Below are positions 1-64,000 of a DNA stretch of 64,000 nucleotides, piece after piece. Each line of letters starts with the position of its first letter. Position 1 is the first letter of the stretch. Source of the stretch: Cladophialophora immunda (taxonomy: Eukaryota > Ascomycota > Eurotiomycetes > Chaetothyriales > Herpotrichiellaceae); assembly GCF_000835495.1 (NCBI RefSeq), contig NW_015622543.1, positions 2,648,806 through 2,712,805 on the forward strand. Reading direction: 5' to 3'. A program made the translations under genes and the position numbers. Below the pieces are notes generated by a model that made no database searches, was not told the DNA's origin, and saw nothing but the letters and a program-made list of their open reading frames with translations.

Positions 1-250
1 AAAAGCCCCGGTAGTTGCAATGCCACCCTCAAGGGCATCCAGCGATCCGCGCCGACCGAATGACCCAAGACCGCATCCGAGTGAACCTTCATGCCCGCCA
101 GCTCGCGCCAAATAGTTGTCACCGCGATAGGAAATGCACAAGAGAAACGGTATGACCTTCCCATACCAGCCTTTCTCCAAGACCATGTGTCCGCCACATC
201 ACCCGGTAGTCGAGCCATACCTGGATAAGTTGACACCATCTTCTCAGTCT

Positions 251-3224
251 CTACTCTCCATGTTCATTCTCAACGTCGCGCTCCCTCTTCAAGCCCCTCT
301 TCTCATCTTTTTGACCCTCCTCGATCATTCTCAGAAGGTCATTGACATAATCCCGCAATGTCCGGCTCACGCTCAACACATGAAAGAGTGCATACTTATG
401 AGCTCCGAATAACCTCTCGTTCAGCCTAACTCCGTCTTTCTCAAAGGGCTGGCCATGCTTGTTGGCATACCGCGCCAAATTCCGGAGAATCATAACACTC
501 ATCCAGGGTATGCCGCAGGGATGGTTGGTTTGATCCATTGCTGTGTAGTGCCATTCGTGCTTCATCTGGACAGGGTCTGGATCTTTGATGTCTTGCGCCA
601 ACTCGTGGATGAGTTTGGACTGTTCACTGGCCGCCTGGGGAATGTGCATACGCATGTGAGGCCCGATCTCGCTGCTCTTCGTTATCGCAGATTTGCGTCC
701 GCAATGTGTCCAGCGACATATCCACCCCTGACCGTCTTTTGGCACGAAGCGCCCTTCGGGCTTCTTCTCAATTCTCAGATGGTCTGTCATAATATGATTC
801 CATAGAGTTTCACGTCTTGTATGCCAGACAGGACATAGATTTCGCGGGTGGACCCGGCCGCTCTGGTCCTGCATATCAGGACGAGACATATCCCACAGAC
901 ATTTGAACAGAGGTCGGCCTTGGAGATCGACGAGAATCCTCCGTGGTTTAATCCCCTTGATGATGAATCTTGGTGTTGGACCATTAATCACTTGAGCCTG
1001 GGCTGAGACGAATGTGTTTGATACATTCTTGATGAAGTCAGCCGCGGGGACGGGATTATTCTGTGCGAATTTGCCCTGGTATGCCTGCCAAATGGCGATT
1101 TGAGTGATGTCTTCAGTCGGACACTCCTCAAAGCAACACCGAAGCCATCTGGATGAACGTTCGGGCTCGACAAATTGTAAGAGATGTGCATGCACTTCAG
1201 GGGGGATGATAGGGATTGGGGCGGGAATCGATGCCATTCTAGGCGTTGGTTTCGCCACAACGTTTTCCTCGTGGGTGATTGACTGGTAAAGCAGAAGACT
1301 CGTGAGGCGAGAAATGATGTTTGGTAGAAGATGGAATGCGTTCGAGAGCAGTTCTGTGTTATTCTCCGGGATAGCTGTGTATTCGTAGAGGAAATCGAGC
1401 GAATTTTCCAGGAGCTCGTTGTCGTCGAGAAGGGTGAATGAAAACAATCGCTCCACTGTCGACAGAGGTACGTCGGTGAGACGGTGTGCATCAGCCATTT
1501 CGAGTCCGATTCGGTTGATCGACCGTAAAGCTGAAATTATCATACTGCGGTCATCGGACTCGAGGTATGGAAGGAGCGACATGTACAGCGGATCTTGGGG
1601 CTTCATTTCCCAGTACCTGGTGACTTGTTCAGTAACTTCGAGAGCGGACTGTTTGTACTCGACAATTCTGGGTTGGTGTGGGAGTGAGAGGGCAATTGTG
1701 AGGAAGTCCTTGAACAAGGGAAATTTCGAGAGGAAAACAGCATTCTCTTCGAGAATCACCATATTGCGGAGGACGAGGACGGCTTCTTTTAACTTCTCCA
1801 ATCTCTCTGAGAATTCGGCAGATTCCAAATCCTTATCCACGACCTTGGGGGTGATAGCTTGAATACGCGCGAGCAAGTTTGATGTCCCGAGGGCCGCATT
1901 CAGAGTGTTGAGTGATTGGCCTTCGTCATCCTCCTCGTAGCTGACCTCCCATGTGATGCCACAGATAAGTTGTGTGATCTCCAGGGCTTTTTCGAGCAGA
2001 GACTCGGCAAGGAAGGGAAATCCTTCGAATTTGTACTTGTCGCCCCGCTCATATGATACTTTCACCAAATGGTGTAAGGCAAAGTCCTGCTCTTCTTGGA
2101 CACCCGATCGCAGGCCATAGAGGCACCTCAGGTAGATATTTGGGCCATTCATACCCGTTGGAATGGATGACTTGAGGAATTGTTGTGGTTCAGGCGGGAC
2201 TCGTGGCGTGTTCACGGCTTTGGCATGCGCTTTGCGAGCGTAATACAGAGGGTCATTCCCAGGAGTGTGAACTTGTCGAAGGGTCAAAGCGACGGGTTGT
2301 CGTGGCTCGTATTTATCGAACCAGTCAAAACTAGGGTTGCGAGGATCATTTGAGGTGTTTGAGTAAGGCTGTTGTAAGGGGGGCGGAGCGGAGGGAGAAT
2401 CGGTCGCGCGGACAGTACGACCGCGTGTAGGTGCAGTATCTGGCTGGAACAGTTGGGTGCGTTTGGGGTCTTGTCTCAGTTGGCCTGTGAGAAACGTGTT
2501 AATAGAAGGTAGAATGATGTTGGTGTGATGTGTGGAACATACGAGTGGGATACCTGCTTGCGCTTCCTTGCTCTTCTGGTTCAGTCTTTTCGCGCTTGGG
2601 CGTGACCTGAATCTCGTCTTCGCTGGAGTCTGCTTCTGACTCTGCTCCTCCGTCCGGCATTGCCATCTCGATTGCAGGACGGTGAGGCACGGGGTAATTT
2701 TCTAGGGTCCGAGTTCGCAGATCACCTCCTTTAGCACTGAGATCTTCGAGGATTTCTCGTGGCGGCGGCTCTTCTCCCCAGTAGGTAGAAATCTCGTACG
2801 CGCTTTTGACGGAGGAACATGTGTCAGTGAAGGGTTCGCAGCAGCAGAAGAAGCCGTGTTTGGTGTCACTCACGCAAGATTCTTGTAATATACCGTTTTG
2901 AGTTGAAATGTCATGACGGCCTCATGGGTTTTGCCAAAGCCAAACTCCTTGACAAGGGTCCTCCATTGCATTCGTTCTGCCGACAAAGCATCATATCCGC
3001 CTTTGTCCATGACCAATTTGTACAGCTTGTGCAAGGAGATGGGCCGGCCACTAACTTTGCCCTCGCGATCGAAGGGGGTCCTGTCGCACAGACGCGCGCC
3101 GTCAGCATGATGGACTGTTTGTGCCCGCGCAGGCATCTACACACCCTCGCTTCTCGTGAAAAGCAGCAACATCGCTGAGAAACTCCTCCTCGTCCTCGAT
3201 CATCTTGCGGGGCGGGGTTGCCAT
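251..3224 (-). CDS. rsc9: RSC chromatin-remodelling complex subunit Rsc9 (ARID and RFX-like domains)
   Basis: Nuclear subunit of the RSC/SWI-SNF-type remodeller that moves nucleosomes at promoters. I read four exons, 3224-3145, 3080-2874, 2802-2543 and 2484-251, giving 926 residues. All three introns are GT-AG, and each junction restores a continuous family-like reading: FHEKRG|TPFDREGK, YYKNLA|AYEIS and YPT|RQLRQDPK. An ARID DNA-binding domain occupies roughly residues 17-98 (SGRPISLHKLYKLV, then GGYDAL). A long helical region follows, then an RFX-type winged helix (WLRCCFEECP, IWQAYQGKF) near residues 620-700. C2H2-like cysteine/histidine pairs lie near the C-terminus (CRWTHCGRK, HMRMH). 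The start is the first ATG that allows the short first exon. The gene lies head to head with the REC114-like gene, 504 bp away. Family assignment is strong; exact exon ends are inferred. Confidence 0.88.
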
Positions 3225-3728
3225 GTTGGTCGTCGCTGCGCGAGCGCACTCGGATCGAAGTGTCACCGGGTAATGTGTGCTGAGTAGGACGGGGTCATCG
3301 CGGACCGCGGGGTCAATAAGGAGGACAAGGACAAGGAGGGTGGTCTAGGATCGTTGGGTCGAGAGATGAGGTGGATGTGAAGTGAAGTGAAGCAGAGAAT
3401 CGACGCGATGCTGGCCGCATCTGCCCTTTTGTCGTTGCCCTTTGAAGTTGAAGCGGCGCCTTCACTTTTTTCGGCTCCCGCCGCGCGGATCGTCATTTCC
3501 GACTGGCCGCCTCGTCGCTAAAGCCCAATGAAGCGGTACCTGCATTCCAAGTTCCCTCTTGAATGATCTCGCCTTGTCACCGTCGTCTCCTCGGTCCCTA
3601 CATTCGACTACCATAACACACTGCCCAGACCATGTCTTCCTGGCGGTCTTGACATCTCTGTCCAAACCACCACCTCGCGTACATCTCCATGGTGATTTCC
3701 TGTTGTACTTATGTTGAGTTACGCCACA
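3225..3728. promoter_or_regulatory. Shared divergent promoter of RSC9 and the REC114-like gene
   Basis: These 504 bases separate two start codons on opposite strands, so both promoters must lie here. The RSC9 side is GC-rich. The other side is pyrimidine-rich, as is common in fungal leaders. I see no convincing TATA box or named operator. Confidence 0.5.
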
Positions 3729-5837
3729 ATGCCTTCTCAAGGATCTCAACCCCTCTCCCAATCATCTCCTTTGTGTTTCCCTTTGCTCAAATTTTCTTAT
3801 GCTACTGTATCTAACGAAAGCATTGCTCCCATACCATGGATTCATCTCTCCAGCAAGGGTGTTCTCTTCGCCATTTTTGAAACCAGCTCGGTTCAGCTGA
3901 GAGATGGTCGAACTGAGGAGTGTCAAACGTTCAAAGTGCTGCAAGATCCTGAAGTCATGGTATAGGAAACCACTTCAGAATCGCTCTGTTCCGGGTGTGT
4001 GCAAGTCTCATCAGCTTACAGGAAGAACTCGACCTCAATGAGTTGGCGGTCGACGCCCATCTTGCTCTATTTGATGCACGATACGCACCAACTGCCAATG
4101 TCCCTCACGTCGCCATCATAGTCAAAGTGCCTATGATTGCAATCAAATATCCCATGCCTAATGGACAGGTGACAAAGACCCATATCCAAGCCTTCAATAC
4201 TCACCAGACTCCAGATCCGACGTTTTCAGATTCGCTTCTCCGAGAATGAAGACTACTACGAAGCCATGAAGATGCTCTCGAGGGCGAATGTGCCCACCGT
4301 CGAAGCCGGTACCTTTCCAGCTCACAAACCACAAGTCGCACCAAGACCAGCCGCATTGAACCCCGTAACACCTAGCGACTCCGTTTCTCAAATTGGACTG
4401 TCGATACCTGGTTCGAGGGAAAACACTACAAACAATGACATGTCTGCTCTCTGTGTGTCTCGACCAATGGCTCCTCCACAGAGATTTGTGGCACCTGCAC
4501 AACCAGCACAATATTCTTTGAGTGCACGACCACCACCTGATGGAGACTTGCGCCCGGTGCAGACGCCGGATCTTGGGCGTGCATATCCCAAATCTAATCT
4601 TGCACTTAGCACCGCCACTACTCTGGTTCCCGAGACACAGCATCTCAGAAGACCCCTTGCTTTGCAAAACCAATCAGAAGACGAACGTGGCGGTGATATA
4701 CGCAGCCGGCAATCGGCCATAGCGTCTCAGTACCCCGAGTTTCAGGCCTTGCTGGGAAACACAGACCTAGGGCTTCATGGAGCGCAATTAGCATCGCAAA
4801 TTACAAGATCTCAAGTCAACCATCACACCTGTTCACCCTTTACAGGCGGAAGCGATGGTCCAGTCGGTAGGATAGGGCGAATTGATGAGCAACTCACAAG
4901 TGTCCAAGAAGACTCAAGCCTTACCACGACCACGACCGCGAAAGGTAAGGGAAAGCGAAACGCGGCAAACAAGCCCGCAAAGGCGCCAGCAGTCAAAAAG
5001 CCCCGAACTGCCGCATCGCGCAAGAAGACTACAACAAAGAAAGCACAAGAGGACAAGCGGGTGCCGACTCTTGATGAACTACTTCAACAACCGGGATACA
5101 GTTTGCTGCCGAACACTACGACCACCGAGTCCCGAAGCATTCCATGTCTGGAAAATAATCCGACCGAGCTCGACCAGAGGAAGAGCGTGGAAATTGCCGA
5201 AACAGAGTACGACGCCGACCTCCACCCAGCTCAGGGTAGTTCAAGTCTCGGTGGCACGACGACCGGGTGCTTGACTCGCCCTGTATCTCGAGCCCTTTCG
5301 TCGATTCCAATGCAATATATCGAAGGAAGCGATGAAAGCGTTCCCAAAGCTGCACTTGCACCATGTACGCCAGCAGACCAGATCATCATCAACCCAGCAA
5401 CGCCAGCTTCGCCAGCCGCTCAGGCACATACTACAGCCCTACCTCAACCCACGTCTATTCCGCACCATCGGGAACCCGGGGCTACGCCCCATACCCAAGA
5501 GCCACAATCTTCAACCCTTCCTGTACCCGACAGCGCTCTCCTCGACCTCGCACAGCAGTGCCTTTCCGCGGACCCGGCATTCGACCTCTCCTCCGCTCAG
5601 TCCCGGCTTGAGGCGTGGATCAAGCTACCTGAGCCGACACAGGCGACGGCGCTGAGGACTTATTTCTGCGACCTGATCATGACAGAGGGGTTCAGCCAGC
5701 TGTGCAAGAGCGTGGAACTGTTTTGGGAAGGCGCAATTCTGGAGGGGAGGATGATGACAATGACTGCGGCGGCGGGGCCCGGGGCGGTGACGCCGGATCC
5801 TGGCTCGACACACGAGACCGACGAAGAAGAAATTTAG
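3729..5837 (+). CDS. Probable meiotic recombination protein Rec114
   Basis: In other fungi Rec114 works with Mei4 and Mer2 to support Spo11 double-strand breaks in meiosis. I read three exons, 3729-3959, 4022-4168 and 4215-5837, giving 666 residues. An in-frame ATG at 3711 would add six residues. Both introns (62 and 46 bp) are GT-AG and phase 0. The N-terminal ~135 residues look like the compact PH-like Rec114 domain, with FSYATVS, WIHLSSKGVLFAIF and, across the second junction, GQ|IRRFQIRFSENEDYYEAM. A long disordered middle (about residues 140-590) is rich in Pro, Ser and Thr and has a Lys/Arg-rich patch near 4940-5060. The C-terminus has a helical block (LCKSVELFWEGAILEG) like the family's C-terminal helix. 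The family is fast evolving, so this is a moderate call from shape and motif order. Confidence 0.62.
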
Positions 5838-7057
5838 AATCAAGCAAACAAAAAGAGCAAAGAGACAGAGCCCAGCAGAAGAGGTAGAATGGGAACATGG
5901 ACCGAAGACCAGAAAGATGGTTCAAGGGAGAAAAGAGAGAGCACGCGGGGGAAAAGAACGGTGAAGATCTAAGGGCCGGGGGATACGCATGCACAGGTAG
6001 GAGCAGAGTGCAGTCATCCACAGGCCATCCATCCAATCATTCAGTCAGCCAGGCCAGCAGAGAGGAATCTGAAAACTACAAAAGCGATGCCAGTTAGAAG
6101 ACGGAAGAGGTGGAAGAGGTGCGCAGGAGTTGATGGGTGCTATGGTTTTGATTTCAGACGGATGTTCGCCTTGTTAGACTGGTAGACAACATAGATAGAG
6201 AGAAGCATGTCAAGTCTGTGGATCGCAATGTATTCATGTTGTACTCAATTCCTTTCAAGCTGTCTATCTGTGCTGCAGGAAGTGCTACTCTGCCTTGATC
6301 TATCGCCTTGCTCATGCTGTTGCTAAGCATGGTGAAGATGAAAATGATGATGCCCGAGTGCCATCCTGTTCCTTTTGATGCTTTCACCACCGGCCCAAAC
6401 GCCTGACAGCCACAAATAGCCTGCCCAAGTATTTGATCGGTGAAAAAAGAGACCCAATATACACAACACAGATACGCTAGGTGGAGAAAGAGCACAGCAA
6501 CCAAAAAAAACATTGCTGGAAAGCTGGTGCGAGAAGAGCGAGAGCTTGCTGAAGCGAGAGATCAACAATTGTGAAAAGGTCGGAGGTTTGAATTGGTCTG
6601 GATTTTTGTTCCATTTTAGCCGTCGCAAGGGTGCTCTGCTCGTGGAGAGCATTCCCTCTGCGACTTGACAATCACACACAAAGTGTGTTGGGAATTTGGA
6701 AGGAAAAGGTCGGTCAGCTGTCTGGACCAAGCCGCTGTTGGTTGTGTCGTCGTCTCCAAGCTCCAACGCTGAAGATCGTCTTAAAACAGTAAAGGAAAAT
6801 GTCATGTGCTGAGTTCCTCCAACCAAGTCTCTGTTGCCAAAGCTATGCCGAGTCGCTGGTATAGCACAATGATGGATACACAAAGAACGGACAGGAATTC
6901 CAGGGTATAGCTCAACGTGAGCTCAAGAAGTGAACATCGCTAGCAGGTTGCGACCAAAGCTCAATTCATCCGACGCCCAAAACGACCTCTGAAAGATGAG
7001 GTAACACCGTTCCCAACGCCGGGCTAAAACGCGACTGAAGTTGAAGAGAGAATACCG
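5838..7057. other. Intergenic region between convergent genes
   Basis: This 1.2-kb stretch holds the 3' flanks of the REC114-like gene and CDC25. Open frames of up to 186 codons occur but show no family features and overlap on opposite strands. I see no gene, repeat or RNA here. Confidence 0.6.
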
Positions 7058-8880
7058 CTAATATGACAGCATTCGATGGTTGCGAGTGCGCAGGGCGTCG
7101 ACCCCAGGCCTTGGTCCAGCAACAGGGGTATACTGCAGACCCATGTCAATGTCCATATCGCTGTCCAGGTTCCTCCTGCCCATAGCAGTGGGGCTGGAGT
7201 CAAGAGAGGGTGAATGTTGGCCAAAGGCGAAGGTCTGGGCTCGGAGAAGTTTGGATCGTTGTTTCACTTTTCCGAGACCACGCTCGCAGTCAAGAATATG
7301 TTCTTTTGCATCCATTTCGACATAGTTCTGAGGGTAACATCGTGATCGATAATCTTTGAAAAACGTGCTATAGCCCCCATCTAATATGTAGGCCTCAGGG
7401 TATGTGAGTGCCGGGTAGCGATCAGCATTAACAGCCCGGTCTTTGTTGCGGATGAATTTGGCCATAAGAGGTGCTCGATGAGCAGAATATTCACAGTGAA
7501 AGATCAGGAGAGCTCGTGGAGTTGGCTCGACGTCAAAAAGCTGAGCCGACAACTTTTCTTTGTCGTTGAAATTGACAGCGCCTTCAATATGGCCGCCATC
7601 GTACTCGTACTCGAATCGGCAATCGATTATCACCCGCTTCTCGTACAGATGATCGAAATGACCATCTAGGACTGAGACCATTGTCTCCTTTGTTATCCTA
7701 GGCAGACAACCTGTTTCACCTTCGGGGTTGAAGTGGGGTAGTTGAGGAATATGAGGCGCTTCAACGTCCATGATTGAAGGCAGCAATGGTGGAGGGCTGA
7801 GTCTCTCTTTTTCTTGCTTCATTACGTCTTCTGGGTGTTCAAACATGCTCAAAGATCGCCGGAACTGCTTTCGAGGTCTGACAAGAGGGTTTGAAGATTT
7901 TCTCATATGGGTTCCGACAGGAGAACCATTGCGAGACGAATGTCCAGACCCAACCAGACTCGGGCGAGATCTTGGAGGAGCAAAGGCTGGTGCACCCAAC
8001 CTTGGGACCACTTTCTCCTGGCCTGGCGAGTCTGCAAATATTTCGGATAGAGATAATGAGGAAGATGTTGCAGGTTTGCTCGAATAGTTGCCATTGCCGA
8101 ATTTGAATGGTGGTAGCTGACTTTCGGGTGCAGGCCTCTGGGGCAGGTTGCCCGTACTGAAGCCCTTAGCTCTGGTTAATGTAGGTCGCAAGAATCCTGG
8201 TTTCCGTCTGTCTTGAGGGAGATTGATCGGGAATGGCTCGGTGGGGGAACCGCAAGGCGGTGAGGGTATCGACAACAACGAGGTCTCTGAGGGTGTCAGA
8301 TCTGGTGTGGGTGACTGAAGTTCTATTGCCACTGTAGAGAAGGGCATCTTGTGCGGCAGAGGTGAGATATCGAGGTCCATGTCCATTACATCGTTTGGTG
8401 CGGGAGAAGAAGACGGTATAGGAGGCGTAGTCAGGTGTCCTTTTTTGCCACGTCAATTTGGGGATTCGTGCACCAACAGCAATCCTATACTCACTTTGGC
8501 CGTCCTGTGCAAACAAGCTATTGGGAAAGAGTGACCTCCGTGGAGTTGGTACTTGCGGACTGACCTCTCGTTAGCACTGAGATAAAGAATGTCTTCCGTT
8601 GCAGGCTGGAGACAGACCTCTGGTCAATGTGGAAATTTTGCGAAAGGTCGGCAGCCAGGCTGGCCGTGGGCGAAGAACCCCGAACCGATTTGAGGCTGAA
8701 GTAGTCCGACTTTGGCTTCTTCATCGATAGATCTCTGAAGTTGAAGCTGTTCGTGGCAAAGGATTTGGCAGCCGCGAACGACGCAAAGGACGGAGGAGCG
8801 TCCGCTCTGTAACCACCACCGCAGTGGCCCAAGAACGCTGGAGGCTGCATGGCAGCCAAGGGCGATGAAGCCTCAATCAT
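7058..8880 (-). CDS. cdc25: M-phase inducer phosphatase Cdc25 (NimT-type)
   Basis: Dual-specificity phosphatase that removes inhibitory Tyr/Thr phosphates from Cdk1 at the G2/M transition. I read three exons, 8880-8618, 8559-8495 and 8439-7058, giving 569 residues. The introns (58 and 55 bp) are GT-AG. The first join gives FHIDQ|SPQVPTPRRSLF, matching the conserved Cdc25/NimT N-terminal motif that follows RGSSPTASLAADLSQN. The rhodanese-type catalytic domain is C-terminal, with the signature HCEYSAHR: the catalytic cysteine is Cys425 and the phosphate-binding arginine Arg431. It also has IIDCRFEYEYDGGHI and the LDGGY element. The N-terminal half is long and Ser/Pro-rich, as expected of a regulatory region phosphorylated by kinases. 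It is transcribed toward the REC114-like gene, and a 4-kb gene-poor region lies upstream. Nothing is truncated. Confidence 0.92.
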
Positions 8881-11800
8881 GTTGTCGGATAACAAGGCCT
8901 TGACTCAATTGCTACCTCTTATATTTCCTGACAAACCACCCTTCCAGAAGGTTGTCCCTGAATAGTGCCGAAGAGGGCGCTGTTCGTTTGGATCTCGTCC
9001 GAAAAGGTCGGGTTGCACAAGGACGTCGAGGTCGAAATCTCGGTGGAGGTGGATGGAATTCTGGCCGATCGGTGACAACTGAGGCTTGGGCAGTTTGATG
9101 CCGGTCGCTTCTAAGCAATCATACTGCTCAGAGGTCCGAGGGCTCGTGGGTATGTGGCCGACTGTCTGTCTGTCTGTCTGTCTGCCAGTGATGCTCCAAG
9201 GCGGAGGGGATGGAGAGCCCAATGCACAATGGAGAGACAGACCACCGAGCAGGAGCCCCTTCTCGCACTGACAGGAGACAGAAGACTGAGAAGAAGCGTC
9301 CGACCTGCAGCTCGGTGGCTTGAAGAAGGAGGGGAGAAGGAGAGTTTTAAGGCTGGTGCAAAGTCAGGTCAGTGTTGTTGCTGGGCAGCATTGAAGTTGG
9401 AGATGTGGGCGGGCGACGGTGGGAGCAGAATCAGCTTAGCCGGACTCGCTGGGGCTTCGCTGGATTCACTGCAGTCTGCAAGGTACAGAGACCAAGAGCC
9501 CCAAAAGGCCTAGAGACGCACTGCGGGGCCCGCCTTTGGTAGCTGCTGCGAATCCAGAAGTCTGGTTGGCACCGAACAACCGCTTGGCTATGGCACTGGC
9601 ACTGGCACTGACAGCCGCTGGAGGCGCTGGATGATCCCTCCTACTCGTATAGATGGGTCGAATAATCAAGTATGATTACCACCAGGGAGTTACCGTTCGA
9701 GACGCACGCACGCACACGAACCCTCACACACAGACCAGAAGCCCGGGTGGACGACGGTCGAGAGCGCAACTCAGTCCTGCCAGGTCCCCAAGTACGGAGC
9801 AGGTAACCGCCTAGGGAACTGACAAACCTAACACACTTCAGCTGCGCCCGCCCCGACGCCCGTGGAGTGTTGCCCATTCCTACTTAACCAGCCTAACGCG
9901 AGCCCACCAGGCTGCCTAAGGCTCCACCTCCACAGCTCAGATGGTCCCCAGTCTCACAGGTCAAGTTTCTGTACCTGGAGCCTCGCAGTGGGCGACCTGC
10001 CCTAAGGCCTACCTATAGTCACGGAGACTTTGGCAAACTTTGCCCTCGTCAGAACTTTCTCCACCTTAGCTGCAACACCATGTTTGTTCCAAGTTCCTCG
10101 TGTTATCGCACAACCACTCAGATGGCCTCTCTCGTGTTCCCGTCACCAAGCTCTCCTGCAGACCATGTCATAAGCCTCGATACCTTCATCTGATCGGCTG
10201 ATCGCCATCCGATAATCTGGTCCATTGCCAGGTCGCAATATCCTCGACCCATCTCCGGATCTCGATTGAAAATCTTTTCCCGACCTCATCCCCATAGCGC
10301 TTCGCGAGCATGTCCTAACCAATGCCTCGCACTCAATTTGATCACAGGATGGGGAGCTTCCCATCTGGGCGCGAAACTTCCTCTCCTCAAGCTAACGCTC
10401 TGTTAGGAAGGCTAAAGAACCTTGAGCGCATCCTACGAGCCTCCAGACCTCCATCCTTGCACAGGACCGACAAGGTTCATGCGCCATGACGCGAGGTTGC
10501 CCCGTGCAATAACCGACCACTGTCGGCCTATCACATCTAGGAGAGCTGCACGTCAAAGAGCTGTGCTCTGTTTTTGTCCTCTAGTCTTGTTTCTCCATGT
10601 CATCATGGTCAAGCCAACTGACCCTCCATACCGATAAGCCCGAGCCGACCGGGCACTGCGTTATTGCCCTGGGCAAAAAGGGCGCGTGCGGAAATCACGT
10701 TGGCATACTTGAACATGAGGAATGACCTGCTGTGTGTGTGGAAAAGCACGGGTCAATACGAGACGACCGACCAGCCTGGACTCTTGCTGGTATTATTCTT
10801 AGACTTTCCAAGCCGCCTTCCATGCCTTCGAGAGCTCATTGCTGAAATTTACGCTCATACTATAAGAATTCACGGAACATTATTTGGGATGAGCATCATT
10901 TACTCCAATATTGCGGCACTGAGTTCACGTGGGCGCCAGCAGAAGGACACCCCCTCCAGTCGTCGGTCGATGGATTGCGCCATCATCTGCTCTTATCATG
11001 GTTGGTCATCGGCGCCGCTCGTACTTTGGCCAAATCTAGCATGGCTTAAGGCCCTAGAGTGCTTCAGCTTCTCGGCTGTGGCTGTTGTCCCCGGAGACAC
11101 CGTGCGAATGAGGCCCGTCTTTACGCAATGCTCGCAAGGCTCAGCGCCGTCCGGATGACCTTTCGCCCCCTTCAACTGGAATGGTGTCCTTCGCCTCATG
11201 AACCATCGTCCGTTCACAAGGCCAGAGCTGAAGCACAGTCTGTCAAGCTACATAGGTCCTTGTTTTCGGCAAGCTTGTTTCACACTAATCAAGATTGTTA
11301 TCGGCTACGGCGTTCAACCACTGATCCCCCACATTGTCCATTCGAGGATGGATCTCAGTCAACAGCTCGACAGCATGGGATAATCGCCGACCTGCCGACC
11401 ATCACACCCGTTCCTACGTCATGTATCAATGAATTGTCTTTTTGATTCCTTGGTTTTCATATCAACTCCGGATATTCCAACCGCAATGGGCTGCATTGAA
11501 TCGAGATTGTTTCTCAAACGCCCCCGACAAACACAGTTTCTCACCGCGTTCTGGTGACACAGCCATGCGGCCGGTTTAAGGCTGACAGAGGGGCACAAGA
11601 AACAATTCTTGGACGACTCGTCGAGATGACAGGCAGTTCCCCGCTCAGTGCGACACTACCATGCCCGGAGAATTTCCTGGTGTGACTTGTTGTGCAGGCC
11701 TGCAATGTTTCCTGCTACCGAGCTCGCGCAGCCAGCCCAACGCGATCTCTGATCAGCATCATAACCCGAATTATTCGTGGAGCTTGACGATTGCTTCGAT

Positions 11801-12944
11801 AGTCGTCTCAGTCGAATATTGTCTCGAAGGCAATGCTGTTCTAACGGCGCGGAGTGCTCCACGAGCTCTGCAATTGTCTCATGGCCTGATAAAATCAAGA
11901 AATCTGCAGTGGACCTCACATCAGGAGACGTGTCTGCCAAGAATAAATATCAACAATGGTCGCGTTCGGGTCGCCAATCCACGTGATTGTCGCCTTCGAG
12001 CACTGTCTTGAGCAAAGTGTCCATGCCTGCGTCTTCTCCACAGGATCAATGGAAAAAGGCCGATGTAAGCCAGCGGTTAGGAGTTGTAGACCTGAGGGAA
12101 GTCGTCCAGACTCTTGGGTGGCAGCTGCTGACGTTGAGCCATATCGTGGCGTTCTGTGCAGCGTTACAGCCTTGCCGTGGCTTGCAACGTTTTCCACAAA
12201 TATCCTCGAGAACCTTCAGGCCCATGGACATTGCAGTTTACACGTGTGTGCACCTCGATATTTGGTTACAGAGTTTGCACATTCTTCGCCACCAGCGTCA
12301 TATATTCGAGAAGAGTGTCGTGTGCTATATATCAGGATGCCTAATTGGTAACCCCCAGAAAGAGTTAGAGTTACATATTTGAAGAACGCATGATCGCGAG
12401 GCTAGCACGATCATCCCGCATAGTGCACGATCAACGCAGTCAATCTGCAAATTGCCAACCAGAGCGAGGGTCGAGGAATGCTTATGCCAATTTCCGGATG
12501 AACTGAATTCTATCCTGGCAGAATCGACTATTCAGAGCAGCTTCCACACTCGAGTATAGCCGGGTAGCCAAAGCAATGCTCGCAGGTCATTAATTAGCGT
12601 GTGATGTGAGCTTGCTTTGAGACTTCTCCATCACAGGCGCCTTGAAAGACTGTGAAAACGGATGAGTCTGTACATCTTTTCATTGCTGGCTCTGACGTTG
12701 AAGTCGAGCCTTGGAAAGGACCCTTGTACCTTTCTCTCTCTATATTCTGCCTGCACACGAGGAGCTGACATTTCGAGCGCCCAGATCTCTCTATTCAGTG
12801 TCGCCTGCACTCAGTGTTTCGTCGTGCTGGGCCACGCTGGAAGGTTCCAACTGCAGCACATCCATCAAACTGCTGAGTTGACATGCATCATTCGTCACTC
12901 CACGACTCCCCCCCGACTCTCCCTCCATCATGAATTTCTCTGTC
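8881..12944. other. 4.1-kb region without a recognisable gene (CDC25 upstream, MTAP downstream)
   Basis: Many overlapping open frames of 60-164 codons occur on both strands. None has a domain, a consistent splice pattern or family-like sequence. The region holds two simple repeats, TCTG at 9162-9184 and TGGCAC at about 9590-9612. It must contain the CDC25 promoter and leader, and the MTAP 3' flank. Base composition resembles the surrounding DNA and I see no AT-rich, RIP-like decay or transposon ends. Confidence 0.5.
9162..9184. repeat. TCTG tetranucleotide microsatellite
   Basis: About five and a half tandem TCTG units lie roughly 280 bases upstream of the CDC25 start codon. Confidence 0.9.
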
Positions 12945-14455
12945 TTAGAAATAACCCTCAAATAACCACCTCAACTTCTCCAGTGCCTTCTCTCCACGTC
13001 CCTCGGGGTACGTACTGACGCCAAACTTCCGTGCCCCGGCAAGATGCGTGGCTCGGACAAGGTCATCATGCTCTTCTTTGGAAAGCTCGTCTAACACGGC
13101 GGCGATGAAGCGGCGGGCGTTGACGGCGTTGGCACGCATGTGGCCCATGACCATTTCTACCGAAACATCGCCATGGACGTCATGCCAGCACTGTCATGGG
13201 TTAGACAAGTCAGGCAGCGTGGTGAGGAGGATTGATAGAGATATCACGTCAGGAGGGGAAATGTTCAAAACGTCAATTCGAACAAGAGTTGATGGAATAG
13301 TACGTACATCATAGTCGGTGCTCATCAGGATGACCTGATAGGCAATCTCAGCTTCTGCAGCGAGTTTGGCTTCTGGTAAAGTCGACATATTGATAACAGT
13401 GCCGCCCCACGTGCGGTACAAGTTTGACTCGGCGCGAGTGCTGAATTGTGGTCCCTCTGTTGGAATTGACAGGAGAGACGGTTAGCGATTTCAGTAAATC
13501 TCGTTGCTGAGATTGAAGCCCGGGAACTCTGACTTTCAACAACAAGCATGATGATTCTTGTCACCGCAGAGGTTGGCTACAGGGCTGAATACAGACGATG
13601 GAGCCCGGACACTCAGACTTGCTCGGCCGCCCGTTGGCTGACCGTCTCCTGGCCCCTTCGTCTGCTCTCACCTTAGGCCGCTCAATCGCCATGTAAAGCA
13701 AGGGCAAACCCTCACAGAAAGGAAACGCATCTTTAAGAACATGCCATGCAAATCTCGGAGATGGCGAAGGGCGATACTAAGAGAAGGCAAAATGAACAAG
13801 GAGAAACTTACCCATAACAATCAACGTCCCTGAATCATGCAACACCACCCCATCCCCCTCCAGACTGTGGCCGCACCGTCTCACCACATCCCCAACCTTT
13901 GCATCAAACGGATCCGCGAAGGGGACGTGACAAACCACGCCTTCCTCGAAGAAAGTCCACGGTCTGACCCCCTTAGTCCGATCAATAACCTGGTCGGGGA
14001 CGACAAAATCCCTCGGCTTAACCTCCTCCGCCAAACTCCCCGCCGCGGAAAAGGCGATGATGCATCTCACGCCAATGTGGCGCAAGGCGGCGATGTTGGC
14101 GCGAGAGGGGACTTCATGAGGTGCAAGGGCGTGGTGTGGGCCGTGGCGAGCGAGGAACGCGATGGGGATGGGATGGCCGGTGGTCGGGGAGGGGTGTTCG
14201 AGGATGGTTATAGGCGAGGATGGTGCGCCCCAGGGCGTGGTGACAGTCAGAACAGCGGCCTTGTTGAAGTCAGGCAGATGCTCCAGCCCCGTGCCGCCTA
14301 TCACGGCGATATGGACGGGACCTGAGACGTAAATGTACTTCGATCAGAAACTCCGTGCTCAGGAGGGACACTTCAGCAGGGTAGGAGGGGTATTAAAGTA
14401 GCGGCAGACCTGGATATGTGGTCGGTATGTGTTCCGGTTGGACTTTGACCTCCAT
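12945..14455 (-). CDS. S-methyl-5'-thioadenosine phosphorylase
   Basis: Cytosolic or nuclear methionine-salvage enzyme (MEU1/MTAP type) that converts methylthioadenosine and phosphate to adenine and methylthioribose-1-phosphate. I read four exons, 14455-14410, 14321-13812, 13456-13308 and 13190-12945, giving 316 residues. Junctions rebuild family motifs: [38 protein letters not shown] and STDYD|CWHD. The N-terminal GGTGL phosphate loop, [26 protein letters not shown] and [16 protein letters not shown] all fit the PNP/MTAP fold. Introns are 88, 355 and 117 bp, all GT-AG. The 355-bp one is much longer than the others in this window, yet the protein on either side is directly continuous. The gene is divergent from the DUF2011-type gene, with 659 bp between their starts. 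Confidence 0.93.
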
Positions 14456-15114
14456 TGATATCGACCGCGAAGGATGCTAGCAGATTCGGCCTAGAAATGT
14501 CAACGACAAGTCGGTAGCACTTCTTGCAGAAGTCCCTCGGAAAATTTTTGGCGTGGGATATACACCGCAGATGTAAGCCTACAACCGGGAAACGTGCTCG
14601 GCCAACAGTGACGAAAGTCTTCGCCACCGGTGTCTGCGAGTGCAAGCAAGACGAGGACGAGCTCGAGATGGGGGGGTTTTTTTTTTCTTTTTCAAAGAGC
14701 GGCCAGAAGTCCACTGGAGAATTGCAGTTGGTTTCACTGTCCGAGTCTGTTGATCTGAAAAAGTTGTATGCACGTTGAAAGACGGCTTCGGATTAACATT
14801 ACGCCGAGAAATATTGCACGAGCAGCGACAAATTGCGCCATTCACTTCCACCTCTGCACTGTACGGACGAGACTGCAGCACTCGTGGTTACAGGACCAAG
14901 ATCCTCTACCTCGTCACTATGATATGACAGACGCATTCATCTTGGCATTACTGTCGTGCTGATGTCGACGGACTGCGAAACGGTTAGCCATCCAGTCTAC
15001 CACCCAGAAAACATAATCAAAATCCACTCACACGAATGCCTTTGAGGAAGGAGAATTCTCTCATCCTCATTTACACCCCTATGTTTCGTTAGCCGGGCGA
15101 CGTCTAGCAGCATC
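14456..15114. promoter_or_regulatory. Divergent promoter region (MTAP / DUF2011-type gene)
   Basis: 659 bases lie between two oppositely oriented start codons. It contains a run of G followed by T (about 14670-14690). Short open frames here look random, and I see no named site. Confidence 0.4.
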
Positions 15115-16380
15115 ATGTTCGAGGTCCCAGATTCGAAAAGGTAGGCTTCCTCTAGAGATATCACAGTCGGCTTTTCTGACCCGAGAAGGGTCAAAAGATC
15201 GGACCTTTTCCGAGACGACGATGCCTCGCCAGTCTCTCGGGGGTCGACCAGGTCTATATCGCCGGCAAGGCCCCTCGGCAGCGAGGGAGAGAGCATTGTG
15301 AAGCCAAGCTATGGATTCGAATACGACTTTGTGGCACCAAACCCATCGGCGCCCAAACCGACTTTGGCATCAAGCCAATCTCAACCAGTCGTCACCTCAC
15401 AGGAAGAAGATGAAGATCAAGAATTCCAGTTCCGCCTATTCACATCGAACCCGAAGTCTGCCGTCCAGCCCTCCAAACCCGATGCGCCTTTCGCAGACCC
15501 GAAGATCAGGCTCTCGCGGACCCCAGAGCCCGCCGAGCTCGCCGACTCATTGTCCTTGGAAAAAGCACACTTCCTTCGTCCTAATCGTCCCGACTCGTAC
15601 TATTTCACCTCCGCAGTCCCAGAGGAGACTATTGCATCATTAAGATCACAGTATGCAGATGTTGCGTTGTCAACAGCCGACGTTGTCTCTAGAGCCAAGT
15701 CAACCAAATGGCCCGGGTCTGCGCTTCCTTGGCGTCTGATTCACGTTCAACTACTTGGAAATGGTCATCGGCTTAAGAAATTGGCCCAAGCAGCCATGTC
15801 CACTACGAATACCAGAGACACCAGTTCCCAACAGCTCAAGCCCAACTCAAAGAGACCTTCGAAGAAACGCCGCATCCTCCTCCGTCGGCGCCTAGCCCTG
15901 CGGCAAGAACTCGCCGCGCAGGTAAGGGCAACGGAGGAGACAGAGCGAGAGAAGCGTACGCGGCGGAACCGTGAAAAGAAAGTGAAGCGGAAGGAAAGGG
16001 AAAAGAAGAAGAAATTGGAAGCGCCGGAGGGCAAAGGGGGCCCTGCCGGTGCTGAGGAAGGAAAAGGCGAAGAGAGAGGCGAAGGAGGAGAAGCCGTTCT
16101 CACCCAGGAACGAAATCTTGGGACGGAAGAGGATATGAAGGCGCACAGTATCCAGGGAGGGGAGATCCGATCGGAAGGGGACTCGGCAACCCAAGCACCA
16201 GATCTGACTTTTACCACCAACAGTGCTACCGTTGCGGTACTGTCGACAAACGCATCTAAATCCTCAGCGCCGACACGAAGAGCTCCCACATCCAAGGCAC
16301 CAACCGCGGTCGCAGCGTTGGCCGCCACAGGGAACATGAGAGCCCCGAAATCAATACATTCCACGCGGCCACGACCTTAG
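15115..16380 (+). CDS. Conserved fungal protein of unknown function, DUF2011-like
   Basis: I read two exons, 15115-15140 and 15189-16380, joined over a 48-bp GT-AG intron to give 405 residues. The short first exon is supported by the join MFEVPDSK|RVKRSDLF, an N-terminal motif I associate with DUF2011 proteins; no ATG fits in the long exon alone. After an acidic linker comes a block with LEKAHFLRPNRPDSYYF and SRAKSTKWPGSALPWRLIH. It is followed by a very basic helical segment (about residues 215-290; RRRLALRQELAAQ, KRTRRNREKKVKRKEREKKK) that looks like a coiled coil with nuclear-localisation character. The C-terminal third is low complexity (Glu/Gly-, then Ser/Thr/Ala-rich). Function is unknown. 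A nuclear or nucleolar role is only suggested by the basic region. Confidence 0.68.
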
Positions 16381-16713
16381 CCTGCTACGAGGCTGGCGCG
16401 ATGGTTACAGACGGCCTACAATACAGCAATGGAATTGATGCAGTCGAATCTTCAACAAAGACCAGCCCGTCGCTCATTTGGCAGGCGCTGCAGCAAAAAT
16501 CACCCAATGACGACCCGACCAACACCTTCCTTCCGATATAAACTATCCCTCCATTCGTAGAGCCATTCCTGGTCCATCATGATGATCATATCTATGGTAC
16601 ACTCAATTCACCTCCGCATGTCGGCATTCAGAAGCGTGGCGAAGACTTCAGCCGCAACGCTCCTGCCCCCAATGCCTGCTGCATATAGCAAGCCGTCCCA
16701 CCCAAGGTCAAAT
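16381..16713. other. Short convergent intergenic region
   Basis: 333 bases separate two stop codons of convergent genes. One alternative frame of the neighbouring regulator runs into it; otherwise nothing is recognised. Confidence 0.5.
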
Positions 16714-18114
16714 TCACAATTGGCACCTCCCAGGCCACCGTATCTGCCTCGCTGTCTCGAAAAAGTCCATAGTGATATGCCTCAATGGCAGATCTGTCCC
16801 CGCAGTGAGAACCATGAGCGTGAGTGTCCCGCTCGAGGCGTCCTTTCTCCAAAGGCCCATCGGGATTTGAGACTGAGCATCCCCACTGGCAGATCTCGCA
16901 AGGTACTCATCAACGTCCCTGACAAGCTTCTGGAAGATTCCTGGTCTATTCTCAAGCTTGGGCATTGTCACACTGAAGCCGTCTGCGACCTGCTGTGCCT
17001 TGTGCAGGAGCCATCGCGTGTATTGCTCCGCAGTGTTGTACTTGGAGAGGATCCATTGGACCTCACGTCTCGATTCGTCAAGTATGGCCAGGGTCTCCCT
17101 CTTGTTGGGCACATCACTCGCTGTCACTCGCTGAGTACACGCAGCGACCCTGTCATATTCGACCTCAAGTTTCACTACGGCTTTGATTCTTCTGATATCT
17201 GGCGGGTCATTGCCTATGTCAGGCGGCGGGGCGGCCTGCGGGTCTGGGAGATTGAACACCATGCCCTCAACGAACAGCGAGGCAAGTTCATCACTAGCCA
17301 ACGCCTTTCGACATTGGCGAGCAATCTGCAATGCGCTCAACAGATGCATCATGGCGCTCTGGAAGTTGCAGGACATGAGATCCAGAGACCAGAACGTGTA
17401 TGCTGTCAGCACCACTTCGATAAGTGGTCGGGTACTGGTCGCCAGCTCGCGTATGGCTCGGGTGGCGTATTGAAGTACCATGGCCATTGTCTTTTGATAG
17501 GCTGCTTGGGCGTATTTTCGCTGCACGGCCTGAACAAGTGTGCCGCATGCGATCATGGCGTCTCGAAGCGCCATAGAATGGTATGCTATTTGCGGAATGA
17601 CAAGGCGGTATATGTCTGGGTCGGGATCGGCGTTACCAGGAAACCTCGCACGAGGCTCGACGTATCGGACAAGGAAGGTGACCCAGCTCTGAAACGCGTC
17701 GCACTCATGCTGGGACCTGTATAACTTGGGACCCGCCCACGAAGACACGGCTGGAGAATGACTCCCTCGCGCAGACACCGCGGATTTGTCTTGTCCATCC
17801 TCGCCCGATGCGTCACCTTCGCCATCCAGGAAACTTGTGAATTCCACCAATGTTGAAGGTGGTGGCGGCCTGGCAGCTGGATTCCCGGAGCGGGAGTTGA
17901 AGTTGCGGGTGGCGTCGAGCTTTGATTCAAAGAACCACGTCTCGGGCACTTTGTAGGAACACTCCAACCGGGACACGACGCACCGGCGACACGAAGGCTT
18001 CTCCTCGCCGCACTTGATGCGACGGGTCTTGCAGTTCACACACCCGGTCCGCGTTTTCGGGGCGAATCGCTTGCGTCTCGCCTGGCCTTTTTCACCGTCG
18101 ATGAGCACCGGCAT
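16714..18114 (-). CDS. Zn2Cys6 transcription factor
   Basis: Fungal binuclear zinc-cluster DNA-binding regulator, nuclear. The cluster is complete: Cys25, 28, 35, 42, 45 and 52 in the spacing CX2CX6CX6CX2CX6C, preceded by a basic stretch (RRKRFAPKTRTG). The remaining ~410 residues resemble the fungal-specific regulatory half, with a helical middle (LLSALQIARQCRKALAS) and no catalytic motif. As read it is one exon of 466 residues. In-frame codons continue upstream of the chosen ATG without a stop for some distance, so an additional 5' exon is possible. The C-terminus is abrupt (IRWPGRCQL), and another frame stays open past it to about 16628, so the 3' end is uncertain. The target pathway cannot be told from its neighbours. 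Confidence 0.8.
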   Translation of the reverse strand: MPVLIDGEKGQARRKRFAPKTRTGCVNCKTRRIKCGEEKPSCRRCVVSRLECSYKVPETWFFESKLDATRNFNSRSGNPAARPPPPSTLVEFTSFLDGEGDASGEDGQDKSAVSARGSHSPAVSSWAGPKLYRSQHECDAFQSWVTFLVRYVEPRARFPGNADPDPDIYRLVIPQIAYHSMALRDAMIACGTLVQAVQRKYAQAAYQKTMAMVLQYATRAIRELATSTRPLIEVVLTAYTFWSLDLMSCNFQSAMMHLLSALQIARQCRKALASDELASLFVEGMVFNLPDPQAAPPPDIGNDPPDIRRIKAVVKLEVEYDRVAACTQRVTASDVPNKRETLAILDESRREVQWILSKYNTAEQYTRWLLHKAQQVADGFSVTMPKLENRPGIFQKLVRDVDEYLARSASGDAQSQIPMGLWRKDASSGTLTLMVLTAGTDLPLRHITMDFFETARQIRWPGRCQL

Positions 18115-18495
18115 GCCGTGTTCATGGGGGTTGGTTTGTTGGATGGCGAATTCGTGTGCCGGGCTGCGGCGGGGGGTGGTTCTGCAATGGGAATCAGTCC
18201 ATCAAGTCAGCAAACAAGAGCAGTCTCAACGATTCAACTCGCTGGGAGGCAAGCCTCGCAAGAGAAAGAAGAGGGAGGTTCCGCCAACCTACCAGGTATC
18301 GGGTGATGTGCCGGCGATGCACTTGAGCCTTCCGTTATACGATATAAGAAAGAGGGAATCTGATGCTCGCTCGTTCCTTTCCGTGAGTTTTCCTCTCCTC
18401 TCTGTTCTCACCCGCTCTTCTGGTTTTCTGTTTGAATGCTTCATGTACGGAGTAGATGGCCAAACACCAGGCATTTAATATCACGGGGAAGAACC

Positions 18496-18535
18496 GGATG
18501 GGATGGGATGGGATGGGATGGGATGGGATGGGATG
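18496..18535. repeat. GGATG pentanucleotide microsatellite, 8 units
   Basis: Eight perfect tandem GGATG units (ATCCC on the other strand) lie about 380 bases upstream of the Zn2Cys6 regulator's start codon. Confidence 0.95.
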
Positions 18536-18843
18536 CGTCAGGACCATTATATTCAGGCCGCCCATAAGGCTGGGAATCCCTACCCACGGGTACAACATCC
18601 CCAATAAACCTTGTCGTATCGCCTAACCGCTCTAGACTATTTGTGGGTGTGGGTGCCACCCTAGCTCCTCGTCGGTCCTGTTACAAGGTTGTATTCGGCA
18701 TGCTGGGCTGGTTGCATGAATGAGGAGGTGGAGGGAGTTGGCGCTAGTGTACGGGCGGAGCCACTTGCGGTCTGCTCGACTAAATACCTCTGTACGAATA
18801 GTTGCCTCCTTAGTAGGTAGTTACCCTAACTGTCCACCTAGAT

Positions 18844-18865
18844 ACATACATACATACATACATAC
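18844..18865. repeat. ACAT tetranucleotide microsatellite
   Basis: About five and a half tandem ACAT units in non-coding DNA upstream of the Zn2Cys6 regulator. Confidence 0.9.
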
Positions 18866-19105
18866 TACTCGTCGCCCCTCGTCTCGCCAGCCTGTCAGCT
18901 CGTCAGCTCATCAGCCTTACGGCGCGAACGGACCCCAGGCCGAAACGCTCCTAAGCCCAAGGGACCCGGATCGCCGGTAATGCTCCCAGGACGGGAGAAT
19001 GGGTGGTACTCCTACTCCTCGCACAGCGCTACCGAGTACGGAGTCCCGAATCCAGAACGCAGAATCCGGGCGTGCATGGCTGGTTAGGGGCTGCCTAGAG
19101 TACCT

Positions 19106-19137
19106 AGAGTAGAGTAGAGTAGAGTAGAGTAGAGTAG
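19106..19137. repeat. AGAGT pentanucleotide microsatellite
   Basis: About six tandem AGAGT units in the same non-coding interval. Confidence 0.9.
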
Positions 19138-19929
19138 TGAATCAAGGCCGCCCGTCCTACAGGAGCTGAGCAGCTGCAAGGGCTGCGCGTCCACCCATCC
19201 ACGCGGGTCGTTTAGAGGTTCCATATCCGGTCTAGCTAGGACGAGTACACTACAGGACAGGGCAGGACAGTACAACAAGGCACTGCAGAGGACGGAAGGG
19301 GAGGCAAGGGCAGGGTAGAGGAAGGGAAAAGGAAAACTAAGGGGAGAAAAGAAAGAAGGGGAAAAGAAGAAGAGTATTCGCAGTTTGAGGTGGATACGGA
19401 TGTATCTATGGATTGTACTGCCAGCCTAGGAAGACGCAGGGGTAACCACTGTAAGTATATACTTCCTTGCTGTGCTTGGTGGGAGGTGAACGAAGCACGC
19501 GGGAATTCAATCGTCAGGTACTAGATAGTCAAATCAGTACACCAACGACTTCAACGGTCGAGACAGTTTACAACCGTCCAGAAACATCATCGACTGTCCG
19601 TGATGGCACTCGAAGCGAGGGGCCTCCCTCGTAAACAAATCGACTCTACACAAAGCCGTGCTACAGATCATGGATCGCATTCATTGTATTGCTTGCGTCG
19701 CTGACTTGCCGGGTCTATGTCGGTCTCGCACAATCTCTTGCTTTTGTCTTCCCCCTTGTCCCCCTTTTCGCTCCCGCTATGACCATGTACCCGTCCTTCC
19801 TGAGTCTCATCTGTTAATCCGCTTAAGTAGACATCTAGCACCTTCATTCTCGTGCAAACCCTTCGTCACGGGACGCCCTCAAATATCTTTGCCTTGAAAC
19901 CATGTCTTTGCACGCGTCCATCCCCCCGA

Positions 19930-22900
19930 TCACTGTCCGTTGGCGACCGCATCCGTGAGCCTCTTGCTCATGAAATCAAAAAAGGCAAACTGACTGGGCG
20001 TCGCGCCATACTCATACACAAATCGGCTGGCCAGGAAACTCCCAAAGATGGACTTGAGATAGTTGTCCGGCACACGGCTCAGGATCTTGTCTAGTCCCAC
20101 CTTCTCCTGCAGCGTCTGGGGCAGCGCCTCTTTAAATACCTGGTGCCGAAGCGTCTTGTTGTTCCACAAATCGTTGAAGTTTTGAAGATCCTCATCAAGC
20201 TTGGTGATTGCAAGAGACAACTGATCGGAGAGCGTCGAGCGAGGGATCCCCGTGGCTTCGTATTCACGCCAGATGGCTTCGAATTCGAGGCGAGCATTGC
20301 GTTTGATGGTCTCTTGGACTTCCTTGACGTACGTCTTGTAGAACTCGGGGACGGTTCCGTCACTGTGAACACACATGTTCTCAATAAAGCCCTTGTCGTC
20401 AAAAGACAAGCTTGCCAGCACCTCAAGCGACGACGAAGTCACGCCGCCCTTGTTGGCCGAGGCGTCCTTATAGATGACGCAGCCGGCCTTTTCAAGTCGA
20501 AGTTTGGCATCTTGCGTGATGAACAGGTTGGCTCCCTCAACAATGTACGGGATCTTGCACTTGCCGTCCACGATCAGCTTGCCGGCACTGGACAGATCGA
20601 TGGATTCCGGCCGACCACCGCAAGGCACGAAGAGGTCGTATTGCGAAGCATCGCGAAGGTGGAACGTGTTTCGGAACGTCATGCCGTTGTGGACCTTTTC
20701 GCCAGAAGGCAATGTGATGTTATTTTCTTCCACCAACACGCGGTATCCTAGTGGTGACAGTTTTGAGATGTCGTATTGCGAAATCATCACTCGCTTCTTT
20801 GCCAAACGTACCAACTCGGCGTGGTCCAGTCCTTCCGGGTCAACGAGGACACCAGAACCATCAACGATGGCGGTGTACTTCTCGTTACTGAGGAGGATTT
20901 CGTTGGAACCCAAGTCTCCATCCGGACCACCGGTCTGCAGCTTTCTGATTTTGCTGGGATCCAGGTTCAACTTGCGATAAATCCCCAGAACATACTCGCG
21001 GACGGACAAAGTCGTCATTCCGTATGAGTCGTGGGGGATACCACCCAGCTTGGGACTCTTGCCAGTGAAGAAGGATTTCCACCACGGGGCACCTCTTGCA
21101 CGGGCATGTTCCGTGGCCCAGTCCACGAGGTCGGCGGTATTCTCATCCGGTCCCATGAACAGGATCTCCTCCTGACCATGCAGATCGACGATGGGATCTT
21201 TGATACCAGGGCTCGTAGGAGGCAGAAGAAGGTCCATGATGCTGTCAATGTATTTCTCGAAGGCCACACGAGTCTTGTCTTGATGTTGATAGTCAAGAAG
21301 GATAACTCCTTTGGATCCACCTTCTGGAATGTCCTTGTTCTTTCTCTGTTGAGTGTTGGCCAGGTTGTAGTTCTCATCGAATTGGGTTCGGGCATTGATT
21401 GCGTAAAGTTCCTTGTTACGAGACTTGACGATCCGAATGCCACCACGTGCAATGTCGCGGAACCGAAGATGGAACCCCCTGAACTCCGACCCAATGACCA
21501 AGAACATCCCATACAAGGGTTGTGGATATTCATGCTCGGGCAGGAATTCAGTGCTGGGCTTAAGACGGAAACTCAGAGCCACCTTGGTTGGGGTGTAGAA
21601 GTTGGTCTTTAGAACGGCCCTGTTGAAGGTCAAGAAATATTGCATCACCATCTCATCGTGTTGGTTTTGAGTCGTCGTCGAGACCATCTCAGCCAACGTG
21701 GCATCGTCGAGAACGTTTTGCACGTCCAATCTCAGATAACTGAGCGTGGGAATGAAATCATCCTGCTCTCCTCTGGTCTGCACATAGTGGGTGCTCGCAA
21801 ACGAGAGGTACAGATTGCGAATGAGCTCGGGGTATTTGTTGATGATTTCGAGGATATAGTCCGAGGTAAATGTCTCTGTCCGCAGCCGCTTCTTGATCTT
21901 CGAAAGCAATTCCGCATTGGCATTGGTGTCTCCTTTCAACGCCGCGACCAACGAGGTGTACTCGGAGCCGAGCCGGTTGAGGAATTGCTGGACAAAGACG
22001 TGCACGCAATGGGCGTAGATGCTTTCTTGCAAGCTCAGATTGCCACTGGCGAACTGTCCCTGAAGCTTGTTCTGAGGGACGCAGAAAAGCAACGAGACCT
22101 CTTTGATGATCTGGTGGATTGATGCCTCGATCGGAGGATACCTTGACTTGGCAATCTCATTGCTGGCCGGTTTCAAATAGAGAGAGACCACTGTGATGCC
22201 GTTGGAAAACTGCTCGACGTATTTTCGAGAGCTCGTGACTCCGTAGTAGTGGTAGAGGTCTGACAGGGCACTGAAAATGCCCATGGCCGACCCTTGACGG
22301 TAGGCAATGACCAGTCTCTTTTCTCGGGTGCCCTCCATCTCGAACATCTCGATGACCGGGCCAGTCCGTGCAACAGCATAGGTGATAATCTCCTGGTAGA
22401 TCTCTTTGGTTTTCTGCGTCGCCTTCTGCAGGAACCTCTTCTCACCAATGACCTCGACGTCCGTCTCGTCGGGGCCAGGGTTCGGGTTCTTGAATTGACA
22501 CTCATAGACGAAATAACATCGCAATGACTCGTCGGGATTTTCTGGCAGGGCGTTGCTCGATCGGAAGGACTCGACACGGAAGCTCCTTGCCGGTGTCGAG
22601 CCGTCGATGTATTTCTCGTCGATTCTCTGTTCGTATCTCGGCCCGTCAATGATACTTATTCCGGGCTTGCTTGTGTCAATGTAGACCGCATGGTCGGACG
22701 CCTCTTTGGCCAGTCTGATCTCCAGCTTCTTGTCATCCCGCGCGTACGCAGCGAGCTTGGCCGCATACAACGAGAGGATGTTGCTTGCCACGGCCTCGAC
22801 GGCTTCGGTGGAGAAGTACATGTCGTCGATTCCCAGAGAATTGTAGAACCATTCAGTCTCGGAGGCGATAAATTCGGTGGGAAGGAAGCCCTTCTCTTCG

Positions 22901-23189
22901 ATGAGGTCCATAACTGCGGTTGGGTCAGCTTCTCTTCACTGTGGCCACGGCCTGCGAACGCACCCTCTTCCATTTGCGCCCTCTTGCCCTCGAATTGAGG
23001 TGCAACATAGCCAGGACTATGATCCGACAAGATACGGTGTAGCGACTGATTGGATTGAGAGGCACCGGGCACTCCTAGCAAAGTTGGTTGGGGCGAGGGT
23101 TGTCTCCCCGGTGTTCTGATGATTTGCTCGACCAGCTTGTGTTTTGCCGGGTTAAGCGGCTGGTCGCCGTTGAGCGAGAGATGATCCAT
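19930..23189 (-). CDS. gdh2: NAD-specific glutamate dehydrogenase (large type)
   Basis: Catabolic enzyme that oxidatively deaminates glutamate to 2-oxoglutarate and ammonium with NAD+, feeding carbon from amino acids into the TCA cycle. I read two exons, 23189-22964 and 22913-19930, with a 50-bp GT-AG intron, giving 1,069 residues, the usual size of the large fungal NAD-GDH. The join reads QMEE|VMDLIEEKGF, continuous with the family. The long N-terminal regulatory half precedes the dehydrogenase domain. That domain has RDIARGGIRIVKSRN, the catalytic lysine in PEGGSKG (Lys610) and the nucleotide-binding stretch RKLQTGGPDGDLGSNEI. The C-terminal region is complete. No frameshift is seen over nearly 3 kb. 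The 1.1 kb upstream shows nothing that I can name as a nitrogen-regulatory element. Confidence 0.96.
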
Positions 23190-24311
23190 GTTCGTTCCGG
23201 AAAGGAGTGTGGTGAGAAGTACGGCAGGAAATTCGATGTAAAGTGGCCAGAACAGTGAGCGACAGAATCAATGGAATGTAAGAAGGAAGTGAAAGAGGCA
23301 GCGGCAGACGTCGAGCTCAAGAGCTCTCTGGACAGGTAATACGTAGGTTCAGCTAATGGTGTTTGTCGCGAAGGGTGAGCATGTCAGCCGCACCCAAGGG
23401 CCCCTGAGGAGGTTCTGATATGGCTGGTTGAAGCGGGAGTTGGACTGATTATGCGAACAAAGCGAGGCTAATGAGGCTGTCCGCAGGGTATTATAACCGC
23501 TCGATCCAGGTCAAGCGTCCAATTCGGGCACCGCGTCAGTCAGACCCTTGTGATCGCCAATGACGCGGGTTCGATAAGAGCAAAGACGAGATATCGGATG
23601 GCGAGAAGTCTCACCGCAGCTGAAACACCTTCTGGGGGCGGAAGTGCGCAACTGCTCTGTGCCTAAGGGGGGTGGTGGTGGATTGGGGGGTCTCGTGGGC
23701 GCAGCAAGGGCGGATCCTTGAGCCTTTTTTATACAATGGGATCTTTGAAGACGTACGCGTGCCCCGCGAGCCAAAAAGAATTTTTCATTGCCTACATCAC
23801 ATGGCTCCTGGAATGAGAGAATTCAGGAACTTGTTACGAGACAGCATCGCCCAGTTCCCCCGCAATTGGATAGCCACCTTCCGAGCGAAGGGGCTTTCAG
23901 GCACAGATGGAGCCCCTCTTAACCAGATCCATCGCCGCGCAGGGGCACTGCCCTATCAGCTGCCCCCTTCATTACCCAACCTGTACCGCCTTGCGCCGCT
24001 TAGCATCGGGGCGAATAGGAAGAGGTGCAGATGCTGAGCCGTTGAGAGCCATAGAGGGCTGGGAGCAGTCACGGTCTCAGAAAACTTCGAGGGAGAAATC
24101 CCCAGAATCAGGGATGCGGAGTAACATCAGACGTAATCAAAATTCAGAGATTGATCATGGCGACTCGGCCCGTCCGCGTGTGGCGGTCTGGTATTCCATG
24201 CGTGTATTCCTCCCTGCCACTATCCAAATATACAACGGTCCCGTGAGCGCCCACCCGGGTACTCTCCCATTTCCGGTATACCATCCAAAGCAATGCAGAC
24301 AAACATTCAAG
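23190..24311. other. GDH2 upstream region / STIMATE 3' flank
   Basis: 1.1 kb without a supported gene. The open plus-strand frames (up to about 120 codons) lack family features. It must hold the GDH2 promoter and leader. Confidence 0.5.
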
Positions 24312-24373
24312 TCATATCCGAGGCCGCTCTTCCGAGCTTTCTTCTTCGGCGTGGGCTTTCAGGCTGCTGCTGC

Positions 24374-24406
<33 letters not shown>

Positions 24407-25496
24407 GCTGTTCGTTCACATCCACATCCCCGTCCTTATCGGGATCGTAGGAAATGATCCGCTCGAGCTGGCTGGAGGACGAACTTTTGGCTTTGCAGAC
24501 CTCATCCTCGTCGAGTGAACGGCCATGATCAGGCCCCGCATCTGGCAACAAAGACCCATGTTCTTCATGCCTTTGATGCCCTGTCTCTTCCTCTCCATCG
24601 TCGTGTGGTCCCTTCTTCTGTTTGATGAATGTGTCAATGATATAGTACTGGGCAGCGTTCATGATCAAGGGAAAGATGAACATGACAAACGCAATCTGGA
24701 CCGCTTCGTTGCCCTCCGTCCAGCCCAGTGCCCAGTCACCAACACGGCCTAACCAAGGGCAAAGCTGGAAAATAATAAACACACAGATCTTCATGCCAAT
24801 TAGGCCGATAAAGTAGAGAAGGCACTGCTTTGCCCACCAGGAGGCCTTGGGAGGTGTGCCATAGTGTCCAGATTCGATTGATTCGGGAGGGTTCGCAAGA
24901 GGTGTGTATCGCGCACCGATTGTCAAAATCTTGAGGATGCCGATGAGGATGGGTATGCCGATGGTCGTGTCAATCGCCAGGTTGAGCAGGTAGAATGAGC
25001 ATGGATTCGGCTGGTATTCTGTGGTTGTTTCTGATCCGAGTGTACTTGCTGCTGCATTCACGACAGTCTCTCCTATCTGGCCGGAGGAGAAAAGCGACAT
25101 GAGGAGATTCAGCAGATGGAGTAGGATCGACCCGACGACTTGTTTAGACACGTCAAAGGACCAGACCTTAAGAGGTCGTTGTGGCCTTTCTCTCCATCTC
25201 TTGTAAACCAAGGACAACAGAGCAAGAGCGCCCAGCGCTCCTTGCACGAGTATAGCGAAAGGGCCCAAGAGTTTGCATTCGCCACTGCTCTCGTCGTCGG
25301 ACATGCTTGAGGAAGGCGATGGAGCCGGCGAAGGGACGGCGGTCGAAAGAGGAGAAGCAGCTGCGGTCGCTATACTGAAAAGTATAGATGTAGCTGTTAT
25401 TGTAAGGCTGGCGGAAGATTGAGACGACTGGAGTGCTGAAACGAGACCATCGTGCAACTCGGCCGCTGAGGAGGGGGAGAGATCGGGAGGGTGCAT
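24312..25496 (-). CDS. STIMATE/TMEM110-like multi-pass membrane protein
   Basis: Fungal relative of the animal ER protein STIMATE and of the yeast vacuolar-membrane protein YPL162C. One exon of 394 residues from the first in-frame ATG. After a Ser/Ala/Pro-rich N-terminus come about five hydrophobic segments, including LGPFAILVQGALGALALLSL, SILLHLLNLLMSLF, FYLLNLAIDTTIGIPILIG and FIGLIGMKICVFIIFQL. The family signature RPLKVWSFDVSKQVVGSILLH follows the first. The C-terminal ~85 residues are hydrophilic and acidic (EDEVCKAKSSSSSQLE, DPDKDGDVDVNEQ). They contain a Gly-Ser run encoded by a GGC/AGC repeat. In animals the protein supports ER-plasma membrane contacts and calcium entry; whether this fungal form does is unknown. 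Confidence 0.85.
24364..24405. repeat. Coding trinucleotide repeat (Gly/Ser run)
   Basis: About five GCT and eight GCC units on the plus strand encode, on the minus strand, ten Gly followed by five Ser in the C-terminal tail of the STIMATE-like protein. Perfect codon repetition suggests length polymorphism. Confidence 0.9.
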
Positions 25497-28311
25497 GAGC
25501 GGAGGCGGGGGGCAGAGGACTGCTGCGGTTGCTATTGTCCCATGTATTCGTCTCGCTAGCAAGTCCTTTGTCAACTTGCTCGGAGAGGCTGTGTCTGAAG
25601 ATGTTGCAAAATTCGCTCAGTGGTCGGAGGCGCAGGCGTTTGGGAAAGGCACCAAAGCCCGTTGCCTTGCGGGCGGGGCTTTGAGGTCATGACCCTGCCA
25701 AGACATTCCTCAGCCTTGCCAGCTAGCCAGCCAGCCAAGCGGCGCCTGTGGCGGCGAGGCGGGGGAGATGGATTCTATCGATGGGCTGCTTCATTCGAGT
25801 ATATGCAGAAGTTCATACAAGATCACAGCTGAATTAGGTCGGTGGGTTCTTTGCAGTCCCACTGTGCCTTGACCCTCAGTCTCACATTGACTACGCCATG
25901 ACTTCTGATAGGGTTCTCGTCTGACCCAATGCCGGCACGGATCCTCCAGGGCAAAGCAGTCAGCCAGCAGACTCGATCGCTCGGAAGAAGCAGCCTTTAC
26001 ACGGAGGCAGCTTCTTTATCATGCCGTTTCAACTTCTATCAGCCTCGTTTTACTTGACAAAGACCAAACTCAAGCAGATCAGACCATTGGCCGTGCTGAT
26101 CCATATCTTCGCTATATAGCTAAGGAAACGGCAATGGGAAGACAACAATACTTTCATACGTCCCCAACCAACTCCGCGGCCCTGTCTGCTACGCTTTGGA
26201 ATCAGGTCCAGGGAGAAGATCTGGAGTTCCACGATCGAAAATGTTATGGTAGGTATGCACCTACCCATGCTGAGAGACAAGAACTAGACCAGACTGGAGA
26301 GTATGTATATGAGCACCTCTGTGACGCCAGTACACACATAGACTAGACGACGTCGAATCTTCCCGGCGGTCACCTCTCTCATACATATCTGGACAATCGA
26401 CTCTCCTCCAGATGAACCGACGAGACCGGCCTCGCGAGAGAGCAGGGAATTGATAAGACAACCCCTGGCATCTCAGGAGGTAGTGTGCCGTGTGTGCCCC
26501 GTAGAAGGATACCGCATCATCGTCATCGCTGATAACCCCGTACACATTCGTATCTAGCTATCTGGCTACGTACCTATGTTAGTCAGAGCATCCGAGATGG
26601 CCGATGCGGTGGTGGTGTGTGTTTTGTCGTGATCGTCCCCCGGCATTGTCACCCATGATCTTCTACATCATCGTCACCACGACCACCACCAACCTTTCAT
26701 CATCTCCATGTCCATATTCGACAATGACATCCGGGTGATACCGCTTGTCCCCACTGCACTGCAATGCACCGCGCTGGCCGGGCGGCTGGGCTGCTGGAGG
26801 CCAGAGTGTGATCCGGGTATTAGTTCGGCCTGCCAATCAGGTCCGAACGAAAAGAACACCGACGCGTAAGGCGTCGTTACAAAGGAAATCTGCATACTTG
26901 CCCATTGGAGAACTGGTGGGTATGTGGATAGAGTGGGCGGGAAGCTTGGATGGGAGGTAAACGAGCGAGGGAGTGCCTCAGCCAGGGAGTGACTGACGAG
27001 CTGGAGAGATCTCTGGCGAGATATGTATGTGATTAGATCGATAGCCGGATACAAAGACAGATGGATAGACATGCAGCTGTCCATGGAGAGAGATCGTGGC
27101 TTACCGACATGGGGAGAAAGGATGCGGTACCTTGCCCATCTGCCTCGCTCGCTACCTAGCATCCACAGCAGGTATCTATCTGACATCTTCGCAGCAACAG
27201 TGCTAGCGAGACAGCAGTCAGACAAGATATTTAGTCACGCAGTAAGCCGGCCAGGAGGGGATAGTCGAACCGAACGAAAGTACACGACGGACAGAGCTTC
27301 AATAATGCACAAAAACACTCGGCCCAGTATTCCAGTGTTATGCAGCGCACGAGCTACCACCCGGCAGATCACGTACAAGAACATTCCATCCTCATCCCAT
27401 CCCATCCATGTTCCCACCCCCTCCATCGCATCTCCCCGCACGGACAGTAACAGCGGCATATGAACAATGAGGAGGCTGGGGAACGGACGAAGATGAGATC
27501 GCGGACGAGGAGGGGGTGGGAGGGTGAGATTGACTGAGACATCGGGAAGATCCCACCACCAACACCTATTACTAGCTCGGTATGTATCTAACTCCGTGCC
27601 CAGGTACATCGAGCAGACACATCTTTAGCCAAACTCCCTGACTATAAGTGATAGTCGCTCGGGTAGGTACGTACCTAGGGCCTGGCGGTGTTGGAGCTAC
27701 TGTAGCTAGTCACCAACTCCGGAGATACGAGTACATAGTCTGGCGCTTAAGTCCCGGATGGTTATGTATCCAGGTATCTACATAAGAGAGGGGACAGACT
27801 CCATAGGCGGTGTGGTTTATATGTGGTCCTATGCACTCCGTCCTCCGTAGTTGTGCACACTGTTATTTGTAATTGCTTGAGCCTTTGTAGAGTTCCCACC
27901 TCGGGGCAACGCAAAGCAATGCACCCCATACAAGCCTCGAATTCTATGGCAACATAATGGAAATGGAAACCAGAGTTGTGTGCCGTGGGAAAGAACAGTC
28001 CTGTTCAACTTGCCAATTATAGACCACTGCTCATTCACTGTTCTTGTATTCAGCCGTTGGTACAGTAGGCAGTCGTAGATATCCAACCGAGTCTATAGCA
28101 GGAGGGTATCAAGCGATAATCTGATAATGAAACAAAGATCCTGTAGATCTCCCCAGAACGCCGTCCGCCAATGCCATCCTGCCCTCCAAAACCTGTATCG
28201 CAAAGGGTATCATGATGCTGGTCATCAAAGGACTGTAAACAAATGTGAAAAAGACATCACTAGAGTCATATCCGTATCCCGTGTCTCGTCTGCACATCCT
28301 CGCGCACTCGT
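25497..28311. other. 2.8-kb region without a recognisable gene
   Basis: It lies upstream of the STIMATE-like gene and downstream of VPS62. Open frames of 60-183 codons occur on both strands, but none has a recognisable domain or a consistent splice pattern. It must contain the STIMATE promoter. I see no transposon ends or long repeats. Confidence 0.45.
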
Positions 28312-30237
28312 CTATAGGTCGTTGTCTCCTTCCTCTTCTTCAAGTGTGGACAGACGTAAATGGCCAATCTTATCCCCACTGCCTAGCCAATTCTTGACCA
28401 CGCAAGGTGCCGTTTCTGGCCCTTGACAGATCTTCTTCCTCCCCAGATGCTTGAATTTTGGGCCCAGTGGGCCGTTGACATAGTGGTATTGTCCGGCGAA
28501 CCGGTATTGCCGTTTATCACCCAGAGGGTAAAATTTATCCCCCCAGTGGCCGGCAAAGTGGAACCATTCGGTCGGGGCGTTCGGGGTATGGTTCGACGAC
28601 CGCAGGGTGTCGTTCTTGTAATCATATGTATAAGCGTGCGAATTCAAAGCTGGATCCCATAAAGGCCCACGGTCAGTCATGTCGTGAAGAATCCCCCATG
28701 GCAGGATGTACGGGTGGGTGCCGGGTGTCGCATACATGGCATGGGTGCCATAAGCGGAATAGATAATAGGGCGCTTCCCAATCTTCTCCACAGCTTCGTA
28801 GCTGTAGGCGGATCCGAAGTTGTGCTCGCTGAAGAAAACGGCTTTCGGCTTGCCGTGTTGGAATCGAATGGCGGTGTGCTCCCAGTCGCCCACGTGATTG
28901 CCGAAGCGGACATTGAGCACCACGTTCCCTAAGTTGAAGCTGTAGAAGAAGAACCAAAAGGCGTCGACGATGCCATGGCCCTTGTTGACGGTGATCAGAA
29001 CTGCAGGCGCATCGCTCCGACCCCCTCGGAGCCTGTCTGGCGGCGCGTGATCCGCAGCGGTTGAGCGTCTCAATTCATGATGAATCCGGCGTGCGGTCTG
29101 CGTTTGCTCTGATTGGCCCGAGGCCGTCATTTGAAAATCGTCGTCTGCCTCGAAACCATCCAAGTCCGGTGCAAACCATTCTTTCGCGTCATCCAATGCA
29201 TCCTTCACACCTTGAAGATACGTTCTTCCTGGTTTGTGGACCCAGCCCTCGTTGTCTTCGAATGGGTCATCTGGCCTCGGCGGTCCTGTTGGGATGTTCT
29301 TCTCTCCCTCCAACCAGTCTGGCCGTTCTTCCACGTTGTCGTTGCTAGTCAGAAACACCCACCGACCCTTGTCCCACTGGTTCAGCTCGTCCAAGTCCTG
29401 GAGCGACGGGTGCTGCTGCTCGGACTGGACCGGCGTGTAGTTCAAGGTTGGGGTGATGTGGTAGAGGTGCTCAGCAATGTCGCACGGCCAGAACTGTTCT
29501 CCTGAGTAGAGATGGACGAGAGGAGCATACTCGTACACGTAGTCTGGGATCTCCCTCAGCACTCGTTCATCGCGAGTCCAGTCTTCAGGCCGATCATTGC
29601 CCTCTGTCCAGGCATGCTGCCAGTCCCAGTCGGGCGTGGGAACCACCAAGCGCTCTCGGTGATTTATCGAGGGACGATGGCCAAACTTGTCGTGCTCCGA
29701 GATGTAATGTATGTGGAATGCACCGCAGACGCCCAGCCAGCGGCAGCATTTCCTGTCAAGCCAATACCTGGAGGTAGCGATCCAGCTGGATTCCTCGCGG
29801 TCTTCATCTTGCCAAATGAATACCTCTGGACGTGTGGCCCGCAGGATGCTGTTGGCACACATGTAAAATATAATAGTCGACAGCACACCAATGGTGGCCT
29901 TTGTCTTGACGGGACCCATCTGCTCTTCTCCCTCCAAGGCCTTCCCGATCACCGGTTCATATGGAGGTTGGTGTCGAGTAGTGTTGGGGTCGACAGGGAC
30001 GATGACAGTCGCGAGTTCCGAGTCGAGTTCTGTGTCTGAGGACGGCTGCGCGGTGAGGAGAAGCTGGTCGTGTGCTGGAGTGACCCAAGCCGCGGGGGAG
30101 GAAGTGGTGGGAAATATAGAGGGTTCCGCCGAAACGGTATATAATGATCGGGTAAGCGGTGGTTGGCTGGCATGATGGGACCCCAAGGCTAAGGCCACTG
30201 TACATGAGAGCGAACCCGAAAGGATTAGCCAGAACAT
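28312..30237 (-). CDS. vps62: VPS62-family protein (vacuolar sorting associated)
   Basis: Fungal VPS62 (Pfam Vps62/DUF946-type) protein; the yeast relative is linked to cytoplasm-to-vacuole protein transport, but no biochemical activity is established. 641 residues from the ATG at 30237. This start is preferred because it is followed directly by a signal-like segment (MFWLILSGSLSCTVALALG). A second hydrophobic segment is TIGVLSTIIFYMCANSIL near residue 130. The conserved C-terminal half carries WFFFYSFNLGNVV, GNHVGDWEHTAIRF, FFSEHNFGSAYSYE, YSAYGTHAMYATPGTHPY and FAGHWGDKFYP. One exon. The frame stays open another 56 codons upstream without an ATG, so an upstream exon is possible. Divergent from the TFIIIC-type gene, 1.55 kb away. 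Confidence 0.9.
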   Translation of the reverse strand: MFWLILSGSLSCTVALALGSHHASQPPLTRSLYTVSAEPSIFPTTSSPAAWVTPAHDQLLLTAQPSSDTELDSELATVIVPVDPNTTRHQPPYEPVIGKALEGEEQMGPVKTKATIGVLSTIIFYMCANSILRATRPEVFIWQDEDREESSWIATSRYWLDRKCCRWLGVCGAFHIHYISEHDKFGHRPSINHRERLVVPTPDWDWQHAWTEGNDRPEDWTRDERVLREIPDYVYEYAPLVHLYSGEQFWPCDIAEHLYHITPTLNYTPVQSEQQHPSLQDLDELNQWDKGRWVFLTSNDNVEERPDWLEGEKNIPTGPPRPDDPFEDNEGWVHKPGRTYLQGVKDALDDAKEWFAPDLDGFEADDDFQMTASGQSEQTQTARRIHHELRRSTAADHAPPDRLRGGRSDAPAVLITVNKGHGIVDAFWFFFYSFNLGNVVLNVRFGNHVGDWEHTAIRFQHGKPKAVFFSEHNFGSAYSYEAVEKIGKRPIIYSAYGTHAMYATPGTHPYILPWGILHDMTDRGPLWDPALNSHAYTYDYKNDTLRSSNHTPNAPTEWFHFAGHWGDKFYPLGDKRQYRFAGQYHYVNGPLGPKFKHLGRKKICQGPETAPCVVKNWLGSGDKIGHLRLSTLEEEEGDNDL

Positions 30238-31786
30238 CACGAGGGAGGCAAGCTGACAACAAGAGAAAGAATGTGATTTGACCACAGCCTCATCCACCCA
30301 CGCGGATGTTACGGCGACAGCGGAAACGCGGCCCAGCAAGGCCCCCGGAAGGGCAGCGCGGTGACTGCATTGAGAGAAATATGTCTTAGGTGATGGGAGG
30401 AGCACCCGGGCGTTGCAACGGGAAGAGTAATGCCAGGGACTTTCATCGTCATCGCATTACTCTCCGCCGCCATAAGCGACCGCAGAGCTTCCTGGGATTG
30501 TGCTGGGAGTGTGCTGGGAGTCCCGCTGGGAGGGGGCATGAATAATACTGTGGTAAAGAGGCCATTCCGCCAACATCCGCGTGCCGAATGTGTAATACAG
30601 GTATCAGGGCCAGGAAAAGAAAGGCATTGACGTACTCTTTGCTATGATTGGCGACTGGGAAGCAGGCTGACCGAAATGTCCGACTTTCCGGGGGGAGTCC
30701 TTTGAGGGGGTGTTTTCTGTTTTCGTTTGTACCTTATCGGCGTCTGACAAGCGATTGGCGGGGCTGGGCTTCTTTAGTCAGTGGTCAGTCGGGTCAGTCA
30801 TGCCAGGAGGGTTTGGATGAATGATTGCCAGACGGAGAGATGAATTGCACATGCTAGAGATAGTTACATGTGATGAGTGTGAGTGAAAAGAAAGTTGGAA
30901 TGCACGGGCTGAGGGAGAAGCTGAGGGGGGGGGTGAGAGAAGAGGGAATAATGACGGAGTTCAGTGGACGAGGAAGAACGTGACTGGCACCAGCTGTTCC
31001 CTCCGCTCCCTCTCCTCTCCCTCTCCCTCATGTGTCTCGGATTCTGCGTGACTCGCCCTGACCTGTCATTTACTGAAATGCTGCCAATGACTTCACATCC
31101 TCTTCGTCAGAGCCCGGGCGCTAGTCCGGCGTCAAACCTGCAGTGGTTAAACGTAGCGACGCCCCAACCAACCCAGCAGGTGTAGAGCCTGATCCGGACT
31201 TCAGTCGGTGAACCAATCCTCCTGCCTTGATCTGGCACCTTGTCCAGCCGCTGATCTTGACTTGTTTCATCGCTTGCACCAGGCTGTTTCACCCATGCTT
31301 GATGTTTCTTTTTCCTCGCCAAGTACGAAAATAGAGGGGGGTGGTCGTGGGGGGTGAGACCTCCAATGAAGCCGGCAATTTATAGCACGTTGGATGAGAC
31401 GGAGGAGATCTAGCTATCAGCCTTCAGGGGTGGGATGGCATCGCCGAGGGGCTAGGCACATGCTGAATTTGGATCTGGATCAAGCAAGGGACGAGACTGC
31501 GATGGGGCGGAGGGGTGCTTGGTGGGAGCACCGACGCAGGTGAAAAGGCAGATGAAGCGTCATTTGAAATAATTTATGTCCCAGTCACGTGACCGGTGAG
31601 AAAACTCGGATGCGCACGCCTAAAAATGTGTGGGCACCGTGGGGTGAAAGCAGCCAGAAGGTGAGGTGATTTCTTTCCCTCGTCTCCCATCCTATCACTG
31701 CACATCCCATCCCGTCCTATCTACACTCCGACATCCCAGAACTCAACTCAAGAGGTGCATGACCATTGGCGTGATAATGAGCCGCC
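30238..31786. promoter_or_regulatory. Divergent intergenic region (VPS62 / TFIIIC subunit)
   Basis: 1.55 kb between two divergent start codons. It contains a G-run near 30928 and a pyrimidine-rich stretch just before the plus-strand gene (about 31670-31740), typical of a fungal leader. No gene recognised. Confidence 0.45.
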
Positions 31787-32822
31787 ATGAATGAGCCCGA
31801 ACACCGATCAGAAGACGATTCGGAGTATGAGTACGACGATACAGAGACAGAGGTAGGGACTTTTGCCAGTGGATTGAAATCACGCCGCCTTTCTCCATAC
31901 CGTCCACAAAGCTGTTCGTTTCTTGACATCTTCTTCTGGACAGACCTTCTTCGTGGATATTGATCTCTCGTCCTTGAACTCTAACCTCAAGTCCAACCTG
32001 GCCGGACCCCCCAAGCCCGTGACGCCGGCGAAAAGAAAAATATCCAACTCTGGTCCTCCCACACCTGGGCCGGATGAGCCCGGTCTCGAGGCTGCAGAAT
32101 CTGGTGCAGAAGGAGGCCGCCTCCGTGGCTCGACGCAGGAACCACACGAGACACCTCCCCGGAATGGAGAGGATGACGAGAATGCACATCTGCCGTCCCC
32201 CTCCTCACGTGTGCAGATTCTGGATTTGACCACGGTCAACCCCATCATCTCCTATCAAGGCCAGGTGTATAGCTGCACGTGGGCCGATATGGTGGGTACA
32301 AACATGTTCTTCACTCATCCAGGCATATTGGATGCCGCCGAGGTTCTGCAATCAACCGACGACTATGACCTGATAGGAATGTCACGCATCAAGCTGGTCG
32401 GCCAAGCAGCGAAAATGTTGAAGAAAGAAAAACCATCGAAAGAAGCGGGGATAGATGGGCCGCATGTCAATGGCCAAGCCGGTGCGGGTGGAGAGATCCC
32501 AAATGGCCGACATGACCAGGACCAGGTGAAGAAGCAGGCCTCGTTTCTAGAAAAGTTGATGCAAGTCAAGCGGCAGCGCGGTGAAACAGATGTCGTTCGC
32601 ACATTCGTGGATGAAAAAACTGTGTCGGTCGACTTGGCACTGGTGCATGAATCACATCGCGACGAAATTCAAGACCTAAATGAACAAGTGGTTCGGGGAA
32701 ATCCAGATGCTCTCGCAAGGTTACAAGAAATCTATTCTCAATCTGATGGCAAGGCCCCTCAGACGCAGGTGTCCCCTGAGAGCCCTTCAAAGGCCCACGA
32801 TGGGGCCGACATAACTATATAA
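31787..32822 (+). CDS. TFIIIC subunit 6 / tau55-like (triple-barrel domain)
   Basis: Subunit of TFIIIC, the factor that binds tRNA-gene promoters and recruits TFIIIB and RNA polymerase III. I read two exons, 31787-31852 and 31944-32822, with a 91-bp GT-AG intron at phase 0, giving 314 residues. The short acidic first exon (about 22 residues, EYEYDDTETE) joins to TFFVDIDLSSLNS. The tau55-type domain lies at about residues 90-150, with VQILDLTTVNPIISYQG, VYSCTWADMVGTNMFF and a following segment on a lost or low-complexity loop. The C-terminal half is hydrophilic and probably helical (FLEKLMQVKRQRGETDVVR). The assignment rests on the triple-barrel motif and acidic N-terminus, so I am fairly but not fully sure. 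Confidence 0.78.
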
Positions 32823-33003
32823 CAGGAGCACAAACACCCATGCTCGCACAAGACGTTGCTGCCATTAGCCCATTTCCAAGACACACGATGCAAACTAACA
32901 TGGCCTATGAATGACATTGCCGAAGCCAATCCACAAACGAAAAAAAGCTCTGTTCGCCAGCCAAACTCAATGGAACCCGAAACGCCTTGCTAGAAACTGC
33001 CAC

Positions 33004-33195
33004 CTAGCGGCTCTGTTTCTCGCGGGTCCAGTGAACCGGGGATGGAGGAGGTGGAGGAGGGTGATGCTCAGGATATTGTCGTCGATCGGAATAGGAGACG
33101 AACTTGGGACGTGGAGATGCCTCGAAGGCTTTGTGCATGTCGCGGCTCGAGGTCTCCGACGAGAGCACGGTAGAGCGGTAGGAGATGCGTTGCAT
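33004..33195 (-). CDS. Candidate small gene, 63 residues, unknown function
   Basis: I do not recognise this protein. It begins MQRISYRSTVLSSE, continues HKAFEASPRPKFVSYSDRR and ends in a Pro run and a basic tail. It has no signal peptide or membrane segment. The case for a gene is its upstream structure. A TATA-like GGTATATTTG lies at 33580-33571. A pyrimidine-rich leader of about 200 nt contains no ATG. A good intron follows at 33330-33266 (GTGAGT donor, CTGAC branch, TTGACAG acceptor), so the first AUG of the spliced transcript is this start. The frame is also open upstream of the ATG within the second exon (a readable SNVCLYTKSDLIGPSNPP), so a longer protein from a missed exon is possible. 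Confidence 0.42.
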   Translation of the reverse strand: MQRISYRSTVLSSETSSRDMHKAFEASPRPKFVSYSDRRQYPEHHPPPPPPSPVHWTREKQSR

Positions 33196-33570
33196 GATGC
33201 CGGATATGGGAGGGTTTGAGGGTCCGATCAGGTCAGACTTTGTATAGAGACAGACGTTGCTTGAGCTGTCAATAGCCGGTCAGTGCTAATCCATGCAGAC
33301 CCAGTATTATCGAGGTGATGATCAACTCACGACGCCTGGTGCTCGGCACTTGGGTATTTTCGCTAGCCGCGTTGATCGGCAGTTGCTGCAGGTACAATGA
33401 ACAAGGCCCCAAGGCTGGTGGAGGATGTAACGAGATAGTGGTTGGTAGTTGTCGATGAGCTGGATGAACAATGAAACCGAAGGCCGATTATATCGATGGA
33501 CTGAGTGAGAAATGAAGGAAGCTGAGAGGTGAGGAGCAAGGGAGCACTTTTTTTTTGAGGGAGCCTGGAT

Positions 33571-33580
33571 CAAATATACC
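33571..33580 (-). promoter_or_regulatory. TATA-like element before the candidate small gene
   Basis: GGTATATTTG on the minus strand, about 45 bases before a CT-rich leader and 240 bases before the 5' splice site of the proposed leader intron. Confidence 0.35.
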
Positions 33581-36218
33581 CCTTCGCGAGCCAGAGTGGG
33601 AGTGGGTGTGCTCAGCAAATGTTCGGGTCCCCCAAAAAATCTGGCGGTCAAGGCGACGTGGGATTGTCGCATTTCAAACGAATCCGGCTGGACCTTGCAA
33701 GCTCCCCCAAAAGCCACCAGAGGTTTCCCCGGAGCGCCACGAGGCGCGCCGGGCCAGGGAGCAGGGGGGATGGAATGGACCCGAACCAAAGGACCAAAGG
33801 GCTAGGCCGTAAAAGTCGAGCCGATGGTAATTCAATCAAGCCCATTCGGTCATTGACTGGAGGAGCTGAGCACCATCCAATTCCTTTGGGTTTGTTCTGT
33901 ACACGGGGGCCCGACCGTGAGTTTCCTCCCTTGAGGGCTTCCGGCTCGTTGTGGTTTGTTATTCTGGGCCTTGACTGAGACAATTGATCGCCCTTTCCTG
34001 GTATGCGTCGGTGGAATCCGTGAGGCGATTGATCGCCCCCTTTTTCCTGCTGCAAGCTGCAAGTCGAAGGGGTGACGTGCTCTCGATCGATTTGAAAGAG
34101 GATCCGAAGCAAGCAAACTTGTCGCCCTCCCCATATTTCGGCTAGGCAGAGTGGGCAAATCCAATCCCGATGCTTTGGAAACTTACCGGTGCAAGCATGT
34201 AAGAAGTATAGTTAAGGAGTCCTTACTCGTTGGTACGGACTCGCGATCCTGATCCACTGGTCGGTGACTGGAGACACACAAAAAGCTGCACCATCGTTTT
34301 GAGGCTTGCAGAGGTGCCAAGTCACAAACATCTTACTTGATACGAAATTTCCCTTTTTCCATCCACTCCATCCCACGCTCGTATGATCCCGGCCTAGGGG
34401 AGTCTATCGCCGAAACCCGATTGCACGCTTTTTGTGATTTTTCCAGGTTTTTTGGACTTGCAGTCGTTTCGTATTCCCCAGTCGGTCTGGGGGGGGACCC
34501 GGGTGGATTGGAAAAGCGAGAAAGTCTGCCTGCCCCCGCCCACCATCCCCCATCCCCCTCGGCCGCCGTGTGTGGGTGACGCGCGGAATGGGCAACCCGG
34601 GAAACCAAAAGCACAAGGGGCTTGGACAAAAAGACGGTCGAGGATAGAGGATACAGGGTGGATGTCACTGCAGGACGGGGGGATGACGGCTGGCGCCGGA
34701 TGCGACCAGCGCCCCAGCGCCCCAGCGGCCCATTTCCTTCTCTTGCTCTTCCTTCTCTTCCTTCTCTTCGCTCTAAGCGAAATGTGGACAGCGGAAGGCT
34801 CGTTAAGCTGGTGATGTTGGAGCTGTCCTTGTGTGCTGTGTGCTGTGCTCCTTAATGCTGTCCTTCACTTGCTGTGGAGCTCCACCTATGCTCTGCATCA
34901 TCACCGCACGCAATCGGGGGAGGTGCAAGTGTAAGTGTATTGATGCCCAATACACCGACCGGGCGGGCCAAGGCGGGGGAGGAGGGCCTAGGAGGTAGCT
35001 ATGTTGAACGTGTGTTGGAATGGCGAGGATGGGTGAGTTGATCAGTGAGTGAGGCCTGGACACGTTGACCGGTGGACGGAGGACGCACAGCATTCGTTCA
35101 TTGCAAGGGCTGCTGGGGAATGCGAGCTTCTCCGCAAAACAAAATACCACAACCAAGCGAAACAAGTAAGCCCTTGCGTACAAAAGCCTGAGGCAGGCAG
35201 TGATTGTCGGGTCGCGGCTCGTTGGGGGCCAGGATGAGGAATGAGAAAAGTGAGGAGCGAGAAACGAGGGCGAGCACAAGAGATCGTTCGCTGTATCACC
35301 TTGGCCATCAGCATGCCCTCGAACCAACGCACCTTGGTCCTGACCACACACTTTGCTCCATGGCGGCCTGGACTTTTGGACCTCTAGAAGATCCTGGTCT
35401 TACGATTGTATCCTGACCTCCTCGCTATTATCCGTTTTCCGCCCTTCGCCGCCAGTTTCCCCATTCGTCACCTGCAGACATCGAGCCAAAGTCAGAAACA
35501 CGTAGATCCGGTGTGATGAAAAGAGATTGGGAGTACATACTTGTAAGAAGTGATAGGCGCAGGCCTTCCAGATGTGCCTCAGGTATAACAGCTAGCTATT
35601 CTATCTGCATTGTGCGGCGGTGGTGCCCCAACATGTCGTCTGGATATACAAAACTAGCTACATCTCTCCATCTCAGATATCGGCCACCTCGACGTTACTA
35701 TTGAGCACTCTGACTACACTAGACACAGGCTGTATCCCAACATCGTGTTAGACTGTGCCACTGATTTTGCAACGCCGACGCAACCTCAGCCTTGGTATTC
35801 CCATCCTGGAAAGTTACACACCGATGATGCTGTGACTTGTTCAAAATGTCTGCCCACCCATCACCGCTGTTGTGTAACCCAACATGGGCTGCCTTCCCCG
35901 GAAGCAACCCTCCGGGAATCTGTGAGACTATGGGGCAATTATTTCCTGCTTTCCTGGAACGACATGGTACACAAGGGGGAGAGTGGTCCGGGCTAGTACA
36001 AGGTTCCAAGGGAGATTATGTGTGACATACTCTCAGTAGAGTTCGTGCTCGATCTGCCGCGAATATTTCTGTTTCTGTCCAGGCCTCGACGGTTGAGCTT
36101 GGACAGCAGTGTATCGAGAACTCTAGAAATGAATCCCCAAAGCAAGATTCCTGCGTCCAACACCCGATCGCCCATGAAAGAACTGACAAGCATCGAAACC
36201 TCCCACCCATCGCGTCGC
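33581..36218. other. 2.6-kb region without a supported gene
   Basis: It lies between the promoter of the candidate small gene and the ADE2 stop. Open frames of up to 182 codons occur (for example at 34803-35351 on the minus strand), with no family features. A short near-duplicate ATTGATCGCCC lies at 33983 and 34028. No transposon or RNA gene is recognised. Confidence 0.45.
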
Positions 36219-38033
36219 TTACCCGTCCAATTTCTTGTAGACTTTCCAGCCTTCTCTCTGCAATCGATGCTCCTTCTCCATGTTCTCATCGTCCATCTTC
36301 TGCAGGTGGTCAGCGACCCACTTCCGTACTCTCTCGTCGCTTGATCCCACAATCCTCGCTGCCAGGATCGCCGCATTGACCGAGTTTCCAATCCCCACTG
36401 TCGCCACAGGAATACCCCGTGGCATCTGCACAATACTCAACAAACTGTCCAATCCATCTAGAGAGCTCGCTTTCACAGGCACGCCAATGACGGGGACAGT
36501 GGTTTCCGAGGCCATCATGCCAGGGAGGTGTGCTGCTCCACCCGCGGCGGCAATAATGGCTTTGAATCCACGACTAGCCGCAGTCTTGCCAAAGTCGAGC
36601 ATGTACTGTGGCGTGCGGTGTGCCGAGGTGATGTGCACTTCGTAAGGGATGTCCATAGTCTCAAGTATCGTCAGGCCTGGGCGAAGTGTAGCGAGGTCGG
36701 TATCAGATCCCATTACCACTGCTACCACGGCCCGGGGAGCTGGAGCGGGATTCGAATCGAGCAGCTCCACCTGAGTCTTCACAATCGAGGCAGCAGATGG
36801 CTGAGCAGATCTATCGTTGCGATGCACGCGGATTGCGTCAACCATCTGAACCAAAGGGTGCATTTTGATCTCGCATTCCGATAGGCTTGACCCGGTGATC
36901 GTGATGTGTCCCATCTTCCGTCCTGGTCGACCCTCACCCTTTCCGTAGAGGTGAATTTTCGCTCCTGGCACGTCAAGTGCAGCTTTGGCGACTAGCATAT
37001 GCGAATCAGGCTGTGGTCCTCCGAGGATATTCAACATTATCGCTGCCTTGACCGTCAAATCCGTCGCACCGGAGGGTATCTTTGAGGCCAAATCAGGTAG
37101 GATAGAGCGGATCTGTGCTTCAAACTGGGACATGTGGCATGCCTCGATCGTGTAATGTCCTGAGTTGTGGGGCCGGGGCGCAATTTCGTTGACAACGAGG
37201 CTGTCGTCAGGAAGGAGGAACAATTCAACACCGAAGACTCCTGTTCCCCGAAATGTTGAAACAGCACGTCGAGCTAGGTCTTGGGCCGCGCGTGCCACTT
37301 CATGCGAGACATCCCGAGGCGGAACATAAACAAGCTTGCAGATACTGTCTTCATGAACGGTTTCGACAGTAGGGTACGCCAAGGTGTTGGTCTCCCACGC
37401 GTCGGGATCGTCCTCCTGGGCTATTTTCACCACCATGACTGCGAGTTCCATTTTGAAATGAGCCCACTTCTCCGCATATAAAGGCCGTTCCGCAAGGGCT
37501 GAGATGGCAGGCCCTATATCAGACGCCGATTTGACGGGGAAGTTACCTCTCCCATCGTAGGCTTGGGTTCGAGATTTCAACATGAAAGGGTATTCAAGGG
37601 CGTCGCCGGCGTCTTTCAGCCCTTGCTGTGACGGGCTGACGGCAATGGACTTAGAGATGGGAATTGCATATTTCGCAAAATGCTGCTTCTGAGTGAATTT
37701 GTCTTGAATCGTCCGGACCGTTTGCCAACTGGGTTGAAACCTCGACCATTTGGTCCCTTCGACGTACGGTTTCTCTGCTTCCAGCTCTTCAAGAATCTGG
37801 GTGTCGACGTGCTCGATCTCATAGGTCAGGACGTCACATCTGGATGCGAGGGCCTTGACATCGGACGCATTTGCGAAGGATCCAGTAACATGCCTATCAG
37901 AGTTTGCAAGATATTTTGCCGGGGCGCTGTCGGCATCAAGGACACCAACCTGAATATTGAGTCGGTTCGCTGCCTCCACCAACATACGCCCTAGTTGACC
38001 GCCACCGAGGACACCCACGATATGGTCGTCCAT
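36219..38033 (-). CDS. ade2: Phosphoribosylaminoimidazole carboxylase (PurK-PurE fusion)
   Basis: Cytosolic enzyme of de novo purine synthesis that converts AIR to CAIR. One uninterrupted exon of 604 residues. The N-terminal PurK/ATP-grasp part starts with the nucleotide loop VGVLGGGQLGRMLVEAA. It has the ATP-grasp elements PFMLKSRTQAYDGRGNF and FGVELFLLPDDSLVVNEIAPRPHNSGH. The C-terminal PurE part starts near residue 435 and carries AVVMGSDTDLATL, the catalytic-type HITSAHRTP, AAAGGAAHLPGM and the closing VATVGIGNSVNAAILA. Both catalytic halves look intact. About six to ten residues near position 95 (VEGTKWSRF) look like a lineage-specific insertion before QPSWQTVRTIQDKF; no splice sites flank it. 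It lies 339 bp downstream of SF3b14 on the same strand. Confidence 0.97.
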   Translation of the reverse strand: MDDHIVGVLGGGQLGRMLVEAANRLNIQVGVLDADSAPAKYLANSDRHVTGSFANASDVKALASRCDVLTYEIEHVDTQILEELEAEKPYVEGTKWSRFQPSWQTVRTIQDKFTQKQHFAKYAIPISKSIAVSPSQQGLKDAGDALEYPFMLKSRTQAYDGRGNFPVKSASDIGPAISALAERPLYAEKWAHFKMELAVMVVKIAQEDDPDAWETNTLAYPTVETVHEDSICKLVYVPPRDVSHEVARAAQDLARRAVSTFRGTGVFGVELFLLPDDSLVVNEIAPRPHNSGHYTIEACHMSQFEAQIRSILPDLASKIPSGATDLTVKAAIMLNILGGPQPDSHMLVAKAALDVPGAKIHLYGKGEGRPGRKMGHITITGSSLSECEIKMHPLVQMVDAIRVHRNDRSAQPSAASIVKTQVELLDSNPAPAPRAVVAVVMGSDTDLATLRPGLTILETMDIPYEVHITSAHRTPQYMLDFGKTAASRGFKAIIAAAGGAAHLPGMMASETTVPVIGVPVKASSLDGLDSLLSIVQMPRGIPVATVGIGNSVNAAILAARIVGSSDERVRKWVADHLQKMDDENMEKEHRLQREGWKVYKKLDG

Positions 38034-38372
38034 TGTTGTAGTTATGGCTGTGATTATGAGAGGAACCGTGCAACGAGGAATAGACAGAAATTTTAGTGGT
38101 GCTCGTGACTAGGACGGTGAACGAAAAATGACCCACTCATGAATTTGCTGGGGACCCAGCACGGTTCCTGACGCCCTTGTGAAAAGAGCTTTTGACTGTG
38201 CGATATCCTGGGTCGACTAAAGGGCCTCAACACCGTGATATCTGGACATTTTTGTTGTGTGTGAAGACTCGACCGTCGACCTGAAATTTATTTGGCGGCA
38301 CAACTTCGGCGCACTCCAGTGGCGGCTTCAGCACTCCGGCTGCGGACCATCAGTCTGCGCTCTACGAGTCCT
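38034..38372. other. Tandem intergenic region (SF3b14 to ADE2)
   Basis: 339 bases between the SF3b14 stop and the ADE2 start on the same strand. It must contain the ADE2 promoter. I cannot name a binding site. Confidence 0.4.
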
Positions 38373-38723
38373 TTATTCAATTCCATGCTCTTTCTTCATC
38401 CTCTCTAAGTTTGCCTGCCTCGCTGCAATATCCTCCTTGACCTCCGTCTTCATTTTCTCCGGCTGATGGTACAGCACCACCAGATACCGGTTGCGAAAGT
38501 TGAACCCATTCAGCTTGTCGCACGCTTGTTTTGCGTCCAAGACTTCTTCATAGACCACGAAGGCCGTGCCTTTTGTAGTATTCGAGGTGCCCAGGCGGAT
38601 CTGACGTATGGGACCGAATTTGCCAAAGAGATCGAAGAGGGCGGCGGTGTCGATATCGTAGGCAAGGTTTTTGACAAAGAGGATCCGATTTGCTTCGGGC
38701 GCCAGCTTGTTGCTGCGCGACAT
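38373..38723 (-). CDS. Splicing factor SF3b14 / p14 (U2 snRNP, single RRM)
   Basis: Small SF3b subunit that sits at the branch-point adenosine during spliceosome assembly. 116 residues in a single exon, close to the size of human p14. A single RRM spans residues 12-90, with RNP2 ILFVKNLAYDI and RNP1 KGTAFVVYEE. The C-terminal extension (YLVVLYHQPEKMKTEVKE, then RQANLERMKKEHGI) is characteristic of p14 and contacts SF3B1. Start chosen at the ATG giving SNKLAPEANRILFV, which fits the family N-terminus. It is divergent from the JHDM1 gene, with 641 bp between starts. Confidence 0.95.
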   Translation of the reverse strand: MSRSNKLAPEANRILFVKNLAYDIDTAALFDLFGKFGPIRQIRLGTSNTTKGTAFVVYEEVLDAKQACDKLNGFNFRNRYLVVLYHQPEKMKTEVKEDIAARQANLERMKKEHGIE

Positions 38724-39364
38724 TGTGGAAGAGGAGAACAAGAAGACACTGGCTCCTTGAAGGGAGGTGAGTTGTCGGCGACGACGTTCGAATGGGAAGT
38801 GGGCGTGCCTTTTGTGTTGGAGGGATGTTGGAAAGATGCAAGAGGAGAATTTACGGGAGATTGGTAAGTCTTCGTACAAGAGCGTGTATCAATGGCTGGG
38901 GAACTTTGAGCTGTCGTGCAACTGCCACACGCTCGGGATGAATTCCAACTGTAGTCAAAGCACTCCTCAGGCACGTTGAATAGAGTGATCACAGGTGCAA
39001 AGCAAAATGTTATGCTGAAAGGCGCGCGGCGCAGGGAGAAGATGCGGTGCTGTAAAATTGCCTGGTAAACTCGGTACATGCCGTATTGTCACAATCGACT
39101 CCCGTCTGCGTTCTACCTCGACCCTGCTCCGAACAACCACCTCGACCGTGACAACTCTTCGCCCACCACCCGACGGCGCTCAATTCTTTTGTCACTGCGT
39201 GCGGCCTCCTGTCGGAGGTCAAATCAGCTTGTTCACCAATGTAGCCATCCTTCTGTCGCCCCCCTTCTCACAGCTAACTCGTCTCTCAACTCGCCGACCC
39301 CGCCTCCGCAAGCAGTTCAACTGCGACTACGACTGTGATCTTCCACTCGCCCTCAACGGCGATC
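38724..39364. promoter_or_regulatory. Divergent promoter region (SF3b14 / JHDM1)
   Basis: 641 bases separate the two start codons. The JHDM1 side is a long CT-rich leader (about 39100-39360) with ACTCGTC/ACCTCGAC-type stretches common in fungal 5' leaders. No specific site is recognised. Confidence 0.45.
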
Positions 39365-42300
39365 ATGCCTACCTCGACCGTTTGGCGTCGCAGCCGCGAC
39401 CTGGCAGGGCTCAGGGGTGCGAGCCCTGTACGTCCATCCGCCGAACTCATCGAGCGCCTTTCCCCTGATCCCACTTTCGAATCCCCTACCCTCGACGACT
39501 CTTCGCTCCCTCTACGTTATTCACCCGAGGGCGGCTACTCATTAAGAGGACTTGGCCTCTCGGATATTGGAGCACTCGAGAACAATGAATCCGCTCTGCA
39601 ACCAGATCACCTATACTACGATCAGGACGGTGCCGCCCACGTTGCGGGCAGGGTAAAAGGTGGCGCGAGTACAAATTATGGACGCTCCAGAGTTGGATCG
39701 CTGGACTGGGCAACGAGAAGTGCCAATCCTACCTCCGGCTTCCTGCAAGACAACCGACGCCCACATGGAAAGGGACATACGCGCTCCGGCTCTACGATCG
39801 ATGACCTTGCGACCGCCGCAATTGCAACAAGCCCCGTTTTGGCTAGCGCAACCACCTTTTCTCTGTCCAAGGGAAGCTCATACACTGCCACTCGCCCTTC
39901 CACCTCCTATACCCGTCGCTATAGCCACGAAGGTCCTTCAAATGGTCCGCCCGCGAAACGTATCAAATCCGAACGATTACCCAGCCTCGAGTGGTCGCCG
40001 CGCGCAGAGAGACCAAAAACAAGCGGCGGCGATAGCAGTAGACCCGATGTCGACCACGAAGATGCACTTTTGTTGCTTGAGCTGAAGAACGAGGTCAACT
40101 TCAAAAATCATACAAATACCCCCAAGCTTGACGTGATGCCTGAACACCAGCTATCGACGTCCCCTACCTCTCCCCAGTCGTCCCCTTCGAGACTACGGAA
40201 CCTGCAAGCGAGTCCGGTCAGACAGTTACATCAGAGCATGAAGAGTCGGTCCAGAGAACAATATGTATCTGAAGATGTGTTCAATGCGAGGGACTTTTCG
40301 ACAGCAGAGGTTTCCGAGTCAATACAAGCTGCGTATGGCGGAAAGGCACCTGATGCTCGAGCACGAGGGACCAGGGGACCTCACGTTACTATTGATGCTC
40401 TGCCACCAGTATCCGAAGAACCATCCGAGCCTGCAGCTGCAGAAGCAGAGCCACCGCCCAAGAAGCAGCGTCGTATCAAGCCAGAGCAACAAGCTGAGGT
40501 TTGCGCGGCATGTCAGCGCCTACAACTGGATACCGTGGATGACGAAGACACCGCTACGTTCTGGATCAGTTGTGACGCTTGCAAACGCTGGTTTCATGCA
40601 GAATGCGCTGGCTTCAAGACAAAGGCAGAGGCAAGAAGCGTGGACAAGTATATTTGCAAAGACTGCGAGCCCTTACATGGGTCAACTACATACGTACGCA
40701 AATCGTCCCGTCCCAGGACCGCCATTGACTATGCCGGCCTCAACCAGGGCGTGGTGAAGTCATCTGTAGAGACCTCGACGCATCACTATATCCAGCCGCT
40801 CAAAGAAGGCAAGATGAACGTCCTACCAGATGATTTCGCACGAATCAGACCAGAACTGCTTACAATGGAGTTCATGGAAAGCTTTGAAGGATTCAAAAGG
40901 CCTTTTGTGGTCCCAGCCGAATGGAACCCTCGATTTGGTGTAAGGCCCGTGCCTGTCGAGCGTGATTCAAGTCCTCCTGGCAAAGATTCCACAACTTTCA
41001 CACTCATTGACAGTGCAGGCGCAGAGGCAGGCACCGATACTACGCCACCGTTGGATCTTGAGGAAGAAGAGGTGATTGATTGTGACCAGGACTTGCTGGA
41101 TATGGTGATTCCACGCGATTTGACGGTCCGAAAAGTTGCCGAGCTCTACGGCCCTGAGGAGTCTGTGCCCGTGATCGATGTCAAGTCTCAAGAGACCAAG
41201 GGCTATTTCACACTCCAGCAATGGGCGGACTACTATGAGCTCGAAGGTGAAAAGCCCATTCGAAATGTTATCAGCCTCGAAGTTTCACACAGTCCACTTG
41301 GCAGGCTTATCCGACGGCCCAAAGTAGTTCGGGATCTTGATCTGGACGATCATGTTTGGGAGGCTGACGCCGATACTCGATTGAAGAAGAGGCCTGTATC
41401 GTTCTATTGCCTCATGTCTGTTGCCGACAGCTACACGGACTTCCATATTGATTTTGGAGGCTCTTCTGTGTACTACCACATCCTGCGAGGGTCGAAGACG
41501 TTCTTCTTTATCCCACCTGAAGACAAATACCTCAAGAAGTACGAAGAATGGTGCAACTCAGACTCGCAAAACGAGATTTGGCTGGGGGACCTCTGCGGTG
41601 GCAACTGTACAAGAGTTGACCTTCACGAGGGAGACACAGCGTTTATTCCTGCGGGTTGGATCCATTCTGTTTGGACTCCTGAAGACAGCTTGGTGATCGG
41701 CGGCAACTTTTTGACTCGTCTGGACTACGAGATGCAGCTCAAAGTTGTGGGCATTGAGAAGGCGACCAAAGTGGCACCCAAATTCCGATATCCCTATTTC
41801 CAGAAAGTCATGTGGTATGCACTGATCAAGTACCTAGATGATGATCCGCTACCGGAAGAGGTGTTGACTGACTTTCGCGATGACCCTGACTATGTTTTCT
41901 TGCGAGCAAACCCGATTTGGCACGAAATCGGAGAGTTTGAAAATACAGCAGAGCCGGGTGATCCAGCTTACAATTCAAGGTACTACCCGAAGTCCGAAGT
42001 GAATGGTTGGCCAGCATTACGAGATTTTCTGTACCGCACGGCTCGAATAGATGCAGGTTTGCCAGTACCAGATATCACCAAGAAACAGATCGAAGCTGTG
42101 AAGGCGTCTATACCTAAAGGATACGGCGATCCACTTTTGATGATTAAAATCTTCGCAATCTGGTGTGCATGGAAAGCTGGCAACACAACCGCCCCAGAAT
42201 GGGTTCACTCGGATGATGCGCTAGAGCCGGAAAAGGGGGAGAAGATCAAGAAACCCGAGCCATTTCGTCTGCCGGGGGAACGAAGTTCGTCTCGAAGAGT

Positions 42301-43636
42301 TGCACAAGCGCAGGCTCAGGCGGCACAGTCACAAATTCATGCGCAAACGCAGGCTCAAACACAAGCTCAGACACAGGCGAAAGCGCAAACACCCCCCGCC
42401 AAAAACGGACCCAGAGGAAACGGATTGAGAGTCGCTTGTGACCCTTGCCGGAAACGCCGCATAAAATGTCGACACAAGTCAGGTGGTGAAACACCGCGTC
42501 GAACCCCAGAGATTCGGCCAAGGAGTTTCTCTAGTGCCGATCATCATTCCCTAGCAGGTGCAGCAGGGTTCACCAATGGCACCGTGGGAGATGCTGTCTC
42601 TCCAGAAGCACGAATATCTGACGGCGTTGGTTTGGAAGTTACGCAGTCAGATCCTCAGTCATCCTCGAAGAAAAGCCGGAGCAAAGCCTGCGAAGACTGC
42701 AGGAAGAGCAAGGTAAGCGAACGTGAGGCGGAAAATTTGCCTTCTGCTGACGAAGCCCAGCGTCGGTGTGTACACGATCAATATGGTCGCATCGATCCCG
42801 CCAAAGTAGCAGAACCCTCGAAGCCTCGTGGATCGGCCAATGTCAAACGCGCCACACATGCCAATGATGAGACCAAACAAACAGAACCAGAAATCGACAG
42901 CCTAGAGGACTTGATCGACCCCGCCTTGACCAATGGCGACGCCTCTCAAGTAGTCAACGATGTTGATGAAGAAACTTTTCATACGCCCGGACCGTTGAAC
43001 AACGCGAGCCCTACTGGGGATGATCAACACGTCGACGGAGAAGTCTTCATGACGAATGGAGCCGGTCAAGAATCAGGACTGATTGATCCCACCCTGGGAA
43101 GTATAGAGGAGGAGGAAGCAGCACCCATTAAAAGTGAGCATGATCAGACCGCAGGATCAGCCGATTCCTCTGCTTTGAAACAAAGCAACAATCTTTCCAC
43201 CACCCCGACCACGATGCAAAATGGAGCACTCATAAACGGCGAGTTTTCTGGGTCTTACACCTGGACACCTGGATCGAGACAGTCGTCTCGACAGCCCAAA
43301 CAAGTAGAACGATATACGCCTGAAGATAAAAGATCGCCCAGCAAACCATATTCAAAGCCGCAAAGGAACGATCGACGAGCATCAAGCGCTGCGAGCGCAC
43401 ATACGGTGGTGACGAGTATCAAGAGCGAACGCTCATCAAGCAACACTTCGGGGACCACGCACCAAATGGCGGGCATCATGGCCAGCAGACGTAGTGCGTC
43501 CCTGGAAGCGACTGCTCGACCTATTAGCAGAGGAAGTACAGGCGGAGAAAGTGACGTGAATGCTGACGAAAGATTTGCCAGAGAGCTTCAGGCGGCGGAA
43601 AATGGGCTCAGGCGTCGGACCAGTATGAGGGCTTAG
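39365..43636 (+). CDS. jhd1: JmjC histone demethylase, JHDM1/KDM2 type, with PHD finger
   Basis: Nuclear Fe(II)/2-oxoglutarate dioxygenase of the KDM2 family, predicted to demethylate H3K36. It runs from ATG 39365, with one in-frame intron at 42713-42760 (48 bp, GTAAGC donor, GCTGAC branch, CCCAG acceptor), leaving 1,407 residues. The N-terminal ~370 residues are disordered. A PHD finger lies at about 378-437 (CAACQRL, CDACKRWFHAECAGF, CKDCE). The JmjC core lies at about 640-800, with His694 and Asp696 in DFHIDFGG, the 2-OG lysine in RGSKTFFFIPP and His767 in GWIHSVW, so the iron triad is intact. A Gln/Ala/Thr repeat (about 980-1010) precedes two CX2CX6C-x-H motifs starting at Cys1025 and Cys1109; the second is completed only by splicing. 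The C-terminal ~300 residues are disordered. Confidence 0.93.
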   Translation: MPTSTVWRRSRDLAGLRGASPVRPSAELIERLSPDPTFESPTLDDSSLPLRYSPEGGYSLRGLGLSDIGALENNESALQPDHLYYDQDGAAHVAGRVKGGASTNYGRSRVGSLDWATRSANPTSGFLQDNRRPHGKGHTRSGSTIDDLATAAIATSPVLASATTFSLSKGSSYTATRPSTSYTRRYSHEGPSNGPPAKRIKSERLPSLEWSPRAERPKTSGGDSSRPDVDHEDALLLLELKNEVNFKNHTNTPKLDVMPEHQLSTSPTSPQSSPSRLRNLQASPVRQLHQSMKSRSREQYVSEDVFNARDFSTAEVSESIQAAYGGKAPDARARGTRGPHVTIDALPPVSEEPSEPAAAEAEPPPKKQRRIKPEQQAEVCAACQRLQLDTVDDEDTATFWISCDACKRWFHAECAGFKTKAEARSVDKYICKDCEPLHGSTTYVRKSSRPRTAIDYAGLNQGVVKSSVETSTHHYIQPLKEGKMNVLPDDFARIRPELLTMEFMESFEGFKRPFVVPAEWNPRFGVRPVPVERDSSPPGKDSTTFTLIDSAGAEAGTDTTPPLDLEEEEVIDCDQDLLDMVIPRDLTVRKVAELYGPEESVPVIDVKSQETKGYFTLQQWADYYELEGEKPIRNVISLEVSHSPLGRLIRRPKVVRDLDLDDHVWEADADTRLKKRPVSFYCLMSVADSYTDFHIDFGGSSVYYHILRGSKTFFFIPPEDKYLKKYEEWCNSDSQNEIWLGDLCGGNCTRVDLHEGDTAFIPAGWIHSVWTPEDSLVIGGNFLTRLDYEMQLKVVGIEKATKVAPKFRYPYFQKVMWYALIKYLDDDPLPEEVLTDFRDDPDYVFLRANPIWHEIGEFENTAEPGDPAYNSRYYPKSEVNGWPALRDFLYRTARIDAGLPVPDITKKQIEAVKASIPKGYGDPLLMIKIFAIWCAWKAGNTTAPEWVHSDDALEPEKGEKIKKPEPFRLPGERSSSRRVAQAQAQAAQSQIHAQTQAQTQAQTQAKAQTPPAKNGPRGNGLRVACDPCRKRRIKCRHKSGGETPRRTPEIRPRSFSSADHHSLAGAAGFTNGTVGDAVSPEARISDGVGLEVTQSDPQSSSKKSRSKACEDCRKSKVSEREAENLPSADEAQRRCVHDQYGRIDPAKVAEPSKPRGSANVKRATHANDETKQTEPEIDSLEDLIDPALTNGDASQVVNDVDEETFHTPGPLNNASPTGDDQHVDGEVFMTNGAGQESGLIDPTLGSIEEEEAAPIKSEHDQTAGSADSSALKQSNNLSTTPTTMQNGALINGEFSGSYTWTPGSRQSSRQPKQVERYTPEDKRSPSKPYSKPQRNDRRASSAASAHTVVTSIKSERSSSNTSGTTHQMAGIMASRRSASLEATARPISRGSTGGESDVNADERFARELQAAENGLRRRTSMRA
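42292..42393 (+). repeat. Coding Ala-Gln/Thr-Gln dipeptide repeat in JHDM1
   Basis: About 34 codons alternate Gln with Ala or Thr, using CAGGCT, CAAACG and CAGACA-type units. The repeat is imperfect, so it is an old or drifting low-complexity tract between the JmjC region and the Cys motifs. Confidence 0.8.
42713..42760 (+). other. Probable in-frame 48-nt intron in JHDM1
   Basis: The interval starts GTAAGC, ends CCCAG, contains GCTGAC 14 bases before its end, and is 16 codons without a stop. Removing it joins CEDCRKSK directly to RRC, forming CX2CX6C like the upstream CDPCRKRRIKC. Confidence 0.75.
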
Positions 43637-44179
43637 AGAGGCCTCGGCTGAACACCTAGAGACCGTGGCTTATGATGACATGACCAAGGAATCCGGCGTT
43701 AAGATGTGACAGCTTGGGATCAAATGGGATTAAGAACAGAGTCGTTGCGCAGCGCTTGAGGACGACAAAGGAGTGAGATCTGGTGGCTTGGGGGATCTTT
43801 TTGTGAGATTTTCGTTCAATAAAATACCCTCGGAGCGCGAAGGACACTTGAGGGTATTATCGCGAGCGTCCAATGTATATCTTCCCCGGTTTTTCGATCT
43901 ATCTGTATAGAGTCCTGTCCGAGTATACGGTGCTGTATCAAAATACACAGCCTTGCACGTGATAAGGAGTTAGTCTTGGGCCGAGAGAAATGCTGGCGAT
44001 GAGCACCAAGTGTGGGGTAGGGAGCCGACATAACATCATTGCTCGATCGCTCACCGAGGGACGATCTCGACATTCCATCTTCATCCAGCTTCCTAATTTC
44101 TTTCTTTCTCTTTCCCAAATCCCGTCAACTTGTTAGTCCTTTTCAACGCTATGGTGCAGACGAGGTTTACGTCGTGACC
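43637..44179. other. Tandem intergenic region (JHDM1 to PMP47)
   Basis: 543 bases holding the JHDM1 3' flank, with a possible polyadenylation signal, and the promoter of the carrier gene, which ends in a CT-rich leader (about 44090-44130). Confidence 0.45.
43818..43823 (+). terminator. Possible polyadenylation signal of JHDM1
   Basis: AATAAA lies about 180 bases after the JHDM1 stop codon in otherwise GC-balanced DNA. Fungal signals are loose, so this is only suggestive. Confidence 0.35.
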
Positions 44180-45710
44180 ATGGCGAACTTCGTGTACAAT
44201 AGCCAACTCGTATGTTCGCTGCTCAATGCTCCTGTCCGACTTGGCTCCACTCGGCTTTCATGCTCCTCTTCTGTCTCAACACATACGAAGCAAATGCTAA
44301 CCCATGTGATTCCTCCTGCAGGATGCCTTTGAACTTTTCCATCTGGTCCAAGAAGAAGATGCAGTGCGCTCCTCTTCACGACCAGCGAGATCCCATGCCC
44401 TGGAGGCCCTAGGCCACGCTCTCTCGGGCTCCCTTGGCGCCGCAATCTCCAATGCAACGCTCTACCCTGTTGACCTCATAATAACCCGCCTCCAGATACA
44501 GCGCCAACTCCGCAAAGACCAGTCGCGTCCTAGTCAGGAAGAGTACAAAGGATTCTTCGACGGCCTCCGGAAGATCTACCGCAATGAAGGAGGGATAGCA
44601 GGATTGTATACGGGACTGCTGCAAGATACGGGCAAAACGATTGCGGATTCTTTTTTGTTCTTTCTGATATACTCCTTTTTGAGAGATCGCCGGATCGCCA
44701 AGCATACGAAATTGAATGGTGGCAAGAAAGTCAGTCTACCGGCGCTGGAAGAGTTGGGCGTCGGATTCGTTGCTGGAAGTTTCACGAAGCTGGCAACAAC
44801 CCCGATTGCGAACATAGTCACAAGGAAACAAGCTGCTGCGTTACTGAGGGCTTCGGAAGAAGGACAGCAAGAGTCTGCTACCACGACACCGACGAGGACG
44901 CCCACAGCCCGACAAATCGCCCAAGACATCCTTTCGGAGAAAGGCCCCATGGGATTTTGGTCCGGGTATTCGGCGAGTCTGGTCCTCACCCTCAATCCGA
45001 CAATCACTTTCTTTCTGTTTGAAACGCTCAAAAAGATTCTCCTCCGCAGAGAAATAAGGCACAACCCCCCACCGAGCCTCACGTTCCTCCTATCCGCGAT
45101 CAGCAAAGCTTGTGCCTCTTCAATCACATATCCTTTTAGCCTCGCAAAGTCCCGCTTACAGGCCGGCGGCGCTTCCTCGCAGAAGGAGGATCAGGATGAA
45201 AAGGAAATTATCAGCGAAGACTTCAAACATGAAGAAACCAGAAAAGCCGCTCGAGCTACAATCTTTAGCACAGTCCTCACCATTGCACAGACTGAAGGTA
45301 TCAGTGCCCTGTACGAGGGCTTACATGTTGAGGTATTGAGGGCATTCTTCTCCCATGGCATCACCATGCTGGTGAAGCAAATCATCCAACGCTTCCTCGT
45401 CAAAGCTTACTACCTCGTGTCTATCATTCTTGGACGCTACAAGAAGCGCCGCGATGCAAGTGCGAAACGCTTGGCAGAGAAAGCCAAAGCTAGTGTCGAA
45501 TACTACAATCTTGCAATGGCGCGGGCGTCCGAGAAGATTGAGGAGGCCGCCGAGAAAGTCAAGGAAAGCGTCGGAAAGAAGGCGAACGAAACAGCAGAAT
45601 TTGTCGGGGAGTATGTAGAGGAGGATGACGAGCTGGGGGAGAAGTGGAAGGAGCTGTACGGGACAGTGGGATTGGCCAGATGGTTCGATAAGGTGAGTGA
45701 TGAGAGGTGA
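44180..45710 (+). CDS. Peroxisomal adenine-nucleotide carrier, PMP47/ANT1-like
   Basis: Mitochondrial-carrier-family protein of the peroxisomal branch, predicted to exchange ATP for AMP/ADP across the peroxisomal membrane to support fatty-acid activation. I read two exons, 44180-44209 and 44322-45710, with a 112-bp intron (GTATGT, GCTAAC branch, CTGCAG), giving 472 residues. The join FVYNSQL|DAFELFHLV leads into the first carrier repeat. Three repeats are visible, with PVDLIITRLQIQ, the divergent TPIANIVTRKQ, and YPFSLAKSRLQAGG. The tail after about residue 390 is a basic then acidic helix. Near the stop a GTGAGT could serve as a splice donor, giving an alternative C-terminus. It is convergent with SND2, 198 bp away. 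Substrate is inferred from the subfamily. Confidence 0.82.
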
Positions 45711-45908
45711 AGCGTCCCTTTGCATGGATCATTGCAGACGGACGTACCAGCTGGTGCATGTATGGAGGGGAAGGGGGGGGGCCTTCAGAGCAACATGTAC
45801 TCGCAGAAAATGGGCGGGTGGGCGGCGCATATTGAGTGGTGGGGATTGAAACTTGTCCCAGAGTATCGACAGATCCTGTTCGAAGGGCTGAAAACATTTG
45901 GTTCTTGT

Positions 45909-46483
45909 CTACCGATACTTGACCTTTTGTCCTCCTCTTTTCTCCATCTTTGTCTGTCTCTTACTTTGCGCGATATCATCGCCCTCTGCGCCGCCTCCGG
46001 CCAGTCCTCCCATCATGCCCTTGACACCCTGTGCAGCCCCAACAACACAGTATACAGCATATGCAGGAACTACTAAATAGACCCACCATCCGCGATTCCC
46101 GAAAATCATGACAACAATGAGATTGATCCAGGTCCAGTACAGAATGTCCCACATAAACTCCGTCAGGCCTTTCGCATCCAGGTCTTCCCCTGCCTTCTTC
46201 AAGTCGCCATTGGGATGATATGTTGGTCGGGCGAGGATATCCAGGTATACTTCGAGGAGCAAGGCTGGAGCGCTTAGAAAGAGATAAAGCCACAAGGATA
46301 GAGAGCGGCGGAGCGTGAATTTCAGGAACAGGAACAGGATGTGAATTGAAATAGTTATGAGGTGCGTTTGTCGTAAGCGGGCAGTATTGCGGGTGGCCAG
46401 AGATTTGGCAGCTTTCTATTTCAGGCGCCACAGTGTCAGTGAAATAAATACGGTGACGAGGGACTGCCTCTCACCTGAGCCAT
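45909..46483 (-). CDS. snd2: SND2/TMEM208 ER-targeting factor
   Basis: ER membrane protein of the SRP-independent (SND) targeting route. I read two exons: a 9-nt coding exon 46483-46475 (Met-Ala-Gln) and 46415-45909, with a 59-bp intron (GTGAGA..AATAG), giving 171 residues. The join MAQ|KAAKSLATRNTARLRQTHL matches the family's basic N-terminus. Two to four hydrophobic segments follow: ITISIHILFLFLKFTL, LWLYLFLSAPALLLEVYL, and the pair ILYWTWINLIVVMIFG and WWVYLVVPAYAVYCVV. The family motif AKGLTEFMWDILYWTW is present. The tail is Gly-rich, then basic (KRQTKMEKRGGQK). It shares a 663-bp divergent promoter with CDC27. Confidence 0.93.
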
Positions 46484-47146
46484 GACTGAGAGGTGTATGA
46501 GCAATTAGGTGGCAGGTGGTCGGGGGAATGTGCGCGACTGCAGAGATGTGCTCAACATGTGCGGAAAGTGACTGGACGGTGCTGAATATAGATTCCCTAC
46601 TGGCCTGCAGTAGATCTCGCGCCGTAGGAGACTCAAGAAAACACAAAAAATTGACAGCAGTCTAGGATTGATAGCAGAGAATTCTTTGATTGACAATCGA
46701 AGAAGAAGACGTGAACTTCCCCGCCGCGGCCACTGTGGACGTGGAGCAGATCCAGCCACAGTTTTGCCGGGGCCGGCCCTCGAGAGCATTCACTACGGTG
46801 TCTGTGCTGCAAACAGAACAACAACACCAGCAACTCTCACAAGTAACCGCCCGAATTCTAATCTATTGATACTCTCCCACGCCAGCATCTTCACTTCACC
46901 TTCCTTATACATCCTTCTGCGGGCCTTGAGCACCTTTCCCGACTAGACACCGCCTTCCATGCATTAATTGACCACACCCTGCACCTTCATGGTCGGTGGC
47001 GCATTTGTTTTGGGTCGCAGCAGACTGGGGGGTTTGAATCGATGACCTCTCGACCGCGTTCCCTCACAAACACCCAGACGTAATCAATCACTCAACATAT
47101 TCTTCACCTTGTATCAGGGTCGATCGACTCGTCGGCTGATCCCAAC
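46484..47146. promoter_or_regulatory. Divergent promoter region (SND2 / CDC27)
   Basis: 663 bases between opposite start codons. No TATA box or named operator is evident. Small open frames here look random. Confidence 0.45.
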
Positions 47147-49649
47147 ATGGCACCTACTCAACCTCACATTGCCGCGCAGCTCCGCCAACTGATCTACTAT
47201 CACCTCGACAACAACCTACTCAGAAATGCCCTCTTCCTCGCTTCCCGTCTCGTCGCCTACGAGCCTCGCTCTCCCGAAGCTGCCTACTTGCTCGCATACT
47301 GTCAATTTCAATCAGGGTTTCTGAAAGCTGCGTGGGACACTTCACGCGCCGCAGCTGTAAAAGGTATCCACTTGGGATGCAGTTACATTTTCGCTCAGTG
47401 TTCTCTAGAACTCGGTCGGATTCTCGAAGGTCTCACTGCGTTAGAGAAATGCAAACACCACTGGCAAAATAGGAATACGTGGAGCCAACACAATGAGTCG
47501 AGACGCCAGCATCTTCCCGATGCCGCGGCCGTCTTATGCCTCAAAGGGAAGCTCTGGAAGGCACATAAAAATGTAGACCAGGCTGTGGAGTGTTGGGCCG
47601 CGTCTTTGAAACTGAACCCATTCATGTGGGATGCATTTATGGGGTTATGCGATGCCGGAGCGAAGATTAGTGTGCCCAACATCTACAAGTTGAACAATGA
47701 GATGGTAGCAGCGACGCATTCAGCGCAACAGCAGAGCGCAAGAATTGAAAATGCGCCGACAGAGAAGGGATCGGGAACGAGTTCGCAAGCACCATCAGAT
47801 CCGTTTGTCTCGACGCAAAAGTCCAGCATGCAGCAACAATCGGGGAACTCAGTGCTATGGGAAAAACTTAATGGAAGCAAAATGAGCGTCAACACAGTCA
47901 GCACGGTTTTGGACGAGGAAGGTCTCGCTACTCCGTCAACAGAGGCCGAAGGGGACGAAGCCGTCCTGCACGGTGCCCCGCTCAACAACCAATATCACGA
48001 ACCACCGCCGGCACCCATCAGAAAAGCGAAGACCTTGACGGAGACACACGCAGATCCTCCTCCTAGGTGGAAGTCAGGATCTACTAGGATAAGGACAAAA
48101 GCAAAAGGTGCATCGGATGAATCTACCACTGTCTTACAAGATCCTCCTCCACAGCCACTGCCAGCAGCACCTTCTAAGAGAACGGTTTCGGGTCAGCCTG
48201 CTCCAACATCCTCTCATGCTGCTCCCTCAAGTATTACTGAGGGAACGAGAAGAAGTAATCGGCTGCTTAACACAACACGACCACCTAGTGCGAGTAGCAC
48301 AGCCGGGAGCAAGATTTCGTCTCTGGCAAACACGCTCGGTCTAAGAGAAGGACGAGATATCAAGAAAGCGAAGGCCCCAGTTGCGAAAGGCAGAACAGCG
48401 AACGCCGCAACTGTCGGGAGGGTCGTGAGCGGGAATAGGACGAGGACCGGGTCGGCCGACCAAATGGACGTGGACGCGAAAGAACACAAAAATGCTCCCA
48501 ACGCAAACGCACCTCCTCCCGTACCACCTCTCCCAAATCACAAAACACGAGTGCCCTCGACTGCGGACAGAGAGCTAGAAGCACTCCAAACTCTTTTGGA
48601 TCTATCTGGGAGAATTGCTTCCGCTCAGCTCTGCCTCTCCAACTATGACTGCCAAACCGCCATTCAGATGTACAATGCCCTTCCTTCCTCACAGCGTGAG
48701 ACGCCTTACATCCTAAGTCAAATTGCCAAAGCCTACTATGAACAGGCCTCGTACACCGAGGCTGAGAAATTCTTCATCCGCGTCCGTCAACTTGCGCCCA
48801 CTCGTCTTGAAGACATGGAAGTCTACTCGACAGTCCTCTGGCACTTGAAGTCAGAGATTGAACTGGCCTATCTGGCACATGAGCTCATTGAGATTGACCG
48901 ATTGTCACCTCAAGCGTGGTGCGCAATCGGGAATTCCTTTTCTCTTCAGCGCGAGCATGAACAAGCATTGAAATGCTTCAAACGCTCAACTCAACTTGAC
49001 TCGCAATTCGCGTACGGGTTCACGCTCCAGGGACACGAGTACATCGCCAACGAGGAGTTCGAGAAAGCCCTTGAAGCGTATAGAGCAGCGATCGCCGCGG
49101 ATGGGAGACATTACAACGCATGGTACGGTTTAGGAAAAGTGTACGAGAAAATGGGCAAGTGGAATATTGCGGAGCAGCATTATCGGACGGCAGCGAAGAT
49201 TAATCCCACCAACGCTGTGTTGATATGTTGTATCGGCCTCGTTCTGGAAAAACAGAAGCATCCAGAAGACGCACTACTCATGTACACTCGCGCATGCAGC
49301 CTGGCGCCCCAGTCGGCCTTGAGTCGATTCAAGAAAGCGAGATGTCTGATGAGCTTAGGGCGTCCGAGGGAAGCGCTTGCCGAATTGATGATATTGAGGG
49401 ATGTGGTGCCTGATGAGGCGAATGTATGGTTCCTGATGGGACGTCTCTACAAGACTTTGAGAGACAAAGGCAATGCTGTGAGAGCCTTCACCATGGCGCT
49501 GAACTTGGATCCAAAGGTATGTCTTGACAAGTTTCGCATGAGTCAAGGGTGACTAACAGGGAATTCAGGCTGCCCAATTCATCAAAGACGCGATGGAGAG
49601 TCTGGACGATGATGATGACGATTATGACGAGGATGAAGACATGGAGTGA
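47147..49649 (+). CDS. cdc27: Anaphase-promoting complex subunit Cdc27/APC3 (BimA)
   Basis: TPR subunit of the APC/C ubiquitin ligase that binds activators (Cdc20, Cdh1) and drives anaphase and mitotic exit. I read two exons, 47147-49516 and 49569-49649, with a 52-bp intron (GTATGT, ACTAAC branch, TTCAG), giving 816 residues. The N-terminal TPR block begins LRQLIYYHLDNNLLRNALFLA and includes EPRSPEAAYLLAYCQFQSG. A disordered linker of about 300 residues (roughly 190-480) separates it from the C-terminal TPR superhelix (PQAWCAIGNSFSLQREHEQA, AWYGLGKVYEKMGKW, VWFLMGRLYKTLRDKGNA). The last exon adds AAQFIKDAMESL and a very acidic Asp/Glu tail typical of the family, which supports the intron. Without splicing the frame would stop early, at 49552. 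Confidence 0.95.
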
Positions 49650-49746
49650 TGATGATCGTGGTACTTCTTTCTCGGTCCGAAGGAGCTCTATCTTTCAAGA
49701 GAAGGACGATGAGAGTCCAAGGGGAGGTACCGTGTGGCCAACGGCA

Positions 49747-49764
49747 CCCCCCCCCCCCCCCCCC
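49747..49764. repeat. Poly-C tract, 18 bases
   Basis: Uninterrupted run of 18 C about 100 bases after the CDC27 stop codon. Confidence 0.85.
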
Positions 49765-50398
49765 CAACATCGTCAGCTCTGGATTGTTTCGCAACAGATG
49801 TGCCGATCATTATTCAGAGAATTACCGTCCATGTTGCCGCGGCGGGCGCTGATTGATTATTGAGTTTTCTTGTTTACCGGACAGCTCATGAATGGATGCA
49901 TTCGAGGGACCACAACGGTTTGGATTGAAGATGCCACAAAACTTTTGTGGATACGAAGCGACCCTATGGATATGGCCCACAGCATATCGCCTGACGAAGA
50001 ACATGAAAGCTGAGACGCAGAGAGAGCACACGACTTATGCACCTGGCGTTCTGCAGAGGGCGGATCGTTGGACGCTGGTTCTGAGAATCCTCATTTGCTT
50101 TCAGACGTTCTGATGCGGAATCTTTGGTTCATAGGGCAGAGTTCGCTCCTTGACACCCTTTTCTGACTTTGTTGCATGGGCGGAGCACGCGCTTGTGCAT
50201 TCCCTTGGTTTGAACGCATTCTATGGAGTTGTTGTGTATTCTGCGGACATGGCTTAAGGGGATTGGAAGGTCAACCGTCTTTTTACGGAGCGAGCAATGG
50301 GCATGGAGCATGGCATGGCATGGTCACGGCATGGGTATTGGTTTTGGTATGGCAATAGCGCATGGATTAGCATAGCGACACAGTCAAAGCCACAGTTC

Positions 50399-50422
50399 AC
50401 AGTCAGTCAGTCAGTCAGTCAG
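50399..50422. repeat. CAGT tetranucleotide microsatellite
   Basis: Six tandem CAGT units in non-coding DNA. Confidence 0.9.
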
Positions 50423-51174
50423 TAAGTCTGTCGGACACAGACACAGACACGATGCGCAACGCGCGCGAGAGCAGCAAAAGCAATCAAAATCTCCTAATAG
50501 CGGCTCCAAAGCGCGGCTTCCTGGTCTGCCTACTTACCATCTACCCATCTACCTACTAGGTACTTGTCTGCATGGAGTACAATACGAGAGTAGACATTAA
50601 AGAAACGACTGAGCGAGTGAGTGCTTTGCTAATTGGCCTGTACGCGTATCTGTATATTCATTGAACCACCAAGGTATTACTTGCTGTCTTCGTAATAACA
50701 CGTTGACTGGGGTTTTAATCTGCGGTTGGTAGGTATATTACACGGTGGGAAAAGCGTGCTCGACAGATTGAAAATAGCAACTGGCCCATTTACACAGACA
50801 GACACACATACACAGGAAGATGGTATCATTGGCAACAGAGCAACGCCGAAAAATCAACCCATCCATAATATCGACACCCATACCAGCGAGACTTGACAAA
50901 GGGCCACGCAGCGATATTACCAGCGTCGATATAGACACTGCTCCGGCTCCAGTGAAGTCCAACAGCCCAGCCTCCTTCAACATGCTCGGACTCGAGCTTC
51001 AGAGGTTCTCACTGGTGCAGATGCTTTTGGTTTCGTCGGGGGCGAGGCAAACCCTCTTTGTTCTTCACATCGATTCATCATGTCGTATTCGTCCATTCCT
51101 CTCCTGCGCTCTTCTCATCCGTTCCTGAACTTGCTCCTGTCCCTTCTCAACTCTCCGCACTCTCGATGATGTGC

Positions 51175-54100
51175 TCACAACTCGTCCTTCACGTACTTGG
51201 TCGCGCTGCTCGCTGACTCGCTCACCACGCTGGCGATGCTCTCTACGCTTTCACTCACTGCACTCACCACCCCCGTCGCGCCTTCACCTACTTCACTTGC
51301 CATGGCCGCAATCCTGCTGTTGGCACTGCCCACAGCTTCGAGGATCTGTGAGTTGATGCTTTCCATGTAGCTCTGTTCAGGTCCATAGACGGCTTCTGAG
51401 GCCTTGGCGACGAGGCTCTCGACAGTATCGCTTACTGCGGAAGCCGCCGCCGCCGCATTCTCAGCAACGATAGATGACGCAGATGAGTATGTATCGGCCG
51501 CAGCGCTGGTCAAAGATTCAATTGTCCCCGTAGGCGTTCCGTAGATAGCAACACTTACGGCATCCTGCGCGCTCTTTGCCAAGTCTGCAAATGAGGACGA
51601 TGCAGCCTCCGCATAGCCAACGGGAGTGCCGTAGATGGCTTCACTGACTGCTGCGCTGGCGGAGGAGTAGCTGTCGGCCACAGCGGATGTTGCCTGTTCG
51701 ATAGTTCCCTTTGGCGTGCCATAAATCTGTGCACTAGCTGCGTCGACAGCAGCATTCAATTGTTCTGTCACTGAATCCAAAATGGAGGAGACCTCTGGTG
51801 GAGGGGTGAAGTAGGACGCTGCAACAGAGGAGACAGAAGAGGCCATGGATGACGCGGAGTCGTACGCTTCGCTCGCCAGACTGGAAGCCGAGCTATAGCC
51901 CGTATAGTAGGCGGAGCTGAGGCGACTCATGACCGATTCTGTAAAATCGGGCTCTTTGCCTACTATCAGTTCCGAGATATATGATTGGACGATGACATAT
52001 TTATCGTTCGCAAAGTCCGTGACCTGGGCAGAATAATCTCCAGCTTGGGTAGCGAAACCTTCATAGAAGGGTTTGGGGGTGCCGTAAATTTGTTCGCTAG
52101 CTTTGGCAATGAGCGCTTGCCAGTTCTCAGATGCCACGCTGGAAATCGATTCAACGGAACCGGTTGGAGCACCGTAGACGGCTGTACTTGCCGCGTAGCT
52201 GGCGGCCGAGAGAGATGACGAGGCGGCAGAAATGGCTGCATCATATTGTGACGAGATGGAATCAAGAACGCTCTGTGCTGGGGAGGTCTCTTCCATGCCC
52301 AGGACAGATGAAGCCGACTCGAGCATTTCCGACATCTGGGAAGCAGCTGCGGAGGAAGCAATCTCATACTGTGACGATGCTGCTTCCAAAGCGGTCTGAT
52401 AAAATGGCGCAGGGGTGCCATAGACAGCAGTGCTTGCAGCATAGGAGGCAGAAGACAGCGAAGACGAGGCGGCGTCAACAGCGCTTGAATAAGCTGCCAC
52501 AGCTTCATCCCACAGGCTCTGGACGGTTGTGCCCGACGATGATCTGAATGAGTCCAGGCTGGAAACAGCTGCCGACGAGGCCGCCGAATATTGGGAAGCG
52601 GCGGCGTCCAGGAGGCTTTGGTACGCTGGCACAGGCGTCCCATAGATTCCGACCGATACAGCGCTCGAGACACTGCTCAACACTGGTGTTGGCGTCCCGT
52701 AGACTACACTCGAAGCCGCGGCAACAAAGTCATCATACTGCTCGTGCGCCATTCCAACGGCAGCGTAATAGTTCTTCCTTGCTTCTTGGAGATATCTTGC
52801 ATGAGCAGGGGTAGCAGTGGCGCCAACAGCAACCTTTGCCTTCGAGTATTGAGCCGAAGCTTCAGCCAGAGCGTTTTGCAGAATTGTCGATGCCATTGAC
52901 GAAACAGACTCGAGGGGGTTGGTTTCCGGAAGCGCATTCGACGCAGAACTTCGGGCGGATTCAAGTCTATCGGTCGCGGCGGCCACGGCACCAGAATAGG
53001 CCGACTCAATCGAAGAGAACATTTGTTCATGAATAGGTTTCGGAGTGCCGGATATCTGCTGAGAAGCAATCGATTTGGCAGCGTTGTAATTGTCCTCAGC
53101 TCTGCTAACAGCCTCACTGTAGAGGGAGCTGGCTTGTTGGAGTAATGACTGGGTGACAGGGGTTGGCGTTCCGAAGATGATTGAGCTCGCAGCCGCCACA
53201 GCCTGCTCATACTTTTCAGACGCAGCACTTGCGACGCTTTCAGCAGCACCAGTCGGCGTACCATACAAAACATTGGAAGCTGCAGCTAAAGCGCTGGCAT
53301 ACTGCTCGCTCGCGACAGACGTGATGCTTTCCACTGTGCCTTGAGATGTTCCGAACATGGCTTCAGATACTGCACGAGAAACCTCCGCATAGCGATCGCC
53401 AGCTTCGTTGATCACGCTCTGAACATTCTCAGAGAATGTCGACTCCTCGTTGTTGTCAAATATATCGTCCAGAATAGGCATTGAACCCTTCACTTCTGCA
53501 GCCATAGCACCTCCGAAGACTTTTGAAACCCTAGTGGTTGCTGAATCTGCGGCGGCGGAAGCGGAGCTGACAACATCCTCCGCAGTAGCGCTTGCTGAGG
53601 AGAGCTCGTCTGTTGATGGTGAAGCAAAAGATTCAACCGACAAAGATGCCGAGCTCGCTGAGTCCGTGACGTCTTCTGTGAAGCTCGAACCAGCCTCCGC
53701 TGCGTCAGAAAGGATGGACTCGGCAGTCCCAGGAGGACTTCCAATAACAGCGGAAGATGCAGAATCGTACGCGTCTGAAACCGTGGCGCTGATATCAGAA
53801 CCAAACGATTCAATAGGCGCCGCAACAGAAGATTCCAACACTGAGGATACCGACGAAAAGGCATCACCAGCAACCTCGTCAACTTTGGATGTCGCGGACT
53901 CCACGGCGCCAGTACTGGTGCCTACGACTGCAGATGAAGCAGACAAGGCCGCTTTGGTAGCAGCATCGCTGCCTTCCGATAAAATAGAGCTGACGGACTC
54001 TGCAGCTTCCGAAGGGGCACCCTGAAGCTCGGCCACCATACTCGAAGCAGCTGAAACTGCTTCCGCTGGCATAATTCGAGTTTCGAAATCATCCGATGAG

Positions 54101-55869
54101 TCGCGGGCTTTCAACTTCCACTGAGCAACACTCTTGAGTCTACCCAGTTCTTTCGCCGCGTCTTCGGTGATTGCCATGCTTTCTTCCAGGATTTGTCGAG
54201 CCGTGGCAATTGCTTCTTCCGCCTCTGGGCTCTTCATGGCAACGTCCTGAACCTCGATTTTCCATTCATCAAGCTTCTTTCGGAGCTCATGAAACTTCTC
54301 CCAGTGTTTGTAGGTGACTCCTTCCATCCAAGCCCAGCGCATTCCAACTTCTTGAAGCCCGATGTCTTTTATCCCATCCAAGACCTCCAGAGTAGAAGCC
54401 GAGGCAGCTTCAAGTCTTTGTATCAAGCCTTGTTCAAAGTTCTGAGACCAGTTTCGGACGTTTCGAGCACGTTCCTTGATCTCAGCGCCTGAGGATCTGA
54501 TTGATCCGAGAATCTCTTCTGCTGCCCCTTTCACTGCCTCTGCACTCGCATCTTCAGGAAGAGCAGCAACAGTTGACTTTATTTTTGTTTTGACCTTCTC
54601 AAGCTCATTTTCCGCGGACTTCTCCAAAGCTTTGGCCAATCCTCGACCAACTCCGTCAATGTCGCTCTTGACAAGGCTGTTGACGATAGAGGTGACTCGC
54701 TCTCGAAGGTCATCGCTACCCTTATCAGCCGCCAAAGCAAACTTCTTTTGCCAGCTTCGAAGATCTTCAGTAATTTGTTCCTCTGTGGCATATTCAACCG
54801 GTCGTTTCACACGCTCTTTGGCGGTCGGTTGAGCCTCTTGGGACGTGGTCGTAGAGGAGGGTTCTGCTTCATCTTCCGAATCAAACATAGCATACACATC
54901 ATCCATTATACCGGTGGTTGCGCTTGGAGTGGCAGAGGCAGTGAAGGTCGATTGCGTGCTATCTACCTCGTCCATGGCGGCCTTCAACTGGCGGCTCTCT
55001 CGATACTTGGCAATCCTCTCATTGATCATGACTAGCTGAGGCCTAACATTGTCGATGTAAAGACCCTTCACAAAGGGCCAGAAAGTGCCGTCCATGAAAA
55101 TAACGAGGTCCAACCAAGCATGTCGCAGCAGAGGATATGCGGTGTTCAGTGCGAAGTCTTGGCTGATATTGTATGCTTTGTGGAGATGTGGCCGGGAGTA
55201 TTCCATCGCTGGGACCAGATGTTGTCGGTACACTTGGTAAACATGATCTCGTGCCGGAATGTAGTACGGCTCGGCCGATGCGACAACTTGGTCAACATGG
55301 GGTCCAACGTTCTTCTCATAGAATCTGACAGCATTTCCCCGGGCCAGGTTGATCTGAGGCATGATAGTCTTGTCCCATTGCGCTTGAGAGTATGCCTTCA
55401 CGGCGTCGATCTTGGGAGCAGCATATTTCTCATAATTGACCACAGCAATTTTGGACGCAGGTCGCACCAGTCGGCTATTCACCAGGTGTGCGTATGGCTC
55501 GGCTTTGGCAACGTAAGGAGCTGCATATTCATCGTAATATGGTTGCAGATGAGGTTGGATGTATTCCTTTGCGGATAAGTACGGTCCACATATTCGCGGA
55601 GAGGTATCGGTGAGGGCGGTCCTCGAGGAGGGACAGCTGAATAGGATGGTGAAGAGGCAGTACCATATGGCAAGCCTATGGAGTGGTCAGGATATCTCGG
55701 ACAAATGGGTGGACAGTTTGACCTACCTCGCTGAGTTGTTGACTAGTCTGAAGGCCCAGCTCCGACGATGGCGCTGGTGAGCAGGTCGCCGTGTAGGCGG
55801 GCCTACAGCGTGCCCATTGGGTCTGTCTTTGACACTGTCTATAGGACGTCCATTCTCAACTACTGCCAT
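51175..55869 (-). CDS. Large Ala/Ser-rich repeat protein with signal anchor and C-terminal KDEL
   Basis: Function unknown. I read two exons, 55869-55727 and 55675-51175, with a 51-bp GT-AG intron, giving 1,547 residues. The join SA|RLAIWYCLFTILFS creates a single hydrophobic segment at residues 49-61, preceded by a strongly basic stretch (RRPAHQRHRRSW). This fits a type II signal anchor with the rest in the ER lumen. Residues ~75-270 are a helical, aromatic region with recurring Y..P and Y...PY units (QPYYDEYAAPYVAKAEPY, EKYAAPKIDAVKAY). Residues ~300-550 look coiled-coil-like. The last ~950 residues are Ala/Ser-rich helical repeats punctuated by YGTP-type loops (at least 11 clear copies). 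It ends TKYVKDEL and stop, a canonical ER-retrieval sequence. I recall homologues labelled 'transcription factor hoxa13', but I see no DNA-binding domain. Confidence 0.85.
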
Positions 55870-56882
55870 CGCAGCTGATGTACCTGGGAGGATGGCTCCT
55901 CGGTCCCACCCAAAGTGCAGATTGTGGTGCCAACTTTTTCCAGAGCACAGATACTTCGGCCAATGCAGAAGGGTACCACTCAAATGCCAATGTTCAAAAC
56001 GAACAATTCAGCATCGAACGGGCACGTAGGCAAGAGAGAGAGAGATGGAAAGGGATGAAGATTCCAGAGCGAATCTGGTGGTGTGAGGATGATGGCCGAG
56101 GAAGAGTGGTAGATGGGATGAGCAGGTCAGTGGTAGCTAAATTGCCGTCGTTCGAAATTGTGGAGGATGTCTGGAGTGAGGAGACTGTGAGGCTTGCAGG
56201 CGTGTTAGGCTAGCAGGGGCAGTTCAAAGCGTCAAGCTTGCGAGGCACAAGTTGCAGCCACTGCGTCACCCGGCACCAAAATGGCATAAAACCTGCGACA
56301 CGGAGAGTAGCAGCCAGTCACCGCCAGGAAGAGGCGAAGCACGGATGGCCAACCCCTAAGAACCAAGGGCCCAAGGAGGTGTTCGTGATAAGCAAGAGAT
56401 TAAGCTGTCAGATCGACAGTTGTATCATCGATGAGGACGGATTCTTGGTGAATGTCTGTCCCAGATCAGAGGCGACAATGATGTCAACGATGCACATGCT
56501 CAATTCAATGCCAACCAACGGAACGGAAGTTGGTGGCTCTCAGTGGTGGATGGATGTGCATGTCATACAGGTGTGGGATGGTGGATTGTGGGAAAATGTG
56601 GCTTTGCCTGCGGGCCGTGGCATGGCAGCTGAATACCTTGTAGCCCACCGTAGTGTCGCTGTATAGCCATATCCCCCACCGTACCTGTAGACTTGGAATA
56701 TGTGTGATCAAACTGGTTGGTTTTGCTGTCAGTGTCTTTGTGTCTCTTCAAGAACACTGAAAGGCCATCCCCTTCGTAAGAGTGGAAGGCTTATTTCACA
56801 TGTCTGGACGTTCTATCTTTGTATCGAATCATGACTCATGTCCGCTTTTTTGCCCTGTAGTCCCCGGAATGCTCTCGCTTCC
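55870..56882. other. Tandem intergenic region (DOA10 3' flank, KDEL-protein promoter)
   Basis: 1.0 kb between the KDEL-protein start and the DOA10 stop. Plus-strand frames of up to 142 codons show no family features. It must include the KDEL-protein promoter. Confidence 0.5.
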
Positions 56883-59800
56883 TTACCAGGCTTTCTCCTT
56901 GCCTCTCCCGTTGGCTGCAGCCTCTCTTCTTCCTCGCGGTTTCGGTTCCTGAAAGTTATGCAGCCTCTCGCCAATCAAGTACACTTCGTCCCTTATCTTA
57001 ATCCTCCAATTCTCCATTTTCCTCCTCATGTATAACAAGCCTACATAGTTCACCATCATGCACAGGAAAAGTGGATATGCGAAACGATACATCCGAATTT
57101 GCTGTCTTAAATCGGAAATTCGGAGGATGCTGATGATGGCTCTCATGCAAGCAAGAGGCGCAATGAGGAGCGTAATACAGATGATCGTAGCCGGGAGAAC
57201 GAAAGCGCGGGACGCGAGAGGGATGTCGGCGTGGAAAATGCCGTTGCGGACGATCCCGCGGAGAGCCCTGGCAGGTCGCACGGTAGGTGGGAGGATGTGG
57301 GCCAGAATGCGGAAGATCAGGCGTAGGAAAACGAGACCGATCGTCCAGGACTGGAGAATGAAGATTGTGGCAGGCGGGAAAGCCTTGCTTGTAGCCGCCC
57401 CAGCCGATGGCGGTGGGGTTGAGGACGAAGATGGTGAGGAATCGTGGGTAAGCTTTTGGTGATTAACGACTTCGAGCAGGTCGAAGATCGGAATGTGGAC
57501 ATACAGCTCGACAATCAGAGAGAGAACGAAGGGGAGAACGATGGTAGTGAAGCCCCCAAGGTACGCCAGGCCAAGAACGTGCAGCGTCGAGGCTAGGAAC
57601 CGCGTTCCAGACCATTTGAATTTCTGCTGTAGGTAGTCTCGAGCCGGCCGGGCGTAGGCGATAGCATATCCCATCGCAGCAAAGATATGAATGCCAATGG
57701 TGAAAGCATACAGATCATTTGGCGGGTGAGGTGATTGCGAAAGGATTCGAGTCAGTTTGCGGCCGACTATCAGGGGTCCCACCGTGAACGCGACACCAGT
57801 TGAGGCCGCGAAGAGCCACAACAAGACCACAAATGTTGCAATCCGAGTTCTGAAGTTCGGGGGAAGGTATACCTTGGTGAACTGAGGGTTTTTCTTGCCA
57901 TGAGGGGCATAGAATAGCTCTGGTTCGCCATCCACTCTCTCGTTGTCTTCTGTGACTTCGAGAAAGACCCTGCGGCCTTTCGAGATGCGCACAGAGTCGG
58001 ATGCAGGCGCACGGACATAGCGCCCGTCCCGTCTCGGTTCTGCCAAATTGTCTTTGGCGAATAAGTTCCACGGAAACCCTGTCGGGTGACTGAATGTCTC
58101 TTCTTTGCGCTCTTCCCCAAAGAGAAAGTTGGTCAATCTCAACCACCCGGCACATCCTCGGAACCACCATTGATACATTGCGGATATCTTCTTCGATGGC
58201 TCGGCCCTGCGCAAGACAAACGGAAGGAGAAAGTTGTAAAAGATAATGTCGACTGGGAACGACAGCCTGGGCTCCGGAGTCGACCATTGAATGGGCAGAA
58301 CGCCGCCAAACCAGTCTATTGACCATACCACGCCCCCAAGGCAGACAATGACCAAGCCACCATAGACCAACGCCGAGAACGCAATTTTGCCCAATTGTGC
58401 CGGAACAGGTCGTTCTAGAACATCGCGCACCGGATGAAACGTTGGATCGTCAGGATCTCGAATAAAATACAGGACTCCTTTTCGCATGATTTTCCGGCAT
58501 ATTGATACAAAGAGGGCGAAGTGAAACATGTAACAGGTTCCGATGAACCAGTGTATGAAAATCCCGGTCATTGGAGTGCGCACCAGGAAAGCAATGCGGC
58601 TAGCAACGGTGGCATTGGCAAAAAGAGGAAGAAGTGCCATGTCCAGGAGCAGTCCACAGTACAAAGGAAAGGCCAGCATCTCAATTCCGATGATGACGAT
58701 GACTTTCATCACGCCACCTGCTTGCCGCAGGGAGTCTGCGAAATAGCCCTCAACCCTCTCGCCATCTTTCAAGCCAAGGACGAGATGAGCAATCTCAAGA
58801 AACACGATTCCGGCAATGGCGAAGAACGCATAACCGAGCAGAATCGTGAGAATCCGGTCTTCTGTGCCCCACTCAATCAGTGAGGGGTCCATCCCATCTG
58901 CATTGTTGGATGGCAACGAGCCCAGATCCGTGGACAAGGAACGAAGGAGGCTCGTTGCATATTCACCGAGGAGAGGGATCTTCCCAAGCAGTTTGGGCAC
59001 AGATTTCAGGGTGTACCAAAACGAGTTCAACAAGGCACCAGAGCCCTTGCGGTCCATGGTCAATATCATTTGACCTTGGACTAGGACAGAAGTGATCCAT
59101 TGGACTGCTGTATGTAAGGAAGACTTGAAAGAGATGAGTGCTCGATGTGACTGCATCGAAAATGTCGGCAAATCCGGCCTAAGGCTGAGGACGGCGGCAG
59201 AGAGAGTCTTTTCCAAGCGCAGACCACTCTTTTGACTCAGGTCGAGGCTAAAGCCTTCCAATGTGGCAGTGTCGAGGATGCCCCCAAGACGAGGTAGGAA
59301 GGGAGACAGCATGGCCTTCATGATTTTTAAAGGCTGGTTCAGGAGGAAACCGGCAAGTCCAGCGACGAAGAAAATGATATCAACCACAATATCCGCAGTC
59401 CGTGACAGTACGAATATTGGCGCCTTCACCAACATGCTGGTAGGACTTGAGAGGAATAAGAGTGCAATCTTTCCCCATATGTAAGGACACCAGACACTAG
59501 CCGATAAGGTTACCGTGATGAGAAAAAGGGAGAAGATGACATTCTGGACCATGCCGAAAATGGGTCCTTCCATACCAAGAAGTTCCAGGATGCCGTCAAG
59601 ATCTTCTGCATCATCCGGGTTAGGTTCATTGAGGTCAACTCCGAAAAGCATATTGGGCTCCCTTGCTTCCGGAGGTGCAGCGGGTGGTTCCTCGATGGGT
59701 GCGAGAGGCACCGGTCCAAGGGCAGCGTCTCGGTTTTGGATCGGTACAAATGGAGCTTCGGCGTTGACGTCTTCCACAATGCGTTCCTCGTCTTGATCTT

Positions 59801-61790
59801 GTGCACGTGCCGGATCGCCGGCCTCCGCAGGAAGCTGATCGTCGGCCTCAAAATCGGTGTGCCAGAGCCAATGTGATATCTTTCCCCATATTGTTGTATC
59901 TCCCAGCGCATCGTCGTCATTAGATGCGAGGGTTTCTTCAGGCTGGGCACGATCTGTGCCGTCAAAAAGAGCTTCCTGATCTTCACCACCTGGAAAGTTG
60001 TCCCCTGGTTGCAGAAGTTCATCCGCATCATTCGAATCAGGTGTGGGTATCACAGGCGCGTCTGAGTCGGACCCGTGTCCATCGACGTTCAAGTCAAACA
60101 ACCCATTTGTTGCATCGCCGACCACATCTGACACCTCTACCAATGACACTCTTCGACTAAATGAGTCCGCTAATTCCAAGTCTTCTTGCCCAATTGGCTG
60201 ATGCTCTGGATATTGCATTTGTCCCACGTCGGAGATATCAGAACCATCCCCGGGAAACAAGTAATGTTCCATCTGAATGGGGGATTCATCGCCGCTGCTT
60301 GTTTCAGCAAGATTTCGACTTGGAGGCACTAGAGGCAGATAGTGATTAGCTTCAGTGTCATCGGCGCTGTGTCTTCTGAACGGCAGATTCCAAGGTTCAA
60401 TTGCAGACACGCTGCTTTCTCCAGGAACTCCCCAGCCAGCATTATGCTCTTGAACAGCTTCGGCAATGGCTGATGTGCTTTGCGATCTGGTCCTCAGAAC
60501 CGGTCTGTCGAAATCATATGCTGTTCCGTTGCTCATGTTATCGTCCGAAAGAGTGCGACGCGGCGATAGTGTTGGCGGAGTCGGATCTTCTGGAGGAATT
60601 CGTGCTGCAAGACGCTCTAAAGCAGCTATTTCATCTGCGATGTTATCGCCAAAACGGGGAATGCGGTGTTGATTGGGAGGTGGTCTCGGCGGAGCTATTT
60701 CCTCGAGAGGTAATTGTGCTGCGAGATGCTCCATGGCAGCTAGCTCATCTGCGACATTATCGCCAGCGCGGGGAATACGCGGTAGGTTGGGTGGTAGAGG
60801 CAGTCCCGTTTCCTCAGCGTGAGGATTTTCGTCCGGGTCAGGCATGTTCAGGATCGGCTGTTGGTTGATGACCCATTCTCGAATCAAAAACACGAGGATG
60901 AATGCCGCGACCAGCAAGACACAGATCAACTGGCCTTCGATCACATCGATGGTAACGTGGTTGACCATAGGAGAAGTAGACCACGTCGCTATGAATTGAA
61001 CGTCGGATAGCAAGGAGGGAGGTCTCCGGGCTGTTGCAGACAATTCCGCCATGGAGTTCTGACCATGTCCAGGTGTATCAATCTGCCTCAAGCGTGGGAT
61101 GAAAATGGATAGAATGAAGCGAAGAATCTTGCCAATCATGCTTTGACCAAGGAATAGCCGCGCAATATCAGCCAAGGAAATCTGCATCGGGGGAAAGACC
61201 AGTTTGATCTTCTCCAGCTGTTGGGGAACAGTGAGATTCAAGGAAGTAGCAAGCGATGATTCGGGCCCGGCGATGGTGCCGGTGATGTTTGAAGATTGGT
61301 TGGACGCGGCTTGAACGGTGGATTCATCCACCCAGTTCCCATCAGCAAGCCAGAACAGACCCCTCCATATCTGTCGGATGCACCAAGGCAAGCAACAAGT
61401 CCAGATGATGCTCACCAGCAAGTAGCGTGACCAGCGAGCAAACTCGGTCGCCCCATGACGGGCCAATTGGCGCAGAAAGAGGGGAAACGGTAGGGTGGCG
61501 GGCATCGAGCCGTCGTAGAGTTTGGTGAATCGAAAAGAAGTCTTGCATAACTCGCAGTATTTTTTCTGGGAATGTGAGAGCCATTCCATTAGGCATTCTT
61601 GGTGGACAAATTTAATGCTGCCAGAGCACTTGCAAGGATAGTAGAGAGGTTGCGTGCTGGTGCCTTCGCCACGGCAGATACGACAGTAGTCATGTCCTTC
61701 TTCATTGCCCGCGGTACCGGTGGAGGTTCTGCGCGTGGCGGTGCGAGCCAGGGGGGTGTGAAGTTTTTCTTCGAAAGGATTGAGCGGCAT
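56883..61790 (-). CDS. doa10: ERAD E3 ubiquitin ligase Doa10/SSM4 (MARCH6-like)
   Basis: Multi-pass ER and inner-nuclear-membrane RING ligase that ubiquitinates misfolded and short-lived proteins (ERAD-C) with Ubc6 and Ubc7. One exon of 1,635 residues from the first in-frame ATG. The N-terminal RING-CH (C4HC3) finger spans residues 36-84: CRIC, PCKCSGS, VHQECLMEWL and CELC, all ligands present. About 14 hydrophobic segments follow. A long acidic, disordered cytosolic loop (about 330-700) contains a tandem near-repeat (NVADELAAMEHLAAQLP and NIADEIAALERLAARIP). The conserved central membrane region (LDMALLPLF, IHWFIGTCYMFHFALFVSICR) and C-terminal segments are intact. It lies about 1.0 kb downstream of the KDEL repeat protein on the same strand. 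Confidence 0.95.
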   Translation of the reverse strand: MPLNPFEEKLHTPLARTATRRTSTGTAGNEEGHDYCRICRGEGTSTQPLYYPCKCSGSIKFVHQECLMEWLSHSQKKYCELCKTSFRFTKLYDGSMPATLPFPLFLRQLARHGATEFARWSRYLLVSIIWTCCLPWCIRQIWRGLFWLADGNWVDESTVQAASNQSSNITGTIAGPESSLATSLNLTVPQQLEKIKLVFPPMQISLADIARLFLGQSMIGKILRFILSIFIPRLRQIDTPGHGQNSMAELSATARRPPSLLSDVQFIATWSTSPMVNHVTIDVIEGQLICVLLVAAFILVFLIREWVINQQPILNMPDPDENPHAEETGLPLPPNLPRIPRAGDNVADELAAMEHLAAQLPLEEIAPPRPPPNQHRIPRFGDNIADEIAALERLAARIPPEDPTPPTLSPRRTLSDDNMSNGTAYDFDRPVLRTRSQSTSAIAEAVQEHNAGWGVPGESSVSAIEPWNLPFRRHSADDTEANHYLPLVPPSRNLAETSSGDESPIQMEHYLFPGDGSDISDVGQMQYPEHQPIGQEDLELADSFSRRVSLVEVSDVVGDATNGLFDLNVDGHGSDSDAPVIPTPDSNDADELLQPGDNFPGGEDQEALFDGTDRAQPEETLASNDDDALGDTTIWGKISHWLWHTDFEADDQLPAEAGDPARAQDQDEERIVEDVNAEAPFVPIQNRDAALGPVPLAPIEEPPAAPPEAREPNMLFGVDLNEPNPDDAEDLDGILELLGMEGPIFGMVQNVIFSLFLITVTLSASVWCPYIWGKIALLFLSSPTSMLVKAPIFVLSRTADIVVDIIFFVAGLAGFLLNQPLKIMKAMLSPFLPRLGGILDTATLEGFSLDLSQKSGLRLEKTLSAAVLSLRPDLPTFSMQSHRALISFKSSLHTAVQWITSVLVQGQMILTMDRKGSGALLNSFWYTLKSVPKLLGKIPLLGEYATSLLRSLSTDLGSLPSNNADGMDPSLIEWGTEDRILTILLGYAFFAIAGIVFLEIAHLVLGLKDGERVEGYFADSLRQAGGVMKVIVIIGIEMLAFPLYCGLLLDMALLPLFANATVASRIAFLVRTPMTGIFIHWFIGTCYMFHFALFVSICRKIMRKGVLYFIRDPDDPTFHPVRDVLERPVPAQLGKIAFSALVYGGLVIVCLGGVVWSIDWFGGVLPIQWSTPEPRLSFPVDIIFYNFLLPFVLRRAEPSKKISAMYQWWFRGCAGWLRLTNFLFGEERKEETFSHPTGFPWNLFAKDNLAEPRRDGRYVRAPASDSVRISKGRRVFLEVTEDNERVDGEPELFYAPHGKKNPQFTKVYLPPNFRTRIATFVVLLWLFAASTGVAFTVGPLIVGRKLTRILSQSPHPPNDLYAFTIGIHIFAAMGYAIAYARPARDYLQQKFKWSGTRFLASTLHVLGLAYLGGFTTIVLPFVLSLIVELYVHIPIFDLLEVVNHQKLTHDSSPSSSSTPPPSAGAATSKAFPPATIFILQSWTIGLVFLRLIFRILAHILPPTVRPARALRGIVRNGIFHADIPLASRAFVLPATIICITLLIAPLACMRAIISILRISDLRQQIRMYRFAYPLFLCMMVNYVGLLYMRRKMENWRIKIRDEVYLIGERLHNFQEPKPRGRREAAANGRGKEKAW

Positions 61791-62636
61791 CTTGTCTTGC
61801 ACAGACGGATACAGGATGTGGAGGGCGTTCAACGGTTTTCATATCGGCCAGGCAGTGAACTCAAGCCATCGCAGGGGGAGGTAGGGAGGAAAGGTGATGA
61901 CAGCCCCGAGGTCTTACTGTCTCTACTTCGTATGTTGGCTAGGACTGAAGGGTTTCCGTCATTTGACAAGGAAGAGATGGCAGATTGTTGTCTGAACGGA
62001 TAAAGGTCTGGGTGCAGCGCAGTCTGAGTGTGGAATGTCAGTTGGTAGTGCCCGGGGTGGTCGATGATGTCGGTCTCCGGATCAGTCACGTGTCAGACTT
62101 GCCGCTACGGTGGAGTATTATACGACTGCGCGCAAATCTTAGTGTCTTCGGCTGGTCTGTGGTATTCACTCTCTTCCCCTTGCGTTGACCCAGCGAAGGA
62201 GGATTGCCCAATTCCTCGAATTCCCATTCATGCTTGCTTTCCCCTCAGTCAATATCCACTTCGATGAGACTAAGCAAGCAGTCGTTCAAAGCGCATGCAT
62301 GCGAGGCACAAGGGCCTCGTTGTCGATGATTGGCCAACCCATCACCCTCGCTGGCTAGGTGGGAGGCCTTAGTTGCAACATAAATATGCCTCGTCCGCTT
62401 CGACCAGCAATGGGCGTACTCTCACACTCGCAGCTTACGAAACCCAGGGTTCGAAAGTCAGGTCCGGGCGCGAAGCCCGTAGCATGCCATACACCACATA
62501 CAGACGTACCCGTGTCTGTTTGCTTTGGTAGAACCGCCCGGTCAAAACTCTGAGAAGCTGACAGAAGCCCCATCCGCAGAGGGCGTCCTTTTTCCTGACC
62601 TCATCCATCGGAAAAATTGCAGAGGTTGCCATTGCG
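61791..62636. promoter_or_regulatory. Divergent region (DOA10 / Zn2Cys6 regulator)
   Basis: 846 bases between opposite start codons. Both promoters must lie here. Frames open on both strands show no family features, and I see no TATA box that I would defend. Confidence 0.4.
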
Positions 62637-63893
62637 ATGGTTGGCCGAGTCTTGCCCCAGCGGCGGAAAGCATGGCACTCCAAAGCCAGGACTGGATGCA
62701 AAACCTGCAAAGCCCGCCATCTGAAGTGCAGCGAGGAGAAACCACAGTGTCAACGGCATGTCCTGCTTCTATCGTGCAGGTTCAATAGCTGACAAATTCG
62801 CAGTTGCATCCGTGCAGGTAAATCCTGTGGCGGTTATGCGGACAACCCGAAGCCTTGGATATTTGACCCTTGGAGCGACCGTGCGGATGGTCGTTGCGGG
62901 AGTCTAGCTGCGACGTTGTCTTCGGAAGAATCTATCTCCATTGTGCCACTGTCCGACTGCGTGTTTACTTCGCCCTACACGACACGCGAAGCTCAGGCTG
63001 CCTTGGAATTCTGGCTCCGGCTGACCACTCCAGAAGGTACCGACTGTCCAGGGGATATCATCCGAAACACTCTCGGATCTTATGTTCCACAAGCTGCATG
63101 GCATCTGGACGTAGTAAGGCACAGTTTACTCTCTGCTGCATCGACGGCACTAGTGCTTGAGGCTCGAGCTTCGAACATGAGCCTCGAGCTCCAGTCAACC
63201 CTGTCGAAACAGTCGGTCATTCAGATGCATCTAGCCATACAAGCCATCCTCAAGGAGAGGCAGCCGTCGTTGTCCACGGTACTCGCCGCAGTGATGATAG
63301 CTGTCGTATGTGTCTGGACTGGGCGCTGGGAGGAATACAGTCGGCACATCTGCTACTGCCGGGACCTGGGTCGTGAAGTACGCGCGAGGGGCGAGTACGT
63401 TGAAGGAGACCTAACGACTTCCGTCGAAACCATGTTCCATGTTCTACAACCACTCCCACCAATCTCGGCCATGACGGGGAAATCCCGAATAAAGTACGCA
63501 GTCTCAGTCCTCGTCTCAGCCAAGACATGGGTCGACGGTCTTCTCCCCAGACTTGAGCCGATACCTACATGTGAGCCATTGAAGACTGCACTACGGGCCT
63601 ACCGCACGAGGATGAAGTGGACGCTGTGCCAGTGGCAGAGGGTCTACGGTCAGGGAGAAGAGCGAGCCAGCGCAATCAGCGTCGCGGAGTCGCCCTTTGG
63701 TCCCGCGGTCGAGCATATGCAGCAGTATATGCAAGACGACAGCGACTTCAACTTGCCCTTGCTCACGACGCAGTTAACCCTCGGCTTTAAGACGACGCTC
63801 CTGTACGGGGCCAGCGGGGATGCTCAGAGGATGCGGGACACGGCCATCGCTTGCCATGCTCCGGTCCTGACATTGGCTTCGCACCGCCCGTGA
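62637..63893 (+). CDS. Zn2Cys6 transcription factor with a GC-AG intron
   Basis: Fungal zinc-cluster regulator, nuclear. I read two exons, 62637-62755 and 62804-63893, giving 402 residues. The zinc cluster is Cys21, 24, 31, 38, 41 and 48 (CX2CX6CX6CX2CX6C) within RTGCKTCKARHLKCSEEKPQ and, after the junction, CQR|CIRAGKSCGGY. No GT-AG intron gives this. The only fit is a 48-bp intron with a GC donor (GCATGT) and a TTCGCAG acceptor, with CTGAC 14 bases before its end. The second exon continues ADNPKPWIFDPW and then a helical fungal regulatory region (EAQAALEFWLRLTTPE, VVRHSLLSAASTALVLEA) like the C-terminal half of many Zn2Cys6 proteins. The gene may be complete, though a further 3' exon past the window end cannot be excluded. 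Target pathway unknown. Confidence 0.8.
62756..62803 (+). other. Probable GC-AG intron splitting the zinc cluster
   Basis: 48 bases starting GCATGT and ending TTCGCAG, with CTGAC near the end. Removing it restores the fifth and sixth cysteines of the zinc cluster in frame. Confidence 0.72.
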
Positions 63894-64000
63894 AGGGAGT
63901 GGTCGTTGTTAGCAAGTGCGGGACACTGCACCCTGCCTTCGATCTCGAAGTGATCACGCAAGGCTGTAAGAAAGGAAAAAAACTCATAGTCTTACAATGT

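What the first reader, a model, noticed from the sequence alone, without database searches (positions are those of the whole stretch)
51175..55869. ER-retrieved giant repeat protein: signal anchor at one end, KDEL at the other
Seen: after removing a 51-bp intron, the 1,547-residue protein has a basic N-terminus, one hydrophobic segment at residues 49-61 and the last four residues KDEL. Known: KDEL/HDEL ends are retrieved to the ER by the Erd2 receptor and only work in the lumen. Inference: this is a type II membrane or cleaved lumenal ER protein, not a nuclear factor. I recall relatives labelled 'transcription factor hoxa13', which fits neither end. An Ala/Ser-rich ER-lumen scaffold of this size would be an undescribed kind of protein.
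Basis: partly seen in the sequence, partly recalled or inferred. Interest (0 to 1): 0.75.

Follow-up and report, generated by a model that had tools for sequence, protein, structure and literature searches.

The report
Giant fungal ER-lumen rod protein family
This gene encodes a very large protein shared by many filamentous ascomycete fungi and mislabelled as a transcription factor; its sequence indicates that nearly all of it sits inside the endoplasmic reticulum, with a membrane-targeting segment near one end and an ER-return signal at the other, probably as a structural rod.

Summary
In detail: minus-strand gene 55869..51175, one 51-bp intron, 1,547 residues, basic tail, one hydrophobic segment (49-61), C-terminal KDEL. 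The ER reading is strongly supported. Of 156 listed relatives of at least 1,100 aa, 150 end in [KRH]DEL. A cysteine pair, spaced 15 in 143 of 154, follows the segment. New evidence: N-glycosylation sequons are avoided after the segment (134 seen, 495 expected; reversed motif 457 against 495) but not before it (57 against 66); a column-matched test agrees (odds ratio 0.31 against 0.91). This reads the topology from sequence: tail in the cytosol, the rest in the lumen. 'Hoxa13' is a mislabel. No known domain; no paper found. Anatomy: predicted Pro-punctuated helix (19-residue period), conserved helical bundle, Ala/Ser-rich helix array, KDEL. Likeliest role: lumenal scaffold or spacer, analogous to metazoan CLIMP-63 (inferred). 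Against: the segment is short, so a cleaved signal peptide is not excluded; two Aspergillus and one Coccidioides protein lack KDEL and most of the array.

The parts
51175..55869 (-). whole gene: exon 1 55869-55727, intron 55726-55676, exon 2 55675-51175; 1,547 aa
   Evidence: 69, 64 and 60% identity over 100% of the length to P0001, P0002, P0005
55676..55726 (-). 51-bp intron just upstream of the hydrophobic segment
   Evidence: P0004 and P0008 ORFs begin at the position of residue 49
55727..55869 (-). exon 1: basic N-terminal tail (residues 1-47 and two bases of codon 48), predicted cytosolic
   Evidence: charge, and absence of sequon avoidance in the tails of the family
55636..55674 (-). hydrophobic segment, residues 49-61 (family pattern RLxxWYxxxTxxFRCPS), ER-targeting signal / short signal anchor
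55588..55635 (-). C62...C77, conserved cysteine pair (C-x14-C), predicted lumenal disulfide next to the membrane
   Evidence: spacing 15 in 143 of 154, 14-17 in 147 of 154; both invariant among the 89 rows of A2
54949..55590 (-). residues 77-290: aromatic-rich helical region with Pro in a 19-residue period
   Evidence: AlphaFold2 helix 29-242 of the fragment, block pLDDT about 68-91; Pro spacing and 95-degree periodicity
54106..54783 (-). residues 346-571: best conserved helical bundle (GLQEIGMRWAWMDGVTYK region of the consensus)
   Evidence: pLDDT mostly 91-98; invariant columns; only generic fold matches
51181..53436 (-). residues 795-1546: Ala/Ser-rich array of 22 predicted helical elements with YGTPTP-like linkers
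   Evidence: mean pLDDT of the C part 57.8; 12 of the 15 ten-residue blocks over residues 893-1042 at 82-96
51178..51189 (-). KDEL, residues 1544-1547, ER retrieval signal

Best explanation
Supported by sequence: a protein family of Pezizomycotina, one copy in this genome, whose N-terminal basic tail faces the cytosol and whose remaining ~1,480 residues are exposed to the glycosylation machinery of the ER lumen, with an Erd2-type retrieval signal at the very end. Inferred: the short hydrophobic segment inserts as an uncleaved type II signal anchor, fixed by a C62-C77 disulfide; the Pro-punctuated helix and the conserved bundle form a stiff arm (a 214-residue helix would be about 32 nm at 0.15 nm per residue); the Ala/Ser-rich helix array extends it; molecules associate in the lumen, possibly antiparallel across it, and act as a scaffold or spacer setting ER shape or width, functionally like metazoan CLIMP-63. 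The KDEL/RDEL/HDEL end returns any molecule that reaches the Golgi. My confidence for ER-lumen residence alone is about 0.92; for the scaffold/spacer role about 0.4. The score below is for the whole chain.
For: C-termini: 137 of 154 and 154 of 237 end [KRH]DEL; among those of at least 1,100 aa, 150 of 156. [quoted passage not shown] The own genome holds two Erd2-like loci (PF00810). Sequons: 99 proteins, part after the segment 134 against 494.7 expected (ratio 0.27), reversed motif 0.92, NxA 1.37; tail 0.87 and 0.88. Column-matched Mantel-Haenszel odds ratio for N followed by S/T at +2: 0.31 after the segment (z -11.9), 13 other residues 0.77-1.35, tail 0.91. Seen in each of six clade samples, ratios 0.11-0.60, reversed motif 0.73-1.04. 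Cys pair, and 2 or 3 Cys in all in 135 of 154. Structure: long helix plus bundle, helix array. Pro period 19: 7 pairs, reached by 1 of 20,000 random placements. One match of the exon-2 ORF in the genome. [quoted passage not shown] lumen width follows the length of the CLIMP-63 lumenal domain (PMC6931119, passages).
Against: Nine of 136 named relatives lack DEL; among them A. heterothallicus, A. candidus and Coccidioides proteins (841-860 aa) look complete, lack DEL and most of the array and show no sequon avoidance (9 against 10.1). Sequon avoidance is weak in the first helical region (41 against 58, ratio 0.71), where one site (residue 217 of the window protein) recurs in 10 of 32 proteins. 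The C-terminal model is of low confidence (mean pLDDT 57.8). No oligomerisation, expression or localisation data; nothing shows a spacer role directly.
Confidence: 0.42

Rival explanations
1. Soluble ER-lumen protein: the hydrophobic segment is a cleaved signal peptide with a long n-region, and the KDEL is the main retention device; the helix arrays hold or chaperone secretory cargo.
For: The h-region-like length of ~13 apolar residues; KDEL is typical of soluble residents (recalled); a cut after S64 would leave Cys at -3 and Ser at -1 (sequence; rule recalled).
Against: Such a cut would remove C62 and leave C77 alone, yet both are invariant among 89 aligned rows and spaced 15 in 143 of 154. 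The forms without DEL still keep the segment and the cysteines, which suits an anchor.
Confidence: 0.3
2. Lumenal lipid-binding protein: Pro-punctuated amphipathic helices coat membrane or neutral lipid as apolipoproteins do.
For: Pro-punctuated periodicity at 95 degrees with a nonpolar face rich in Y, A, V, L; sub-threshold PF01442 matches (best 28.3 bits; 4 of 20 members at E up to 0.1) and one sub-threshold ApoO match.
Against: The PF01442 cut-off is 90 bits, and its three best stretches (1276-1383 of P0102, 590-757 of P0120, 620-763 of P0051) lie after the Pro-punctuated region, not in it; local helical moments are modest (0.02-0.39).
Confidence: 0.17
3. Secreted or wall-bound Ser/Ala-rich structural (mucin-like) protein that only passes through the ER.
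For: Ser/Ala richness; one database name mentions mucins (P0115).
Against: Conserved retrieval signal; predicted helical structure; sequon avoidance.
Confidence: 0.05
4. Nuclear transcription factor (hoxa13), or a mitochondrial inner-membrane Mic60-like protein.
For: For hoxa13 the database label only; tail + hydrophobic segment + long helices resembles Mic60 in outline (recalled).
Against: No homeobox or Mic60 family among the Pfam matches; sequon avoidance and [KRH]DEL have no evident reason in nucleus or mitochondrion.
Confidence: 0.02

Closest known systems
CLIMP-63 / CKAP4 (metazoan ER lumenal spacer)
   Same: N-terminal cytosolic tail, single membrane segment, long helical lumenal part (PMC6931119, passages)
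   Different: CLIMP-63 is found only in metazoa (PMC9804665, passages), is 602 aa long and described as coiled coils; here there is a KDEL end, a membrane-proximal Cys pair, a 19-residue Pro period and an Ala/Ser helix array; homology was not tested
Soluble [KRH]DEL ER residents (BiP, PDI)
   Same: Erd2-type C-terminus with K/R/H at -4
   Different: no chaperone or thioredoxin domain among the Pfam matches, mostly 1.1-1.6 thousand residues, likely membrane anchored
Apolipoprotein A1/A4/E (PF01442)
   Same: Pro-punctuated amphipathic helices in outline (recalled for apolipoproteins)
   Different: far below the family cut-off (28.3 of 90 bits); period 19, not 22 (22 recalled)
UniRef 'Transcription factor hoxa13'
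   Same: the label that UniRef gives to members of this family
   Different: no homeodomain match; ER topology

Membership tests
ER-lumen residents retrieved by Erd2 | C-terminal [KRH]DEL conserved among orthologues | tested here: met
   137 of 154; 150 of 156 of at least 1,100 aa; exceptions
ER-lumen residents retrieved by Erd2 | lumenal exposure of the C-terminal part | tested here: met
   indirect: sequon avoidance after the segment, none in the tail
ER-lumen residents retrieved by Erd2 | receptor present in the organism | tested here: met
   two PF00810 loci in G000
ER-lumen residents retrieved by Erd2 | observed ER localisation | not testable with these tools
   needs microscopy
Type II membrane proteins | uncleaved membrane-spanning segment, N-in | tested here: inconclusive
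   charge rule fits in 90 of 92; segment short
HOX transcription factors (hoxa13) | homeodomain | tested here: not met
   no homeobox match in Pfam at E up to 1 for the exon-2 ORF (the 47 exon-1 residues were not in that query) or up to 0.1 among the families listed for 20 relatives
CLIMP-63/CKAP4 | sequence homology | not tested
   no CKAP4 sequence was compared
CLIMP-63/CKAP4 | cytosolic tail + single segment + long lumenal helices | tested here: inconclusive
   architecture fits but rests on predictions
Apolipoprotein A1/A4/E (PF01442) | profile score over the Pfam cut-off | tested here: not met
   28.3, 27.3 and 20.1 bits against 90 in three of five relatives, no match in the other two

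The most novel reading that the evidence does not exclude
Filamentous ascomycetes evolved their own giant ER lumenal spacer/scaffold, unrelated to CLIMP-63: a type II anchored rod of ~1,500 residues whose far end carries the Erd2 signal, so that anchor and retrieval signal sit at opposite ends of a rod tens of nanometres long, possibly spanning the lumen or linking neighbouring membranes; lineages such as Aspergillus shortened it to the membrane-proximal arm and lost array and signal together.
Probability: 0.3. Interest if true: 0.82.

Novelty: new variant of a known kind. Interest (0 to 1): 0.64.

Why it matters
[quoted passage not shown] this is a concrete candidate present in several classes of Pezizomycotina and hidden behind a wrong label. 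Methodologically, sequon avoidance measured on each side of a hydrophobic segment gives a sequence-only reading of topology that could be applied to other unannotated families.

Tried and rejected

Papers: four searches for the label or gene names and two for a fungal family or an ER-sheet role listed no paper that by its title and the start of its abstract concerns this family; these were read as listings only, and most subscription journals are not held. PMC5430845 (passages and section 11) lists 43 M. oryzae proteins ending (K/R/H/Q/S/A)(D/E/N/Q)EL after removing predicted membrane proteins; its supplementary tables could not be read, so an orthologue may be in it as a hypothetical protein. 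A search for sequon-avoidance literature was seen only as a listing.

Controls that were not flat: in the first sequon test E-x-S/T and S/T-x-E were both depleted (0.61 and 0.66) and S/T-x-D too (0.67) in 32 proteins, which shows helical patterning; hence the column-matched test, in which N preceded by S/T at -2 is slightly low too (odds ratio 0.82, z -2.9). In the tails other motifs scatter (NxA 0.58, DxS/T 1.94, small counts).

Dropped rows and hand choices: 99 of 101 proteins given were used (the others lack the Cys motif or DEL) and 92 tails of at least 25 residues; its bundle and repeat counts rest on 62. In one search the 'named' set of 136 was picked by hand from the tables; 95 rows were aligned. 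The clade samples (39 proteins with DEL, 3 without) were picked by hand from species names, recalled taxonomy and, for P0009, P0011 and P0037, similarity. A2 holds 88 and A3 83 of the 103 less redundant relatives. One search listed 120 of 586 hits and 120 of 124, so counts are over listed proteins only.

Full report
What is there. The gene lies on the minus strand. Removing the 51-bp intron 55726-55676 joins 47 codons and two bases of exon 1 to exon 2 and gives 1,547 residues ending KYVKDEL. The exon-2 ORF has one match, itself, in the 42.2-Mb genome. Neighbours are an APC3/Cdc27-like TPR gene and a MARCHF6/Doa10-like RING-variant gene. The nearest named relatives are Exophiala and Rhinocladiella proteins (P0001, P0002, P0005: 69, 64 and 60% identity over the full length), so the source is probably a black yeast of that order (inference).

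Is the ending real? Three protein searches gave 237 listed relatives; the named ones that I recognise are Eurotiomycetes, Lecanoromycetes, Dothideomycetes, Leotiomycetes and Sordariomycetes (classes recalled from species names). Over the first 154, 107 end KDEL, 20 RDEL and 10 HDEL; over all 237, 122, 22 and 10, and 83 end otherwise. Of the 83, 74 are unnamed, with a median length of 772: ORFs of assemblies or metagenomes, many stopping at the same place in the same way (...YSDAVAA), as a frame running into an intron donor would (inference). Of 156 proteins of at least 1,100 residues, 150 end [KRH]DEL; of 136 named proteins, 127 do. K, R and H at -4 are what KDEL receptors take (PMC8248988, abstract and passages). 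Two Erd2-like loci are in the genome.

Exceptions. Nine of 136 named proteins lack DEL. P0018 and P0202 are marked partial in their names, P0133 and P0205 break off in the repeat array, P0044 and P0211 are unclear. A. heterothallicus (P0222, 844 aa), A. candidus (P0225, 860 aa) and Coccidioides (P0224, 841 aa) look complete and have lost the signal with most of the array, keeping tail, hydrophobic segment, cysteines and bundle. P0159 ends HGEL.

Which side of the membrane? Four tests agree. First, the 25 residues before the segment are more positive than the 25 from the first Cys on in 90 of 92 proteins (medians +5 and +1). Second, two cysteines follow the segment, invariant among the 89 rows of A2, spaced 15 in 143 of 154; 7 of 154 did not match the pattern, several of them without the N-terminus; 135 of 154 have two or three cysteines in all: a likely lumenal disulfide (inference). 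Third, the retrieval signal. Fourth, sequons: in 99 proteins the part after the segment holds 134 N-x-S/T against 494.7 expected from block shuffles, while the reversed motif (457 against 494.6), N-x-A (ratio 1.37), N-x-x-S/T (1.07) and Q-x-S/T (1.07) are not depleted in that way; the tail holds 57 against 65.7. By region the ratio is 0.71 in the first helical region, 0.31 in the bundle and 0.12 in the array. One sequon, at residue 217, recurs in 10 of 32 proteins and may be used. Because helical repeats impose patterns (E-x-S/T is depleted both ways), I repeated the test within alignment columns: the odds ratio for Asn to be followed by S/T at +2 is 0.31 after the segment (z -11.9), 0.77-1.35 for 13 other residues, 0.82 for the reversed order, and 0.91 in the tail. 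In six clade samples the ratio is 0.11-0.60 with reversed motif 0.73-1.04; it is weakest in Eurotiales/Onygenales (0.60) and Sordariomycetes (0.50); the three forms without DEL show none (9 against 10.1), though they also lack most of the array, where avoidance is strongest. Sequences are related, so z values overstate independence. Five other ORFs of the window show no such pattern, with few motifs each. Avoidance of N-glycosylation sites makes sense where oligosaccharyltransferase can reach them (inference).

Anchor or signal peptide? A cleavable signal is possible, but a cut at the only site that suits the recalled rule would fall after the first Cys and separate the pair. I favour an uncleaved short anchor at about 70:30.

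Anatomy. AlphaFold2 on residues 49-640 (89 rows, mean pLDDT 79.7) gives one helix over residues 77-290 (block pLDDT about 68-91), a stretch under 50, then a confident helical bundle at 346-571. The first region has 15 conserved prolines, seven pairs of them exactly 19 apart; 1 of 20,000 random placements does as well at any distance. Its hydrophobicity period is 95 degrees (0.173 against a shuffled 95% level of 0.134), that is 19 residues per 5 turns. One continuous helix through so many prolines may be a modelling convenience; a kinked rod is as likely. Residues 633-1547 model, with low overall confidence (mean pLDDT 57.8), as an array that from residue 795 on has 22 helical elements, 18 of them of 23-37 residues; the stretch 893-1042 is confident (12 of 15 blocks at 82-96). 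YGTPTP-like linkers recur between them in the sequence. Fold searches give only generic helical bundles.

Function. A membrane-tethered, lumenal, all-helical, repetitive protein with no recognised enzyme domain fits a structural part (inference). The closest working analogue is CLIMP-63, an N-in single-span protein whose lumenal helices bridge ER sheets and whose length sets their width (PMC6931119, passages); CLIMP-63, kinectin and p180 were found only in some metazoa (PMC9804665, abstract and passages). The analogy is architectural; homology was not tested. Rivals are a soluble chaperone-like resident and a lipid binder.

Verdict. Observation confirmed, ER-lumen interpretation supported with new evidence, hoxa13 label wrong, function proposed and testable.

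Noticed in passing
window 56883-61838 (-): MARCHF6/Doa10-like RING-variant E3 ligase ORF directly beside the gene, also an ER protein by family (PF23113, PF12906); whether the adjacency is conserved was not tested.
   Followed up: no
window 47084-49552 (+): APC3/Cdc27-like TPR protein (ANAPC3) on the other side.
   Followed up: no
P0222, P0225 (Aspergillus), P0224 (Coccidioides): Shortened family members without DEL, without most of the array and without sequon avoidance: a natural loss series.
   Followed up: partly
window residue 217 (about 55168-55170, -): The one recurring sequon of the family, in 10 of 32 proteins, in the first helical region.
   Followed up: no
P0159 (1,344 aa), P0215 (771 aa): End HGEL and HSEL: possible degenerate retrieval signals or frames running into introns.
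   Followed up: no
G000:C3:867938-868303 and G000:C2:575033-575476: Two Erd2-like (PF00810) loci in one genome; PMC5430845 also reports two ERD2 orthologues in Magnaporthe oryzae (passages).
   Followed up: no
window 251-2701 (-), 4173-5837 (+): ORFs of 816 and 554 aa with no Pfam match at E up to 1e-5.
   Followed up: no
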